A DNA stretch of 64,000 nucleotides, from contig NZ_JAQGNT010000009.1 of the NCBI RefSeq assembly GCF_028291725.1, positions 91,759 to 155,758 of the forward strand, given 5' to 3'. The translations under genes and the position numbers were made by a program. Under the pieces are notes generated by a model. That model saw nothing but the letters and a program-made list of their open reading frames with translations, searched no databases and was not told the DNA's origin. Source of the DNA: Hydrocarboniphaga sp. Its GTDB lineage: Bacteria > Pseudomonadota > Gammaproteobacteria > Nevskiales > Nevskiaceae. How positions within the stretch are numbered: the stretch's first letter is position 1; every line of letters starts with the position of its first letter. This document shows positions 1 through 64,000 of the stretch, one piece after another.

Positions 1-643
1 CGTTGCGCGTGGACAGCGCGCGCGCCTGGCAGAAACCGGCCATGCCCGCGGGGGCCGAACCGGCTTCCGCACCGCCGGCGATGATCACGTCGGCATCGCC
101 GCACTGGATCAGGCGCATGCCGACGCCGATCGAATGCGCGGCGGTGGTACAGGCCGAAACGGTGGCGAAACTCGGGCCGGTCAGACCGAGGTCGATCGAC
201 ACGTAACCCGCCACCATATTGATGATGGAAGCCGGCACGAAAAACGGCGAGACGCGCCCCGGCCCCTTGTCGTGCAGCTTCCGGCACTCTTCCTCGATAA
301 AGCCGATGCCGCCGATCCCCGAGCCGATCAGAACGCCGATGCGTTCACGATTGGCATCGTTCACCTCCAGCCCGGAATCGCGCATGGCCTGCTTGGCCGC
401 GGCGACACCGTAATGGATGAAGGGATCGGTTTTGCGCAGCTCCTTCGGGCCCATCCATTCCGTGGCGACGAAATCGTCCGACACCGTGCCCGCAAAGCGA
501 GTGGTGTAGGCCGACATGTCGTAGGAAGTGACGGGCCGGATGCCGGATTTGCCGGCAATGATGGACGCCCATGCAACATCGAGACTGGAACCGACGGGCG
601 AAACAATGCCCATGCCGGTGACGACAACGCGTCTGCGGCTCAT
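1..643 (-). CDS. fabF: 3-oxoacyl-ACP synthase II (FabF), C-terminus cut by window edge
   Basis: This condensing enzyme of type II fatty-acid synthesis elongates acyl-ACP with malonyl-ACP in the cytoplasm. It is missing from the ORF track because it runs off the left edge; I translated it from the ATG at 643. The first 214 residues are present and begin MSRRRVVVTGMGIVSPVG, as FabF does. The nucleophile Cys lies near residue 165 in TVSACTTAAHSIG. The His-His part of the catalytic triad lies beyond the edge. It is the last gene seen of fabD-fabG-acpP-fabF and starts 36 bp after acpP, so co-transcription is likely. Identity is secure; completeness cannot be judged. Confidence 0.96.
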   Translation of the reverse strand, partial: MSRRRVVVTGMGIVSPVGSSLDVAWASIIAGKSGIRPVTSYDMSAYTTRFAGTVSDDFVATEWMGPKELRKTDPFIHYGVAAAKQAMRDSGLEVNDANRERIGVLIGSGIGGIGFIEEECRKLHDKGPGRVSPFFVPASIINMVAGYVSIDLGLTGPSFATVSACTTAAHSIGVGMRLIQCGDADVIIAGGAEAGSAPAGMAGFCQARALSTRN

Positions 644-679
644 ACGATCTTATCGATGGAGGAGAATGTCAGCAGGGCA

Positions 680-925
680 TTAAGCCTGCTGGTTGGTGTG
701 CGACCGGATGTAGTTGAGGACGTCCTGGAACGTCACGATTTTTTCGGCTTCTTCGTCGGGGATGTCGATCTCAAACTCTTCTTCAAGAGCCATGACGAGT
801 TCGACGGTGTCCAGCGAATCGGCCCCCAGATCTTCGACGAAAGATGCGGTTGGCGTGATCTGATCCTCCGCGACCGACAACTGTTCGGCGATGATTTTCT
901 TGACCTTTTCTTCCAAGCTGCTCAT
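680..925 (-). CDS. acpP: acyl carrier protein
   Basis: This small acidic carrier (81 aa) holds growing acyl chains on 4'-phosphopantetheine for the Fab enzymes. The attachment Ser37 sits in the canonical GADSLD motif, and the protein is rich in Glu and Asp as expected. The ORF track starts at a GTG (931), but the ATG at 925 is preceded by GAGGGAG at 5 nt and gives the usual MSSLEEKV start, so I use it. It lies between fabG and fabF, the common arrangement. Confidence 0.97.
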
Positions 926-1021
926 GAACACTCCCTCTTTGGGGTCTGAAGTAACAAGATGATAAAGCGGACCTAGTGTACGGGATGCTGCGTGACGCTA
1001 GCTACCGAAGTTGAGCTCATT

Positions 1022-1759
1022 CTACGCCATGAACATGCCACCGTTGACGTGAAGCGTATGGCCGGTGATGTAGCCGGACTCGGTTGAAGCCAGAAACGCG
1101 ACCGCGGAGGCGACTTCGTCCACCGCGCCCAGACGCGGAATCAGCACGCGCTCCATCAGCTTGACCTTGACCTCGTCTGGCAGGCCGCGCGTCATGTCGG
1201 TTTCGATGAAGCCCGGAGCCACGACATTGACCGTGACGTTGCGACTACCGAGTTCGGCGGCGAGACTCTTCGAAAGGCCGGTCAGGCCAGCTTTTGCCGC
1301 CGCGTAGTTGGCCTGCCCGAAGTTACCCATGATGCCGACCACCGAACCGATGTTGATGATACGGCCGAAACGCTGCTTCATCATGCCGCGCATCACCAGC
1401 TTGGACATGCGGAAAACCGAGGTCAGGTTGGTATCGATGACGGCGCTCCAGTCATCGTCCTTGAGGCGCAGCGCGATCATGTCGCGGGTGATGCCGGCGT
1501 TGTTGACCAGCACCGTGATCGGCCCAAAGGTTTTCTCGACCTCCGACACCAGGGCGGTGCAGGCAACCGCATCGCGCACGTCGAGCGCACGCCCGGCGCC
1601 GCCGACCGGGGCAAGCCAGTCATTGATCGCCCTCGCGCCCTCTTCACTGGTCGCGGTACCGACCACCTTCATGCCCTCGGCCGAAAGACGCTCGGCGATC
1701 GCGCGGCCGATGCCGCGGCTGGCGCCGGTAATCAACGCGACGTTTGTATCGAATTTCAT
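1022..1759 (-). CDS. fabG: 3-oxoacyl-ACP reductase (FabG)
   Basis: This NADPH-dependent reductase carries out the first reduction of each fatty-acid elongation cycle. It is a 245-aa classical short-chain dehydrogenase. The cofactor loop TGASRGIGRA lies at residues 11-20, NNAG at 86-89, and the catalytic Ser139, Tyr152 and Lys156 are in the SVVG and NYAAAKAG segments. The C-terminal VNGGMFMA is typical of FabG rather than of other SDRs. It lies between fabD and acpP, separated from fabD by about 200 bp that hold a 163-bp palindromic element. Confidence 0.96.
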   Translation of the reverse strand: MKFDTNVALITGASRGIGRAIAERLSAEGMKVVGTATSEEGARAINDWLAPVGGAGRALDVRDAVACTALVSEVEKTFGPITVLVNNAGITRDMIALRLKDDDWSAVIDTNLTSVFRMSKLVMRGMMKQRFGRIINIGSVVGIMGNFGQANYAAAKAGLTGLSKSLAAELGSRNVTVNVVAPGFIETDMTRGLPDEVKVKLMERVLIPRLGAVDEVASAVAFLASTESGYITGHTLHVNGGMFMA

Positions 1760-1805
1760 CCGTTTATCCCTGTGTATCCCTTGATCAGCTAATGACGATC
1801 GTGCC

Positions 1806-1968
1806 TAGTGTGCCGTCCCGCAAGTTCGTACCATAATTCGATGCGTCTTTCGGCGCCCAGCTGCGTTGCTCCTCCTCACCATAGTTCGACTATGGCTCGT
1901 CGTCGCGCCTTGCTGGACACCGAAATCCGCTGCCGACTTATGGCACGAACTTGCGGGACGGCACACTA
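1806..1968. repeat. 163-bp MITE-like palindromic element (family G)
   Basis: Terminal inverted repeats of 31 bp (1806-1836 and 1938-1968) match with a single mismatch. The right one reads ttatggcacgaacttgcggg and ends ...cacacta. The interior is itself an imperfect palindrome centred on ccatagttcgactatgg, with TTTCGG-type stretches mirrored on both sides, so the whole unit could fold into one long hairpin. It has no coding capacity; the ORFs drawn through it are by-products of the symmetry. It lies between fabG and fabD, and the fabD stop codon (TAG, 1968-1966) is its last three bases. A non-autonomous mobile repeat is the simplest reading, but no target duplication could be confirmed. Confidence 0.8.
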
Positions 1969-2895
1969 GCCGCGTGCCAGAGCCAGCGCCTGTACCAGAT
2001 TCGCCGGGTCTTCCAGTGCCACCGACTGCAGGCCGTCGACGATGCGCTTGTTGAGGCCGGTCAACACCGAACCCGGTCCGCATTCGAGAAACGCCGACAC
2101 CCCATTCGCGTGCAGTTGGCGGATCGTCTGTGTCCAGCGCACCGGACGATACAGCTGCTCCTTCAAGGCCTGGCGGATTTCGTCGGGTGTGCTGTGAGCC
2201 ATCGCATCGAGATTATGGAAGACCGGGATGGCCGGCGGTTGAACGGACGTTTGATCAAGCTGCTCGGCGAGCTGTTCGGCCGCGCCTCGCATCAGCGAGC
2301 AATGCGAGGGCACCGACACCGGCAGGCGCTTCACCAGCTTCGCGCCCAGCGACTTGCCGTTGGCCTGCAGCCAGTCGAGGGCGACAGTCTGCCCCGCCAC
2401 CACGACCTGCCCCGGCGAGTTGAAATTGACCGGCTCCAGCACCTCGCTGCCCGGATAGCTTTTGCACACCGCTTCGATCCTGCCGTCGTCCAGGCCGAGC
2501 ACCGCCACCATGCCGCCGCTGCCCTCCGGCACTGCGGCCTGCATCAACTGGCCGCGCAGCTCGACGAGTTTCAGCGCGTCGGCAAAACGCAGGCTGCCGG
2601 CGGCAACCAGCGCGGTGTATTCACCGAGACTGTGACCGGCGAGCGCGGCCGGGGACGGTGGCTCCTGCTTGCGCCAGATGCGCCATAGCGCGATGCCGGC
2701 AGCCAGCAGCGCGGGCTGCGTGCGTTCGGTGCGGTTCAGCTCTTCGGCCGGGCCTTCCAGCACCAGCTTGGCGACGTCCCAGCCGAGCACCTCGGAGGCC
2801 TCGCGAAACGTCGGCTCGATCTCGCTGGCGGCGTGCTTGCCCAGCATGCCGACCGCCTGCGAACCCTGCCCGGGAAACAACAACGCGTACTTCAT
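1966..2895 (-). CDS. fabD: malonyl-CoA:ACP transacylase (FabD)
   Basis: FabD loads malonate from CoA onto ACP to supply the chain-extension unit. It is 309 aa, the usual length. The N-terminal FPGQGSQ (7-13) and nucleophile Ser89 in the GHSLGEY elbow are plain, and a catalytic His lies in VPSHCSLM near residue 198. It is the first gene seen of the fabD-fabG-acpP-fabF set. The plsX and fabH genes that often precede fabD are not adjacent; a rhombosortase gene lies upstream on the same strand. The stop codon is formed by the end of the family G palindromic element. Confidence 0.96.
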   Translation of the reverse strand: MKYALLFPGQGSQAVGMLGKHAASEIEPTFREASEVLGWDVAKLVLEGPAEELNRTERTQPALLAAGIALWRIWRKQEPPSPAALAGHSLGEYTALVAAGSLRFADALKLVELRGQLMQAAVPEGSGGMVAVLGLDDGRIEAVCKSYPGSEVLEPVNFNSPGQVVVAGQTVALDWLQANGKSLGAKLVKRLPVSVPSHCSLMRGAAEQLAEQLDQTSVQPPAIPVFHNLDAMAHSTPDEIRQALKEQLYRPVRWTQTIRQLHANGVSAFLECGPGSVLTGLNKRIVDGLQSVALEDPANLVQALALARG

Positions 2896-2960
2896 CTCTT
2901 ATCACTCTCCCTATACGGCCTTGTGCCGCGATACCGACGTCCTTGCTTCTCTTATAGCGC

Positions 2961-3623
2961 CTAGGCACGCCCTGCCGCAGGCTCGCTCGCGGTTGCCGGC
3001 GCTCGGGCGCCGCGCTCCGGGCCGCCACGCCAGTTGCCGAATATCAGCGCATAAACCAAGGCTGCGATCGCGCCGAAGAAATGCGCATCGGTAATTACCG
3101 ATCCGCCGATCGCGGCTTCGTCCGACACCGGCGCTCCGGCTAACTGCTCGTAGCCGAGCTTGCCCAGCAAAAATATCAGGCAGCCCAGGCTCACCAGGTC
3201 GCGTCGCCGCAACTGCGGCAACAAGCCCAGCACGAACAGACCGTGAATGACTCCGGACATGCCGACATAACTGTGCAGCCCCGGCACGAACGCATACAGG
3301 CACAGCGACATCGCCAGGCCGATCAGCACGACCCTGCGCGCCAGCACCCACAAGCTCAGGCGCTCCGGGCACAGCAACACCAGCACGATCAGTCCCAGCT
3401 CATTCAGAAACAGGTGATACCAGCCCAGGTGCACGAAATTGCCGGTCAGCAGGCGCCACCACTGCCCGGCTGCGATCGCCGTGCGCTGGTAACACAGTAG
3501 ATCGCGCACATGACCGCCCCCTAACTCCGCAGCTAGCAACAGCAACATCAATGCCACAGGCGCCCACCATACTGAGCGTGCGAACAAGCCGGGCTCAGTG
3601 TTGTCAGAAGCGTTTGGTATCAT
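2961..3623 (-). CDS. rrtA: rhombosortase-like rhomboid intramembrane serine protease
   Basis: This is a 220-aa polytopic membrane protein with about six hydrophobic segments. Catalytic Ser123 is in GMSGVIHG and His181 in TDAHFFGA, with Asn74 in HLFLNELG, which is the compact rhomboid architecture of the rhombosortase (RrtA) branch. Known rhombosortases remove the GlyGly-CTERM anchor from exported proteins that leave by type II secretion. Its position back-to-back with gspG-N fits that role. The C-terminal tail (about residues 198-220) is Ala/Arg-rich and probably cytoplasmic. No GlyGly-CTERM substrate is encoded in the window. An ordinary small rhomboid is the alternative. Confidence 0.8.
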   Translation of the reverse strand: MIPNASDNTEPGLFARSVWWAPVALMLLLLAAELGGGHVRDLLCYQRTAIAAGQWWRLLTGNFVHLGWYHLFLNELGLIVLVLLCPERLSLWVLARRVVLIGLAMSLCLYAFVPGLHSYVGMSGVIHGLFVLGLLPQLRRRDLVSLGCLIFLLGKLGYEQLAGAPVSDEAAIGGSVITDAHFFGAIAALVYALIFGNWRGGPERGARAPATASEPAAGRA

Positions 3624-3727
3624 TCCCGGCTATCTCTTTGCGACCCGAACGGCACACTCCCAACATGCACACATCCTTTCGGCCGCGCCTCGGCGCAGCC
3701 CGCGATGCATCCATCCCGGCCCCGGCC

Positions 3728-4171
3728 ATGCCCGTCCCGATCCCGGCGCGTTCGCGCGGCTTCACGCTGATCGAGATCATGGTCGTCGTCGTCATTCTCG
3801 GCATCCTGGCGGCGGTCGTGGTGCCCCGCATTATGAACAGACCCGACGACGCGCGCATCGCCAAAGCCAAGCAGGATGTGCGTGTGCTCGAGTCCTCGCT
3901 GAACCTGTACAAGCTCGACAATTTCGTCTACCCGACGACCCAGCAGGGCCTGGAAGCGCTGGTCGCGCCGCCGTCCGGCGAGCCGCAGGCCAAGAACTGG
4001 AAGCAAGGCGGCTATGTCGCCAAATTGCCGAACGATCCCTGGGGCAATCCCTACCAGTACCTGTCGCCGGGCGTGAAGGGCGAGATCGATATCTTCTCGC
4101 TGGGCGCCGACAATCGCCCGGGCGGCGACGGCGTCAATGCCGATATCGGCAACTGGAATCTCGGTGGGTGA
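3728..4171 (+). CDS. gspG: type II secretion major pseudopilin GspG
   Basis: GspG is the main subunit of the periplasmic pseudopilus that drives export through the outer membrane. The prepilin-peptidase site is SRG|FTLIEIM, followed by a hydrophobic helix and then the GspG C-terminal signature (PTTQQGLEALV, NPYQYLSPG, DIFSLGADN). I choose the ATG at 3728, which gives an 11-residue basic leader; the ATG at 3665 is the alternative and would give a 32-residue leader. Neither has a clear ribosome-binding site. It is the first gene of the gspG-H-I-J-K-L-M-N run. Confidence 0.94.
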   Translation: MPVPIPARSRGFTLIEIMVVVVILGILAAVVVPRIMNRPDDARIAKAKQDVRVLESSLNLYKLDNFVYPTTQQGLEALVAPPSGEPQAKNWKQGGYVAKLPNDPWGNPYQYLSPGVKGEIDIFSLGADNRPGGDGVNADIGNWNLGG

Positions 4172-4265
4172 GATGCGAATGAGGCCGACGGCCTCGTTCG
4201 CATCGAACGCCGGGGCATGGATGACCCGGCCGCGGCTAAAAAACCGGGCGAATATCGCGCCATGG

Positions 4266-4916
4266 ATGGCGTTCGACTCAGGCGCAAAGCATCACGGAAC
4301 CCGGGTAGATCGCGAGGACGGCTTCACGCTGATCGAGATCATGGTGGTGATGGTGATCGTCGGCATCCTGGCGAGCTTCGTCAGCCTGTCGATCGGCAAT
4401 CGCACGAATGATGACCGGCTGCAGGCCGAGTCCAAGCGCCTGCAGCAGCTGATCCTGTTCGCGGCCGAGCAGGCGCAGATCCAGGGTGTCGAAATCGGCC
4501 TGCGCACGACCACCGAGGGCTTCGAGTTCCTGAGCATGGACAACCGCGGCCTGTGGCAGCCGGTCGATGAAGGCACGCTGCGCCCGCGCGAGATCGCGGC
4601 GCCGTTCTACCTGGAGCTGACCGTCGAGGGCCAGAAAGTCAAGCCGGTCGAGGTCAATCACGCCGAAGAGCGTCGCCAGAAAGAGGCTGACGACAAGAAG
4701 GACGACGAGAAGAAGGACCCGGGCGCCGACAGCGAACTGCACCTGGACAACGACAAGCCCAAGAATCGCCCGCAGCCGCAGATCTTCCTGCTGTCGAGCG
4801 GCGATGCCAGCGCCTTTCAGCTGGACCTGAAGCTGAAGAACTATGCGAGCTACTATCGGCTCGACTGCGACGTTCTGAGCCGCTGCACCTTGCAACGCCA
4901 GCAGGCGAGCAAGTGA
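4266..4916 (+). CDS. gspH: type II secretion minor pseudopilin GspH with a charged insertion
   Basis: GspH is a minor pseudopilin of the pseudopilus tip. The cleavage site is EDG|FTLIEIMVVMVIVGILASF. The ATG at 4266 gives a 19-residue leader; 4221 is a longer option. Between two beta-rich parts of the globular domain, about residues 132-170 form a very hydrophilic segment of Lys, Asp and Glu (EADDKKDDEKKDPG and following), which makes the protein longer (216 aa) than usual GspH. A Cys pair near the C-terminus (DCDVLSRC) may form a disulfide. Its stop overlaps the GTG start of gspI. Confidence 0.88.
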   Translation: MAFDSGAKHHGTRVDREDGFTLIEIMVVMVIVGILASFVSLSIGNRTNDDRLQAESKRLQQLILFAAEQAQIQGVEIGLRTTTEGFEFLSMDNRGLWQPVDEGTLRPREIAAPFYLELTVEGQKVKPVEVNHAEERRQKEADDKKDDEKKDPGADSELHLDNDKPKNRPQPQIFLLSSGDASAFQLDLKLKNYASYYRLDCDVLSRCTLQRQQASK

Positions 4917-5308
4917 GCCGGCGCCCGGCGATGCGGGCACGCGGCTTCACCCTGGTCGAAGTGCTCGTCGCGGTCGCCGTGCTGGCGATGGCGCTGGGCG
5001 CGGTGATCTCGGGCATGGCGCGCTTCACCAGCAACGCCGCCTACCTGCGACAGAAGACCATCGCGATCTGGGTGGCGCACAACCGCCTGACCGAAATCGC
5101 GCTGCAGCCGACCTGGCCTGACATCGGCAAGACCAACGGCGAAGCCGAGATGGCCGGCGTCAAATGGCGCTGGAAAGCCGAGGTCAAGAAGACCGACGAC
5201 GACAATCTGCGCCGCGTCGATCTGGACGTGATGGCACCCGACGACCATCGTGGCAACAGCAAAAACAACGGCGCGCTGGCGTCGGTGTCGAGCTTCGTCG
5301 GCAAATGA
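4913..5308 (+). CDS. gspI: type II secretion minor pseudopilin GspI
   Basis: GspI is a minor pseudopilin that with GspJ and GspK forms the tip complex. The prepilin site ARG|FTLVEVLVAVAVLAMAL is followed by HNRLTEI and a W-x-W pattern (KWRWKAEV), both typical of GspI. The GTG at 4913 overlaps the gspH stop (GTGA), which favours translational coupling; the ATG at 4931 would leave a five-residue leader and is also possible. The predicted protein is 131 aa. A REP-type palindrome follows before gspJ. Confidence 0.9.
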   Translation: MSRRPAMRARGFTLVEVLVAVAVLAMALGAVISGMARFTSNAAYLRQKTIAIWVAHNRLTEIALQPTWPDIGKTNGEAEMAGVKWRWKAEVKKTDDDNLRRVDLDVMAPDDHRGNSKNNGALASVSSFVGK

Positions 5309-5358
5309 TCGGCAGATGAATAGGCTTACGCCCAATACCGTTCAGTTAACGCGGAGTT

Positions 5359-5424
5359 GTAGGGCGGGAGCATCCCGCCTTTCGCGACGGGGCGGCGGGA
5401 TACGCTGCGCTCCTCCCGCCCTAC
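5359..5424. repeat. REPIN-like palindrome, family D, inside the gsp operon
   Basis: The left arm GTAGGGCGGGAGCATCCCGCC and the mirrored right arm ending CTCCCGCCCTAC enclose a short spacer, with GTAG and CTAC at the outer ends. Weaker symmetry continues outwards (cccaataccgttca on the left, tgaaccgtgttgggg on the right). It lies in the 124-bp gap between gspI and gspJ. The probable GTG start of gspJ (5433) falls in the right outer part of this symmetry. Confidence 0.85.
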
Positions 5425-5432
5425 GCGACAAA

Positions 5433-6206
5433 GTGAACCGTGTTGGGGTCACGCCGCCACGCCGGCATCAGGGCTTCACGCTGATCGAAATCATCCTGGT
5501 GGTGCTGATCTTCGGCATCATGTCGGCAATGGCCTACGGCGGCCTCAACAGCGTGCTGAAAACCCGCACCGCGGTCGAAGCCTCGATCGAGCGCACCGCC
5601 GACCTGCAGCGCGCCTACATGCGCATGCGCAACGATTTCCAGAACCTGGCGCTGCGTCCGATCCGCGACAACTTCGGCGACCCGCAGCCCGCGCTGCTCG
5701 GCTCGCGCGACAACATCGTGGAGTTCACCCGCGGCGGCTGGCGCAACCCGCTGTACCTGCCGCGCAGCAGTTTCGAGCGCGTGGTCTACCGGCTCACCGA
5801 CCACAAGCTGGAACGCGCCAGCTACCGCGTGCTGGACCGTGCACAGGACTCGCAGCCGGCGCGCGTCACGCTGCTCGACCGCGTCGACGATTTCAAATTG
5901 CGCTACATGGACGAGCAGCGCGAATGGGTCACCGAATGGGCCGCGACGGCGAGCCGGAATCAGCCGCAGACCACGCAGGGCAGCACCGAAAAGCCGCCGC
6001 TGGCGATCGAGCTGACCCTGGTGACCAAGGACATGGGCGAGCTGCGCTTCGTGTTCAAGCCGGGTTCGGAGCCCACGCCCGCGGGCGCAAATGTGCCGCC
6101 GCCAACCACAGGCTCCAGCACGGGAATCGGCTCGGGCTCGAACGACGACGACTCGGACAAGGACACGCCCGGGACCCAGACTCCGACCAATCCCGATGAT
6201 GAATAA
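5433..6206 (+). CDS. gspJ: type II secretion minor pseudopilin GspJ
   Basis: GspJ is a minor pseudopilin of the tip complex. The signature is HQG|FTLIEIILVVLIFGIMSAMAYGG, with the conserved RNDF and a later LLDRVDDFKLRYMD segment. I place the start at GTG 5433, giving the leader MNRVGVTPPRRHQG. The ATG at 5316 would place a whole REP palindrome in a 53-residue leader, which is implausible for a prepilin. The C-terminal 45 residues are a low-complexity Pro/Gly/Ser/Asp tail. The stop overlaps the start of gspK. Confidence 0.87.
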   Translation: MNRVGVTPPRRHQGFTLIEIILVVLIFGIMSAMAYGGLNSVLKTRTAVEASIERTADLQRAYMRMRNDFQNLALRPIRDNFGDPQPALLGSRDNIVEFTRGGWRNPLYLPRSSFERVVYRLTDHKLERASYRVLDRAQDSQPARVTLLDRVDDFKLRYMDEQREWVTEWAATASRNQPQTTQGSTEKPPLAIELTLVTKDMGELRFVFKPGSEPTPAGANVPPPTTGSSTGIGSGSNDDDSDKDTPGTQTPTNPDDE

Positions 6207-7173
6207 GCCGCCGAGGACGGCGCTGCCGCGGCGCCAGCGCGGCATCGCGCTGATCACCGCGATCCTGGTGGTGTCGATCGCGGTGATCGCCGCGACCGCG
6301 GTACTGTCGGCCGGGAGCCTCGCGATCCAGCGCACCGCGACGCTGCAGGAAACCGAGAAAGCCTGGTGGTATGCGATCGGCGTCGAGGCCTGGGTCAAGA
6401 CCATCCTCCAGCGCGATGCCAAGGAGAACAAGTACGACGGCCTCAGCGACATCTGGGCACAGCCGGTGGATGCGCTGCCGGTCGAGCAGGGCGTTCTGGC
6501 CGGCCGCATCATCGACGAGCAGGGCCGCTTCAATCTGAATAATTTCGGCGTCACCGACCCTATCGTGCGAAAGGAATGGCAGGACATTTTCACGCGCCTG
6601 TTCGAGCAGCTGAAGCTCGATCCGGCCCTGGCGCTGCCGCTGTCGGAGGCGATCACCGACTGGGTCGACGCGGACCAGAATCCGACGCCGTACGACGGCG
6701 CCGAGGACAATGAATATCTGGCGCTGCGGCCGCCCGCCGTGCCGTATCGAACGGCCAACCGCCTGATGCAGAGCGTCACCGAGCTGATGGCGGTCAAGGG
6801 CATCAACAAGGACATCTATGCGGCGCTGCTGCCGTACATCAGCGCCTTGCCGCGAACCGACGTGCCGATCAACATCAACACCGCGCCCGAGGCGCTGGTG
6901 CTCGCGCTGGAAGTCAAAACCAGCTCCGACACCCAAAGCTTCCTCAAGGAGCGCCTCCAGAAGCCGCTGGAGACGCCGGGCGAAATGCAGACCAAGGGCC
7001 TGTTCACCGGACCGGGCGACGCCAAGCCAGCTCGATTGAGCGTCAGCAGCTCGTACTTCCAGCTACGCGCCGACGCGTCCATCGGCAGCTCGCATGTGGC
7101 AATATATTGCCTGTTTTACCGCCCCTCGCAGGGCGATCCCGTGGTACTGGCCCGCAGTACCGACAGCGAATAA
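6199..7173 (+). CDS. gspK: type II secretion minor pseudopilin GspK
   Basis: GspK is the large minor pseudopilin that caps the pseudopilus; it lacks the +5 Glu of other pseudopilins. The leader RRQRG|IALITAILVVSIAVI fits, followed by the FNLNN, DWVDAD and NINTAPEALVLAL segments characteristic of the family. Two ATGs (6196, 6199) are adjacent and overlap the gspJ stop; I use the second. The length, 324 aa, is normal for GspK. Confidence 0.94.
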   Translation: MNKPPRTALPRRQRGIALITAILVVSIAVIAATAVLSAGSLAIQRTATLQETEKAWWYAIGVEAWVKTILQRDAKENKYDGLSDIWAQPVDALPVEQGVLAGRIIDEQGRFNLNNFGVTDPIVRKEWQDIFTRLFEQLKLDPALALPLSEAITDWVDADQNPTPYDGAEDNEYLALRPPAVPYRTANRLMQSVTELMAVKGINKDIYAALLPYISALPRTDVPININTAPEALVLALEVKTSSDTQSFLKERLQKPLETPGEMQTKGLFTGPGDAKPARLSVSSSYFQLRADASIGSSHVAIYCLFYRPSQGDPVVLARSTDSE

Positions 7174-7192
7174 CCCACTCGAAATCGATCGC

Positions 7193-8416
7193 TTGCGCGA
7201 AATCTTCTACATTCGCCTGCCCTCGGGCGTGCCCGCTGATGCCATTGGCGAGGCGCTCGTCGGCTATGGCATTGCGCCGGGCGATCACACCGGCGCGGTG
7301 GGCATTCAGCACGCGCCGCTGAGCCAGGCGCTGGACCGCGTCGGCGGCCGCCGCATCGCGGTGATCGTGCCGGGCTCCGACGTGCGCCTGGCCTCGGTCA
7401 CGGTGCCGGCACGCCAGCCCGCCAAGGTGCTCGCCGCCGCGCCCTACCAGCTCGAAGACCAACTCGCCGACGATGTCGACACACTGCACTTCGCGCTCGG
7501 CACGCGCCAGGCCGACGGCAGCTGGCCGGTCGCGGTCGTGAGCCGCGCCTTGATGGCAGCCTGGATGGCGCCATTCCGCGAACGCGGCCTGAACCCCGAG
7601 GGCCTGTACCCGGAATCACTGGCGCTGCCCTGGGACTCCGAGGCGGCGCGCTGGAGCGCGCTGATCGAGGCTGGCCAGGTGATCGTGCGCAGTGGCCCCT
7701 ACTCCGGCTTCTGCTGCGCGCCGGAAGATCTGGTGACCTATCTCCAGCTGGCCGACCCGGAAAAAACCCGTGCGCTGCGCCTGCTGATCCTGGCCAACGC
7801 CGGGCTCGATTACAGCCGCATCGAATGGCCGCTCGAGCTGCTGCCCGGCTATGGCAGCGCACTGGAGGCGTACAGCCGGCACCTGCAGCCGGCGCTGAGC
7901 ATCAACCTGCTGCAGGGCAGCTATTCGCTGAGCCAGGACTACGAGCGCCACTGGAAGCCCTGGCGTGCCGCCGCAGCGCTCGCCGGCATCTGCCTGCTGC
8001 TGGGCGCAGCGATCTATGGCGTACAGACCTCACAGCTGTCGCGCGAAATCGCCGCGCAGGACCAGGCCAACATCGGCCGCTTCCAGGAACTATTCCCGGC
8101 CGAGACCCGGATCGTCGACCTGAGTGCGCAGGTCGATCAGCAGATCCGCGCGCTGAAAGGCAGCGGCAAGACCGGCGGCGTTTTCATGCTGATGGAAACC
8201 CTGTCGCAGGCGCTCGGCGCCAATCAGGGGCTCAAGCTGCAGAGCCTGCAATATCGCGAAGGGGCACTGTACCTGGCGATGCGCGCAACCGATCTGCAGG
8301 TCGTCGAACGCCTGCGTGAATGGTTCTCGTCGCAGCGCGCGACCGCGCTCGAAGTGCAGTCCGCCGACGCCAGCAGCGAAGGCGTGCAAGTGCGCCTGAA
8401 ACTGAGCCCCGCCTGA
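7193..8416 (+). CDS. gspL: type II secretion inner-membrane platform protein GspL
   Basis: GspL links the cytoplasmic ATPase GspE to the inner-membrane platform. The cytoplasmic N-terminal part is an actin-like fold, a single membrane helix (AALAGICLLLGAAIYGV) lies near residue 265, and a periplasmic ferredoxin-like domain follows. The only ATG in frame (7094) would overlap gspK by 80 bp and add residues unlike any GspL start, so I prefer the TTG at 7193, which yields MREIFYIRLPSG. The stop overlaps the gspM ATG. Function is clear, the start less so. Confidence 0.86.
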   Translation: MREIFYIRLPSGVPADAIGEALVGYGIAPGDHTGAVGIQHAPLSQALDRVGGRRIAVIVPGSDVRLASVTVPARQPAKVLAAAPYQLEDQLADDVDTLHFALGTRQADGSWPVAVVSRALMAAWMAPFRERGLNPEGLYPESLALPWDSEAARWSALIEAGQVIVRSGPYSGFCCAPEDLVTYLQLADPEKTRALRLLILANAGLDYSRIEWPLELLPGYGSALEAYSRHLQPALSINLLQGSYSLSQDYERHWKPWRAAAALAGICLLLGAAIYGVQTSQLSREIAAQDQANIGRFQELFPAETRIVDLSAQVDQQIRALKGSGKTGGVFMLMETLSQALGANQGLKLQSLQYREGALYLAMRATDLQVVERLREWFSSQRATALEVQSADASSEGVQVRLKLSPA

Positions 8417-8937
8417 TGGCCAACGCCGCAATCCAGAAAGTCATCGACGAGGCGCGCAGCCGCTACATCAAGCTGGCGCCGCGTGAACGAGTGATCGTGG
8501 TGGTCGGCAGCATCGTCGTGCTGCTGACGGCGCTGTATCTGGGCGTGATCGAGCCGGTCGCGAACGCTCACGGCAGCCGCGTCGCGGCGCTGGCCTCGTC
8601 ACGCGCGCTTGCCGCGCAGCTCGAGACCGCGGCGGCGGCCGTTGCCGCCGCCGGCCCGAAAAGCGGCGCCGCCCAGGTCGGACGCGGCATGTCGCTGCTG
8701 GCGGCGATCGACCAGTCGACGCGCAACGGCACGCTGGCCAAGCCGCCGGCGAGCCTGCAGCCCGAAGGTGATCACGAGGTGAAAGTGCGTTTCGAAGAAG
8801 TGCCTTTCGACAGCCTGGTGCGCTGGCTGGCCGAGCTGCAAGCCAAGTACGGCGTCAGCGTGCAGGCGCTCGATGTTGAAGCACAGTCCGGCACCGGCCT
8901 GGTCAACGTCCGCATGTCATTGACGCGCGCCAGCTGA
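8416..8937 (+). CDS. gspM: type II secretion protein GspM
   Basis: GspM is a small bitopic partner of GspL in the inner-membrane platform. The 173-aa protein has a short cytoplasmic N-terminus with the PRERVIV segment, one membrane helix (VVVGSIVVLLTALYLGVIEP) at about residues 29-48, and a periplasmic ferredoxin-like domain ending in VNVRMSLTRA. The start ATG overlaps the gspL stop by one base (TGATG), so translation is probably coupled. Confidence 0.9.
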   Translation: MANAAIQKVIDEARSRYIKLAPRERVIVVVGSIVVLLTALYLGVIEPVANAHGSRVAALASSRALAAQLETAAAAVAAAGPKSGAAQVGRGMSLLAAIDQSTRNGTLAKPPASLQPEGDHEVKVRFEEVPFDSLVRWLAELQAKYGVSVQALDVEAQSGTGLVNVRMSLTRAS

Positions 8938-8942
8938 TCCGC

Positions 8943-9740
8943 ATGAAAACTTCTTGGCTGATCCTGCTGTGCCTGCTGGTGTTCTTCTACACGCTGATCA
9001 CGCGCGCGCCGCTGGCCGTGATCTACGGCCATTTCAAGCCAGCGGAGCACGATATCGAATTGGTCGGCATCGAAGGCTCGCTGCGTGAGGGCGGAGCCTC
9101 AGGGCTGGTCGTGCACAACCAGACCGCGGTGCGCGATCTGCACTGGACCCTGCAGCCCTGGCTGCTGCTGCTGGGCCGCGCCGGCTTTCAGCTTGCCGGC
9201 ACCGGTGATGGCGTGGTGCTGGACGGCCGGGTTGCGCAGACCCTGTTCGGCACTACGCTGATCGACGACTTTCGCGCCAGTGGATCGGTGAAGCCGCTGC
9301 TGGCCGCCTTCAAGATGTTCCTGCCGATCGACGGCATGCTCGGCCTGCAGGCTGAGAAGCTTGTCTTGAAGCACGGCCTGCCGACCACCGCGCAAGGCCA
9401 CATCGAACTCAATGGCCTGTCGTGGAAGCTCGGCCGCGAGCCGATGTCGCTCGGCGATTTCGTCGCCGATGTCGCACCCTCGGACCAGGGTCTCGCCGCG
9501 CTCGTCAAAACCCTGCGCGGCCCGCTCGACGTCAGCGGCGATGCGCAGCTGCTCGCCGACAGCAGCTACGAAATGCATCTGCAGATCAAGGCCAAGGCCG
9601 ATGCGCCGCCGCCGCTGGTCAACATGCTCGCCGGCCTCGGCGCGCCCGACAACCAGGGCTATTACCACATCCGCCGCAAGGGCCAGCTCGCCTCGCCCGC
9701 GGCGCCAGTCGTACAGGCCGTCGAAGGAGCGTCGGAGTAA
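8943..9740 (+). CDS. gspN: type II secretion protein GspN
   Basis: GspN is an optional inner-membrane-anchored periplasmic component found in some type II systems; its exact role is not settled. The 265-aa protein has an N-terminal signal anchor (WLILLCLLVFFYTLI). It then has repeats of amphipathic beta structure (IELVGIEGSLREGG, LHWTLQPWLLLLGRA) typical of the family. It follows gspM by 5 bp and its stop overlaps the nudJ start, so the secretion operon may read into nudJ-mnmA. Confidence 0.9.
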   Translation: MKTSWLILLCLLVFFYTLITRAPLAVIYGHFKPAEHDIELVGIEGSLREGGASGLVVHNQTAVRDLHWTLQPWLLLLGRAGFQLAGTGDGVVLDGRVAQTLFGTTLIDDFRASGSVKPLLAAFKMFLPIDGMLGLQAEKLVLKHGLPTTAQGHIELNGLSWKLGREPMSLGDFVADVAPSDQGLAALVKTLRGPLDVSGDAQLLADSSYEMHLQIKAKADAPPPLVNMLAGLGAPDNQGYYHIRRKGQLASPAAPVVQAVEGASE

Positions 9741-10210
9741 TGCCGGCGACGAACAAGGACTGGGTGCCGCATATCGTCGTCGCGACGATCGTCGAGCGCG
9801 AAGGCCGCTTCCTGCTGATCGAAGAACGCATCAATGGCACGCTGGTGCTGAATCAGCCGGCCGGCCATTGGGAACCGGGCGAGACGCTGATCGAAGCGGC
9901 GCGTCGCGAAACGCTGGAAGAAGCCGGCTGGGACGTGGAGCCGACCCAGCTGCTCGGCATCTACGAATGGCAGCCCAGGGATCTGGCGTATCCGTTCGTG
10001 CGCTTTGCGTTTGCCGCAACCGCCTTGCGCCATCATCCGGACCGCCCGCTCGACGCCGGCATCGAACGCACGGTGTGGATGACGCCGGATGAGATCCTGC
10101 AGGCCGAATCGCGCTGGCGCAGCCCCTCGGTACAAACCTGCATCGCCGACTACCAGGCCGGCATCCGCTATCCGCTGGAAGCGATCCGGCACCTGACGCC
10201 GCCGCGCTGA
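9740..10210 (+). CDS. nudJ: Nudix phosphatase NudJ
   Basis: This cytoplasmic Nudix hydrolase of 156 aa is predicted to cleave nucleoside di/triphosphates and the thiamin precursor HMP-PP, as shown for E. coli NudJ. The Nudix box is complete at about residues 37-59 (GHWEPGETLIEAARRETLEE). The ATG at 9740 shares a base with the gspN stop (TAATG) and has GGAG upstream. The pairing with mnmA 10 bp downstream is the same as in E. coli, which supports the assignment. The long ORF of the track through gspN is not real. Confidence 0.92.
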   Translation: MPATNKDWVPHIVVATIVEREGRFLLIEERINGTLVLNQPAGHWEPGETLIEAARRETLEEAGWDVEPTQLLGIYEWQPRDLAYPFVRFAFAATALRHHPDRPLDAGIERTVWMTPDEILQAESRWRSPSVQTCIADYQAGIRYPLEAIRHLTPPR

Positions 10211-10220
10211 GACGATCGCG

Positions 10221-11309
10221 ATGAGTGGCAAGGGAGCACACGTCGTCGTCGGTTTGTCCGGCGGCGTCGACTCGGCCGTTTCTGCGTATCTGCTGAAGGA
10301 GGCGGGCTACCGCGTGTCCGGCCTGTTCATGGTCAACTGGACCGAGGACGAACAGGGCTATTGCAGCTCGGCCGACGATTTCCAGGACGCGCGCGCGGTC
10401 TGCGAAGAACTCGATATCCCGCTGCACCGCGTCGATTTCTCGGCCGAATACCGCGAGCGCGTGTTCCGGCATTTTCTGGCCGACTACGCCGCCGGCAAGA
10501 CGCCGAACCCGGATCTGCTGTGCAATCGCGAAGTGAAGTTTCAGCCGTTCCGCGAGCATGCATTGCGGCTTGGCGCGGATTTCGTCGCGACCGGCCATTA
10601 CGCGCAGCTGTCGCATCAAGCCGATGGCCCGCACCTGCTGCGCTCGGTCACCGAGGACAAGGATCAGACTTATTTTCTGGCACTGGTCGCACGCGCGCAG
10701 TTCGAGCGCGTGCTGTTCCCGATCGGCGGGCTGACCAAGCCACAGGTGCGTGAGATCGCCTCCGCAGCCGGGCTGCCGAATCATCGCAAGAAGGACTCGA
10801 CCGGTATCTGCTTCATCGGCGAACGCGAATTCCGCAGCTTTCTGCAGAACTATCTGAAGCCCGATCCCGGCGCGATCCTTGACGATCGTGGCGCAAAGAT
10901 CGGCGAGCACCAGGGCCTGATGTACTACACGCTGGGCCAGCGCCGCGGTCTGAACATCGGCGGCGTCCGCGGCGCGCGCGAAGCACCCTGGTATGTCGTC
11001 GGCAAGCGTCCCGCGGACAAGGCGCTGCTGGTCAGCCAGGATCCGCAGCATCCCTTGCTGATGAGCCACAGCCTGATCACCGCGCCGTTCTGCTGGATTC
11101 GCCGCCCCGATCCCCTGCCCGCGCGGCTCCAGGCGCGCATTCGCCACCGCCAGCAACTGCAGAATTGCGTCGTGGAAGTGGCCGACGAGGGCCGCGTGCG
11201 TGTCCGCTTCGAACAGGCCCAGCGGGCCGTGTCGCCTGGCCAGTATTGCGTGCTCTACGACGGCGAGGAATGCCTTGGCGGCGGCGAAATCGAAGCTTCG
11301 CCGGGCTAA
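10221..11309 (+). CDS. mnmA: tRNA-specific 2-thiouridylase MnmA
   Basis: MnmA installs the 2-thio group on U34 of Lys, Glu and Gln tRNAs, using ATP to adenylate the base and a persulfide relay for sulfur. The PP-loop GLSGGVDSAVSA is at residues 11-22. The two catalytic cysteines are Cys101 (NPDLLCN) and Cys197 (STGICFIGER). The length of 362 aa is standard. It sits directly after nudJ and converges on a truncated SnoaL-like gene, whose end overlaps it by four bases. Confidence 0.97.
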   Translation: MSGKGAHVVVGLSGGVDSAVSAYLLKEAGYRVSGLFMVNWTEDEQGYCSSADDFQDARAVCEELDIPLHRVDFSAEYRERVFRHFLADYAAGKTPNPDLLCNREVKFQPFREHALRLGADFVATGHYAQLSHQADGPHLLRSVTEDKDQTYFLALVARAQFERVLFPIGGLTKPQVREIASAAGLPNHRKKDSTGICFIGEREFRSFLQNYLKPDPGAILDDRGAKIGEHQGLMYYTLGQRRGLNIGGVRGAREAPWYVVGKRPADKALLVSQDPQHPLLMSHSLITAPFCWIRRPDPLPARLQARIRHRQQLQNCVVEVADEGRVRVRFEQAQRAVSPGQYCVLYDGEECLGGGEIEASPG

Positions 11310-11548
11310 GCGGGCTGCTGCAATTGCTGGATTTCAAAGCGCTGATCCGGAAACGGAGCCCGCGACGACCGAACGCGTTGCTTGAAAGCTTCCAGGTCTA
11401 GTGTCTGTCCTTGCCAGGGGTCACCGGGATCGTGATGGATCGTGTAGCTCGCCGCGAGATACCGATCGGCCGCGTCGACCTTACCTTCACTCCAGATTTC
11501 GCGGAAAAACCGGATCAGCCGTTCTTTTTTTCGATTGCCGTCGGTCAT
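11306..11548 (-). pseudogene. truncated SnoaL-like / ester-cyclase-type protein
   Basis: The 80 aa resemble the N-terminal part of SnoaL-like (NTF2-fold) proteins: an initial helix (RLIRFFREIWSEGKVDAADRYLA), then YTIHHDPGDPWQG and FPDQRFEIQQL. Such proteins normally run to 120-150 aa; here the reading frame stops just where the core beta-sheet should begin, next to the mnmA stop. It overlaps the DUF2239 gene by ATGA and should be co-translated with it. I read it as a 3'-truncated remnant; a short functional protein cannot be excluded. Family assignment is by pattern only. Confidence 0.6.
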
Positions 11549-12174
11549 GTCGCCGCCTCTACGTCGGTTGTGCCCTCGGTGAAAGCGAGCTTGGTTGCGT
11601 AATTGCGCAGGTCCCCGGGCCACGCAGAAACGCATTGATCGAACCGGCCCCGATCGTCCGCGAACAGAGCGCGTGCCGCCTCCTCAAAGCCCGGCAGATC
11701 GCCGGCCCTCGCGGACATGAAGCGATAAGCCGCTTCCTGTCGCCCCCTGAGACGGTCGCGGCCGCTATTCGCGCGGCGCGCTTCTTCGACCAGCTTGCGC
11801 AACGCCACCGAAGCACCACCGGGCTGGGCGTTCAACCAGTCCCAGTGCCGGGGCAGCAGCGTCACTTCGCGCGCGATGACGCCGAGCTTCGGACGTCCGC
11901 GAGCGCGCGGTTCGCTTAAAGCCTGGCTCGTCGTCTGAACCAATGATTCGACGCCGCAGCCAGCGAGACGCGCCAGAAACTCCTGCTCGATACCGCGACA
12001 GTCGATATCGATAACGGTGCCGGTTGCGTCGTCGTAAATCGAGACCGGGCTCGAGCTGCCGGGCTCAGTTGCGCGCTTCACCGACAGGGCGAGGTCTCGC
12101 AGAGGCCCGGCGGCAAGGCGCCGATGGCCATCGAATGCAGTACAGGGTTTGTCGAGAATTTCGCTCACGATCAT
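11545..12174 (-). CDS. DUF2239 family protein
   Basis: This is a 209-aa cytoplasmic protein of the uncharacterised DUF2239 family. The N-terminal block FDGHRRLAAGPLRDLALSVK is followed by YDDATGTVIDIDCRG. A conserved core then contains GRPKLGVIAREVTLLPRHW and the Arg-rich RLRGRQEAAYRFMSARAGDLPGF, which suggests nucleic-acid or nucleotide contact, though no function is known to me. The ORF-track start is a TTG inside the -10 region; I use the ATG at 12174 with GGAG five bases upstream. Its promoter has two operator-like palindromes, and it is coupled to the truncated SnoaL-like ORF. Confidence 0.85.
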   Translation of the reverse strand: MIVSEILDKPCTAFDGHRRLAAGPLRDLALSVKRATEPGSSSPVSIYDDATGTVIDIDCRGIEQEFLARLAGCGVESLVQTTSQALSEPRARGRPKLGVIAREVTLLPRHWDWLNAQPGGASVALRKLVEEARRANSGRDRLRGRQEAAYRFMSARAGDLPGFEEAARALFADDRGRFDQCVSAWPGDLRNYATKLAFTEGTTDVEAAT

Positions 12175-12194
12175 TGGCTCCGGGATAAGAGTCA

Positions 12195-12237
12195 ATTATT
12201 ACCCGGGTAAATTATGCCGTCAATATTACCGGGGTAA
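12195..12237 (-). promoter_or_regulatory. promoter with two operator palindromes upstream of the DUF2239 gene
   Basis: On the minus strand TTGACG (12223-12218) is followed after 17 bp by AATAAT (12200-12195), a near-consensus sigma-70 promoter ending 20 bp before the start codon. TTACCCGGGTAA (12199-12210), a perfect palindrome, overlaps the -10 box. A second copy with one changed base, TTACCGGGGTAA (12226-12237), lies just upstream of -35; centres are 27 bp apart. The placement suits repression by a dimeric regulator. No regulator gene is adjacent. Confidence 0.75.
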
Positions 12238-12252
12238 AATTATCATGCGAGT

Positions 12253-13455
12253 CTAGATCTTCACCGGCGTCAGCCGGTCGTCCGCCGGCACCACGCTGCC
12301 CCAGGTTTTGCACGACGGGCAGTGCCAGAACAGCAGACCGGGCGCGAGGCCGCAGCTGGTGCAGCGATAGCGGGTGCGGCTGGCAGCCGCGATACGCAGC
12401 GCTTCGCGCAAGGTGTTCATCGCCAGCGCCATGCTCTCGTCCTGCGGCGGTTCGATCGCCTGCAGCAATTGCTCAAGCAGCGCCCAACGCGGATTGGCGG
12501 CAAAAGACTCGGCCAGGAAACGCGCCGGATTGGTGCCGGTTTCCTTCAACAGCCGCGCCTGCGCCAGCACGCTGACACTGACCGTGTCTTCGGCGTCCAG
12601 CTCCTGCAGGAACTCCAGAAATTCCGGTAGCTGGTGCTCGGCTTCCGAGCAGCGCAGCAGCGGCTCGACGATCTCGGGGATGTAGCGCAGATCCTGCTCG
12701 GGCACGCGGCGCAGCGCCTTGATCGCGCCGACACGATCGCCCGCGGCTTCCAGCAGCGCGCCGATCAGCAGATTGGCGCGCACGCAGCCGCCATCCTCGT
12801 CGAGCGCGCGCCTTGCCAGCCGGAGTGCTTCCTCGGAATTTTTTGCCCGGCGCGCTTCGTCGGCCAGCTCGCAGTAGTACTGCGCGGTGATCGCCTGACG
12901 CGGCAACGCCGCGACTGCCTGCAGGCGTCGGCTGGCATCGATGGCGCGGCGCCATTCGTGACTCTGCTCGTGAATCGAGACCAGCGACTCCAGCGCCGAG
13001 GTCACATGCAGGCCGCGCTGGCTGAGCGCTTCAAACAGCTGCTCGGCACGGTCGATCATGCCGGCCTTCAGATAGTCCAGGGCCAGTTCGTAGCGGGCGC
13101 GATCGGCCTGATCAGGCCTGAGCTGGGCGCGCTCCACCAGCGCCTCGTGCACACGCAGAGCCCGATCGACTTCGCCGCGCTTGCGGAACAGCGCGCCGAG
13201 CGTCAGGTGCAGCTCGATCGCCTGGCTGTCGAACTCGCCGACCCGCAGCAGCGCGGCGAGCGCCTGATCGGGATCATCAACGACCAGGTTGCTGATGCCG
13301 GCCATGGCTTCGGCCGTCGGGCGGTCGTCACCCATGCCGCTCGGGCCGGTGGCACCGAAGCCACTGCCCGCGCCCTCGGCACCGCGTCCGCGAATGTACC
13401 AGCCGAGGGCGATCCCGAGCGGCAGGATCAGCCAGGCGGCGACGCTGTCAGACAT
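12253..13455 (-). CDS. lapB: lipopolysaccharide assembly protein LapB (YciM)
   Basis: LapB is an inner-membrane TPR protein that, with FtsH, controls LpxC turnover and hence lipopolysaccharide synthesis. The N-terminal anchor (AAWLILPLGIALGWYI) is followed by about 330 residues of TPR helices. A C-terminal rubredoxin-like zinc ribbon has CTSCGL and CPSCKTW cysteine pairs. The length of 400 aa is usual. Its start overlaps lapA by 8 bp, so the two are translationally linked as in other gammaproteobacteria. Confidence 0.95.
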   Translation of the reverse strand: MSDSVAAWLILPLGIALGWYIRGRGAEGAGSGFGATGPSGMGDDRPTAEAMAGISNLVVDDPDQALAALLRVGEFDSQAIELHLTLGALFRKRGEVDRALRVHEALVERAQLRPDQADRARYELALDYLKAGMIDRAEQLFEALSQRGLHVTSALESLVSIHEQSHEWRRAIDASRRLQAVAALPRQAITAQYYCELADEARRAKNSEEALRLARRALDEDGGCVRANLLIGALLEAAGDRVGAIKALRRVPEQDLRYIPEIVEPLLRCSEAEHQLPEFLEFLQELDAEDTVSVSVLAQARLLKETGTNPARFLAESFAANPRWALLEQLLQAIEPPQDESMALAMNTLREALRIAAASRTRYRCTSCGLAPGLLFWHCPSCKTWGSVVPADDRLTPVKI

Positions 13456-13765
13456 CCTTGAGCGGAATGTTGCGCAGGGTTTTCAGCTCGGCCTCGGCAT
13501 CCCGCAGCTGCTTGCGCAGGCGCCGCGATTCGGCTTTCAGCGACAGAATCCGGCCGCCGCAGACCAGCAGGGTCAGCAGCACCGCGAGGAAGAAATCGGC
13601 CAGCACCAGCGCGATCAGCGGCAGCTCGATCTGGCCGGCCAGGTAGTCGAAGCGGATCGGTTGGGCATTGAAATAGCCGACCGTGGCGCCGACGCAGAGC
13701 ACCAGAACCAGCACGATGGTGACGAAGATCCGATACACGATCTGGAAATCCCAGAAATCCTTCAT
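13448..13765 (-). CDS. lapA: lipopolysaccharide assembly protein A domain protein LapA
   Basis: LapA is a small inner-membrane partner of LapB in lipopolysaccharide assembly. It is about 105 aa, with two membrane helices (FVTIVLVLVLCVGATVGYF and LIALVLADFFLAVLLTLLV) separated by the conserved FDYLAGQIELPL, then a C-terminal coiled coil (ESRRLRKQLRDAEAELKTL). The ORF-track start is a TTG at 13798; the ATG at 13765 gives the usual length. It lies between ihfB and lapB. Confidence 0.9.
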   Translation of the reverse strand: MKDFWDFQIVYRIFVTIVLVLVLCVGATVGYFNAQPIRFDYLAGQIELPLIALVLADFFLAVLLTLLVCGGRILSLKAESRRLRKQLRDAEAELKTLRNIPLKDV

Positions 13766-13813
13766 TAGGGCCGTATTCGGACACCAGCGGCCAAACAAGC
13801 GCGACGGAAAAGA

Positions 13814-14104
13814 CTACTCCGAAGCGCTGTCGTTGACGCGTTCGCGCATTTCCTTGCCCGGCTTGAAGTGCGGCACATGCTTGGCCGGGATCGTCACGGC
13901 CTCGCCGGTCTTGGGATTGCGCCCGATCCGGCTGGGACGATGATGCAGTGCAAAACTGCCAAAACCACGGATTTCGACGCGATCCTGCTTGGCCAGGGCC
14001 AGGCTGACGCGGTCGAGTATCAGTTTGACGGCCAGCTCCACATCCTTATGCATAAGGTGGGTCTGCCGTGCGGCCAGACGTTCGATCAGCTCCGACTTCG
14101 TCAT
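13814..14104 (-). CDS. ihfB: integration host factor beta subunit
   Basis: IhfB is a DNA-bending nucleoid protein that works with IhfA. The 96-aa protein has the HU/IHF fold: an N-terminal helix pair ([17 protein letters not shown]), [22 protein letters not shown] across the beta-arm with the intercalating Pro, and [12 protein letters not shown] at the C-terminus. It follows rpsA, as in Pseudomonas and E. coli. The rpsA terminator hairpin lies between them. Confidence 0.95.
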
Positions 14105-14141
14105 ATAGGTAAGGGAATAAGGCCGCAGACCTGACGATAGT

Positions 14142-14174
14142 CAAAAAAGAAGGGCCGCGCAAGCGCGGCCCTTC
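14142..14174 (-). terminator. Rho-independent terminator after rpsA
   Basis: Reading on the minus strand, a near-perfect 11-12 bp GC-rich stem (GAAGGGCCGCGC, then GCGCGGCCCTTC, with a two-base turn) is followed by TTTTTTGA. It lies about 42 bp beyond the rpsA stop and before the ihfB start, so ihfB probably also has its own promoter. Confidence 0.85.
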
Positions 14175-14215
14175 GATTTTTCCCAATACTTCTGGGGAGA
14201 TACAGCTTAGAGAGC

Positions 14216-15892
14216 TTAGTTGTCGCTGCCGCCCAGCTGATCTTTGAGCAGGTCGCCCAGCGAGGTCTTGCCGGTGGAGGCGTTACGGCTGTATTCCGTG
14301 ACGATCTCGGCTTCTTCCTGGATCTCCTTCTCGCGGACCGACAGCGTCACGATGCGGGTCTTGCGATCCACACCGATGAAGCGGGCTTCCAGCGTATCGC
14401 CTTCCTTCAGAACCTTGGTCGCGTCTTCCACGCGCTCACGGGACAGGTCGTTGGCCTTGATGTAGCCCTCGACGCCGCCGGCGAGTTCGATCACGGCGCC
14501 ACGCGCCTCGACCGACTTGACGGTGCCCTTGACCATCGCGCCCTTCACGTTCTCGGCCATGAACTGGGTCAGCGGATCCTGCGCAACCTGCTTCACGCCC
14601 AGGCTGATGCGCTCACGCGCGGAGTCGATCGCCAGCACCACGGCGTTGACTTCCATGCCCTTCTGGTACTTGCGGACGGCGTTGCTGCCGTCGTCGTTCC
14701 AGTCCAGGTCGGACAGGTGAACCAGGCCGTCGATGCCGCCATTGAGGCCGATGAACACGCCGAAATCGGTGATCGACTTGATCTGGCCGCTGACTTTGTC
14801 GCCCTTCTGATAGTTCTGGCTGAACTCTTCCCATGGGTTGGGCACGCACTGCTTCATACCCAGGGAGATACGGCGGCGCTCGCCGTCGATGTCCAGGATC
14901 ATCACCTCGACTTCCTGGCCAATGGTGACGGCCTTGTTCGGGTTGATGTTCTTGTTGGTCCAGTCCATTTCGGAAACGTGGACCAGGCCTTCGACGCCCG
15001 GCTCGATTTCGACGAACGCGCCGTAATCGGTGATGTTGGTGACCTTGCCGAACAGACGGGTCTTCTCGGGATAACGGCGAGCGATGTCGACCCACGGATC
15101 GGCGCCCAGCTGCTTCAGGCCGAGGCTGACGCGGCGACGCTCGCGGTCGTACTTCAGAACCTTGACTTCGATTTCCTGGCCGACCTGGACGACTTCCGCC
15201 GGATCCTTGATGCGCTTCCAGGTCATGTCGGTGATATGGAGCAGGCCGTCGATGCCGCCCAGGTCCACGAACGCGCCGTACTCGACGAGGTTCTTGACCA
15301 CGCCCTTGAGGACGATGCCTTCCTGCAGGTTGGCGAGCAGGCTGTCGCGCTCGGCGCTGTACTCGGCCTCCAAGACTTCGCGGCGGCTGACAACGACGTT
15401 GTTACGCAGACGGTCGAGCTTGATGACCTTGAACTCGAGCGGCTTGCCTTCGAGGTACGAGGTATCGCGGACCGGACGGACGTCGACCAGCGAGCCCGGC
15501 AGGAACGCGCGGACCGTGCCGATATCGACGGTGAAACCGCCCTTGACCTTGCCGGTGATGATGCCGATGACGGTTTCCTTGCCGTCGAACGCCTTCTGCA
15601 GGCGCTCCCAGGTCTTGATCCGCTCGGCTTTTTCCTTGCTGAACTTGGTTTCGCCGAAGCCGTCTTCGACGGTTTCCAGTGCGACTTCAACCTGATCGCC
15701 GACGGCGATGGTCAGAACGCCATCGACCATGAACTCGATGATCGGGATTACGCCTTCGGACTTCAGGCCGGCGTCGACGATGACGACGTCAGGCTTCAGT
15801 TCCAGCACGATCGCATTGACGATGGTGCCCGGCTGCATCGACTGGCCGCCCTTAAGGCTGGCCTCAAACATTTCAGCAAAAGACTCAATCAT
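14216..15892 (-). CDS. rpsA: 30S ribosomal protein S1
   Basis: S1 binds mRNA on the small subunit and unfolds leaders for initiation. The 558 aa contain six S1 (OB-fold) repeats, the later ones marked by recurrent [29 protein letters not shown] and [15 protein letters not shown] segments. The N-terminus [13 protein letters not shown] matches the E. coli form. It is downstream of cmk with a leader of about 118 bp containing a hairpin but no strong Shine-Dalgarno, as expected for self-regulated S1 mRNA. Confidence 0.98.
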
Positions 15893-15950
15893 TCATTTAA
15901 CTCGCAATATCCTGCCTAAAACGGAGGCGGCAGTCGTGTTGGTTATCAAA

Positions 15951-15970
15951 GGCCGCATCCGTTTGCGGCC
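15951..15970 (-). promoter_or_regulatory. stem-loop in the cmk-rpsA leader
   Basis: A 7-bp GC stem (ggccgca / tgcggcc) with a six-base loop lies about 60 bp before the rpsA start, followed on the minus strand by TTTG. It may be an attenuator, a weak terminator of the aroA-cmk transcript or part of the S1 translational leader; the sequence alone does not decide. Confidence 0.4.
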
Positions 15971-16009
15971 CAGACCCCGGCGTCGTGGATAGGCACGGCC
16001 CCACGAAGG

Positions 16010-16702
16010 CTAGCTTCGGAGGAAACCCCGATCCTTTAACAAATCGTCAATACGCTCAGCCACTTGCGTGGGATTCAGGAGCGTCGTGTCGATCAGGATC
16101 GCGTCACTCGCCGGCACCAATGGCGCCACGCTGCGAGTGCGGTCCCGCTCATCGCGGGTACTTATTTCGGTGCAGAGGTCTGCCAATATAGCGGTTTGTC
16201 CAGCGGCACTCAACTGGTGCAGGCGGCGACGAGCCCGCTCCTCGGCACTGGCGGTCAGAAACAGCTTCAGACCGGCGTCCGGGAATACCACCGTGCCCAT
16301 GTCGCGGCCGTCGCCGATCAGGCCCGGTGCGACGCGGAAATCCTTCTGCCGCTGCAGCAGCGCCGCGCGAACCGCCGGTGCCGCGGCAATCTGCGACGCC
16401 AGGCCGCCGCTCGCTTCGGCGCGGATCTGGTCGCGCCGATTGACACCGTTGACCCAGATCGCCTCGTCATCCTCGTGCGAGCCGGTGAAACGGATATCGA
16501 GTTGGGCGGCCAGCGCGGCGACGGCGTCGCTTTGCTCCAGCGCGACACCGGCGTCGACCGCCGCCAGCGCCAGAATCCGGTACAGCGCGCCGCTGTCGAG
16601 ACGATGCCAGCCCAGGCGTTCGGCCAAGCCGCGCGACACCGTGCCCTTGCCGACGCCGGACGGGCCGTCGACGGTAATGACCGGCACCGGCGCGGCGGAC
16701 AT
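16010..16702 (-). CDS. cmk: cytidylate kinase
   Basis: Cmk phosphorylates CMP and dCMP with ATP. The P-loop GPSGVGKGTVS begins at residue 13 and the NMP-binding SGALYRI follows; GRDMGTVVFPDA is the second nucleotide signature. The 230-aa size is standard. The ORF track extends far upstream into aroA; the correct ATG is 16702, overlapping the aroA stop (ATGA). The aroA-cmk-rpsA order is conserved in gammaproteobacteria. Confidence 0.96.
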   Translation of the reverse strand: MSAAPVPVITVDGPSGVGKGTVSRGLAERLGWHRLDSGALYRILALAAVDAGVALEQSDAVAALAAQLDIRFTGSHEDDEAIWVNGVNRRDQIRAEASGGLASQIAAAPAVRAALLQRQKDFRVAPGLIGDGRDMGTVVFPDAGLKLFLTASAEERARRRLHQLSAAGQTAILADLCTEISTRDERDRTRSVAPLVPASDAILIDTTLLNPTQVAERIDDLLKDRGFLRS

Positions 16703-18018
16703 CAGAGGTTCTGCACGCTGATGCGCAGGCCGGCGCCGGCCGCCAGATCGGCGAAGCCCGGGAACGAGGTGTTGACGTTGGCGCAGTCCAGAATCCGGAT
16801 CGTGCCGGCCGCACGCAGGCTGGCCATCGTGAACGACATCGCCACGCGGTGATCGCCGCGCGAATCGATGCTGCCGCCGCCGATGGCGCCGCCGCGCAGC
16901 ACCATGCCGTCGGGCATCGCCCGCGCGTCGACACCGAGCGCGACCAGGCCGTCGCACATCACCTGGATACGATCGGATTCCTTCACGCGCAGCTCCTCGG
17001 CACCAGTCAGGCGGGTTTCGCCCTCGGCACAGGCCGCGGCGACGAACAGCGCCGGGAACTCGTCGATGGCGCTGGCCACCAGATCCTTAGCAATGTCGAT
17101 GCCGCGCAGCTGTCCGCCGCGGATGCGGATGTCCGCAACCGGCTCGCCGCCGAAGTCGCGCGGATTCTGCAGCTCGATATTCGCGCCCATGCGCCGCAGG
17201 ATTTCGATGACACCGGTGCGCGTCGGGTTGACACCGACATCGACCAGGGTCACATCGGAGCCCGGCAGGATCGCGGCGCCGACCATGAAGAACGCGGCCG
17301 AAGAGATATCGGCCGGCACCTGCACCTTCGCCGCTTTCAGCTTCTGGCCGCCGCGCAGCGCCGCGTATCCAGGGCGCGCTTCGACTTCGACGCCGAAGCT
17401 GCGCAGCATGCGTTCGGTGTGATCGCGAGAAGCTTCGGGCTCGTGAACCTGGGTCAGGCCTTGCGCATACAGGCCAGCCAGCAGGATCGAAGACTTGATC
17501 TGAGCACTGGCGACCGGCGAGCGGTATTCGATCGCGTGCAGGCCGGCGACCGGATGAATATGCAGCGGCGCGCGGCCGTCCGTTGAGCCGATACGCGCAC
17601 CCATCTGCGTCAACGGGTCGATCACACGTCGCATCGGCCGCTTCGACAGCGAAGCGTCGCCGGTCAGCGTGGTTTCGAAATTCTGCGCCGCCAGCAGGCC
17701 GGTCATCAGACGCATCGAGGTGCCGGAATTGCCAAGATCGAGCACCTGGCCCGGCGACTTCAAACCATGCAGGCCGACACCGGTGATTGAGAACTCGGTC
17801 GAGGAACGACGATCGAGCGTCGCACCCATCGCCTCGAAGGCTTTCATCGTGCACAGGCAGTCTTCGCCGTCGAGAAAGCCGCTGACTTCGCTCGTGCCTT
17901 CAGCCAGCGCGCCGAACATCACCGAGCGATGCGAGATGGATTTGTCGCCGGGCACGCGCAGACGACCTTGCAGGGTGCCGCCGGGTTCCACGGTGAAACT
18001 CAGGCTGCTATCGCTCAT
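16702..18018 (-). CDS. aroA: 3-phosphoshikimate 1-carboxyvinyltransferase (EPSP synthase), class II-like
   Basis: EPSP synthase joins PEP to shikimate-3-phosphate, the sixth shikimate-pathway step. The protein (438 aa) carries VPGDKSISHRSVMFGALAEG at the N-terminus, GDASLSKRPMRRV, ASAQIKS and SRDHTERML, then LRVKESDR. RDHTE and SAQIKS are features of the class II (Agrobacterium CP4-like) enzymes rather than the E. coli type. The loop corresponding to CP4 GNAATG reads GNSGTS, so Gly replaces the Ala linked to glyphosate insensitivity. I use the ATG at 18018; a GTG at 18027 is in frame. Confidence 0.94.
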   Translation of the reverse strand: MSDSSLSFTVEPGGTLQGRLRVPGDKSISHRSVMFGALAEGTSEVSGFLDGEDCLCTMKAFEAMGATLDRRSSTEFSITGVGLHGLKSPGQVLDLGNSGTSMRLMTGLLAAQNFETTLTGDASLSKRPMRRVIDPLTQMGARIGSTDGRAPLHIHPVAGLHAIEYRSPVASAQIKSSILLAGLYAQGLTQVHEPEASRDHTERMLRSFGVEVEARPGYAALRGGQKLKAAKVQVPADISSAAFFMVGAAILPGSDVTLVDVGVNPTRTGVIEILRRMGANIELQNPRDFGGEPVADIRIRGGQLRGIDIAKDLVASAIDEFPALFVAAACAEGETRLTGAEELRVKESDRIQVMCDGLVALGVDARAMPDGMVLRGGAIGGGSIDSRGDHRVAMSFTMASLRAAGTIRILDCANVNTSFPGFADLAAGAGLRISVQNL

Positions 18019-18047
18019 AAAAGGCACCCGCTTAATTGAAACATTCA

Positions 18048-18127
18048 GTAGGTCGGCAATCCCTTGCCGACGTGCACCCTTCGGGGCGCAATCGACGCCT
18101 CACGTCGGCAAAGGATTGCCGACCTAC
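18048..18127. repeat. REPIN-like palindrome, family B (copy 1)
   Basis: The left arm GTAGGTCGGCAATCCCTTGC and the mirrored right arm ending GGATTGCCGACCTAC are separated by a longer variable middle. It lies between tyrA and aroA. GTAG and CTAC mark the outer ends; each arm also has internal dyad symmetry (GTCGGCAA...TTGCCGAC), the REP hallmark. Confidence 0.88.
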
Positions 18128-18166
18128 GATTCGTAGCATCCCGTTGATTCCTCATCGGCGACAGCT

Positions 18167-19036
18167 CTACTCGATCTGCGTCAGGTAGTGTTCACGCGCC
18201 GCACGGGCGCGCTCGAAAGCCGCTTTCAACTCGTCCCAGCGGCCGCCCGCGATCATCGCCTGCAGCGACTGCAGATCGGCGATCTGCCGCGTCAGCAGCT
18301 CGCCGACCGCCGGCGCATTCGCACGAACGATGTCGTGCCACATCTGCGGTGAGCTGCTGGCGATGCGGGTGAAATCGCGAAAGCCGCCACCGGCATTCGG
18401 GAAAATACTGGCGCTGTCGTCGAGCTTGCCGATGACGTCGACGAAGCTGTACGCGAGAATGTGCGGCAGATGCGAGGTCGCCGCAAAAATGGCGTCGTGC
18501 TGCGCCGGCGCCATCTCGACGACGCGGGCGCCGCAGGCTTCCCAGAGCGCGCGAACCAGGGCCAGCGCCTTGGCGTCCTGCCGGGCATGCGGCGTCAGGA
18601 TCACGCGATGCTTGCGGAACAGATCGACCAGCGAGTTGGCGACACCGCTTTTCTCGGTGCCGGCGATCGGATGGCCGGGCACGAACCAGGGCGGAAGTTC
18701 GCCGAACACACTCTCGACATCGGCAACGACAGACTGCTTGGTACTGCCGACATCCGTGACCACGGTGCCAGCCGCCATCGCGCCGCGGATCGCGGTGAGT
18801 GCTTCGACGGTGTGCAACACCGGCACGGCGACGATCACCAGATCGGCGTTTTTGACCGCTGCAGCCGGTGTTTCGGCCGCGCTGTCGATCACTCCCAGCG
18901 ACAGCGCTTCTTCACGCCGCTGAGAGTCCGGATCGTAGCCGCTGATGTGGCCGACCATTCCGGCGGCGCGCAGCGCGCGCGCTACCGATCCACCGATCAG
19001 TCCCAGGCCGACGACGGCCAGATGCTTTGCCAGCAT
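18167..19036 (-). CDS. tyrA: prephenate dehydrogenase (TyrA family)
   Basis: This NAD(P)-dependent enzyme converts prephenate (or arogenate) to the tyrosine precursor. The dinucleotide fold VVGLGLIGGSVARAL starts at residue 8, and the substrate-site segment HPIAGTEKSGV and the later ATSHLPHILAYSF are typical. It is 289 aa without a fused chorismate mutase or ACT domain, so it belongs to the monofunctional form. It is 3 bp downstream of hisC within the aromatic block. Confidence 0.93.
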   Translation of the reverse strand: MLAKHLAVVGLGLIGGSVARALRAAGMVGHISGYDPDSQRREEALSLGVIDSAAETPAAAVKNADLVIVAVPVLHTVEALTAIRGAMAAGTVVTDVGSTKQSVVADVESVFGELPPWFVPGHPIAGTEKSGVANSLVDLFRKHRVILTPHARQDAKALALVRALWEACGARVVEMAPAQHDAIFAATSHLPHILAYSFVDVIGKLDDSASIFPNAGGGFRDFTRIASSSPQMWHDIVRANAPAVGELLTRQIADLQSLQAMIAGGRWDELKAAFERARAAREHYLTQIE

Positions 19037-19039
19037 CGC

Positions 19040-20188
19040 TCAGGCGCCGAGCACGTCGCGCAGCGCGGCCATGAAACGCTGGTTCTCGCTTTCGGTGCCC
19101 AAGGTCACGCGCAGGAAGTTCGGCAGGCCGTAGGAACCCATCGGCCTTACGATGATGCCGCGCTCCAGCAGTCCCTGATGGATAGGCGCGGCATTGCGGC
19201 CGAAATCGATTGTCAGGAAATTCGCCTGCGACGGCAGATGGCTCAGGCCGAGCTTGGCCAGCAGCGGCGGCAGCCGCAGGCGCTCGCGGGCGTTGAGATC
19301 GACCGATACGCGCACGTGCTGCTGGTCGGCCAGCGCGGCTTCGGCGGCGATCAGCGCCAGCGTGTTGTTGTTGAACGGCTGACGCACGCGATTCAACAGA
19401 TCGGCGACCGTCGGGTGCGACAGCGCATAACCGACGCGCAGACCGGCCAGGCCATAAATCTTCGAAAACGTGCGGCACACCAGCAGGTTCGGATAACGAT
19501 CCAGCCAGCCGCGCGCGTTGGAGCGCAGCTCCACGTCCTGGTAGTCGTAATACGCCTCGTCGAGCGCGACGATCACCTGCGGCGGCACGGCGTCGAGGAA
19601 GCGCTCGATTTGCTGCGGCGTATTCCAGGTGCCGGTCGGATTGTTCGGGTTCGCGATAAACACCAGGCTTGCGTCCGGACGCGTCTTCAGCACGCGCGCG
19701 AACGCATCGAGATCATGGCCGTAAGGCATCGTCGGATGATTCGCCGGATAGCTCGGCACTACCACCGCTTCGGCGTTCTGCGCCTGCGTCGCCAGCGCAT
19801 AAACCGCGAACGCGAAATCCGAATACATCACCGCGCGGCCCGGGCCGGCGTAGATCCGCGACAGGAATTCGAGGATGTCGTTGGAGCCGTTGCCGAGCGT
19901 GATCTGCTCGGGCGCGATGTCGTGGTAGCGGCCGATCGCGGCTTTCAGCGCATAACCGCTGCCGTCCGGATACAGGCCGAGATTCAGCTCGCCGGCCGCA
20001 GCGGCAACGGCCGCGCGAACCTTGGCACTGGCGCCGAGCGGGTTCTCGTTGGAGGCGAGCTTGAGCACGTCCTTGATGCCGAGGCGACGCTGCAGTTCGT
20101 CGATCGGCATGCCGGGTGTGTAGGCGTGCAATGACAGCACGCCGGGCAGCGCGTTCTGCTTGAGGCTATCGGCCATTTCTTTCATCAC
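19040..20188 (-). CDS. hisC: histidinol-phosphate / aromatic aminotransferase HisC
   Basis: This PLP-dependent class I/II aminotransferase (382 aa) has LASNENPLGAS near residue 43, NPNNPTGTW and the PLP-binding Lys in CRTFSKIYGLAGLRVGYAL. Being flanked by pheA and tyrA, it probably acts as an imidazole-acetol-phosphate aminotransferase that also serves aromatic amino-acid transamination, as proposed for HisC2 in Pseudomonas. It starts 7 bp after pheA. Confidence 0.93.
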   Translation of the reverse strand: MMKEMADSLKQNALPGVLSLHAYTPGMPIDELQRRLGIKDVLKLASNENPLGASAKVRAAVAAAAGELNLGLYPDGSGYALKAAIGRYHDIAPEQITLGNGSNDILEFLSRIYAGPGRAVMYSDFAFAVYALATQAQNAEAVVVPSYPANHPTMPYGHDLDAFARVLKTRPDASLVFIANPNNPTGTWNTPQQIERFLDAVPPQVIVALDEAYYDYQDVELRSNARGWLDRYPNLLVCRTFSKIYGLAGLRVGYALSHPTVADLLNRVRQPFNNNTLALIAAEAALADQQHVRVSVDLNARERLRLPPLLAKLGLSHLPSQANFLTIDFGRNAAPIHQGLLERGIIVRPMGSYGLPNFLRVTLGTESENQRFMAALRDVLGA

Positions 20189-20194
20189 AGCTTT

Positions 20195-21280
20195 TCAGAT
20201 CACCGCTTGCGGGTAAGAGCCGAGCACGCGGAACAGAGCGGCGTGCCGGCGGATTTCTTCGAGTACCGGCTTGATCGCCGAATCTTCGCAATGCCCGTCG
20301 AAATCGATGTAGAAGTTGTAGTCCCAGGCCGCGCGACGCGAGGGCCGCGATTCGAGCTTGGTCAGATTGATGCCGGCCTTTGCGAACGGCGCCAGCAGTT
20401 CGAACAAGGCTCCGGGGCTGCCCTTCTGGGCCGAGAACACCAGGGAGGTCTTGTCGCGCCCCGTTGGATCGGAGAGCTTGCGGCCGATGATCAGGAAGCG
20501 CGTCGTATTGCTGGGGTCGTCCTCGATGTTCGAGGCGAGCACGTTCAGGCCATACAGCTCGGCCGCGGCCTTGCTGGCAATCGCGGCGCCGATCCCGCTC
20601 TCGCTGACCTGCTGGGCCGCGGCGCCGTTGCTCGATACCACCGCTTGCGAAGCGTTCGGCAGCGTGGCGTCGAGCCAGTGACGGCACTGCGCCAGCGACT
20701 GCGCGTGCGAGAAAATCACCTTGACCTGATCGATCCGCTCGACCTTGGCCATCAGGTGGTGATGAACCGGCAACAGGACTTCGCCGCAGATCGACAAATT
20801 GGCTGTCGCCAGCTCGTCGAGCGTGTTGCTGACGATGCCGCCTATCGAATTCTCGACCGGTACGACGCCGTAGGCGGTTTCGCCGGAATCGACGTCGCGG
20901 AAAATCTCGTCGATCGCCCGCTTGGCACGCGCCTCGACCGAGTGGCCGAAATGTTTGTATACGGCTTCCTGCGTGTACGTGCCTTCAGGCCCCAGGTAGG
21001 CCACCGTCAGCGGCGACTCCAGCGCCAGGCAGGCCGACATGATTTCGCGCATCAGCCGCGCCATCACCTCGTCGGAGATCGGGCCCTTGTTGCGCTCCAT
21101 CGCGCGCCGCAATACCTCGGCCTCTCGCGCCGGGCGATAGTGATCGCCGTCGGCACCGGAGCGGGCCTTGATATCGCGGACGGCTTCGGCAACGCGGGCG
21201 CGCTCGCTGATCAGGCCCTGGACTTGTCTGTCCAGGTCGTCGATCAGGGCGCGGGCTTCGGCAAGCGTGGTTGGTTTCAT
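20195..21280 (-). CDS. pheA: bifunctional chorismate mutase / prephenate dehydratase (P-protein)
   Basis: PheA turns chorismate into prephenate and then phenylpyruvate. Residues 1-90 form an AroQ-type mutase helix bundle (RALIDDLDRQVQGLISERARVAEAVRDIK). The dehydratase domain begins AYLGPEGTYTQEAVYKHFG and contains the Thr-Arg motif NTTRFLIIG. The C-terminal ACT domain has the Phe-binding LESRPSRRAAWDYNFYIDF. The 361-aa length is usual. The gene order serA-pheA-hisC-tyrA-aroA suggests a single amino-acid block. Confidence 0.96.
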   Translation of the reverse strand: MKPTTLAEARALIDDLDRQVQGLISERARVAEAVRDIKARSGADGDHYRPAREAEVLRRAMERNKGPISDEVMARLMREIMSACLALESPLTVAYLGPEGTYTQEAVYKHFGHSVEARAKRAIDEIFRDVDSGETAYGVVPVENSIGGIVSNTLDELATANLSICGEVLLPVHHHLMAKVERIDQVKVIFSHAQSLAQCRHWLDATLPNASQAVVSSNGAAAQQVSESGIGAAIASKAAAELYGLNVLASNIEDDPSNTTRFLIIGRKLSDPTGRDKTSLVFSAQKGSPGALFELLAPFAKAGINLTKLESRPSRRAAWDYNFYIDFDGHCEDSAIKPVLEEIRRHAALFRVLGSYPQAVI

Positions 21281-21361
21281 ATCCCTGAGAGGGCGTTTAG
21301 AGGCATTTCGGGGTGCGAAGGATACGCCAAGATGCTGGCTGGTTTCCCCTGGTCCTATCCT

Positions 21362-21387
21362 GTAGGTCGGGCTTCAGCCCGAGCTAC
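21362..21387. repeat. single REP-like hairpin, family E
   Basis: GTAGGTCGGGCTTCAGCCCG followed by AGCTAC: one short hairpin (TCGGGCTTCAGCCCGA) flanked by GTAG and CTAC, in the 120-bp gap between serA and pheA. A related unit occurs at 50512-50531. Confidence 0.75.
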
Positions 21388-21402
21388 AGAGACATTCCTG
21401 AT

Positions 21403-22578
21403 TCATCTAGCCGCAATCACCCGTGTCGACAGCACCCCCGGGATCACCGCGATCTCGTCGACCACGGTCTGCGGGATCGCGGTGTCAACGTCGACCAGGG
21501 TATAGGCCAGGTCACCGCGCGACTTGTTCAGCAGGTCGGCGATGTTGAGATTACGCCGCGCCAGAGCCGTGGAAATCTGGCCGACCATGTTCGGCACGTT
21601 CTCGTTGACGATGCACAGCCGGTGCTTGCCTGGCAGCAAGGCCAGCACCGCCTCCGGGAAGTTCACCGAGTTGGTGACGTTGCCGGTCTCGAGAAAGTCG
21701 CGCAGCTGCTCGGCCACCATCACCGCACAGTTGTCCTCAGCCTCGTTGGTCGATGCGCCCAGATGCGGCAGCGCGACCACGCGCGGGTTGCCCTTCAAGG
21801 CATTGGACGGAAAGTCGCAGACGTAGGCGTGCAGCCGGTTCTCGTTGAGCGCTTCGACCACGGCGGCCTCGTCGACGATGCCTTCGCGGGCGAAATTCAG
21901 CACCACACCGCGCGGCCTCATGAGCTTGATGCGCTCGGCATTGATCAGATTCCGCGTCGCCGCGATCAGCGGCACGTGCAGCGACACGAACTGCGATTTC
22001 GCCAGCACCTCGTCAACCGTCAGCGCCTGCTTGACGCGCGCATCCAGCTTCCAGGCGTTCTGCACCGTCATCGCCGGGTCATAGCCCCAGACCTCCATGC
22101 CGAGCTCGATCGCCGCGTTCGCCAGCTTGACGCCGATCGCGCCCAGGCCGATCACGCCGATCGAACGTCCCGGCAATTCCATGCCGACGAACTTCTTCTT
22201 GCCGGCTTCGACCGCTTCATGCATCGCCTTGTCGTCGCCGTCGAGCTTGCGCACGAAATCCAGCGCTGGCGCGATGTTGCGCGAGGCCAGCAGCAGGCCG
22301 GCCAGCACCAGCTCCTTCACTGCATTGGCATTGGCGCCCGGCGCATTGAACACCGGCACGCCGCGCTTGCTCATCAAGGCAACCGGAATATTGTTGGTGC
22401 CGGCTCCGGCGCGGCCGATCGCTTTGACCGAGGCCGGCAACTCGAGCTTGTGCAGGTCGGCCGAGCGCACCAGGATCGCGTCGGGCTGGGCGACGTCCGG
22501 GCCGGTCTGGAAGCGCGGCGCGGGCAGGCGCTCCAGGCCCTCGGCGGAGATGTTGTTGATCGTCTGAATCTTGAACAT
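21403..22578 (-). CDS. serA: D-3-phosphoglycerate dehydrogenase
   Basis: SerA oxidises 3-phosphoglycerate, the committed step of serine synthesis. The 391-aa protein has the Rossmann motif RSIGVIGLGAIGVKLANAAI and the catalytic region LPHLGASTNEAEDNCAVMVAEQ. A C-terminal ACT domain (LNIADLLNKSRGDLAYTLVDVD) probably gives serine feedback. It lacks the long intervening domain of type I SerA. It is 19 bp downstream of serC, so both serine enzymes are probably co-expressed. Confidence 0.95.
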   Translation of the reverse strand: MFKIQTINNISAEGLERLPAPRFQTGPDVAQPDAILVRSADLHKLELPASVKAIGRAGAGTNNIPVALMSKRGVPVFNAPGANANAVKELVLAGLLLASRNIAPALDFVRKLDGDDKAMHEAVEAGKKKFVGMELPGRSIGVIGLGAIGVKLANAAIELGMEVWGYDPAMTVQNAWKLDARVKQALTVDEVLAKSQFVSLHVPLIAATRNLINAERIKLMRPRGVVLNFAREGIVDEAAVVEALNENRLHAYVCDFPSNALKGNPRVVALPHLGASTNEAEDNCAVMVAEQLRDFLETGNVTNSVNFPEAVLALLPGKHRLCIVNENVPNMVGQISTALARRNLNIADLLNKSRGDLAYTLVDVDTAIPQTVVDEIAVIPGVLSTRVIAAR

Positions 22579-22597
22579 TGGGGCTCCCTTTAGACGA

Positions 22598-23680
22598 TCA
22601 GGCGCGGGTGCGCGCGAACTCTTTCATGTAGCCGACCAGCGCCTGGACGCCCTCGATCGTCATCGCGTTGTAGATCGACGCGCGCATGCCGCCGACCGAG
22701 CGATGGCCTTTCAGGCCGATCAGCCCCGCCGCTTTCGAGCCTTTCAGGAAATCCGCATCGAGTTCCGGATTCGCCAGCGTAAACGGCACATTCATCTTCG
22801 AGCGCACCGGCTTGGCGACCGGGTTGCGATAGAAGTCCTGGCTATCCAGATAGTCGTAGAGCAGCGCCGCCTTGCGCGCATTGTGTTCACCGACCGCCGC
22901 GAGCCCGCCTTCGGCCTTCATCCACTTGAACACCAGGCCGCAGACGTACCAGGCGAAAGTTGGCGGCGTGTTCATCATCGAATCGTTTTCGGCGACGTTC
23001 TTGTAGTCGTGGATCTGGAACGTGCCCGGCGCGGTCTTGCCGATCAGATCGTCGCGCACGATCACCACGGTCAAACCGGCCGGGCCGATGTTCTTCTGCG
23101 CGCCGGCATAGATCAGCCCGTACTTCGACACGTCGAACGGGCGCGACGCGAAGCTCGACGACATGTCGCTGACCAGCGTCACGCCACCGACATCCGGCGC
23201 ATCCGGAAACTCGACGCCATGAATCGTTTCATTCGAGGTGATGTGCACGTAGGCCGCATCCGGATCGAGCTTCCAGCTGGCACGCTCCGGGATGTCGGTG
23301 AACTTACCGGCTTCACTGCTCGCGGCCAGATTGGCCTTGCCGTGATTCGCGAATTCCTTGTACGCCTTCTTGCCCCAGTCGCCATTGACGATGAAATCGG
23401 CGCCGGTCTTGCCGCGCAGCAGGTTCTGCGGCACGACCGCGAACTGCGCGGTCGCCCCGCCCTGCATGAACAGCACTTTGTAGTGGGCGGGAATGTTCAG
23501 CACTTCGCGCATGTCGCGCTCGCAGTCTTGTGCGATCGAGGTGAACTCCTTGTCGCGATGGCTCATCTCCATCACGCCCATGCCGCAGCCCTGCCAGTCG
23601 AGCAGCTCGGCCTTGACCTGTTCGAGGACCGGCAGCGGCAAGGTCGCGGGTCCGGCGCTGAAGTTATAGATACGGCTCAT
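22598..23680 (-). CDS. serC: phosphoserine aminotransferase
   Basis: SerC transaminates 3-phosphohydroxypyruvate to phosphoserine and also acts in pyridoxal phosphate synthesis. It is 360 aa with the N-terminal IYNFSAGPATLP, PLP Lys in IYAGAQKNIGPAGLTVVIV and the C-terminal GHRSVGGMRASIYNAMT. In many gammaproteobacteria it directly follows gyrA; here a toxin-antitoxin pair and a REPIN lie between the two. Confidence 0.97.
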   Translation of the reverse strand: MSRIYNFSAGPATLPLPVLEQVKAELLDWQGCGMGVMEMSHRDKEFTSIAQDCERDMREVLNIPAHYKVLFMQGGATAQFAVVPQNLLRGKTGADFIVNGDWGKKAYKEFANHGKANLAASSEAGKFTDIPERASWKLDPDAAYVHITSNETIHGVEFPDAPDVGGVTLVSDMSSSFASRPFDVSKYGLIYAGAQKNIGPAGLTVVIVRDDLIGKTAPGTFQIHDYKNVAENDSMMNTPPTFAWYVCGLVFKWMKAEGGLAAVGEHNARKAALLYDYLDSQDFYRNPVAKPVRSKMNVPFTLANPELDADFLKGSKAAGLIGLKGHRSVGGMRASIYNAMTIEGVQALVGYMKEFARTRA

Positions 23681-23726
23681 CGGATGGATCTCCTGTTTTA
23701 GTTTTTTGACTGGGGCTCAGCTGGGC

Positions 23727-24152
23727 TCAAGCAGCCGCGGACGAACGCGTCGCCCGCAGCCAGTTTTCAACTTCAAGGCCAGGCACCGACAGATAACGCT
23801 GCGGCTCGTCGGTGATCAGCGTCAGGCCGTGCGCGAGCGCGGTCGCGGCCAGGATCAGCTCGAATCCGCTGAGACTCTCGTGCTGCTGCGCCAGGTAACC
23901 GGCGAGCTGGCTCGCCTTCTGCGCCTCGGCGCCGCCGAACTCGATCACGCGCACCGTCGCCAGCAGGTTCTTCATCAGCTCGCCGTAGCGCGACAGGGCG
24001 CGCGGCTGCATCCGCAGCCCGGTCTCAGCCTGCACCTGGCTGACCACCGAAACGGCGACTTCACCCGGCTTGAGCTGCCCCAGTGCCAGTACCACCGGCA
24101 GCCGGCCCTTGACCGCGGCCGCCAGCATGGCCGCATCGAGCAAGACCGCCAT
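23727..24152 (-). CDS. VapC-type PIN-domain toxin (divergent)
   Basis: This 141-aa protein has the PIN-domain layout of VapC ribonucleases. Acidic residues are Asp6 (LLDAAM), Glu43 (QAETGLRM), Glu98 (FELILAATAL) and Asp115 (LITDEPQRY). Family members usually have DTN at the first site and Asp at the third; here the Asn is Ala and the Asp is Glu, so activity may be altered. Its ATG overlaps the stop of the upstream ribbon-helix-helix gene, as in vapBC operons. The target RNA cannot be predicted. Confidence 0.82.
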   Translation of the reverse strand: MAVLLDAAMLAAAVKGRLPVVLALGQLKPGEVAVSVVSQVQAETGLRMQPRALSRYGELMKNLLATVRVIEFGGAEAQKASQLAGYLAQQHESLSGFELILAATALAHGLTLITDEPQRYLSVPGLEVENWLRATRSSAAA

Positions 24153-24385
24153 CAGCGATCCTCACCAGGTTTCCAGACCTGGAAGTCCGCAATCCCGGCC
24201 GCGAGTTCGGGCGCCGGATTACGGAAATGCTCGCGCAGCGCCGGCGGCCAGTCGCTGGCCTCGAAACGCAGAAGCCAATCCTTGACGCCTATTGAGATCA
24301 GGCGATTGCGCGTCATGCCGGTGGCCTCGACCGCGCGATTCAGGCGCTCGAGGGTTTCGTCGTCGAAATGGACGCTGAAGTTCAT
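24152..24385 (-). CDS. ribbon-helix-helix antitoxin (VapB-type partner)
   Basis: The 77-aa protein starts MNFSVHFDDETLERLNRAVE, then TGMTRNRLISIGVKDWL: a beta-strand followed by two helices of the RHH DNA-binding fold. The tail rich in Trp, Pro and Glu probably wraps the toxin. I use the ATG at 24385, since the ORF-track start would put the promoter inside the gene. It is expected to neutralise the neighbouring PIN toxin and repress its own promoter. Confidence 0.82.
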   Translation of the reverse strand: MNFSVHFDDETLERLNRAVEATGMTRNRLISIGVKDWLLRFEASDWPPALREHFRNPAPELAAGIADFQVWKPGEDR

Positions 24386-24392
24386 GTCGCGA

Positions 24393-24421
24393 ATTACAAC
24401 ATAACAGGACATGTTAGACAA
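24393..24421 (-). promoter_or_regulatory. toxin-antitoxin promoter with inverted repeat
   Basis: On the minus strand TTGTCT (24421-24416) and TGTAAT (24398-24393) are 17 bp apart, 8 bp before the antitoxin ATG, which would give a very short leader. The spacer region holds the inverted repeat AACAT-N8-ATGTT (24398-24415), a plausible autoregulatory operator for the RHH protein. Confidence 0.6.
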
Positions 24422-24438
24422 ACTTTCTGATCGTACCC

Positions 24439-24517
24439 ATAGGTTGGGGTGAGCGCAGCGAACCCCAACATCGGCGCGGAACGAATGTTGGGGTTCGCTG
24501 CGCTCACCCCAACCTAC
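24439..24517. repeat. REPIN-like palindrome, family A (copy 1)
   Basis: Perfect 31-bp arms, AGGTTGGGGTGAGCGCAGCG... and its mirror ...CTGCGCTCACCCCAACCT, around a 13-bp loop. Each arm has internal symmetry (GTTGGGGT...ACCCCAAC). Outer ends are ATAGG and CCTAC. It lies between the gyrA stop and the toxin-antitoxin promoter. Confidence 0.9.
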
Positions 24518-24529
24518 GCCTACGCCTGT

Positions 24530-27229
24530 CTACTCGTCGTTCGGCCCTTCCAGCGGAGCCGCCGTATCGTCGATCGCCACCTCGTCCTCGGCCTCGATCT
24601 CGATGCGGTCGACACCGACCAGGCGATCACCCGGATTCGGCTTCATCAGGCGCACGCCCTGGGTGTTGCGGCCCATGGTGCGCACATCGGTGGCCTTGAA
24701 GCGGATCAGGTTCGCGGACTCGGAGATCAGCATCACCTGGTGGCCGTCGGTAACCTCGATCGCGCCGATCAGATTGCCGGTCTTGTCGGTCAGCGACTGC
24801 GCGATCACGCCCATGCCGCCGCGGCCGCGCAGCGGGAACTGGTCGATCGGCGTGCGTTTGCCGTAGCCGAGTTCGGACGCGGTCAGGATGTCGGCGCGCG
24901 CCTCACCGACGGCCTCCGGCGACACCACGATCAGCGCGATGATCTGCGCATGCGCCGGCAGCGCTTCTTCCGCGGTCTCGGTCTCGGCGCCTTCACCGGA
25001 CTCGTCACCCGCCGCCTCGTCGCGACGCACCAGGCGCATGCCGCGCACGCCGGTCGCGGTACGGCCCATCGCACGCACATCGTTCTCGTTGAAGCGGATC
25101 ACGCGGCCGGCGTCGCTGAACATCAGCACGTCGCTGTTGCCGGTGGTCAGCGCGACGCCGACCAGCGAGTCGTCGACACGCAGATCCAGCGCGATGATGC
25201 CGTTGCTGCGGATGTTCGCAAACGAGGCCAGATCGGTCTTCTTGACCGTGCCCAGGCGCGTCGCCATGAAGATGTAGCGCGGCGAGCCGTCCTCGTTCTC
25301 GAACTTCTTGACCGACAGCACCGCGCTGATCTTCTCGCCGGCTTCGAGCGGCAACAGATTGACGAACGGCCGGCCGCGCGAACCGCGCGAACCGCCGGGT
25401 AGCTCGAACACGCGCAGCTTGTAGACCTTGCCGGTGGAACCGAAGCACAGCAGCCAGTCATGCGTATGCGCGACCCACAGCCGGTCGACGAAATCTTCCT
25501 GTTTGTTGGCGGTAGCGAGCTTGCCGCGGCCGCCGCGCTTCTGCGCCTGGTACTCGGTCAGCGGCACGCTCTTGACGTAGCCTTCGTGGCTCAGCGTGAC
25601 GACCATGTCCTGCGGCGCGATCAGGTCTTCGCGCGCCATGTTCAGCGCGGCGTCGGTGATCTCGGTGCGGCGCTCGTCGCCGTACTGTTCCTTGACCGCG
25701 AGCAACTCGTCGCGAATCACCGTCAGCAGGCGATCCTCCGAGGCGAGGATGTCGAGGTAGTCGATGATGGAGTCGAGCAGCTCCTTGAACTCGTTGTGGA
25801 TCTTGTCCTGCTCCAAACCGGTCAGGCGCGACAGACGCATTTCCAGGATGGCCGAGGACTGCGCGTCGGACAGGCGATAAGACGCCACGCCGTTGTCGTC
25901 GATGATGCCGAACTCGACGGCCAGATCTTCCGGACGCGAGGCCGACGAGTCGGCACGCGCCAGCAGCGTCGTGACCAGGCCCGCGTCCCAGGTGCGGGCC
26001 ATCATCTTGATCTTGGCTTCGGCGGAATTCGGCGAGCTGCGGATCAGCTCGATCATCTCGTCGATGTTGGCCAGCGCAACCGCCAGGCCTTCCAAAATGT
26101 GTGCGCGCTTGCGCGCTTCGCGCAGCAGGTAACGCGTGCGGCGCGTGACCACTTCGCGGCGATGGCGCACGAAGATTTCGAGCAGCGACTTCAGCGACAG
26201 CGTCTTCGGCTGGCCGCCGTCGAGCGCGACCATGTTGATGCCGAACGTGACCTGCAGGGAGGTATGCTGGAACAGGTTGTTCAGCACGACTTCTTCGTTC
26301 TCGCCGCGCTTGAGCTCGATGTAGACGCGCATGCCGTCCTTGTCTGACTCGTCGCGAATCTCCGCGATGCCCTCGACTTTCTTCTCTTTGACCAGCTCGG
26401 CGATGCGCTCCTGCAGACGCGCCTTGTTCACCTGGTACGGCAGCTCGGTGACGATGATCGCCTGCTTGTCGCTGCCCACGGTTTCGAAATGGGTACGCGC
26501 GCGTATCACGATGCGTCCGCGGCCGGTATCGTAGGCTTCGGTCAGGCCGTGCGCGTCCAGAATCAGGCCGGCGGTGGGGAAATCCGGCGCCGGGATCAGC
26601 TTCATCAGACCGGCGGTGTCGATGTCCGGGTTGTCGATCAGCGCGATGCAGCCGGCGATCACTTCGCCCAGGTTGTGCGGCGGGATATTGGTGGCGAGGC
26701 CGACCGCAATACCCGCCGAGCCGTTGACCAGCAGCTGCGGCACGCGCGTCGGCAGCACCAGCGGCTCGATGTCTTTCTCGTCGTAGTTCGGGACGAAATC
26801 GACGGTCTCGGAATCGAGGTCGGCCAGCATCTCCGAGGTCAGCCGCGCCATCCGGCATTCGGTGTAGCGCATTGCCGCGGCGCGATCGCCGTCGACCGAG
26901 CCGAAGTTGCCCTGGCCATCGACCAGCAGGTAGCGCATCGAGAACGGCTGAGCCAGGCGCACCAGCGCGTCGTAGGCAGCGGTGTCGCCGTGCGGGTGGT
27001 ACTTGCCGATGACGTCGCCGACCACGCGCGCGCACTTGATGTACGGGCGGTTCCAGGTGTTGTTGAGCTGGCTCATCGCATACAGGATGCGGCGATGCAC
27101 CGGCTTCAGGCCGTCCCGGGCATCCGGGAGAGCTCGGCCGACGATTACGCTCATCGCGTAATCCAGATACGAACGCCGCATCTCGTCTTCGAGATTAACG
27201 GACAGCACTTCCTTGGCGAATTCAGTCAT
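24530..27229 (-). CDS. gyrA: DNA gyrase subunit A
   Basis: GyrA is the DNA-cleaving subunit of gyrase. The 899-aa protein has the active-site Tyr122 ([12 protein letters not shown]) and a quinolone-determining region with Thr83 and Asp87 ([10 protein letters not shown]) in E. coli numbering; Thr83 is also the wild-type residue of P. aeruginosa. The C-terminal beta-pinwheel carries the GyrA box QKRGGRGK and later degenerate copies. An acidic C-terminal tail and an internal acidic linker ([15 protein letters not shown]) are present. Confidence 0.98.
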
Positions 27230-27303
27230 TGCGCAATAGCGGGCTCGGGCGGCTGTTAGAAGGCCGCCTCGTATAGTCGGAGGGCTGAAGCAATATGCAG
27301 CAA

Positions 27304-27309
27304 ATTATA
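27304..27309 (-). promoter_or_regulatory. extended -10 promoter of gyrA
   Basis: On the minus strand TGTTATAAT gives an extended -10 box (TGnTATAAT) 75 bp before the gyrA ATG. No good -35 hexamer is visible. The leader contains a GGCGGC...GCCGCC stem (27255-27275), which might respond to supercoiling or translation. Confidence 0.55.
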
Positions 27310-27407
27310 ACACGCGCAGCCCCGCAATGACGCTATAGACGCACAGAGACTGGAGGCTGTAGGGGGATAGTCGGATGAGCCTGGGGCTCGAATCTGCAGC
27401 GCTTAAG

Positions 27408-27425
27408 CCGGTCAGCTGACCGGCC
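27408..27425. repeat. perfect 18-bp palindrome after the DUF3309 gene
   Basis: GCCGGTCAGCTGACCGGC, a perfect dyad 26 bp beyond the DUF3309 stop. No T-run follows on the minus strand, so it is at best a weak terminator; it could be an operator or 3' mRNA stabiliser. Confidence 0.5.
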
Positions 27426-27451
27426 CGACGTACCGAGGTGCTGCGGGAGGC

Positions 27452-27610
27452 TCAGATGGCACCCATGAAAACCAGTACCAGCACCACGATCAGCACAGTG
27501 CCCAGACCTCCTGCGGGATAGTAACCCCAAGAGCGGCTGTGCGAGTGCACCGGCAGCGCACCGACCAGCAACAGCAGCAACACGATCAGCAATATGGTTC
27601 CGAGTGCCAT
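27452..27610 (-). CDS. DUF3309 family small membrane protein
   Basis: This 52-residue gene is absent from the ORF track because of its size. It translates from ATG 27610 as MALGTILLIVLLLLLVGALP, then HSRSWGYYPAGGLGTVL and a second hydrophobic helix ending FMGAI. This is the DUF3309 pattern: two membrane helices joined by a loop with HSRSWGY. A ribosome-binding site (AAGGGAG) lies 6 bp upstream. Function is unknown in the family. It lies alone between trpB and gyrA; an 18-bp palindrome (27408-27425) follows it. Confidence 0.9.
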   Translation of the reverse strand: MALGTILLIVLLLLLVGALPVHSHSRSWGYYPAGGLGTVLIVVLVLVFMGAI

Positions 27611-27699
27611 CACAATCTCCCTTTGCCTAATTGGCCCGAATGGGTAGGAGCAAAGGTAGCGATGTGATGCTGAACGCCCGGCATTGCGGCGACGTCATC

Positions 27700-27777
27700 G
27701 TAGGTTGGGGTGAGCGCAGCGAACCCCAACATTCGTCCGCGCTGATGTTGGGGTTCGCTGCGCTCACCCCAACCTAC
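27700..27777. repeat. REPIN-like palindrome, family A (copy 2)
   Basis: Same arms as copy 1 (GTAGGTTGGGGTGAGCGCAG ... CTGCGCTCACCCCAACCTAC) with a different loop (attcgtccgcgctga). It lies 5 bp beyond the trpB stop, where trpA would be expected in many relatives. Confidence 0.9.
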
Positions 27778-27782
27778 GAGTA

Positions 27783-28985
27783 TTAGCCGAGCGTGATGCC
27801 CTCGAGCTTGGCGACCGTGAAGATGTCCTTGTCACCGCGACCAGACAGATTCACGACGATGTTCTCATCGGGCCGCATCGATGGCGCCAGCAGCTTGGCG
27901 TAGGCGACCGCGTGGGCGGATTCCAGTGCCGGAATGATGCCTTCGCGGCGCGCGCACTCATGGAACGCGGCCAGCGCCGCGTCATCGTTGATTGCGGAGT
28001 ATTGCACGCGTCCCAGATCCTTCAGCCAGGAATGCTCGGGGCCGACGCCCGGATAATCCAGGCCGGCCGAGATCGAATGCGTGCCCTGAATCTGGCCGTT
28101 CTCGTCGGCCATGATGTAGGTGCGATTGCCATGCAGCACGCCGGGCTTGCCGGCGGACAGCGGCGCCGCATGCCGCCCGGTCTCGATGCCGTCGCCGCCC
28201 GCTTCGACGCCATACATCTTGACTTCGTCGAAACCGATGAACGGGTGGAACAGGCCAATCGCATTGGAGCCGCCGCCGACGCAGGCGACCAGTGCATCCG
28301 GTAGCCGGCCCATCTGCTCGCGCGACTGAGCGATCACTTCGCGGCCGACCACGGCATTGAAGTCGCGCACCAGCATCGGGTAAGGATGCGGGCCGGCGAC
28401 CGTGCCGATGATGTAGAAGGTGTCGTCGACATTGGTCACCCAGTCGCGCATCGCCTCGTTCAGCGCGTCCTTCAAGGTGCGCGTGCCCGAGGTCACCGGC
28501 ACCACTTCGGCGCCGAGCAGCTTCATCCGGTAGACGTTCGGCGACTGGCGCTCGATGTCGTCGGCGCCCATGTAGACCACGCACTTCAGCCCGAGACGCG
28601 CGGCGATCGTCGCGGTCGCGACGCCATGCTGGCAGGCGCCGGTCTCGGCGATGATCCGGGTCTTGCCCAGATGCTTGGCCAGCAGCGCCTGACCGACCGT
28701 GTTGTTGACCTTGTGCGCGCCGGTGTGGTTCAGGTCTTCGCGCTTGAGCCAGATGCGCGCACCGCCCCAGGCCTTGGTCAGACGATCCGCCGGATACAGC
28801 GGCGACGGCCGGCCGACATAGTGTTTCAGGTCGAAATCGAGCTCCGCCTGGAACTTCGGGTCGGCCTTGAACTGTTCGTAGGCCTCCTCCAGCTGGCGCA
28901 GCGGCTCCATCAGGGTTTCGGCGACGAAACGGCCGCCATAGGGGCCGAAATGACCGCGCGCATCGGGGTACTGTTCGTATTTCAT
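27783..28985 (-). CDS. trpB: tryptophan synthase beta subunit
   Basis: TrpB condenses indole with serine using PLP. The 400-aa protein has the PLP Lys in [10 protein letters not shown] and the phosphate loop [10 protein letters not shown], plus the N-terminal [12 protein letters not shown]. It follows trpF by one base between stop and start. The partner trpA, which usually follows, is not in the window; the next genes are DUF3309 and gyrA. Confidence 0.97.
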
Positions 28986-28986
28986 T

Positions 28987-29631
28987 TTAGGGTGACTGAA
29001 GGTCGGCGCGGCGGACCGCGTCGACGAAAGCCCGCATCAGCGCGGGATCCTTGATGCCCGGCGCCGACTCGATTCCGCTGGATACATCCACGGCCGGCGG
29101 GGCCGCCATTGTAACCGCCTGGGCGACGTTGACCGGGCTCAGCCCACCGGCCAGCACCCAGGATTTGCTCAAGCCACGCGGTGACCGCGACCAATCGAAG
29201 CGGTGCCCGGTACCGCCCAGAGCACCGGGAGCGTGGCTGTCCAGCAGCAGTCCGCGCGCTCGTGAATAGCGCCGGCACCAGTCTTCCAGATCCTGGCTCT
29301 CGGCCATCGGCACAGCCTTCAGATACGGCCGCGCCCAGCGTTCGCAGAACAGCGGCGATTCCTGCCCGTGAAACTGCAGCAAGTCAGGTTCGATACGGTC
29401 GATGACCTCGGCGACCAGCGCCTCGTCGGCATCGCGAAAGAGCGCGACGACGCTGACGAAGACCGGCACACGGCGGCGCAGCTCGGCGGCGGCGGCCAGC
29501 GACACCACACGCTGGCTGCGGCTGTCGAAGATCAGGCCGACCGCATCCACCCCCAGGCTCAACGCGATGTCGAGATCCTCGGCGCGGGTGAATCCGCAGA
29601 ACTTGATACGTGTCGGGATACGTGTCGGCAA
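28987..29631 (-). CDS. trpF: phosphoribosylanthranilate isomerase
   Basis: TrpF catalyses the Amadori rearrangement in tryptophan synthesis. The 214-aa beta/alpha barrel has [23 protein letters not shown] with the catalytic Cys, QFHGQE, and [13 protein letters not shown] with [15 protein letters not shown] at the phosphate site. The only start in frame is TTG 29631; the first residues MPTRIPTRI come from a perfect 12-bp tandem duplication (29605-29628). It lies between truA and trpB. Confidence 0.95.
29605..29628. repeat. 12-bp tandem duplication at the trpF start
   Basis: GATACGTGTCGG occurs twice in direct succession, encoding the PTRI-PTRI repeat right after the TTG start codon. It looks like a recent slippage duplication. 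Confidence 0.85.
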
Positions 29632-29670
29632 GGCAGCTTCGCGTCGGGCAGTTGGAGACAGGACAACCGC

Positions 29671-30450
29671 TCAGGGCAACCAGAATTCCTGCGCGGCCGG
29701 AATGCCGAATTCGGACGGATAGTCGGCAGCCACAAAGTATAGCCCCTGGGCCGGTGCGGTCATGCCGGCGCGAGTGCGGTCGCGGCCGGCCAGCACCTCG
29801 GCGACCCAGGCTTCGGAGCGACGTCCGCTGCCAACCTCGATCAGCGTACCGGCGATGTTGCGCACCATGTGATGCAGGAACGCGTTGGCGCGGATGTCCA
29901 GCAGCACGAAGTCGTTTTCGCGATGTACGGCGATGTCGGTGATGCAGCGCATCGGCGTGTTCGACTGGCACTGAGATCCGCGGAACGCCGAAAAATCGAG
30001 TTCACCGGCCAGGTGCTGTGCGGCACGATGCATGGCATCGGCATCCAGTGTCCAGGCCAGCCAGGCCGCGCGATCACTGAGCAGCGCCGAGCGAGCGCGA
30101 CTGTTGTGCATCACGTAGCGATAGCGGCGTGCGACCGCGCTGTGCCGTGCGTGGAAATCGTCGCGCACGGCCTGTACCCAGCGCAGCGAAATATCCGCCG
30201 GCAGATTCGCGTTGGTGCCGAGGAGCCAGGCATAAGGACTGCGAACCGACAGCGAATCGAAGTGGATGACCTGCGCATAGCCATGCACGCCGGCATCGGT
30301 ACGGCCGGCTGCCGAAATGGCGACCGGATGCGCTGCGACCCTGGACAGCGCGGCTTCGAGTTCGCCCTGCACCGAGATCGCATGCGGCTGCGATTGCCAT
30401 CCCGAATAACGCGTGCCGACGTATTCGACCGCGGCCGCCCAACGCGTCAT
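29671..30450 (-). CDS. truA: tRNA pseudouridine(38-40) synthase TruA
   Basis: TruA isomerises uridines 38-40 of the tRNA anticodon arm. The 259-aa protein has the catalytic Asp in SAAGRTDAGVHGYAQV, then NANLPADISL and ANAFLHHMVRNIAGTLIEVG. The ORF track extends the frame into fimV; the ATG at 30450 (MTRWAAAVEYVGTRYSGWQ) is the natural start. It follows fimV by 16 bp, a conserved pair in Pseudomonas-like genomes. Confidence 0.95.
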   Translation of the reverse strand: MTRWAAAVEYVGTRYSGWQSQPHAISVQGELEAALSRVAAHPVAISAAGRTDAGVHGYAQVIHFDSLSVRSPYAWLLGTNANLPADISLRWVQAVRDDFHARHSAVARRYRYVMHNSRARSALLSDRAAWLAWTLDADAMHRAAQHLAGELDFSAFRGSQCQSNTPMRCITDIAVHRENDFVLLDIRANAFLHHMVRNIAGTLIEVGSGRRSEAWVAEVLAGRDRTRAGMTAPAQGLYFVAADYPSEFGIPAAQEFWLP

Positions 30451-30466
30451 CCGGACGAAATCCCGC

Positions 30467-32680
30467 CTAGAGCGGCAGTCGCTGCAGCAGAGACTGCGCG
30501 TCGGCCTGCTGCGCGGCATTGCCCTGCAGTGCCACCTCGGCGAGCAGATCGCGCGCCATCTGCTTGTCGCCCATGTCCAGATAGGCACGCGCCAGATCGA
30601 GCTTGGTGCCGACTTCGTCGTCGGTCGAGATCTCGACTTCGGGCTCGGCCTCGTAAAGATCGATGTCGGACGGATCGATATCGGGCAGTGCTTCGAACGC
30701 CACCACGCCGGGATCCGACAGATCGAGCGCCGCCGGCGCGGCGCCGGACGTCGAGGGCGACGAACCTCGCCAATGGGTCTGCGTATGCCAGGTCGACACA
30801 TCGACCGGCGCACTGGCGTCGAACTGGCTCAACTCGAATTCGAGCAGATTGTCGTTCCTGGCTGCGGGCGTCTCCGGAGGAGCCGGCATCTCTAGCATCG
30901 GCTCGAGTCGGAACTCGACGCCGTTTCCGTGATGTTCGGCCCGAATCAGCTCGGCATCGGTCTCGCCACGAAACAGCGTCGCATCCGGGCACAACTGGCC
31001 GCCCATGAATACCAGGCGGCCCCACTCCGACGGCCCGACGCGCGGCTGGATCTGCAGCGCCAGTGCTTCAAAGTCAGCTGCCCGCCCCGCAGCGAAATAG
31101 GTCTCGGCCAGCTTCATCTGCAGGTCGTTGCGTTCGGGCTCGTTCGTGCTCGCCTCGAGCAGACCGCGCACCGCCTCGTCGTAAAGGCCATAGGACAAAT
31201 GGAAGTCCGCTTCGGCCAGCGGATCGAGCTCATCCAGCGAAGGCTGAGCGCCTGTGATCGAAGTCGCGAGGTCGATATCGGCCGGATGCGCGTCTTCGCC
31301 CTCGATCGGCGAGACTTCGGCCATGGGCTCGGCTTCGGCCTGCGGCAGGTCGATGATCGCCTCACTTGCAATCGCAGCCTCGGTCGGCAGCTCGGGCGGC
31401 GCCTCCGGGCTGACAAGCACGAGCGGCTCGCCGGCCGGCAACGCAGCAAGCTCGACCTCCGGCTCGATCGCCGTGGCCGCGGCAGCGAGCGGAGCCGCCG
31501 CCACCGGCACGTCGCTGCGAACCGGCACTGCAGGCGGCAGGCGGCGACGGCGCCACAAAACCCATACCGCCAGCAGCGCCAGCACCAACAGAACCAGCGC
31601 CCACGGCAGCGGATACGACGCGGGCGGCGCAGGCGGTGCGGGCGTGGCTGCCGGCGGTGTCGCGGGCGCCGGAGTTGCAGCCGGAACCGGAGTTTCGGCC
31701 GGTGCCGCATCGGCGGCGGCAGTTGGAGCGGCTGCATCGACGGCGCCGGGCGGCGCCGGGCTTGCAGCCTCGGTTCCGGCGGGCGCTTCCGGCACCGCGG
31801 CCGGCACAATCGGAGTCTCTGCTGCCACGACCGCAGGCGCTTCGGCGACGGCGGCCGGCTTGGCCGGTGCAGCCGCCGCGGCACCGCTCACGGCGGCAGA
31901 CGACGAAGTACGCAGAGCCTGCACGCGACGGCGCGCTTCGATCTCGGGCACGGCCCGCATTTCATCGACGCTCGGCACACGCAGCACCGAGCCGATCAAC
32001 AGGCCATTGATGCCGCCGATGAAAGCCTGAGGATTGGCGGTGTACAGGGCCAGCATCGTCTGGTCCATCGAGACCAGCGATGGATCGGGGCGCAACTTCG
32101 ACGCGACGCTCCAGAACGTCTGTCCGGATCGGATCGGGCCATAGCTCCGGGGTTGCTGCTGCTGCGCGCTGGCGGCTGCATCGGATGTCGGAACCGCGTC
32201 GTCGGTCGTGGGCACGTCGGCGGGCGCAAACGATCCGGCTTTGGCGGTCTCATAGACGCGGCCCGGCGCAGCCGCGCCGGACTCGGGGGCGTTCGGCCCG
32301 CTCGGCGGCAGATCCAGCAGCACCGAATAGCCGCGCAGCACACGGCTGTTGCCGGCGCGAGCCTCCACCAGCAAGGCGATGAAGGGCTCGCGCGCGATCT
32401 CGTCGCTGCTGATCCTGACTTTCGATCCGATGACGCTGAACTTGAGGCTGGACAGGTAATCACCGCGTTCGACTCCGGCTTTCTCGAAGTCCGCTGGCGA
32501 GGCCAGTTGCACGCGCAGACCTTCCGCCTCGTCCTGGCTCAGAGACGTCAGCGGAATCGTCGCGGACAAGGCCTGATTCAAATGCGACGCGACCTGAATC
32601 TCGCCCAGCCCCAGGGAATAGGCGGCGGTGCAGAAAAGACCAGCCAGCAGCGCCGTCCCCTTAGCCAGTCTTTGCAGCAT
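30467..32680 (-). CDS. fimV: FimV-type polar motility / type IV pilus assembly protein
   Basis: FimV is an inner-membrane hub at the cell pole that promotes type IV pilus assembly. The 737-aa protein has a signal peptide, the FimV N-terminal domain (LGEIQVASHLNQALSATIPL) and a LysM-like peptidoglycan-binding region (GPIRSGQTFWSVASKLRPD). An Ala/Pro-rich stretch follows (about 270-360), then one membrane helix (LPWALVLLVLALLAVWVLW) and an acidic cytoplasmic part with a TPR motif. The end is the conserved LDLARAYLDMGDKQMARDLL block. It sits between asd and truA, interrupted by a DUF6683-like gene. Confidence 0.94.
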   Translation of the reverse strand: MLQRLAKGTALLAGLFCTAAYSLGLGEIQVASHLNQALSATIPLTSLSQDEAEGLRVQLASPADFEKAGVERGDYLSSLKFSVIGSKVRISSDEIAREPFIALLVEARAGNSRVLRGYSVLLDLPPSGPNAPESGAAAPGRVYETAKAGSFAPADVPTTDDAVPTSDAAASAQQQQPRSYGPIRSGQTFWSVASKLRPDPSLVSMDQTMLALYTANPQAFIGGINGLLIGSVLRVPSVDEMRAVPEIEARRRVQALRTSSSAAVSGAAAAAPAKPAAVAEAPAVVAAETPIVPAAVPEAPAGTEAASPAPPGAVDAAAPTAAADAAPAETPVPAATPAPATPPAATPAPPAPPASYPLPWALVLLVLALLAVWVLWRRRRLPPAVPVRSDVPVAAAPLAAAATAIEPEVELAALPAGEPLVLVSPEAPPELPTEAAIASEAIIDLPQAEAEPMAEVSPIEGEDAHPADIDLATSITGAQPSLDELDPLAEADFHLSYGLYDEAVRGLLEASTNEPERNDLQMKLAETYFAAGRAADFEALALQIQPRVGPSEWGRLVFMGGQLCPDATLFRGETDAELIRAEHHGNGVEFRLEPMLEMPAPPETPAARNDNLLEFELSQFDASAPVDVSTWHTQTHWRGSSPSTSGAAPAALDLSDPGVVAFEALPDIDPSDIDLYEAEPEVEISTDDEVGTKLDLARAYLDMGDKQMARDLLAEVALQGNAAQQADAQSLLQRLPL

Positions 32681-33068
32681 CTAGGTCTCCGCGCGCCGCC
32701 CGCATCTGCGCGTCTAATTGTGGTCGAGGCCTGCGTCGCGCCGATGGCGCGATCTGCAGTGCCTCATACAGTAGCAAAAGTGCCCCGGCCGCCGGGCCGG
32801 GCCACTGCCCCGCTGGCACCAGCGGCTGGTGCGGCAGGATCAACGGCGCGGGCACCTGGCGCAAGCAACAAGCGGAGCAGCGTCGCCAGAAACGCCAGAG
32901 CCGTTCCGGGCCGGCCGGAATCCGTTCGGCCGCTGATCTAGGGCCTGTTGACATTTAATTGGCCAGCGCAGCGATCAATTAAATGTCAACAGGCCCTAGG
33001 CAGTGGACGAAGGGTTTTCTGAACAGGAGCTTACATCTCATGGCAGCGGTTTTGCTTATAGTCATTCC
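32681..33068. other. 388-bp intergenic region between fimV and the DUF6683-like gene
   Basis: The region is divergent, so it should hold promoters for fimV and for the plus-strand gene. The only clear structure is the 62-bp inverted repeat at 32938-32999. The 97-aa minus-strand ORF (32661-32954) overlaps fimV and shows no recognisable protein character; I do not call it. No convincing -35/-10 pair was found. Confidence 0.6.
32938..32999. repeat. 62-bp perfect inverted repeat (family F)
   Basis: Two perfect 24-bp arms, CTAGGGCCTGTTGACATTTA... and its exact complement ending CAGGCCCTAG, around a 14-base spacer (gccagcgcagcgat). The inner part of the arms is A+T-rich, unlike the flanks. It begins and ends with CTAG-type sequence. 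It could act as a terminator-like hairpin or a small mobile repeat. Confidence 0.85.
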
Positions 33069-33839
33069 ATGGTTTCAAGAAATCGTCGTATTCAATATCT
33101 GATTGGCGCCGCGTTACTCACCTCGTTCGGAGCGCGCGGCCATGCGCAGGCCGTGGACACTGCCGAGCTGTCGGTGCTGTATGCCTCGCCTGCATTCCAG
33201 CAGAGCGTGATGCAGAAAGTCGGCAAGCCGACACTCGCCGCGGGCCAGCGCAGCGTGCTCGGCGCCAGCGCGCCGCCTTCATCGGCCGCAGTGCGCATCT
33301 ACATGCCGGAGACCGTCAGTGCCGACCTCGACTACCAGGCTCAGGAGGGCATCAGCCGCACCTTGCGCGAGCAACTCGCGCGCCGCGTCGTCAATGCCGA
33401 TCCACAACAGGAGCCCGAGGTGCGCACCGCACTGGCCAGCGGCTGGATCTGGCAACAGTTCGATGCGCTGCTGTCCGGCATCGGCTACTCGAGCCGCAAC
33501 CTCGCCGACGTGATGGCCTCGTATTACGTCGGCAGCTGGGAAATCGTCAATCATACGGTCGTGCCGCCCAACTACTTCCGGGCGGTGCGCAATCAGCTCG
33601 CTCGTTCATTGCGGCACAGCCCGGAAATCATTCTTATGAGCGACGCCGAGAAGCAGCGCACCTCGGAAGCGCTCGGCATCCTGACCACGGTCGCCGGCAA
33701 CGGCAGCCAGGAGCTGCTGAAAAAAGGCGATCAGATCGGTTATCTGGCGATGCAGAGCGCGGTCTACGAATCCCTGTTGTTGCAGGGCATCGATCTGAAG
33801 CATCTGACGCTGACGTACCTTGGCTTTCAGCCGAGCTGA
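33069..33839 (+). CDS. secreted DUF6683-like protein
   Basis: The 256-aa protein has a clear signal peptide (RRIQYLIGAALLTSFGARGHAQA). The mature part contains GIGYSSRNLADVMASYYVGSWEI, a pattern I associate with DUF6683 proteins (a GL..NN.ADA.A.YW..AW-like block), followed by a helical C-terminal half with AMQSAVYESLLLQGIDL. No catalytic motif is visible and the function is unknown. It is a single plus-strand gene inserted between asd and fimV, bounded by the family F repeat and a family B REPIN. Family assignment is from memory of the pattern. Confidence 0.65.
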   Translation: MVSRNRRIQYLIGAALLTSFGARGHAQAVDTAELSVLYASPAFQQSVMQKVGKPTLAAGQRSVLGASAPPSSAAVRIYMPETVSADLDYQAQEGISRTLREQLARRVVNADPQQEPEVRTALASGWIWQQFDALLSGIGYSSRNLADVMASYYVGSWEIVNHTVVPPNYFRAVRNQLARSLRHSPEIILMSDAEKQRTSEALGILTTVAGNGSQELLKKGDQIGYLAMQSAVYESLLLQGIDLKHLTLTYLGFQPS

Positions 33840-33853
33840 AATCTCCGCTTAAC

Positions 33854-33932
33854 GTAGGTCGGCAATCCCTTGCCAACATGCCAAGTCGATACGCAATCGA
33901 GGCCTCACGTCGGCAAAGGATTGCCGACCTAC
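33854..33932. repeat. REPIN-like palindrome, family B (copy 2)
   Basis: GTAGGTCGGCAATCCCTTGC on the left, mirrored by GGATTGCCGACCTAC on the right. The left hairpin carries a mismatch (CCAACATG). The last bases CTA(C) form the TAG stop codon of asd (33931-33929). Confidence 0.88.
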
Positions 33933-35053
33933 GCGGCCAGCAGGATCCGCAGCATCCGCCGCAGCGGCTCGGCCGCGCCCCACAGCAGCTGATCGCCGCA
34001 GGTAAACGCAGCCAGATATTCCGGCCCCATGTTGAGCTTTCGCAGACGGCCGACCGGCACCTGCAGCCGGCCGCTAACCGCGGCCGGCGTCAGCTCGCGC
34101 ATACTGGCCTCGCGATCGTTCGGCACCACGCGCACCCAGTCGTTGGCGGTCCCGATCAGCGCCTGGATCTCGGCCAGCGGCACGTCGCGGTGCAGCTTGA
34201 TCGTCAGCGCTTGGCTGTGGCAGCGCATTGCGCCGATGCGCACGCACAGGCCGTCGACCGGGATTGGTTCCCAATCCGAACCATGACCGCGGCCGAGAAT
34301 CTTGTTGGTCTCGGCCTGGCCTTTCCATTCTTCCTTGGACTGGCCGTTGTCGAGCTGCTTGTCGATGTACGGGATCAGGCTGCCCGCCAAGGCCACGCCG
34401 AAGTTCTGCGTCGGAAATTCCGCACTGCGCAGCGTCGCGGTGACCTGGGTATCGATGTCGAGAATGCTGCTGGCCGGATCGGCGAGCAGGCCGGACACGG
34501 CCGCATGGGTCGCGCCCATCTGCGCGATCAGCTCGCGCATGTTCTGTGCACCGGCGCCACTGGCGGCCTGGTAGGTCATCGCGCTCATCCACTCGACCAG
34601 GTTCTCGCGATACAGCGCTCCAAGCGCCATCAGCATCAGGCTGACGGTGCAGTTGCCGCCGATGTAGTTCTTTACGCCGCTGTCGATGCCGCGGGAAATC
34701 ACTTCGCTGTTGACCGGATCGAGCACGATGATCGCGTCGTTGCTCATGCGCAGCGTCGAGGCCGCGTCGATCCAGTAACCGTTCCAGCCGGAAGCCCGCA
34801 GCTTCGGGAAAATCTCGCCGGTGTAATCGCCACCCTGGCAGGTGATGACGACGTCCATCGCGCGCAGCGCGTCGACGCTGGCGGCGTCGAGCAGCTTGCC
34901 GGCGTTCTTTGCAAACGCAGGCGCGGCTCCGCCGACGTTCGAGGTCGTGAAGAAATGCGGTTCGATCAGCGCGAAATCATTCTCCTGCTGCATGCGCTGC
35001 ATCAGCACCGAACCCACCATGCCGCGCCAACCCACCATGCCGACTTTCTTCAT
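33929..35053 (-). CDS. asd: aspartate-semialdehyde dehydrogenase
   Basis: Asd reduces aspartyl phosphate for lysine, threonine, methionine and diaminopimelate synthesis. The 374-aa protein belongs to the E. coli-like form: [18 protein letters not shown] at the N-terminus binds NADP, the nucleophile Cys is in [14 protein letters not shown], and [15 protein letters not shown] follows. It is 26 bp downstream of leuB in the leuC-leuD-leuB-asd order. Its stop codon lies in the end of a family B REPIN. Confidence 0.96.
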
Positions 35054-35079
35054 CTTCGTTCTCTGTTGCCCTCTTCGAA

Positions 35080-36156
35080 TCAGCGCTGCAGCGCTGCCAC
35101 TACCGCATCGCCCATCTCGCGCGTGCCGATGATCTTCTCGCCAGGCTGCGCGATGTCGCCGGTGCGATGGCCGGCACGCAGCACGCCCTTCACCGCCGCG
35201 TCGATGCGATCGGCGATGTCGCCGCGATCGAAGCTGTACTTGAACATCATGCCAACGGACAGGATCGTCGCCAGCGGATTGGCCTTGTTCTGGCCGGCGA
35301 TATCCGGCGCGCTGCCGTGAATCGGCTCGTACATGCCCTTGCCGTTCACGTCCAGCGAAGCCGAAGGCAGCATGCCGATCGAGCCGCCGAGCATCGAGGC
35401 TTCATCGGAAAGAATGTCGCCGAAGATATTGCCGGTGACGATCACGTCGAACTGCCTGGGCCTGCGGATCAGCTGCATCGCCGCGTTGTCGACGTACATA
35501 TGGCTCAGCTCGACGTCGGGATAGCCCTTGCCGACTTCGATGACGACTTCGCGCCACAGCCGCGAAGTCTCCAGCACGTTTTCCTTGTCGACCGAACACA
35601 GCTTCTTGCTGCGCTTGCGTGCCGCCTCGAAGCCGAGACGTGCGATGCGCTCCACCTCGGTGCGGCTGTAATGCATGGTGTCGTAGCCTTCTTCGACGCC
35701 TTCGGCATTCGTGCGGCGGCCGCGCGGCTGGCCAAAGTAGATGTCGCCGGTCAGCTCGCGCAGGATCAGCAGATCCAGGCCGGCGATGATCTCCGGCTTC
35801 AGCGACGAGGCCGCGGCAAGCTCTGCATAAGCCAGCGCCGGGCGGAAGTTCGCGAACAGGCCGAGATCCTTGCGAATGCCGAGCAGGCCGCGTTCCGGGC
35901 GCAGTTCGCGCGGCAGCTCGTCGTACTTGGGGCCGCCGACGGCACCGAGCAGGATGGCGTCGGCCGCACGCGCGAGTTTCTGCGTGGATTCGGGGTAAGG
36001 ATGGCCTTCGGCGTCGACCGCCGCGCCGCCGAGCAGGCCGAATTCGTATTCGAGCGCTTCGCCTTCGGCGCGCAGTACGTCGAGCACTTTCACGGCTTCG
36101 GCCATCACTTCAAGGCCGATGTAGTCGCCCGGGAGGATCGCGATTTTTTTGGTCAT
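35080..36156 (-). CDS. leuB: 3-isopropylmalate dehydrogenase
   Basis: LeuB oxidatively decarboxylates 3-isopropylmalate in leucine synthesis. The 358-aa protein shows [29 protein letters not shown], and the metal and substrate region [19 protein letters not shown] followed by [20 protein letters not shown]. The [14 protein letters not shown] cofactor loop is typical. In the second position of the N-terminal motif Tyr-Ile replaces the frequent Gly-Ile. A REPIN separates it from leuD. Confidence 0.96.
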
Positions 36157-36183
36157 GTTTTCTTTCGGGTTTCAGCTGGAACT

Positions 36184-36249
36184 GTAGGAGCGGGTCATAC
36201 CCGCGACTGGATCTTCAAGGGCACAGTCGCGGGTATGACCCGCTCCTAC
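36184..36249. repeat. REPIN-like palindrome, family C (copy 1)
   Basis: GTAGGAGCGGGTCATACCCG on the left and the mirror CGGGTATGACCCGCTCCTAC on the right, with a short loop; the symmetry extends to ACTGTAG...CTACAGT. It lies between leuB and leuD inside the leu operon. Confidence 0.9.
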
Positions 36250-36269
36250 AGTCAGATGATTGAGTTCGG

Positions 36270-36911
36270 TTATGCCGTAAACAGCCACGGCGCTTCTTCC
36301 CTGCGACGCGCCTCGTACGCCCGGATCGCATCTCCCGCCTGCAGCGTCAGCCCGATCTCGTCGAGGCCGCGCACCAGGCAATCCTTGCGGAAGTCGTCGA
36401 CGTCGAAGCGATGCCGCAAGCCGCCGGGTGTGATCACCACCTGCTCGGGCAGATCGATCGTCAGCTGGTAACCCGGCGTCGCGGCGAGTTCCTCGAACAG
36501 CGACTCGATCACCTCGGCCGGCAGCGCCACCGGCAGGAATCCGGTCTTGAATGAATTGTTATAGAAGATGTCGGCGAAACTGCTCGCGATCACTGCGCGA
36601 AAACCGAAATCGTCCAGCGCCCAGACCGCGTGTTCGCGCGAAGAACCGCAGCCAAAATTCTCGCGGCTCAGCAGGATCTGCGCATCGCGAAACGCCGGCT
36701 GGTTCAGCACGAAGTCGGGATTCGGCCGCCGGCTCGCGACCGGCACGTCAAGCTCACCCGGATCGAGGTAGCGCCAACTATCGAACAGGTACTGACCGAA
36801 GCCGGTGCGCTTGATCGACTTCAAGTACTGCTTCGGAATAATCGCGTCGGTGTCGACGTTCGGCCGGTCCAGCGGCGCGACCTTGGCGGTGACGCTAGTG
36901 AAGGCTCTCAT
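36270..36911 (-). CDS. leuD: 3-isopropylmalate dehydratase small subunit
   Basis: LeuD pairs with LeuC to isomerise 2- to 3-isopropylmalate. The 213-aa protein contains [29 protein letters not shown] and [17 protein letters not shown], all typical. The ORF track extends it into leuC; the ATG at 36911 overlaps the leuC stop by four bases (ATGA), so the subunits are translationally coupled. Confidence 0.96.
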
Positions 36912-38332
36912 GCAAAGCTCCTGACATCGACGAAGTGCCCGGCAATACCGGCGGCGGCAGCCATCGCCGGCGATACCAGATGGGTACGGCCGCCCTGCCC
37001 CTGGCGCCCTTCGAAATTGCGGTTGCTGGTCGACGCACAGCGCTCGCCCGGTTCCAGGCGGTCGGCATTCATCGCCAGGCACATCGAGCAGCCCGGCTCG
37101 CGCCACTCGAAGCCGGCGTTTAGAAAGATCGTGTGCAGACCTTCTTTCTCGGCCTGCGCCTTGACCAGGCCCGAGCCCGGCACGACCAGCGCCAGCTTGA
37201 CGCTGGCGGCCTTGGTCCTGCCGCGTACGATCACGGCCGCGGCGCGCAGATCCTCGATGCGCGAGTTGGTACAGGAGCCGATGAAAACCTTGTCGATCCG
37301 GATCTGCTCGATCGGCTGGTTCGCCTGCAGGCCCATGTAGGCCAGCGCCTTTTCCATGCCGGAGCGCTTGACCGCGTCACCGACCTTGGCCGGGTCCGGC
37401 ACCGAGGCCGACACCGGCAGCACCATTTCCGGCGATGTGCCCCAGGTCACCTGCGGCTGGATCTCGGCCGCATCGAGCACGACTTCCTTGTCGAACAGCG
37501 CGCCTTCATCCGAGTGCAGCGTCTGCCAGTGCGCGGCCGCTTGGTCCCAGTGGTCGCCCTTGGGCGAGAACGGGCGTCCCTTGCAGTAGGCTATCGTCGT
37601 CTGGTCGACCGCGATCAGGCCGGCGCGCGCGCCGCCTTCGATCGCCATGTTGCAGACCGTCATGCGGCCTTCCATCGACAGCGCGGTGATCGCCTCACCG
37701 GCAAATTCGATCGAGTAACCATTGCCGCCGGCGGTGCCGATGCGGCCGATGATCGCCAGCACGATGTCTTTCGCGGTAACGCCCGGGCCGACCCGGCCGC
37801 GCACGACGATGCGCAGGGTCTTGGTTTTTTTCGCGATCAGGCACTGCGTGGCCAGCACATGCTCGACTTCGGAGGTGCCGATGCCGAAGGCCAGCGCACC
37901 GAAGGCGCCGTGCGTCGAAGTATGCGAGTCGCCGCAGACCACAGTCATGCCCGGCAAGGTCGCGCCCTGCTCCGGGCCGATCACATGGACGATGCCCTGG
38001 CGCAGATCGCTCATCTTGAAAAGCGTGATGCCGCTCTCAACACAATTGGACTCCAAAGCTTCGACCTGAGTGCGGGAAATCGGGTCGGTGATGCCGGAGC
38101 TTCTATTGGTGGTCGGCACGTTGTGATCGGCCACCGCAAGGTTCGCGGAAATGCTCCAGGGCTTGCGTCCATTCAGACGCAGCCCGTCGAAGGCCTGCGG
38201 GCTGGTGACTTCGTGCACCAGGTGGCGGTCGATATAGATCAGGCAGGAACCGTCGCCCTTGTCCTGGACGACGTGCTCATCCCAGATTTTTTCGTACAGG
38301 GTTCGTGCTGGCGTGTGCGCTGCGGAGGCCAT
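36908..38332 (-). CDS. leuC: 3-isopropylmalate dehydratase large subunit
   Basis: LeuC carries the [4Fe-4S] cluster of isopropylmalate isomerase. The cluster cysteines are in [18 protein letters not shown] and [10 protein letters not shown] choose the ATG at 38332 ([17 protein letters not shown]), giving 474 aa; the ATG at 38386 would add 18 residues with no family support. A divergent LysR gene and an ATTCC-N5-GGAAT box lie upstream, so LysR control is likely. Confidence 0.96.
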
Positions 38333-38415
38333 TGGATCGCTCGTTCGGCTATCGGATGGCGCGGATTTTAGGCCTGGGCTTGCCATAACTCCAATGAATC
38401 GTTTGAATATCCTGC

Positions 38416-38430
38416 ATTCCGTTATGGAAT
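38416..38430. promoter_or_regulatory. candidate LysR-type operator between leuC and the regulator gene
   Basis: ATTCCGTTATGGAAT is an inverted repeat (ATTCC-N5-GGAAT) that fits the T-N11-A pattern of LysR-type sites. It lies 20 bp before the lysR-type ATG and about 85 bp upstream of leuC. It probably serves autoregulation and activation of leuCDB-asd. Confidence 0.65.
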
Positions 38431-38449
38431 TCGAGAGCAGTGCCTGTCC

Positions 38450-39322
38450 ATGGATACCCAGGATCTGAATGCCTTCGTCGAAGTCGCCGAGACCGGCTCG
38501 TTCTCAGCCGCCGCCGAGCGCCTGCACCTGACCCAGCCGGCGATCAGCAAGCGCGTCGCGTCGCTGGAGAACCGGCTGAAGCGGCCGCTGTTCGACCGCG
38601 TCGGCCGGCGCATCACGCTGACCGAGGCCGGCATCGCGCTGCTGCCCTATGCGCGACGTGTGCTGCACGAGCTGGAAGACGGGCGGCGCGCGGTGTCGCG
38701 GCTGTCCGTGGAGATCAGCGGCCGGCTGTCGATCGGTACCAGCCACCACATCGGCCTGCACCGGCTGCCGCCGGTGCTGAAGCATTACACCCAGCACTAT
38801 CCCGAAGTCGATCTCGACATCCATTTCATGGACTCCGAGGACGCCTGCGACGCGGTGCTGGCCGGCAAGCTCGAACTCGGCATCGTCACCCTGCCGCTGG
38901 CGCCGCTGCCCAAGCTCGAACAGCGCCTGGTGTGGCCCGATCCGCTGGCGGTGGTGGTGTCGCCCGAGCATGAACTGTCCAGGCTGAAGACGGTCGATCT
39001 GACTATGCTGGCCGCGCATCCCGCGGTGTTGCCGGACGCGGCCACGTACACTCATCGCATCATCACCTCGGCGCTGCAGCGGCATGGTGTGGCGCCGCGG
39101 GTGCGGCTGGCGACAAACTATCTGGAGACGCTGAAGATGCTGGTCGCGATCGGCCTGGGCTGGAGCGTGCTGCCGCGCTCGATGCTCGACGACAGCATCC
39201 GCGCGATCGACGTCGCCGGCTTCGAGCTGCAGCGCGAACTCGGCATCGTCTGGCACCAGCGCCGCACCCAATCCGCACCCGCCCGGGCGCTCATCGAAGA
39301 GCTGCTCGGAACTGCCACTTGA
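38450..39322 (+). CDS. LysR-family transcriptional regulator, probably of the leu operon
   Basis: The 290-aa regulator has an N-terminal winged helix-turn-helix ([36 protein letters not shown]) and a LysR substrate domain with [19 protein letters not shown] and [20 protein letters not shown]. It is divergent from leuC with a candidate LysR box between, so it may sense a leucine-pathway intermediate; this is inference from position. It is followed at 13 bp by a hydrolase gene. Confidence 0.88.
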
Positions 39323-39335
39323 CCTCGTCTCTTTC

Positions 39336-40190
39336 ATGCTCAGTAGCAACTTCAGGCTCGAACCCCGTCCCGTCCGCATCGGCGGCTACCAGACCCGCCT
39401 TCTGGAACGCAGCGGCCCCGCGGATCTGACGCTGCTGTTCATCCACGGCTGGGCCGACAGCGCCGATACCTATCGGCCGCTGATGGCGGCGCTGGCCGAC
39501 GTGCCGGCGCGGCTGGTCGCCGTCGACCTGCCGCAGTTCGGCGCCGCCGAGGATCTGGCGCCCGGGCCGCAGCTGCCGCAATTCGTCGCGTTCGTGCGGG
39601 CCGCGCTGGCTCATTTCGGCGCCCGCGGCAGGCTGCTGCCGATCGCGCAATCCCTGGGCGGACGCGCGCTGCTGATGGCGCTGAACCAGCCCCTGAGCCT
39701 CGACATTCCGGGCTGCGTAGTGATCGGCCCGGCGCCGCTGGATCTGCCGGCCTGGCAGAAGATGCTGGTGCGCAACGGCTCGCTGGCGCCCAGCGCCAGC
39801 CGGCTCGGCGACGAGCTGAGCTGGGAGCAGCAACAGGCCGAGTTCCTGAAGAGCTTCAAGCGCACCTGCCTGGCGCAGCCCGAACTCGTAGCGGACTCGG
39901 TTTACGCCGATTACCTGAGCCATTACACGCCGGCGCGCATCGCCCGCCACATGAGTTCACTGATCTCGATCGGCAACGAACTTCAGCAGCCGCTGCAGCT
40001 GTCGGCGCTGCAGCTGCCGGTCGAAATGATCTGGGGCGAGCTCGACCGCATGGCGCCGCTCAAGGGCGCCGATCGCTATGTAGAGGCGCTGGCGCAGGTG
40101 AATCTGACGGTCTTCAAGGGCTGCGGCCATCACGCGCATCTGGAGCGGGTGGCCGAGACCGCCGGGATCGTGCGCCGGCTGATTCCCTGA
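39336..40190 (+). CDS. alpha/beta-hydrolase
   Basis: This 284-aa cytoplasmic hydrolase has the HG motif LLFIHGWADSADTY (oxyanion hole), a nucleophile Ser in AQSLGGRAL, the acid Asp in WGELDRMAP and the His in GCGHHAHLE. The substrate is unknown; esterase or C-C hydrolase activity is possible. The start, 13 bp after the LysR gene, lacks a strong ribosome-binding site. A family C REPIN follows the stop. Confidence 0.85.
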   Translation: MLSSNFRLEPRPVRIGGYQTRLLERSGPADLTLLFIHGWADSADTYRPLMAALADVPARLVAVDLPQFGAAEDLAPGPQLPQFVAFVRAALAHFGARGRLLPIAQSLGGRALLMALNQPLSLDIPGCVVIGPAPLDLPAWQKMLVRNGSLAPSASRLGDELSWEQQQAEFLKSFKRTCLAQPELVADSVYADYLSHYTPARIARHMSSLISIGNELQQPLQLSALQLPVEMIWGELDRMAPLKGADRYVEALAQVNLTVFKGCGHHAHLERVAETAGIVRRLIP

Positions 40191-40194
40191 ACCT

Positions 40195-40268
40195 GTAGGA
40201 GCGGACCTTGTCCGCGATTCTTCGAGTGAGCGCTACCGTCGAGAATCGCGGACAAGGTCCGCTCCTAC
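40195..40268. repeat. REPIN-like palindrome, family C (copy 2)
   Basis: GTAGGAGCGGACCTTGTCCG on the left and CGGACAAGGTCCGCTCCTAC on the right, with a middle that itself mirrors (GCGATTCTTCGA / TCGAGAATCGC). It has the same first nine bases as copy 1 but a different hairpin core. It starts 5 bp after the hydrolase stop. Confidence 0.9.
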
Positions 40269-40400
40269 AGTTGTGCATCGAGAGCCTGACGTGATTCCCC
40301 GGCGCCCGACCTAGTCAGGACGAACGAGGTCGCCGGCGCGGCTCCGCTCCTAAGATGCGGCGGACAAGACTGCGACAGCAGCGCTGCGAGGGAGGACGCT

Positions 40401-42596
40401 ATGAAGCTCGATCGTGGCCTGCGCTATTGCGCAGCAATGGTGCTTGCGATGCAGGCGGCTGGCAGCGATGCAGCAAGCCGCTGCGGCGACGCCGCGCAGC
40501 GCCCCTGGTGCGACACCACGCTGAGCGCGTCACAGCGATCCGATCTGCTGCTGGCTTCGATGACGCTGTCACAGAAGATCGGGATGATGGCCGGTGACGA
40601 TGCGCTGAGCGTGATCAACGGCACACCGGCGACCGGTGTCGTCGACGGCATACCGGCACTCGGCATCCCGACGCTGTACATGTCCGACGGCCCGGTCGGG
40701 CCGCGCGAGGGCAAGGCCACCGCAATGCCCTCGCCGCTCGCGCTCGGCGCCAGCTTCGATCCGGCGCTGGCGCGGCGCGTCGGCGCGGCCATCGCCAACG
40801 AGGTCCGCTACGAGGGCAACGACCTGCTGCACGGCCCGAGCGTCGACGTGATGCGCACACCGCTGTCCGGCCGCGCGTTCGAAACCTATGGCGAAGATCC
40901 GCTGCTGAGCAGCCGTATCGCGCCGCAATGGATCATCGGCGCGCAGAGTGAAGGCGTGATCGCCAACGTCAAGCACTTTGCGGTCTATACACAGGAAGGC
41001 CAGATCGGCGTGCCGCCGGTGACCGCGCTGATCGGCGGGCGCCAGCTGGTCAATGCACTGATCGACGAGCGCACGCTGCGCGAGCTGTATCTGCCGCCTT
41101 TCGAGGCCGCCGTGCAACGGGGCGAAGTCGGCTCGCTGATGTGCGCCTACCACTTCGTCAACAGTGCGCCGGCCTGCTCCAGCGCACATCTGCTCGAAGA
41201 CATCCTGCGGCAGGAATGGGGCTTCGACGGTTTCGTGGTCTCCGACTACTACCTGGCAGTGAAGGACACGGTGCTGAGCGCGCGCAACGGCCTGGAGATC
41301 GAGATGCCGATCGGCACTTTCTATACGCCGCTGCTGCTGGAGCTGCAGGTACGCGCCGGCCTGATACCCGTGAGTACCATTGACCAGCGCGTCGGCAACA
41401 TCTTGCGCACGCTGTTCCGCTTCGGCTTCTTCGACCGCGCCGACTTCCCTTCCGACGACACGTTGATCGATCAGCCTGCGCACGCGCGGGTCGCGCGCGA
41501 CGCCGCCGAGCGAGGCATGGTGCTGCTGCGCAATACCGGCGTGCTGCCGCTGGATGCGCGCCAGCTGCGCCGCATCGCGGTGATCGGCGAGCCGGCGACG
41601 CGGCTGCCCAATGGCGGCGGCTCGTCGGCCGTGGTGCCGTTCCAGTTCGTTACGCCGCTGGACGCGATCACGCAGCGCGCCGGCAGCGGTATCGCGGTGA
41701 GCTACGACGACGGCCGCCAGCCGGCGAGCGCCACGGCGCTGGCCGCAAAATCCGATGTGGTGCTGGTATTCGTCGCCGACAAAAGCTCGGAAGGCGTCGA
41801 CAAGCGCTGCCTGTCGCTGGACTGCCCGCTGCTCGGCCGCAGCGCGCAGGACAGGCTGATCGAAGCCGTCGCGGCAGCCAACCCAAACACCGTCGTGATG
41901 CTCGAGATCGGCGGCCCGGTGCTGACGCCGTGGCGCGAGCACGTCGCCGCAATTCTCAGCGCCTGGTATCCGGGCCAGGAAGCCGGCGCGGCGATGGCGC
42001 GCGTGCTGTTCGGCGACACCGATCCGGGCGGCCGCCTGCCGGTCAGCTTTCCGGCGGCCGAGAAGGACACCGCGACCGCCGGCCACCTCGCACGCTATCC
42101 GGGCCTGCTGAACCAGGCGTTCTATTCCGAAGGGATCTTCACCGGCTACCGCTGGCACGACGCCAATAACGTCGCACCGGCTTATGCCTTCGGCTTTGGC
42201 CTGTCGTATACGCAGTTCGAGACCGGCGAACTCGAGGTGTCCACGCGCCGCGACGGCGGGCTGCGGGTGGCGATGAGCATCCGCAATGCCGGCAGCCGCG
42301 CCGGCTGGGCAGTGGCGCAGCTCTACCTCGGCCTGCCCTCGCCATCCGCCGACGTCGCGCAACCGGTGCATGCCTTGAAGGGCTTCGACAAACAGCGGCT
42401 GCAGCCTGGCGAATCACAACGCCTGCAATTCGATCTCGACCCTCGTGCGCTGTCGTATTGGGACATCGCCGACAACCGCTGGCGCGTCGCCGCCGGTTGC
42501 TATTCGATCGATGCCGGCAGCTCATCACGCGAGCTGCCGCTGCATCGGGCGATGAACCGCGCCGCCGACTCGAGTTGGTCCGCCGGCTGCCCCTGA
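40401..42596 (+). CDS. secreted glycoside hydrolase family 3 (beta-glucosidase-like)
   Basis: The 731-aa exported enzyme has a signal peptide (RYCAAMVLAMQAAGSDAA) and a GH3 catalytic barrel with the substrate-binding VKHFAVYTQEGQ region and the nucleophile Asp in GFDGFVVSDYY. The C-terminal alpha/beta domain has VVMLEIGGPVLTPW and a fibronectin-III-like end (GFGLSYTQFE). GGAGG lies just upstream of the ATG. It probably hydrolyses beta-linked glucosides or oligosaccharides in the periplasm or outside. SD-Y rather than the common SDW follows the nucleophile; the exact substrate is open. Confidence 0.9.
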   Translation: MKLDRGLRYCAAMVLAMQAAGSDAASRCGDAAQRPWCDTTLSASQRSDLLLASMTLSQKIGMMAGDDALSVINGTPATGVVDGIPALGIPTLYMSDGPVGPREGKATAMPSPLALGASFDPALARRVGAAIANEVRYEGNDLLHGPSVDVMRTPLSGRAFETYGEDPLLSSRIAPQWIIGAQSEGVIANVKHFAVYTQEGQIGVPPVTALIGGRQLVNALIDERTLRELYLPPFEAAVQRGEVGSLMCAYHFVNSAPACSSAHLLEDILRQEWGFDGFVVSDYYLAVKDTVLSARNGLEIEMPIGTFYTPLLLELQVRAGLIPVSTIDQRVGNILRTLFRFGFFDRADFPSDDTLIDQPAHARVARDAAERGMVLLRNTGVLPLDARQLRRIAVIGEPATRLPNGGGSSAVVPFQFVTPLDAITQRAGSGIAVSYDDGRQPASATALAAKSDVVLVFVADKSSEGVDKRCLSLDCPLLGRSAQDRLIEAVAAANPNTVVMLEIGGPVLTPWREHVAAILSAWYPGQEAGAAMARVLFGDTDPGGRLPVSFPAAEKDTATAGHLARYPGLLNQAFYSEGIFTGYRWHDANNVAPAYAFGFGLSYTQFETGELEVSTRRDGGLRVAMSIRNAGSRAGWAVAQLYLGLPSPSADVAQPVHALKGFDKQRLQPGESQRLQFDLDPRALSYWDIADNRWRVAAGCYSIDAGSSSRELPLHRAMNRAADSSWSAGCP

Positions 42597-42710
42597 TGTC
42601 AGCCTGACATCATGTTTCAGGCTTCTGAGTTCATCCGGAAACCAGCCGCCGCTAGGCTGCTCCGCGAATAGGGTCTCCAGCCGGGGGGCCTCAAATCAGG
42701 GAGTATCGAA

Positions 42711-43808
42711 ATGAACAGGGGAAGCAGGCTGTTTTGCGTTGTGCGCGCACTCGGCGCCGCGGTGCTGTTGCTGAGCGGCGTTGGCGCCGCCCAGGCCGCC
42801 GAATTCGGCGAGGTCAGCGTGTTCGCTCAGGTGCCGGTGCCGAACGGGTTTCCGGAAGGTCTGGCGGTGCATGGCGGCCACGTCTACACCGCCGGTCCGG
42901 CGACCGTGGGAACCTCGCTGAACAACAAGCCTTCGCGGGTATTCGAGTTCAGCCTGGCCAGCGGCGAGCTGACGCGCACGCTGATCACCCAGGGCGAAAA
43001 GGTTTTCGGCGCCGAACATGCGAACTCCTGCCTGGCTTTCGACGGCAATGGCCGCTTGTACGTGCTCAACAACCAGCTCGGCGCCTACCGTCTGGATTTG
43101 CAGACCGAAGAGCAAACCTCGTACACGCCGCCGTTCCCGAATCTGCGCAGCTGCCTGCCGCTGGGCCTGTCGAAGAACGCCTGCTCGACCACACCGCTGA
43201 ACCTGCCGCCGCTGCCCAACGACATCGCCTTCGACGAGCAGGGCTACGCCTACGTCACCGATTCGACGCAGGCGACGATCTGGCGGGTGCCGCCCGGCGG
43301 CGGCGAACCGCAGATCTGGTTCCAGGACTATCGCCTGGCCTCGGCCTACATCGGCGTCAACGGCGCGCGCCTGTCGCCGGACCGCAGCCAGCTGTTCTTC
43401 ACCGTGACCATCGATCCGCTGGGCCAGGGCTGGGTCTATACGCTGCCGCTGGTCGAGCAGCCGCAGAAGTCGGACCTGAAGGCCTTCCACTACTACCCGG
43501 CCGGTGGCCCGGACGGCATCGCCTTCGGCGCCTCGGGGCGGCTGTACGTGACGCTGGCGCTGCCGGGACGCTCCGCGATCTCGATCCTGAATCCGGACGG
43601 CAGCGAATACGCCCGCGTGCAGAACAAGCTGCTGAGCCTGATCGCGCCGCTGGATTCGCCGGCGAACATCGCCTTCGATGGTACGGGCAATATCCTGGTC
43701 AGCAATCACGCTTTCGCAACCGGCCTGCTGCTGCCCAAGCACTTCCAGATCCTGAAAATCTTCGTCGACGATTACGAATCGCCGCTGGCGGCGCCACTGC
43801 TACCGTAG
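42711..43808 (+). CDS. secreted SMP-30/gluconolactonase-like beta-propeller
   Basis: The 365-aa protein has a signal peptide (CVVRALGAAVLLLSGVGAAQA) and six-bladed-propeller repeats: FPEGLAVHGGHVYTAG, SCLAFDGNGRLYVLNN, NDIAFDEQGYAYVTDS, PDGIAFGASGRLYVTL and SPANIAFDGTGNILVSN. These resemble SMP-30/NHL/strictosidine-synthase-like propellers that act as lactonases or esterases. Whether metal-binding residues are complete cannot be judged by eye. It follows the GH3 gene on the same strand with a 114-bp gap, so the two may be functionally linked. Confidence 0.8.
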   Translation: MNRGSRLFCVVRALGAAVLLLSGVGAAQAAEFGEVSVFAQVPVPNGFPEGLAVHGGHVYTAGPATVGTSLNNKPSRVFEFSLASGELTRTLITQGEKVFGAEHANSCLAFDGNGRLYVLNNQLGAYRLDLQTEEQTSYTPPFPNLRSCLPLGLSKNACSTTPLNLPPLPNDIAFDEQGYAYVTDSTQATIWRVPPGGGEPQIWFQDYRLASAYIGVNGARLSPDRSQLFFTVTIDPLGQGWVYTLPLVEQPQKSDLKAFHYYPAGGPDGIAFGASGRLYVTLALPGRSAISILNPDGSEYARVQNKLLSLIAPLDSPANIAFDGTGNILVSNHAFATGLLLPKHFQILKIFVDDYESPLAAPLLP

Positions 43809-43814
43809 CTTCCT

Positions 43815-43877
43815 GTAGGAGCGGGTCATACCCGCGACTGTGCCGTCTGAGTCGCAGTCGCGGGTATGCGCTCCTAC
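43815..43877. repeat. REPIN-like palindrome, family C (copy 3)
   Basis: The same core as copy 1 (GTAGGAGCGGGTCATACCCG), but the right arm is shorter (GGGTATGCGCTCCTAC) and has lost three bases relative to the mirror. It sits between convergent genes. The right-end CTA is the TAG stop of the response regulator (43876-43874). Confidence 0.88.
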
Positions 43878-44578
43878 AGTTCCAGCTTATAACCGACGCC
43901 GTAGATCGAGCGGATCAGCTCCTGCTCGGGGCTGGCCGCGTCGAGCTTGCGGCGCAGGTTCTTGATGTGGCTGTCGACGGTGCGATCAGTGACCACGCGG
44001 TGATCGGTGTACAGGTTGTCGAGCAGCTGATCGCGCGAGAACACGCGGCCGGGCGCGGCGGCCAATGTCTTCAGCAAGCGGAACTCGACCGGCGTCAGAT
44101 CCAGCAACTGCTCGTTGAAGCTGGCCGCGTAGCGCTCCTCGTTGATCAGCAGCCCGGCGTTCGTCGCGGGCGCATCGTCAGCCGCATCGCCGCGGCTGCT
44201 GCGCCGCAGGATCGCCTTGACCCGCGCGACCACTTCACGCGGACTGAAAGGTTTGCAGATGTAGTCGTCGGCGCCGAGTTCGAGCCCGATCAGGCGGTCG
44301 ATCTCCTCGACCTTGGCGGTCATCATCACGATCGGCAGATCGCTGAAGCTGCGCAGGTCGCGACACACGTCCAGGCCGTCGCGGCCCGGCAGCATCAGGT
44401 CGAGCAGCACCAGGTCGGGATGATAGTCCTTGACCGCGTCGACCACGTCGCGGCCGTCGTTGATGATGCGGGTCTCGAAGCTGGCAGCCTTCAGATAATC
44501 CGAAACCACCGCGGCGAGCTTGGGCTCGTCCTCGACGATCAGGATGCGGCGTACCGGCATGGCAGGTGACGGACTCAT
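43874..44578 (-). CDS. OmpR-family response regulator (BaeR-like)
   Basis: The 234-aa regulator has a receiver domain with the acidic pair in VEDEP, the phospho-acceptor Asp in [13 protein letters not shown] and Lys in YICKPFSP. A winged-helix DNA-binding domain follows ([40 protein letters not shown]). It overlaps the sensor kinase gene by four bases. It probably answers envelope or metal stress; the divergent RcnB-like gene is a candidate target. The stop codon is in the REPIN end. Confidence 0.92.
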
Positions 44579-46002
44579 TCGCGATTCCTCATTGACGAGG
44601 CCAGCAGGGGTAGCGACACGGTCATGTGAACGCCACCGAATTTCGATGCCGCAGCGGACAGGCGTCCGCCGTGGGCCTCGACGATATTGCGGCAGATCGC
44701 AAGGCCCAGGCCGGCGCCGCCGTGGGCACGGTTGCGCGAACCTTCCACGCGATAGAAGCGCTCGAACAGGCGCGGCAACAGTTCGGGCGCGACACCCGGC
44801 GCCGAATCTTCGAAGTCGATCCGCGCATGCCCGGCCTCGCGGCGAATGCTGACGCGCAATTGGCCGCTGCCATCGGGCCTGGCCTCGGTATAGCGCAGGC
44901 TGTTTTCCAGCAGATTGACGAACAGCTGGCGCAACCGGCTTTCGTCGGCCAGCACCAGCATTTCCGAAGACGACGGCGCCTCGTTCAAGCTCAGGCCGCG
45001 CGACGCGAAGCGCTCACGGAACAGATCGAGACTGCTGTGAAGAATCTCGGCAACATCGACATCGACCTTGCGATAGGTCAGCGCGCCGGCGTCGGACAGC
45101 GACAAGTCGTACAGATCGCTGACCAGCTTGTTCAGATGGCGCGCTTCGGCCTGCAGCGAGCGGATCGCGTCGGTGGTCAGCGGACGCACACCGTCTTCGA
45201 GCGCTTCCATCTCGCCCTGCAGCACCGACAGCGGTGTGCGCAATTCATGCGAGACGTCGGCCATGAAAGCGCGGCGCATCTGCTCGTTTTTTTCCAGTGT
45301 GGTCGCGAGCTGGTTGAAGTCGCCTGCGAGCAGGCCGATCTCGTCGCTGGACGACACCGGCACGCGCGTCGAGTAGTTGCCGGCCGCGAGGCGCCGCGTC
45401 GCGCCGGCGATGCGGCGCACCGGTGCCAGGAACGCGCGCGCCAGCCCGAACGCGACCGCCGCCGCGAGCAGCCCGGCCAGCCCGCCGATGATCAGGTTCG
45501 CGCGCAGCTGCTGGCGCTGGAAGCGCACGTCGGCAGCAACGGTGACCTCCTCGAAGGGCGCCATCGCCAGCCAGCCGACGGAGTGGCCTTCGACCACGAT
45601 CGGCCGCGTCTCCGCGGCCGGGCCGATCTGCGAATAGCCGATCACCAGTTGGTGCTGATCATCGAGCACGGCGACACGAAGATTCAGGCCGGTCATTTCG
45701 ACGTCGCTCATCGGCGCGCGCTGGTCACCGGGCTTGTCCGGGTCGGTATCGGGTCGCGCCAGGCGGATCAGCGCGAACCAGGCGCGCGAGTTGTCACGCA
45801 GGAAATCCCAATTGCGATGCTGCCGGTACGCCTCGACCAGATCGGGCATCAGGGATTCCATGCGGGCACGGCCCTGCTCGTTGACGTAGCCGAGAAAGCC
45901 CTGCGTGAAGCTGATGCGCGCCGCCACTCCCATCGCCACCGCGACCAGCAGGCTGGTGGCGAGGATGGCGACAAACAGCTTGGCGGTCACGCTGGTCTTC
46001 AT
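44575..46002 (-). CDS. sensor histidine kinase (BaeS-like)
   Basis: This 475-aa membrane kinase has a helix at about residues 8-30 and a periplasmic sensor region. The second helix ([22 protein letters not shown]) leads into a HAMP domain ([19 protein letters not shown]). The HisKA box is [21 protein letters not shown] and the ATPase domain has [18 protein letters not shown] and [10 protein letters not shown] start at ATG 46002; 46038 adds 12 residues. The ligand is unknown; the RcnB-like neighbour hints at metal or envelope stress. Confidence 0.91.
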
Positions 46003-46148
46003 CGCGGTTCTCGTTAAGGCGCACCGTTGTACGTTCATGGTGCTCGCTGATCAAGCGCTTAACGCCGAATCCACGTTTTTTCCATTATTGATACACGAAT
46101 CCGGCCCAGAGTCGCCTTCAGTTCTTCCACGTAACAAGGATTGAAGCC

Positions 46149-46658
46149 ATGACAAACAAGACCGCCAACAAGACTGCTTTTGCCGCCGCGCTGCTCGCGA
46201 CGCTAGCCATGACCTATGCCGGCACGAGTTCGGCTCGCGATGACCATAACCGGCAGGATCAGGCCAATCAGGCCGGGCACCATGACGATCGTCATGATGA
46301 TCGCCACGACGGCCGTGGGGACGAGCATCGTGACAATCGCAACGATCATGACAACGACCATAACGACGGCCATCACGACAATTGGAATGATCATGACGAC
46401 CGCCGCAACAACCATCAGCAGCGTTATCACGTCACCACCTACCAGCACCCGCGCGGTTATCAGGCGCGTCGCTGGGGGCCGGGCGAAACGCTGCCGCGCG
46501 GTTATCGCACGTCGAGCTATGTGGTCTATGACTACCAGCGGTATCGCCTGCGTGCGCCGCCGCGTGGTCAGCGCTGGGTGCGGGTCGACAATGACGTCGT
46601 GCTGATCTCGATTTCCAACGGCATCGTCGCCGAGCGCATCGGCTTCCTGTTCTACTAG
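46149..46658 (+). CDS. RcnB-family periplasmic protein, His/Asp-rich
   Basis: The 169-aa protein has a signal peptide ending about residue 29. A segment of about 65 residues made mostly of Asp, His, Asn and Arg (repeats such as DDRHDDRHDGRGDEH) follows, then a C-terminal RcnB domain (YQARRWGPGETLPRGYR, YRLRAPPRGQRWVRVDNDVVLI). RcnB in E. coli is a periplasmic protein affecting Ni/Co homeostasis. The His/Asp-rich part suggests metal or polyanion binding. It is divergent from the sensor kinase, so may belong to its regulon. Confidence 0.87.
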   Translation: MTNKTANKTAFAAALLATLAMTYAGTSSARDDHNRQDQANQAGHHDDRHDDRHDGRGDEHRDNRNDHDNDHNDGHHDNWNDHDDRRNNHQQRYHVTTYQHPRGYQARRWGPGETLPRGYRTSSYVVYDYQRYRLRAPPRGQRWVRVDNDVVLISISNGIVAERIGFLFY

Positions 46659-49141
46659 GCCGCTCTCAAATCGAAGCGGCGCTCGGTCCGGACCCACTCA
46701 TCGACCACGGTCGATGGCTGGGCCTTGGAGTACAGCCATCCCTGCACGGCCTGGCAACCGAGGCCGTGCAGGTAGGCGGCGGTATGCGGCTCTTCGACAC
46801 CCTCGGCGACGATGTCGATCTTCAGACGGTGCGCAAGTTCAACCGTGGCCTGCACGATTTCACGAACGCGCGCGTCGGAGTCCAGGCCGGAAATGAAGCT
46901 GCGATCGATCTTGATCGAATCCACCGGCAGCTGGTGCAGATAGCTCAGCGACGAATAGCCAGTACCGAAATCATCGAGCGAAATGCCCATGCCCTGATCG
47001 CGGACCCAGCGCAGACGCTGGGCGACGCCCTTGAAATCGCGGACCAGCACCCCTTCGGTGATTTCGAGCTTGATCTGCCTGCGCGCCAGCGGATGGCGCT
47101 TGAACAGATCCATCAAGCGCTCCATAAAGTCGATATCGGCGACGTCGTCGGGCGAAACATTGATCGAGATCCACGGCGCCAGGCGATCGACCGAAGCGGA
47201 CTTCCATAGCTCCACCATCTCAATCGCCTGGCGCAAGGCGCCGAGCGTCAACTGATGCACGTGATTCGTGCGCTCGGCCCAGGTGATGATCTCGGGGACC
47301 GCGATCTGGAACGACGCGTCCGGCCAACGCAGCAGCGACTCAAAGCCGAGGATGTCGCCGGTAGCCAGACTGATCACCGGCTCGTAGAACTGGCGGAACG
47401 CGCTGTTATCGAAGGCCTTCAGCAACACCCGGTCGCGGCTATCGACCGGTGTCTGCATGCGCGCCGTGGCCATCGCGCTCGGCGCCGGTTGCGCCGCCAG
47501 GGCGCGCTCGAAATTCAGGTACCGGCGGCTCAGCACCGACACCTGCCGCTCCATCTCGCGCAGCGTGCGGCGCCGATCCGCCGACACCACCAGCAGCGAG
47601 GCCAGCGCCGCGCCCAGCAACTGCACGACGAGTTGAACACTCCACCATGCCGCCGAGAACTTGAACGCGGCCGTTGCAGGCAGAGCCACGACCAGCTCCC
47701 AGACACGCCCACCGATCGACAGCTGCTGATGCGAACGGAGCCCGCTTTCCAGATTGGAGCTGCCTTCGTTCACCAGGATTTCGACGCCGTTCTGGTCACT
47801 GGTGAACAGCGGCGTGCGCTGTCCGCCGGTGACATCCGTCAGTTGAATCCAGGCGCTGTCGGGCAGCTCCGCCGCAGCGTCGATCGCCATCTGCAGCAGC
47901 TTCCCGGGCCGCTGGAGCAGTAGCAGATAGCCGGGCGGCTGGCTGCCGACGCTGCGCAGGGGGATCGCCCAGGCCAGCAGGCGATGACCCTGATCGTCGC
48001 GAAGCATCCGCAAGGGCGCGCTGAGCCGCGCACGGGAACCGGCCCAGGCGTTGGCCAGCAACGCGCGCCCGTCCGGGTCGCTGCTCAGTGCGAGGCCGAC
48101 CATGCGTTTGGACAGCGAAGCCGGCGCCACCTGGTCGATGACCGTCTCGGCCTGGCTGATCCGGATCGGCGTGGGCATGTCGCCGCCGGTGATCGCGCTG
48201 ATCTGCACGGTGACACCCAGGCGCGCACCGGCACGCGCTTCGAAAGCAGCCTGATCTTCTGGTGCCAGCGCCTGGGCCACCGCGATGGCGGTGATGCTCG
48301 GGTCCTTGTCGATCAGTTTCGCGGCCAGATCGTCGAGCACCTGCGGCTCGACATCGTCGCGGCGGAATGCCGCCTGCAGGCCGATCGACATCAGGTCGAT
48401 GTTGTCGGCTTCGTCGTGCAGCGCTTCGCCGGCGGCCTCAAAACGACTGCCGAGACTGCTGCGCTCCAGTTTGATCGAGTGGCTCAGCAGGCCATAAGTG
48501 AGAACCCAGCTGCCCAGCACCATCGCGGCCACCGACAACACCAGGCCGGTCTGGCGCCGGCTCGACCCTTCATTGTTCACCCGTCGGTCGAGCAGCCAGG
48601 CCAGCGGATAAATCACGGTGACGCTGAGCATCGAGCCGGCATAGGCGACGAGCCAGAAATTGAACGTCGTCGGATGCGGAATCACGTCCTGAGCGTACAG
48701 CGTCAGCGTCGTAACCGAGGGGCTGACCAGGCAGCCTAGCGGCGCGACCACCAGGATGCCGAACAGGGGATGCAGCTTGCGCCCGGCCAGGGTTTCGAAG
48801 CGCCGCAGCAGCCCGACCTGCACCAGCGCCTGCGCACCGAGACCCGCGATCAGCAGCGCAAAGACCCAGGGAGCCAGGGGAGCCTTGAACACCGCCGGCC
48901 AGCCGAATTGCACCGACATCAGATAGCCGATCGCGATGCCGCCAAGAGCTGCCAGGCTGCCACGCCAGCCCAGCAGCAGCGTGGCGACGAACACCACGCC
49001 CGGTGCCGGTCTGAGCAGGCCGGCGATGCCGGTTTCGCCCAGTACCAGCAACTCCATCGTGAACGTCACGGCACTGCATAGGGCAGCAAGCAGCAGCCAG
49101 TCGATCTGGCGGCCATGCAGAGCCCTAAGAAATTTGAACAT
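46655..49141 (-). CDS. membrane EAL-domain c-di-GMP phosphodiesterase with MASE1-like and CHASE-like sensor regions
   Basis: The 828-aa protein has about 8 N-terminal membrane helices resembling MASE1 and a periplasmic region of about 300 residues that looks like a CHASE sensor. Another helix leads to a C-terminal EAL domain (about 570-815). The EAL motif reads ESL (GFESLLRW) but keeps the Glu. NVSPDDVAD, DDFGTGYSSL, KIDRSF and AEGVE are intact, so hydrolysis of c-di-GMP is probable. There is no GGDEF domain. Its end overlaps the RcnB-like gene by 4 bp in convergent orientation. Confidence 0.88.
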   Translation of the reverse strand: MFKFLRALHGRQIDWLLLAALCSAVTFTMELLVLGETGIAGLLRPAPGVVFVATLLLGWRGSLAALGGIAIGYLMSVQFGWPAVFKAPLAPWVFALLIAGLGAQALVQVGLLRRFETLAGRKLHPLFGILVVAPLGCLVSPSVTTLTLYAQDVIPHPTTFNFWLVAYAGSMLSVTVIYPLAWLLDRRVNNEGSSRRQTGLVLSVAAMVLGSWVLTYGLLSHSIKLERSSLGSRFEAAGEALHDEADNIDLMSIGLQAAFRRDDVEPQVLDDLAAKLIDKDPSITAIAVAQALAPEDQAAFEARAGARLGVTVQISAITGGDMPTPIRISQAETVIDQVAPASLSKRMVGLALSSDPDGRALLANAWAGSRARLSAPLRMLRDDQGHRLLAWAIPLRSVGSQPPGYLLLLQRPGKLLQMAIDAAAELPDSAWIQLTDVTGGQRTPLFTSDQNGVEILVNEGSSNLESGLRSHQQLSIGGRVWELVVALPATAAFKFSAAWWSVQLVVQLLGAALASLLVVSADRRRTLREMERQVSVLSRRYLNFERALAAQPAPSAMATARMQTPVDSRDRVLLKAFDNSAFRQFYEPVISLATGDILGFESLLRWPDASFQIAVPEIITWAERTNHVHQLTLGALRQAIEMVELWKSASVDRLAPWISINVSPDDVADIDFMERLMDLFKRHPLARRQIKLEITEGVLVRDFKGVAQRLRWVRDQGMGISLDDFGTGYSSLSYLHQLPVDSIKIDRSFISGLDSDARVREIVQATVELAHRLKIDIVAEGVEEPHTAAYLHGLGCQAVQGWLYSKAQPSTVVDEWVRTERRFDLRAA

Positions 49142-49271
49142 CTCCCCCCGCGCCTGTCGCCATCGCTGCTCCCCGGTCCAGGGACCCGCGCGGAACGCGA
49201 GTTCTTTATCGGCGGCCTGTCTTTTTAGCCAGTATTGACCAGGTGATCAATAGTTCATGATTGCCTAATGC

Positions 49272-50441
49272 CTAAGGATCAGGCGGCTGATCGGGCGGCA
49301 GGTACTTCCAGGCGACCACCGTGCCGGCGAGTGCCACGCCGGCCGCGATCATGAACAGAATTTCGGGGCTCGTGGCCTGCCACAGATATCCCGACGCGAT
49401 CGACCCGATCGATCCGCCCAGGCCATAGGTGGCCGAGTTGTACAGCGCCTGCCCTCGCCCATGCAGCGCGGGCGGAAACAGGGTCTGCACGTACTTCATC
49501 GCGACCAGGTGATAGCAGGCAAAGCTGCTGGCATGCAGCAGCTGCGCGAATACCAGCATCGGCAGCGAATCGACACCCAGGCCGATCGCCAGCCAGCGCA
49601 GCATCGTCGTCAGCAGCGCGACGATCATCAGGCGCCGCGTGCCGACGGCGCGCAGCAGCGGCGCGGCAAACACAAACAGCAGGATCTCGGCGACGACCGC
49701 CAGAGCCCACAACTGGCCAGCGGAGCTGCGGCTGTAATGATGCCGATCGAGGAACACCGTGAAGAAGTTGTAGTAAGGCGCATAACTCAGCTGCGAGCAG
49801 AAACACACCAGCAGCATCGCGATCACCGCCGGCTGGCGCATCACCGCGAGCATCGACGGCCGCGGCCCGGACGGCCGGTCTGCAGCCATGACCGGCGCCG
49901 CGCGATGATCGGGCACCGCCCAGGCGGCGATGGCCATGCCGGCGAACAGCACCGCAACCAGCCAGGGCTCCCAAAGCACACCGATCCCGTCGAGCAGCGG
50001 GCCGACCGCCAGCACCGCGCCGACAAAACCGACCGAGCCCCATACGCGGACGTGCGGATATTCGCCGCCGCCGTCGCGCAAATGGTTCAGCGCGACCACC
50101 TCGAACTGCGGCAGCAGCGCGTTCCAGAACAGCGTGTAGGCGAGCATCAGCGCCATCACCGCCGGCGCGCTCTGCACCAGCGGGATCGCGGCGAAAATCA
50201 GCAGGCTCGCCAGCGCCGCCAGACGGATCATCCCCATGCGCTCGCCGCGCCGGTCCGCCCACCAGCCCCACAGGATCGGCACCGTGGCGCGCGACAGCCC
50301 CATCAGCCCGAAAGCGATGCCGACCTGCGGCGCGCTCAGCCCGCGCGCGAGCAGGTACGGAGTCCAGTACGCCATGAAGGCGCCGACCGTGCCGTAGTAG
50401 CAGAAATAGAAGGCCGCGAGGCGGACCTTGAGGCTGAACAT
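49272..50441 (-). CDS. MFS transporter, HcaT / PucC-like (MFS_1_like)
   Basis: The 389-aa carrier has about 12 membrane helices. The start FYFCYYGTVGAFMAYWTPYLLARGLS and the loop motif WGWWADRRGERMGMIRL, then YPHVRVWGSVGFV, resemble the HcaT family of putative phenylpropionate permeases and nucleoside-permease-like proteins. The substrate is unknown. The ORF-track start is 162 bp too far upstream and covers repeats; I use ATG 50441. It is divergent from imuA. Confidence 0.87.
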   Translation of the reverse strand: MFSLKVRLAAFYFCYYGTVGAFMAYWTPYLLARGLSAPQVGIAFGLMGLSRATVPILWGWWADRRGERMGMIRLAALASLLIFAAIPLVQSAPAVMALMLAYTLFWNALLPQFEVVALNHLRDGGGEYPHVRVWGSVGFVGAVLAVGPLLDGIGVLWEPWLVAVLFAGMAIAAWAVPDHRAAPVMAADRPSGPRPSMLAVMRQPAVIAMLLVCFCSQLSYAPYYNFFTVFLDRHHYSRSSAGQLWALAVVAEILLFVFAAPLLRAVGTRRLMIVALLTTMLRWLAIGLGVDSLPMLVFAQLLHASSFACYHLVAMKYVQTLFPPALHGRGQALYNSATYGLGGSIGSIASGYLWQATSPEILFMIAAGVALAGTVVAWKYLPPDQPPDP

Positions 50442-50511
50442 GGCGGAGCGCCGTAATGCGGCCGCGCACTCTACGCGCAGCTTGCTTGCCGCGCTCCGTT
50501 TCAGCATCGGC

Positions 50512-50613
50512 AGGTCAGGCTTCAGCCCGACCGGCGCAGCTCCCGTAGGCTGGGATGGAGCGTAGCGAATCCCAGCTTTGCCGCTGGGTTTCGCTGCGCT
50601 CAACCCAGCCTAC
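50512..50613. repeat. REP-like half unit plus divergent REPIN (families E and A-like)
   Basis: Two adjacent structures lie between the MFS gene and imuA. First is a degenerate E-type hairpin (CAGGTCAGGCTTCAGCCCGAC, no clean GTAG). Then a REPIN starts GTAGGCTGGGATGGAGCGTAGC and ends GCGCTCAACCCAGCCTAC (50545-50613). The latter has the architecture of family A, but the arms differ at many positions and do not match each other exactly, so it is an old or hybrid copy. Confidence 0.75.
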
Positions 50614-50679
50614 GTCCCTGCGCTTCAACCCAGCGGTAACTTCAGGTTAACGTAGCGACCCATATCCGCGTCGCCCGCC

Positions 50680-51306
50680 ATGTCCTCGCGTCCGCTCCCC
50701 GAAAGCCTGCTGCAGCGCACCGATCTCTGGGTGGGTTCGCGGCTGGCGGCGGTGGCCGCGGAATCCACCGGCCATGCGGCGCTGGACCGGCTGTTGCCCG
50801 GCGGCGGCTGGCCGCTGGGCGCGCTCAGCGAAGTGCTGGTGCCGCGGCCCGGTGTCGGCGAGATGCAGCTGATCCTGCCGCTGCTGGCGCGGCTGTCGCA
50901 GGCCGGCCGGCGCGTCGCTTTCGTCGCACCGCCGCTGATCCCCTATGCGCCGGCGCTGCTGGCCGCCGGCGTCGACCTGGATCTCTGCTGGGTCGCCGAG
51001 CCTGCGTCGGCGGTCGACTGCGTCTGGGCGATCGAACAGATGCTGCGCTGTCCCGGCATCGGCGCGGTGGCTGGCTGGCTGGCCAGCGCCGACGAGCGCG
51101 TGCAGCGCCGCCTGCAACTCGCCGCCGAGGACAACGGCAGCGGCGGCGGCGCGATCGGCCTGCTGATCCGCCCGCCGCAGGCACGCCGCCAGCCCTCGGT
51201 CGCCGCGCTGCGGCTGGCGATCACGGCTAGCGCCGACGGCCCCATCGTCGAAGTGCTGAAAGCGCGCGGCGGCCGTGTCGGCCAGACCGCGAGGCTGGCA
51301 GCATGA
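50680..51306 (+). CDS. imuA: translesion synthesis protein ImuA
   Basis: ImuA is a RecA/SulA-like accessory factor of the ImuB-DnaE2 mutasome in damage-induced mutagenesis. The 208-aa protein has LLPGGGWPLGALSEVL near residue 38, where a Walker-A-like loop would be, and GEMQLILPLLARLSQAGRRVAFVAPP, typical of the family. The frame overlaps imuB by 4 bp. I see no LexA-type box in the upstream 75 bp, which mostly follow a REPIN. Confidence 0.9.
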   Translation: MSSRPLPESLLQRTDLWVGSRLAAVAAESTGHAALDRLLPGGGWPLGALSEVLVPRPGVGEMQLILPLLARLSQAGRRVAFVAPPLIPYAPALLAAGVDLDLCWVAEPASAVDCVWAIEQMLRCPGIGAVAGWLASADERVQRRLQLAAEDNGSGGGAIGLLIRPPQARRQPSVAALRLAITASADGPIVEVLKARGGRVGQTARLAA

Positions 51307-52742
51307 GCACCACCGGACTCTGGCTATGCATCGAGCTGCCGCAGTTGCCGCTCGAAGCGCTGGCGCTGCCGTCAAATGAGGCAGCGCCTGAGGCCGCGCC
51401 GCTGGTGGTCTATGCGCAGCACGGTTCGCGGCGCTGGGTGATCGCCGGCCGGCATCCGCGGATCGGCAACGGCGAAGCCCTGGGCAGCGTGCAGGCGCGC
51501 TTTCCCGACGTGCGCGCCGTGCCGCGCGACATCGCGGCCGAAACGGCGGCGCTGCAGGCGGTCGGCTGCCTCGCATACGGGCTCAGCGACCGCATCGTGC
51601 TCAGCAACGAGACACCGCGTGGGCTGTTCGATCGCCCGTTCCAGGCGGTCAACATCGACATCGCACCCAGCCTCAAATTGTTCGGCGGCCTGGCCGGCCT
51701 GCTCGATCGTGCCCGCAGCCTGCTCGGCACGCTGCCCTACACCACGCGGCTGGCGGTCGCACCGACACTGGAAGGCGCTGCCGTAGCGGTTCGCGCCGGG
51801 CTGACGCCGCTGGCCGATGCCGGCGCCTTGCGCAGCCGGCTCGCCGAACTGCCGCTGGAATTTCTGCGTTGGCCGCTGGCGGCGCAGGATCTGCTGCTGA
51901 ATTCCGGGCATGTGCATCTCGGCGACGTGCTGCGGCACGACGCCGCCAGTCTCGCCGCCCGACTCGGCCGCGAGTTCCCTGCGGCGCTGGCAAGGCTGCT
52001 CGGCAGCGCGCCCGATCCGCGCCCCTGGTTCACGCCGCCACCGCGCTATCGGCGCAAGCTCGATCTCGACGTCGAGATCGACGACTGGCAGGCTCTGCTG
52101 TTCCCGCTGCGCCGGCTGTTCGACGAGTTCGAAGCCTATCTGCGCGCACGCCAGGTCGCCGCGACGCAGCTGGCGCTGACCCTGTCGCGGCGGCGCACCG
52201 AGAACGAAGCCTTCGTGTTGCGCACCACGACGCCGACCCAGGACGCCGGCGTGTTCCTGCGCCTGCTGCGCGAGCGCTGGAACGCGCGGCCGCCGAGTGC
52301 GCCGGCCAGCGAACTGCGGCTGCGCGCGGATCAGTTCGTCGCGCTGCAATCACCGCAGACCCAGCTTTTCGATGACGGCCACAGCGACGGCGAAGCCTGG
52401 AACTCGCTGGCCGACCGCATCCGCGCGCGGCTCGGCGATGGCGCGCTATGGCGCCCGGGGCTGGCCGCCGATCACCGCCCCGAATTCGCCTGGTCCCGCG
52501 ACGGCGAACGGTGCAGCGAGCGGCCGCTGCCGCCGCGTCCGCCCTGGCTGCTGCGCCGTCCGCAGCCCTGGATACCGCGCGTACCGCTGGCGGCGGCGCC
52601 GGAGCGCATCAGCAGCGGCTGGTGGGACGAAGCCCCGATCGCGCGCGACTACTACCGCGCCAAAGGCGCCGATGGTGAAGGCCTTTGGGTTTACCAGGAC
52701 CGCCGCGATGGCCGCTGGTATCTGCAGGGTTTGTGGCAATGA
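51303..52742 (+). CDS. imuB: ImuB, Y-family polymerase-like mutasome hub
   Basis: ImuB is a catalytically degenerate Y-family protein that connects DnaE2 to the sliding clamp. The 479 aa begin LWLCIELPQLPLEAL; polymerase-type acidic residues are not in the canonical DVDAFFAS form, consistent with loss of activity. A clamp-binding-like motif QTQLF occurs near residue 357. The C-terminus ends with the conserved YYRAKGADGEGLWVYQDRRDGRWYLQG block typical of ImuB. It is coupled to imuA; dnaE2 follows after a REPIN and a reversed gene. Confidence 0.93.
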   Translation: MSTTGLWLCIELPQLPLEALALPSNEAAPEAAPLVVYAQHGSRRWVIAGRHPRIGNGEALGSVQARFPDVRAVPRDIAAETAALQAVGCLAYGLSDRIVLSNETPRGLFDRPFQAVNIDIAPSLKLFGGLAGLLDRARSLLGTLPYTTRLAVAPTLEGAAVAVRAGLTPLADAGALRSRLAELPLEFLRWPLAAQDLLLNSGHVHLGDVLRHDAASLAARLGREFPAALARLLGSAPDPRPWFTPPPRYRRKLDLDVEIDDWQALLFPLRRLFDEFEAYLRARQVAATQLALTLSRRRTENEAFVLRTTTPTQDAGVFLRLLRERWNARPPSAPASELRLRADQFVALQSPQTQLFDDGHSDGEAWNSLADRIRARLGDGALWRPGLAADHRPEFAWSRDGERCSERPLPPRPPWLLRRPQPWIPRVPLAAAPERISSGWWDEAPIARDYYRAKGADGEGLWVYQDRRDGRWYLQGLWQ

Positions 52743-52764
52743 CGGGTTTGCGTTGCTGCCGCTG

Positions 52765-52843
52765 GTAGGTCGGCAATCCCTTGCCGACGCGAGACCCCGG
52801 TTGCGCATCGAAGGTACACGTCGGCAAGGGATTGCCGACCTAC
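52765..52843. repeat. REPIN-like palindrome, family B (copy 3)
   Basis: GTAGGTCGGCAATCCCTTGC on the left and GGGATTGCCGACCTAC on the right, between the convergent imuB and peroxiredoxin genes. Both hairpins are intact. Confidence 0.9.
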
Positions 52844-52851
52844 GCGTACTG

Positions 52852-53427
52852 TCATCGCACCGCTTGAGCGTCGTGCCAGCTCTTCAGCGCCTGCAGTGTG
52901 TTCTTGACGTGATCGTCCGGGCTCAGCGCCGAATACGCGTACAGGATCTTGCCGTCCGGTGCGATCACGTAGGACGTGCGGTCGGAATGGCCGGGCCAGA
53001 GCATCAGCGTCGCGTCGTAGGACTTGGCGACCGTCAGTTTCGGGTCCGCGGCGACCGCGAACTTGCCGCCGCATTCGCTGACCGAGAACTTGTGCAAGGT
53101 GTCGAGATCGTCCTTGGATACGCCGATCACCTGGGCGCCCAGCGCCTTGAACTGTTCGGTAGCCTCGGCGAACTTGTGTGCCTCGACGTTGCAGCCCGAG
53201 CTGAAAGCAGCCGGGTAGAAGTACAGCACGACCGGGCCTTTCTTCAGCGCTTCAGTCAGCGAGAACGTGAACGGCTGGCCGGCCAGCGAAGCGTCGGCGG
53301 TGAACAGCGGCGCGACGGTGCCCGGCTTCAAGCTGGCAAGCACCGGCATGGCGACCGGAATCGAGATGATCGCGGCCATCGCAACGATCATCAGGCGGGG
53401 CGCAAGACGCAGGCGTGGCAGGGACAT
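52852..53427 (-). CDS. AhpC/TSA-family peroxiredoxin, exported
   Basis: The 191-aa protein has an N-terminal export signal (LMIVAMAAIISIPVAMPVLA) and a peroxiredoxin core of the BCP type: KKGPVVLYFYPAAFSSGC with the peroxidatic Cys, a second Cys in SVSECGGKF and the C-terminal SYVIAPDGKILYAYSAL. The active site has SSGC where most members have TPGC, so the Thr/Pro of the catalytic motif is missing. I start at ATG 53427, preceded by AAGGA at a proper spacing. It lies between imuB and dnaE2 on the opposite strand. Confidence 0.86.
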   Translation of the reverse strand: MSLPRLRLAPRLMIVAMAAIISIPVAMPVLASLKPGTVAPLFTADASLAGQPFTFSLTEALKKGPVVLYFYPAAFSSGCNVEAHKFAEATEQFKALGAQVIGVSKDDLDTLHKFSVSECGGKFAVAADPKLTVAKSYDATLMLWPGHSDRTSYVIAPDGKILYAYSALSPDDHVKNTLQALKSWHDAQAVR

Positions 53428-53500
53428 CGGCATTCCTTGCTGGATGAACGGACCTCGGCATCATACGACGCGCATGCAGCGGCGGATGCAGGGTGAGAAA

Positions 53501-56500
53501 ATGCAGCGAATGACACAGGCCCCCGACTACGCCGAACTGCACTGCCTGTCGAACTTCAGCTTCCAGCGCGGCGCATCGCACGCCGACGAGCTGATCCACC
53601 AGGCCATCGCGCTCGGCTACTTGGCGATCGCGATCACCGACGAGTGCTCGCTGGCCGGCGTGGTGCGCGCCTATGACACGATCAAGAAGCTCGAGGGAAA
53701 AGCACCCGGCAACGCGACGATCAAGCTGATCATCGGCGCGGAGTTCCATCTGCAGGACGGACCGTCTTTCGTGCTGCTGGCGCCCAGCCGCGAAGCCTAT
53801 GCGCAGATCAGCCGCTTGATCACGCGCGGCCGCCAGACTTCACCCAAGGGCCGCTACCGGCTGCATCGCGCGGACTGCGATGCGCTGTCGCTGTGTCTGG
53901 CGCTGTGGCTGCCCGGCGAAGGCGCCGATGCCGACGAGGGCCGCTGGCTCAGCGAACGCGTCGCGCAGGCCTGGATCGCGGTCCATCAGCATCGCGAGGC
54001 TTTTGATGCGCCGCGCATGGCGCGCGCTGATTCCCTGTCCGCACAAACCGGCATGCGCTGCGTCGCGGCCGGCGGCGTGCTGTTTCATCGCGCCGAGCGC
54101 AAAACCCTGCACGACGTGCTGACCGCCGTGCGTATCGGCAGGCCGGTGCAGGAATGCGGCCTGAACCTGCTGCCGAATGCCGAGCGCCACCTGCGCGACC
54201 GCGGAGAACTCGCCGAGCTGTATCCGCCGCAGATGCTGGCGGAAACGCTGGCGCTCGCCGCACTGTGCCAGTTCAGCCTCAAGGAACTGAGCTACCAATA
54301 TCCCGCCGAACTGGTGCCTGAAGGCGAGAGCCCGAGCAGCCATCTGCGCCATCTGACCGAAGCCGGCATGCAATGGCGCTGGCCGGACGGAATACCGGCA
54401 GCGGTGCGTGCACAGGTCGACAAGGAACTGGCGCTGATCGCGGAGCTGAAATACGAGGCCTTCTTCCTGACCGTGGAAGACATCGTCCGCTATGCGCGCG
54501 CGCAGGGCATCCTGTGCCAGGGCCGCGGCAGCGCGGCGAACTCGGCGGTCTGCTACGCGATCGGCGTGACTTCGGTACGGCCCGAAAACGAGAACCTGCT
54601 GTTCGAGCGCTTTCTGTCGAAGGAGCGCAACGAGCCGCCGGACATCGACGTCGATTTCGAGCACGAACGCCGCGAAGAGGTGATCCAGTACGTCTTCACC
54701 AAATACGGCCGTCATCGCACCGCGATCGCGGCGACCGTGATCTGTTATCGCACCCGTTCCGCATTGCGCGACGTCGGCCGTGCGCTCGGCATGGAGCCCG
54801 AGGATATCGACCGGCTCAGCAAGACCCTGGCCTGGTGGGACAATACCGAAGAACTCGATGCGCGGCTGATCGAGCAGGGCTTCGATCCCAGGGCGCCGAA
54901 GATGCGGCTGTGGGTGCTGCTGACTCAGACCCTGGTCGGCTTTCCGCGGCATCTGTCGCAGCACGTCGGCGGCTTCGTCATTGCCGAGCGCTCGCTGGAC
55001 GAACTGGTGCCGATCGAGAACGCCGCCATGCCGCAGCGCCAGGTGATCCAGTGGGACAAGGACGATCTGGAATCCCTCGGCCTGCTGAAAGTCGACGTGC
55101 TCGCGCTCGGCATGCTGACGGCGCTGCGCCGCAGCTTCGATCTGATCCAGGCATTCACCGGCATCGACTACAGCATCGCCAGCATTCCGCAGAACGATGC
55201 GCCCACCTACGAGATGATCCGTCGCGCCGAGACCATTGGCGTGTTCCAGATCGAATCGCGCGCGCAGCAGAACATGCTGCCGCGCCTGAAGCCGCAGAAC
55301 TTCTACGACCTGGTGATCCAGATCGCGATCGTCCGGCCCGGGCCGATCACCGGCGGCATGGTGCATCCGTATCTGCGGCGCCGTGACGGGCTCGAAAAGC
55401 GCGACGATCCGCCCCAACTCCAGCACATACTCGGACGCACGCTCGGCATCCCGATCTTCCAGGAGCAGGTCATGCAGATCGCGATCACGGCGGCCAGCTT
55501 CACTCCCGGGGAAGCCGACAACATGCGCCGCTCGATGGCCGCCTGGAAGCGCAGCGGCGGTCTCGAACATCTTCAGGATCGCCTGATAAAAGGCATGCTC
55601 GACAATGGCTACGAGCGCGCTTTCGCCGAGCAGATCTATCAGCGCATTCTCGGCTTCGGCTCCTATGGCTTCCCGGAATCGCATTCGGCCAGTTTCGCCC
55701 TGCTCGCCTATGCCTCGGCCTGGCTCAAATGCCATCACCCCGCCGCCTTCACCGCGGCGCTGTTGAACAGCCAGCCCATGGGTTTTTATCCGCCGTCAAT
55801 GCTGGTCGGCGAGGCGCGGCGTGCTGGCGTGGAGGTCCGCGCCGTCGATGTGCTGCACAGCGAATGGGAATGCACGCTGGAGCCGCGCGACGAGGACGCC
55901 CAGCCGGCGCTGCGCCTGGGCCTGCTGCAAATCAGCGGGCTGGCGGAAGAAGCCGGCAAAGCCATTGCGGGCGCCCGGCTGCAGTCCAGCTTCAAAAACC
56001 TGGACGAGCTCGCCCGCCGCGCCCGGCTGACACGCCGCGAACTCACCGCGCTGGCCAACGCAGGCGCGCTGGAAGCGCTGAGCGGACATCGCCATGCGGC
56101 GCGCTGGGAAGTCGCCGCGCAGACGCCCGACACCGCGCTGTCGCTGGCACGCGCGGCCGAGCCGGAGTTCGACCTGCGCCCGCCGACGCCCGGCGAGGAC
56201 GTACTCAACGACTACCGGAATATCGGCCTGTCGCTGCGCCAGCATCCGCTGTCGCTGTTCCGGGACCGCCTCGCCGCACGCAAAGTCTCGACCGCGAAGT
56301 CATTGCGGGAAACCGCCGACAAATCGAAGATCCGCGTCGCCGGCATGGTGATGTTCCGGCAGCGGCCACCGGCAGCCAAGGGCGTGATGTTCATGACCAT
56401 CGAGGACGAAACCGGATCGGTGAACCTGATCCTGAGGCCGCGATACATCGAGAATAATCGCGAAGTCGTGCTCGGCTCGCGCCTCATGATCGTCGCCGGC

Positions 56501-56605
56501 GAAGTCCAGCGCAGCGGCAGCATCGTTCATGTGATGGCCGAGAAAATCGTCGACATCACCGGCTGGTTTTCGGACATCCCGCATCAGTCGCGGGATTTTC
56601 ATTGA
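53501..56605 (+). CDS. dnaE2: error-prone DNA polymerase DnaE2
   Basis: DnaE2 is a C-family replicase paralogue that extends past lesions with ImuA/ImuB. The 1034-aa protein has an N-terminal PHP domain (YAELHCLSNFSFQRGASHADEL) and the polymerase palm with catalytic acids in PPDIDVDFEHERREEV. GRGSAANSAVCYAIGVTSV and a C-terminal OB fold (VAGMVMFRQRPPAAKGVMFM) follow. The start (ATG 53501, or 53510) is far downstream of the ORF-track start. It lacks the tau-binding tail of DnaE1. No LexA box is visible upstream. Confidence 0.95.
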   Translation: MQRMTQAPDYAELHCLSNFSFQRGASHADELIHQAIALGYLAIAITDECSLAGVVRAYDTIKKLEGKAPGNATIKLIIGAEFHLQDGPSFVLLAPSREAYAQISRLITRGRQTSPKGRYRLHRADCDALSLCLALWLPGEGADADEGRWLSERVAQAWIAVHQHREAFDAPRMARADSLSAQTGMRCVAAGGVLFHRAERKTLHDVLTAVRIGRPVQECGLNLLPNAERHLRDRGELAELYPPQMLAETLALAALCQFSLKELSYQYPAELVPEGESPSSHLRHLTEAGMQWRWPDGIPAAVRAQVDKELALIAELKYEAFFLTVEDIVRYARAQGILCQGRGSAANSAVCYAIGVTSVRPENENLLFERFLSKERNEPPDIDVDFEHERREEVIQYVFTKYGRHRTAIAATVICYRTRSALRDVGRALGMEPEDIDRLSKTLAWWDNTEELDARLIEQGFDPRAPKMRLWVLLTQTLVGFPRHLSQHVGGFVIAERSLDELVPIENAAMPQRQVIQWDKDDLESLGLLKVDVLALGMLTALRRSFDLIQAFTGIDYSIASIPQNDAPTYEMIRRAETIGVFQIESRAQQNMLPRLKPQNFYDLVIQIAIVRPGPITGGMVHPYLRRRDGLEKRDDPPQLQHILGRTLGIPIFQEQVMQIAITAASFTPGEADNMRRSMAAWKRSGGLEHLQDRLIKGMLDNGYERAFAEQIYQRILGFGSYGFPESHSASFALLAYASAWLKCHHPAAFTAALLNSQPMGFYPPSMLVGEARRAGVEVRAVDVLHSEWECTLEPRDEDAQPALRLGLLQISGLAEEAGKAIAGARLQSSFKNLDELARRARLTRRELTALANAGALEALSGHRHAARWEVAAQTPDTALSLARAAEPEFDLRPPTPGEDVLNDYRNIGLSLRQHPLSLFRDRLAARKVSTAKSLRETADKSKIRVAGMVMFRQRPPAAKGVMFMTIEDETGSVNLILRPRYIENNREVVLGSRLMIVAGEVQRSGSIVHVMAEKIVDITGWFSDIPHQSRDFH

Positions 56606-56628
56606 TGCCGTGATCGTGACGTAGTGCC

Positions 56629-56707
56629 GTAGGTTGGGGTGAGCGCAGCGAACCCCAACATTCGACCCGAGCTGATGTTGGGGTTCGCTGCGCTCACCCC
56701 AACCTAC
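56629..56707. repeat. REPIN-like palindrome, family A (copy 3)
   Basis: GTAGGTTGGGGTGAGCGCAG ... CTGCGCTCACCCCAACCTAC with loop attcgacccgagctga, almost the loop of copy 2. It lies between convergent dnaE2 and cheR; CTA at 56704-56706 is the cheR stop codon (TAG). Confidence 0.9.
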
Positions 56708-57561
56708 AACGACTGGTCCCGCTTCTGAAACAGGCGTTCTTCGCGATCGAGTTCCAGGAAGGCGTCGGCGTGCGTGGAGTAGCGCAGCGACTCCTTGGAG
56801 CCGATGCCGAGGAAGCCCTTGCGGCACAGCGCCTCGCGAAACAGGCCGAGGGCGCGGTCCTGCAGCTCGCGGTTGAAATAGATCAGCACGTTGCGGCAGG
56901 ACACCAGTTGCACTTCGGCGAACACGCTGTCGGTAGCCAGGCTGTGGTCGGAGAACACGATGTTCCGTCGCAGCGACTTGTCGAACACCGCTCCCCCGTA
57001 GGCCGCCGTGTAGTAATCGGACAGCGAAGCCGGTGCGCCCGAGCGGCGATGGCTCTCGGTGAAGCCGGCGATGCGCTCCAGCCCGTAGATGCCGGCTTCG
57101 GCTTTCTGCAGAGCATGGCCGTTGATGTCGGTGGCGTAGATCAGCGCGCGCTCAAGCAGGCCCTCCTCGCGCAGCAGGATCGCCAGCGAGTAGGCTTCCT
57201 CGCCGGTGCTGCAACCGGCGATCCAGATCTTCAGCGACGGATACGTGCGCAGCATCGGCACGACTTTTTCGCGCAGCGCACGAAAATACGCCGGATCGCG
57301 AAACATGTCGCTGACCTGCACCGTCAGGAAATCCATCAGCGCCGGAAAAGCTCCGGGTTCGTGCAACACCTTGTCCTGCAGCTGCGACAGGGTTTTGCAG
57401 CTGAAGCGCAGCATCGCGGTGCGCAGGCGGCGGCGCAGCGAGGCTTCGGCATAGCCGCGAAAATCGTAGTGGTATTTCAGGTAGATCGCATCGATCAGCA
57501 GCTGCATCTCGATCTCGAAATCCTGGCTGTCGTCACGGCTGTGGTCGTCGCTCACTGACAA
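56704..57561 (-). CDS. CheR-type protein-glutamate methyltransferase
   Basis: The 285-aa methyltransferase uses S-adenosylmethionine to modify glutamates of chemoreceptors. The N-terminal helical domain is followed by the SAM-binding segment IWIAGCSTGEEAYSLAILL and NIVFSDHSLATD, then VSCRNVLIYFNRELQDRAL, which are typical. I accept the TTG at 57561, with AAGGAG five bases upstream; GTG 57555 is a second option. It follows the hybrid kinase gene by 52 bp and is probably co-transcribed. No CheB or receptor gene is next to it, so it may serve a non-chemotactic pathway. Confidence 0.93.
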   Translation of the reverse strand: MSVSDDHSRDDSQDFEIEMQLLIDAIYLKYHYDFRGYAEASLRRRLRTAMLRFSCKTLSQLQDKVLHEPGAFPALMDFLTVQVSDMFRDPAYFRALREKVVPMLRTYPSLKIWIAGCSTGEEAYSLAILLREEGLLERALIYATDINGHALQKAEAGIYGLERIAGFTESHRRSGAPASLSDYYTAAYGGAVFDKSLRRNIVFSDHSLATDSVFAEVQLVSCRNVLIYFNRELQDRALGLFREALCRKGFLGIGSKESLRYSTHADAFLELDREERLFQKRDQSL

Positions 57562-57583
57562 GCTGGCTCCTTGCCGGCATCCA

Positions 57584-57613
57584 CTACTTCGACATCCGCT
57601 ACTTCGACATCCG

Positions 57614-57628
<15 letters not shown>
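57584..57628. repeat. three 15-bp tandem repeats at the end of the hybrid kinase gene
   Basis: On the minus strand the last codons and stop of the kinase (TGGATGCCGAAGTAG) are followed by two nearly identical copies (CGGATGTCGAAGTAG), each placing TAG in the same frame. It looks like a duplication of the gene's end in the kinase-cheR gap. Confidence 0.85.
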
Positions 57629-61075
<3,447 letters not shown>

Positions 61076-61181
61076 GAAGAGATCCTGTCGCTCATGCGGC
61101 GGAATCATATCTCAGCAGGAGCCCGGCCCCCGCTGGGTTGATTTGTCGCGCGCCGATCCTGCCCCTACAATCGACGCGCTC

Positions 61182-61319
61182 CGTTGGGGAGTAGCCGCTT
61201 CAATCTCGCTCGAGACTCTCTCGAGATTGAAGAATCCGCGTCAACATACTTGCCGGCTTGCTGGCATGGCGCGAGATGATCCAGCCTTTCGGATCTGGCG
61301 AGACCAACGACTGCAGGCG
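61182..61319 (+). ncRNA. yybP-ykoY manganese riboswitch
   Basis: The sequence GTTGGGGAGTAGCC (61183-61196) and CTGGCGAGACCAAC (61305-61318), closed by a CGTTGG/CCAACG stem, are the two hallmark ends of the yybP-ykoY family. CGTCAACATACTTGCC and CCTTTCGGATCTGGCG in between also match the E. coli mntP leader. Upstream is a stem (CAATCTCG...CGAGATTG). It lies about 60 bp before a GDT1-family gene, and Mn2+ binding should raise its expression. Identified by pattern. Confidence 0.92.
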
Positions 61320-61379
61320 CCGGCATTGCCGGGCGGTGTCTGCCAGTCGTTGTCGTCCACTCCCGGCCAGGTTCCTCCC

Positions 61380-61961
61380 ATGCTGGAAGCTTTCCTGGTA
61401 TCGACCGGTGTCGTCGCCCTCGCTGAAATGGGCGACAAGACGCAGTTGCTGTCCTTGTGCCTCGCGGCCCGTTTCCGCAGGCCGGTGCCGATCATCCTCG
61501 GCATCCTGGTTTCGACTCTGCTCAACCATGCGATCGCGGGCTGGGTCGGTGTCTGGGTTGGCGCGCACGTTCCCGAGATCTATCTGCGCTGGTTCCTCGG
61601 CCTGTCGTTCATCGTCATGGCCGGCTGGCTGCTGGTGCCGGACAAATTCGACGAGAACGACTCCAAGCTGGTCAGCCGCGGCACGATCTTCTTCACCACC
61701 GTGTGGCTGTTCTTCATCGCCGAGATCGGCGACAAGACCCAGATCGCGACCATCGGCCTGGCGATGCGCTACGAGAGCCTGTTCGCGGTGGTCTCCGGCA
61801 CCACGCTGGGCATGATGCTGGCCAACGTCCCGGCGGTGCTGCTGGGTGACCGCTTCGCCAAGCGCATGCCGGCAACGCTGATGCGCCAAATTGCCGCCGG
61901 CGTGTTCGTGGTGATCGGCGTGCTGACGCTGCTCGGCGTAGGGTCCAGCGCAATGCCATAG
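61380..61961 (+). CDS. TMEM165/GDT1 family manganese exporter
   Basis: The 193-aa membrane protein has six helices arranged in two repeats, each with the EφGDKT motif (LAEMGDKTQLL near residue 16 and IAEIGDKTQIA near residue 115). Bacterial relatives such as MneA of Vibrio export Mn2+. The ATG at 61380 follows a yybP-ykoY riboswitch, so it is probably induced by excess manganese. The ORF track extends the frame through the riboswitch, which is not coding. A family A REPIN starts three bases before the end of the gene. Confidence 0.93.
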   Translation: MLEAFLVSTGVVALAEMGDKTQLLSLCLAARFRRPVPIILGILVSTLLNHAIAGWVGVWVGAHVPEIYLRWFLGLSFIVMAGWLLVPDKFDENDSKLVSRGTIFFTTVWLFFIAEIGDKTQIATIGLAMRYESLFAVVSGTTLGMMLANVPAVLLGDRFAKRMPATLMRQIAAGVFVVIGVLTLLGVGSSAMP

Positions 61962-62036
61962 GTTGGGGTGAGCATAGCGAACCCCAACAGGGGTGCCGCG
62001 CCGATGTTGGGGTTCGCTATGCTCACCCCAACCTAC
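61958..62036. repeat. REPIN-like palindrome, family A (copy 4), with compensatory changes
   Basis: ATAGGTTGGGGTGAGCATAG on the left and CTATGCTCACCCCAACCTAC on the right. Compared with the other copies GCGCAG is GCATAG, and the opposite arm has CTATGC instead of CTGCGC, so pairing is preserved. It lies between the convergent GDT1 and acyl-CoA ligase genes. Confidence 0.9.
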
Positions 62037-62050
62037 GCGACTGGTCTCGG

Positions 62051-63610
62051 TTAGCCAGCTTGGTACAGCTCGGCGTGCGCCCGCCTCAGTAGATTCTTCT
62101 GCACCTTGCCCAGCGCATTGCGCGGCAGCTCGGCGGCGAAGAGCACACGCTTGGGCAGCTTGTAGCTGGCGAGCCTAGGGCGCAGCGCCTCGATGACCTG
62201 CGCCTCGGTGAGCGTGGCACCAAGCTGGGTCAACACGACGGCGGTGACGCCCTCGCCGAAGTCGGGATGCGGGACGCCGATCACCGCGCTTTCCAGCACG
62301 CCGGGCAAGGCATCGATCTCGGTTTCCACTTCGATCGGATAGACGTTGTAGCCGCCGGTGATGACCAGGTCCTTGGCACGGCCGACGATGAACAGATAGC
62401 CCTGATCGTCAAAGCGGCCGACATCGCCGGTGATGAAGAAGCCGTCCGGACGCAGATCGGCGGCGGTCTTCTCCGGATTGCGCCAGTAGCCGCCAAAAAC
62501 ATTGGCGCCGCGCACCTCGATCATGCCGGTGGCGCCGCGCTCAAACAGGACCGCGCCGCTGGCCGCATCGGTGATGCGGATTTCGACGCCTGGCAACGGA
62601 AATCCAACCGAACCCGGTACGCAGGCAGCGTCGTAGGGATTGCTGGAATTGACTTGCGTTTCGGTCATGCCGTAACGCTCGACGATGCCGTGGCCGGTGC
62701 GCGCTTCGAATTCGCGGTGCGTTTCCGCCAGCAGCGGCGCGGAGCCGGACACGAACAGGCGGATGTTCGAACAGGCCGCGCGGTCGAAGCCGGGTAGCTG
62801 CAGCAGCCGCGTGTAGAACGTGGGCACGCCCATCATCACCGTCACCTCGCGCAGCCTCGCCAGCACCTCTGCCGCGTCGAAGCGCGGCAGGAACAGCATG
62901 CCGGCTCCGGCAGCGAGAATCGCGTTGCTGCTGATGAACAGGCCGTGCACATGGAAGATCGGCAGCGCATGTAGCAGCACATCGCCAGCGCTCAGCTTCC
63001 AGGCCTCCACCAGCGACACCGCGCTTGCGGCCAAGTTGCGGCGCGTGATCATGGCGCCCTTGGAGCGGCCGGTGGTGCCGGACGTATACAGCAAGGCGGC
63101 CAGGGCATCGCCCTTGCCGGCGAAGGGCAGGAAGCGCGCCGGGTCCGCGGCCGCGATGGCCTCAGTGAGACTACCGTCGCCCTGGGCGCCCAAGGTTTCG
63201 ACCCGCTCCACGCCGTGTGGTCGGGCCAGTGTCTGTATCGACGCGCGATCCTGGGGCCGGCACACCACCAGCCGCGGCTGCGAATCGCCGATGAAATAGT
63301 CCAGCTCCGCTGGCATGTAGGCCGTGTTAAACGGCACCAGCACCGCGCCGCTGCGCAGGCAGGCAATACCCAGCAACAACGCCTCCACGGACTTGTCGAC
63401 CTGCACCGCGACACGATCGCCCGCAACGACACCCAGCTGCGCCAGCGCGACACCGATCCTGGCCGTGGCGGCAGCAAGCTCCGCATAGCTCAGCTGCCGG
63501 CCCTCGGGCGTCGTCAGGAAACGCCGCTGCGGGTCCGTGGCCAGCACCGCGTCGATCCAGGCGGCGGGGTTGTCTGCGCTGGGTGCCGGCCGCATGGCTT
63601 GATCTTCCAT
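62051..63610 (-). CDS. AMP-forming acyl-CoA ligase, malonyl-CoA synthetase (MatB)-like
   Basis: The adenylate-forming ligase (519 aa) activates a carboxylate with ATP and CoA. Motifs: P-loop LLYTSGTTGRSKGAMITRRN, LPIFHVHGLFI, ERYGMTETQVNSSNP, ITGDVGRFDDQGYLFIVGR and the catalytic Lys in PRNALGKVQKNLL. The HVHGL plus ERYGMTET pattern and 500-residue length resemble malonyl-CoA synthetases, but other short acids are possible. ATG 63610 is used; 63595 has a better spaced GGAAG. The intergenic end is near a REPIN. Confidence 0.85.
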   Translation of the reverse strand: MEDQAMRPAPSADNPAAWIDAVLATDPQRRFLTTPEGRQLSYAELAAATARIGVALAQLGVVAGDRVAVQVDKSVEALLLGIACLRSGAVLVPFNTAYMPAELDYFIGDSQPRLVVCRPQDRASIQTLARPHGVERVETLGAQGDGSLTEAIAAADPARFLPFAGKGDALAALLYTSGTTGRSKGAMITRRNLAASAVSLVEAWKLSAGDVLLHALPIFHVHGLFISSNAILAAGAGMLFLPRFDAAEVLARLREVTVMMGVPTFYTRLLQLPGFDRAACSNIRLFVSGSAPLLAETHREFEARTGHGIVERYGMTETQVNSSNPYDAACVPGSVGFPLPGVEIRITDAASGAVLFERGATGMIEVRGANVFGGYWRNPEKTAADLRPDGFFITGDVGRFDDQGYLFIVGRAKDLVITGGYNVYPIEVETEIDALPGVLESAVIGVPHPDFGEGVTAVVLTQLGATLTEAQVIEALRPRLASYKLPKRVLFAAELPRNALGKVQKNLLRRAHAELYQAG

Positions 63611-64000
63611 AGGATTTGCGGGTCGGACTGTACGAATTCCGGTCGCGTTGCGTCTCGATGCGGGCACGACATCTTGCCCCCTGTGCGTAGTCGAAAAGGC
63701 AACGACGGCGTCTCGGAGACCGACGGCCTGCTGATAGTGCAGGACAGCTACAAGCTCCCGCCTGCGGTGCGGAAAACCAGACTTCGAGCTGGTGCCCTGG
63801 AGCGCGGTCGAAAAGGCAGTGCCTGGCCTCGCAGCACCGGATCAACCCAAGCTGGGGTTGTCCGCTATCAGCCAATTCTGTTGAAAAACTATTTGGCCTG
63901 AAGCGCGCCACCGGAAATATTGACCCGGTGTTCGCGTCAGTGCGGTTCTGACCAACTCCACTGAATCAAAGTCACAGAATCAATCCTACGCGAGCACTTT
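63611..64000. other. 390 bp at the right edge without a supportable gene
   Basis: The region contains two short similar stretches (gtagtcgaaaaggcaacgac at 63686 and a related one near 63806), a lower-G+C segment after 63880, and CCAATTCTGTTGAAAAACT near 63873, which resembles termini of some insertion sequences. The two ORFs across it (63215-63901 plus, 63327-63911 minus) are mainly antisense to the ligase gene and show no domain. It could be the remnant of a mobile element or the start of one outside the window. Confidence 0.4.

Follow-up and report, generated by a model that had tools for sequence, protein, structure and literature searches.

Ribbon-helix-helix autorepressors of the CopG, Arc and NikR type are small repressors whose palindromes lie over their own −35/−10 region. 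One-component repressors of the TetR/MarR type that act on drug efflux genes combine autorepression through palindromes with control of an exporter and detoxification genes. Here we describe a locus in a 64,000-nt stretch of DNA from Hydrocarboniphaga sp. (the window), where a gene for a DUF2239 protein lies behind a promoter with two palindromic operators. From sequence comparison we propose that DUF2239 is probably a one-component repressor of its own promoter and of a small, scattered target set, acting through these palindromic operators.

The window protein belongs to PF09998, a family that carries no function, and matches it at full length (261.9 bits, the curated cut-off being 25; positions 2-182 of a 182-position profile). 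Like the ribbon-helix-helix repressors, its core reads as a basic arm, an extended segment, a helix, a G-rich loop and a helix. Unlike them, DUF2239 has extra N- and C-terminal domains and no significant profile or structural similarity, and predicted models of the monomer give the core as an extended low-confidence arm, a helix, a loop and a helix, with no strand predicted. The control logic proposed for DUF2239 is the same as that of the TetR/MarR repressors, but the protein matches no TetR/MarR model (a Pfam search returned only DUF2239 matches, with no TetR_N or MarR domain) and its gene is not usually divergent from the targets, GIY-YIG genes excepted. We found no mention of DUF2239, COG3644 or PF09998 in the literature searched, a body with few subscription papers, and, judging from titles and abstracts, the papers retrieved with the operator strings do not appear to deal with such a regulator. 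Familiar one-component repressors work by the logic proposed here; the DUF2239 family, its operator pair and its target set appear to be undescribed in that literature.

Promoter and operators of the DUF2239 operon

On the minus strand, between 12190 and 12240, the window promoter reads TTACCCCGGTAA-TA-TTGACG-17-AATAAT. It is σ70-like, with both hexamers near consensus, and TTACCCGGGTAA extends into the −10 box (Table 1). A previous sequence-only reading of this DNA had described a strong promoter with one palindrome over −10 and a copy with one changed base upstream of −35, all of which was confirmed in the sequence. The coupling of the DUF2239 gene to a SnoaL-like remnant, also claimed there, was borne out by Pfam and by the ATGA overlap of the two reading frames; the SnoaL ORF matches profile positions 2-64 of 126 (E=2.7e-9).

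Table 1. Features of the DUF2239 operon and its promoter in the window
Feature	Coordinates	Strand	Description
DUF2239 protein, 209 aa, proposed autorepressor	11545..12174	-	PF09998, E=3.9e-78; 80 relatives
DUF2239 residues 89-133, proposed DNA-binding part	11776..11910	-	Near-invariant basic arm and helix-loop-helix core
SnoaL-like ORF, 80 aa, C-terminally truncated	11306..11548	-	Overlaps DUF2239 stop as ATGA
Upstream operator (op1)	12226..12237	-	TTACCCCGGTAA; abuts −35 box; one base changed relative to TTACCCGGGTAA
Downstream operator (op2)	12199..12210	-	Perfect palindrome TTACCCGGGTAA; overlaps −10
−35 box	12218..12223	-	TTGACG; in relatives TTGAC is kept beside op1
−10 box	12195..12200	-	AATAAT; spacer to −35 exactly 17 bp

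At two mismatches or fewer, the window holds 2 matches to the palindrome against 0.40 expected, and 7 of 100 shuffles reach 2. On count alone the pair is therefore mildly unusual and not beyond chance, so that the meaning of the palindromes rests on comparison. Judged by their position in the promoter and their conservation in homologous promoters, we regard the operators as real. In relatives, the op1 palindrome can reach 20 bp, AATATTACCCGGGTAATATT, and its right arm continues into TTGAC. Since op1 abuts −35 and op2 covers −10, the spacing of the pair is probably fixed.

Conservation and distribution of the operator pair

The comparison set comprised 81 promoters, that of the window and those of 80 fetched DUF2239 loci, which by record title come from Pseudomonadota, Acidobacteriota, Melainabacteria, Armatimonadota, Planctomycetota, Desulfobacterota, Deinococci and others. 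Of the 81 promoters, 70 carried two sites that match at 9/12 or more and lie 26-30 bp from each other, and 80 carried at least one site of this quality. The usual form among relatives is AATTTTACCCGGGTAATATTGAC...TTTTACCCGGGTAAAAT, and the pair is also found at DUF2239 in Paenibacillus, Deinococcus, Azospirillum and Comamonas. As a control, 31 of 4680 random flanking stretches of 465 bases carried a pair under a looser rule.

The Acinetobacter baumannii record NZ_CP043459.1 has diverged operators before DUF2239, TTACCCTGATAA and TTACCCCGATAA (L101:4933-4963), 19 bp apart start to start, and there the DUF2239 core has diverged too (EITLQKKHWDWLDQQSASAS). This single example is suggestive of natural covariation between operator and protein.

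The pair pattern occurred in 41 of 50 DUF2239 genomes, mostly once and at DUF2239, and in none of the 50 when reversed as a control. The exceptions were a DUF1330-type gene, two RPE65-type oxygenases, two small GIY-YIG genes, one second DUF2239 and two chance-like matches. We then considered 399 sampled genomes of the window's phylum, 44 of which contain DUF2239. Matching one site with one mismatch allowed gave too much noise in genomes that lack DUF2239, and pair patterns were used instead. The pair was found in 13 of the 44 genomes with DUF2239 versus 17 of the 355 without, and these 17 look mostly like coding sequence. With ATTGAC required in addition, a requirement added post hoc after the matches had been seen, the counts were 11/44 versus 1/355, the one lying in coding-like sequence. 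The operator pair is thus associated with the presence of DUF2239. In one genome with 19 pattern matches (G247), a 17-mer, ACCAGGATGATATTGAC, occurs many times on contig C2; it is probably an unrelated dispersed repeat.

Genes marked by the operator in other genomes

A second pattern, op1 fused to −35, gave 59 sites in 123 DUF2239 genomes and 0 in the control. Of these sites, 53 precede DUF2239 (36) or six other families: GIY-YIG (7, one in an operon with DUF2239), MATE (4), oxygenase (3), SnoaL (1), DUF1330 (1) and APH (1); the site at locus L237 stands before a SnoaL gene. The remaining 6, with neither the TTA half-site nor op2, are noise-like. The name GIY-YIG is taken from the annotation of relatives, Pfam giving no match for the one tested. 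All nine new matches with an intact half-site outside DUF2239 promoters fell in families already listed, several of them being orthologues within one genus. New pair sites away from DUF2239 promoters in the 399-genome sample marked two MATE exporters, a full-length SnoaL gene, an APH-like kinase gene and, next to DUF2239, GIY-YIG and DUF1330 genes in divergent arrangement. The neighbors of DUF2239 include GIY-YIG at 13 loci (10 divergent), MATE downstream at 8 and DUF1330 downstream at 5. Operator sites and DUF2239 neighborhoods give the same families, and therefore both point to one closed gene set.

Some targets (GIY-YIG, two MATE genes) have op1 alone; a second site is thus not required everywhere. 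Within one genus, the GIY-YIG genes of several genomes (L242-L246) have a single palindrome ending in −35 and no second site, the palindrome being 20 bp long in L242, L244 and L245, which suggests that one operator site can suffice. A compact one-locus regulon is seen at L210, where a GIY-YIG and a DUF1330 gene diverge from one operator pair (near 1500) at a distance of about 1.3 kb from DUF2239.

In other genomes, then, the operator marks genes unlinked to DUF2239, and we take these putative targets to form a small undescribed regulon. An undescribed stress or detoxification regulon had been suggested from the window alone. Its existence is upheld by the conserved operators and unlinked targets, and its content (MATE exporter, oxygenase, SnoaL and kinase-like protein) would fit detoxification.

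A full-length relative of the window SnoaL protein (locus L206, genome G566) has its own operator pair and is unlinked to DUF2239; the window remnant therefore probably once belonged to this regulon. At L206:1000-2000, this SnoaL gene under its operator pair is divergent from a protein that by eye resembles the GFA (glutathione-dependent formaldehyde-activating) family, a possible further regulon member.

DUF2239 as candidate repressor

The sequence-only reading had expected a non-adjacent regulator of TetR/MarR type. We consider DUF2239 itself the best candidate, because no other regulator is conserved as a neighbor and strict pairs are near-absent without DUF2239. A conserved neighboring regulator was rejected: by crude ORF calling, no regulator gene consistently adjoins DUF2239, whose shared neighbors are limited to few lineages, and none was seen beside the other operator targets. 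Residues 89-133 are near-invariant and basic across relatives, and much of the remaining protein is more variable. We found no solved structure for DUF2239, and a Foldseek search of its model against the PDB gave no match. No Pfam DNA-binding family matched the core above chance, up to E=10, and hhalign against eight ribbon-helix-helix repressors found nothing (probability 2%). The ribbon-helix-helix assignment first made by eye is thus unsupported by Pfam to E=10, hhalign or Foldseek.

Another, unlinked repressor (e.g., of TetR, MarR or Rrf2 type) could bind the operators, with DUF2239 merely one of its targets. Such a repressor would account for the lack of a recognized DNA-binding domain in DUF2239 and for operators at genes unlinked to it, and some regulators do lie far from their targets. 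We consider it unlikely, since operator and DUF2239 go together across phyla, hardly any strict pair is seen where DUF2239 is missing, no regulator is conserved beside DUF2239 or seen beside other targets, and the DUF2239 core is invariant and basic, with core and operator both diverged in Acinetobacter. The link between DUF2239 and the operator is a correlation, and an unlinked regulator always co-inherited with DUF2239 would look identical.

If DUF2239 is the DNA-binding protein, its invariant basic core would let a dimer bind each palindrome, which has the core TTACCCGGGTAA and, AT arms included, measures up to 20 bp. Occupation of both sites, one against −35 and one over −10, would exclude RNA polymerase from the near-consensus promoter. 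A very unlikely variant is that DUF2239, when bound to the operators, acts as an activator, or as activator and repressor both: op1 is situated immediately upstream of −35, a position open to class II activators, and stands alone at several targets, but op2 covers −10, the right arm of op1 enters −35, and hexamers so near the σ70 consensus should need no help. A specific repressor and an inducible function had been claimed from the window; the operator positions are indeed those of a repressor, and repression and a ligand are what we infer. It is hardly credible that the twin palindromes are a product of chance or of selfish DNA and play no regulatory role, for although the number of matches in the window does not reach significance by itself, the sequence, position and spacing of the sites are kept in homologous promoters of many phyla, which already refutes it, and the pair is near-absent from DUF2239-free genomes.

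Under the proposed repression by DUF2239, the remaining domains of the protein would sense a signal that releases it from the operators. The exporter, oxygenase and SnoaL among the targets suggest that this signal is probably a toxic small molecule. Release would induce DUF2239 and its operon gene, here the SnoaL remnant, and in other genomes also the MATE exporter, RPE65-type oxygenase, DUF1330, small GIY-YIG protein, SnoaL and APH-like kinase. The target set would thereby tie several orphan proteins to a MATE exporter and an RPE65-type oxygenase within a single response. If true, a domain of unknown function present in many phyla would gain a function, with a DNA site and a target list, and the question of the inducer would become directly testable with a simple reporter. 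More tentatively, and with some doubt, DUF2239 proteins may form an unrecognized family whose members are one-component transcription factors with a DNA-binding fold that has no counterpart in the PDB, and which have retained one operator across phyla, from Deinococcota to Pseudomonadota, to control shared export and detoxification genes against a widespread toxic compound.

In the 6.47-Mb host genome, the TTACCSSGGTAA form occurs only as the window's two sites, at a single locus, and none of 13 inspected near-matches elsewhere had a partner site. We therefore rejected the idea that the regulon extends further in the host. The search for similar sites that had been proposed to define the regulon thus returned only the DUF2239-SnoaL operon in the host, and unlinked genes as well in other genomes; the operator is absent elsewhere in the host but present as a pair in homologous DUF2239 promoters (70/81). 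By sequence, the host regulon appears to be this operon only, a circuit in which just the regulator and a broken SnoaL gene are left. The truncated SnoaL gene terminates inside the end of the convergent mnmA (11306-11309), so its missing half may have disappeared when the operon reached this position.
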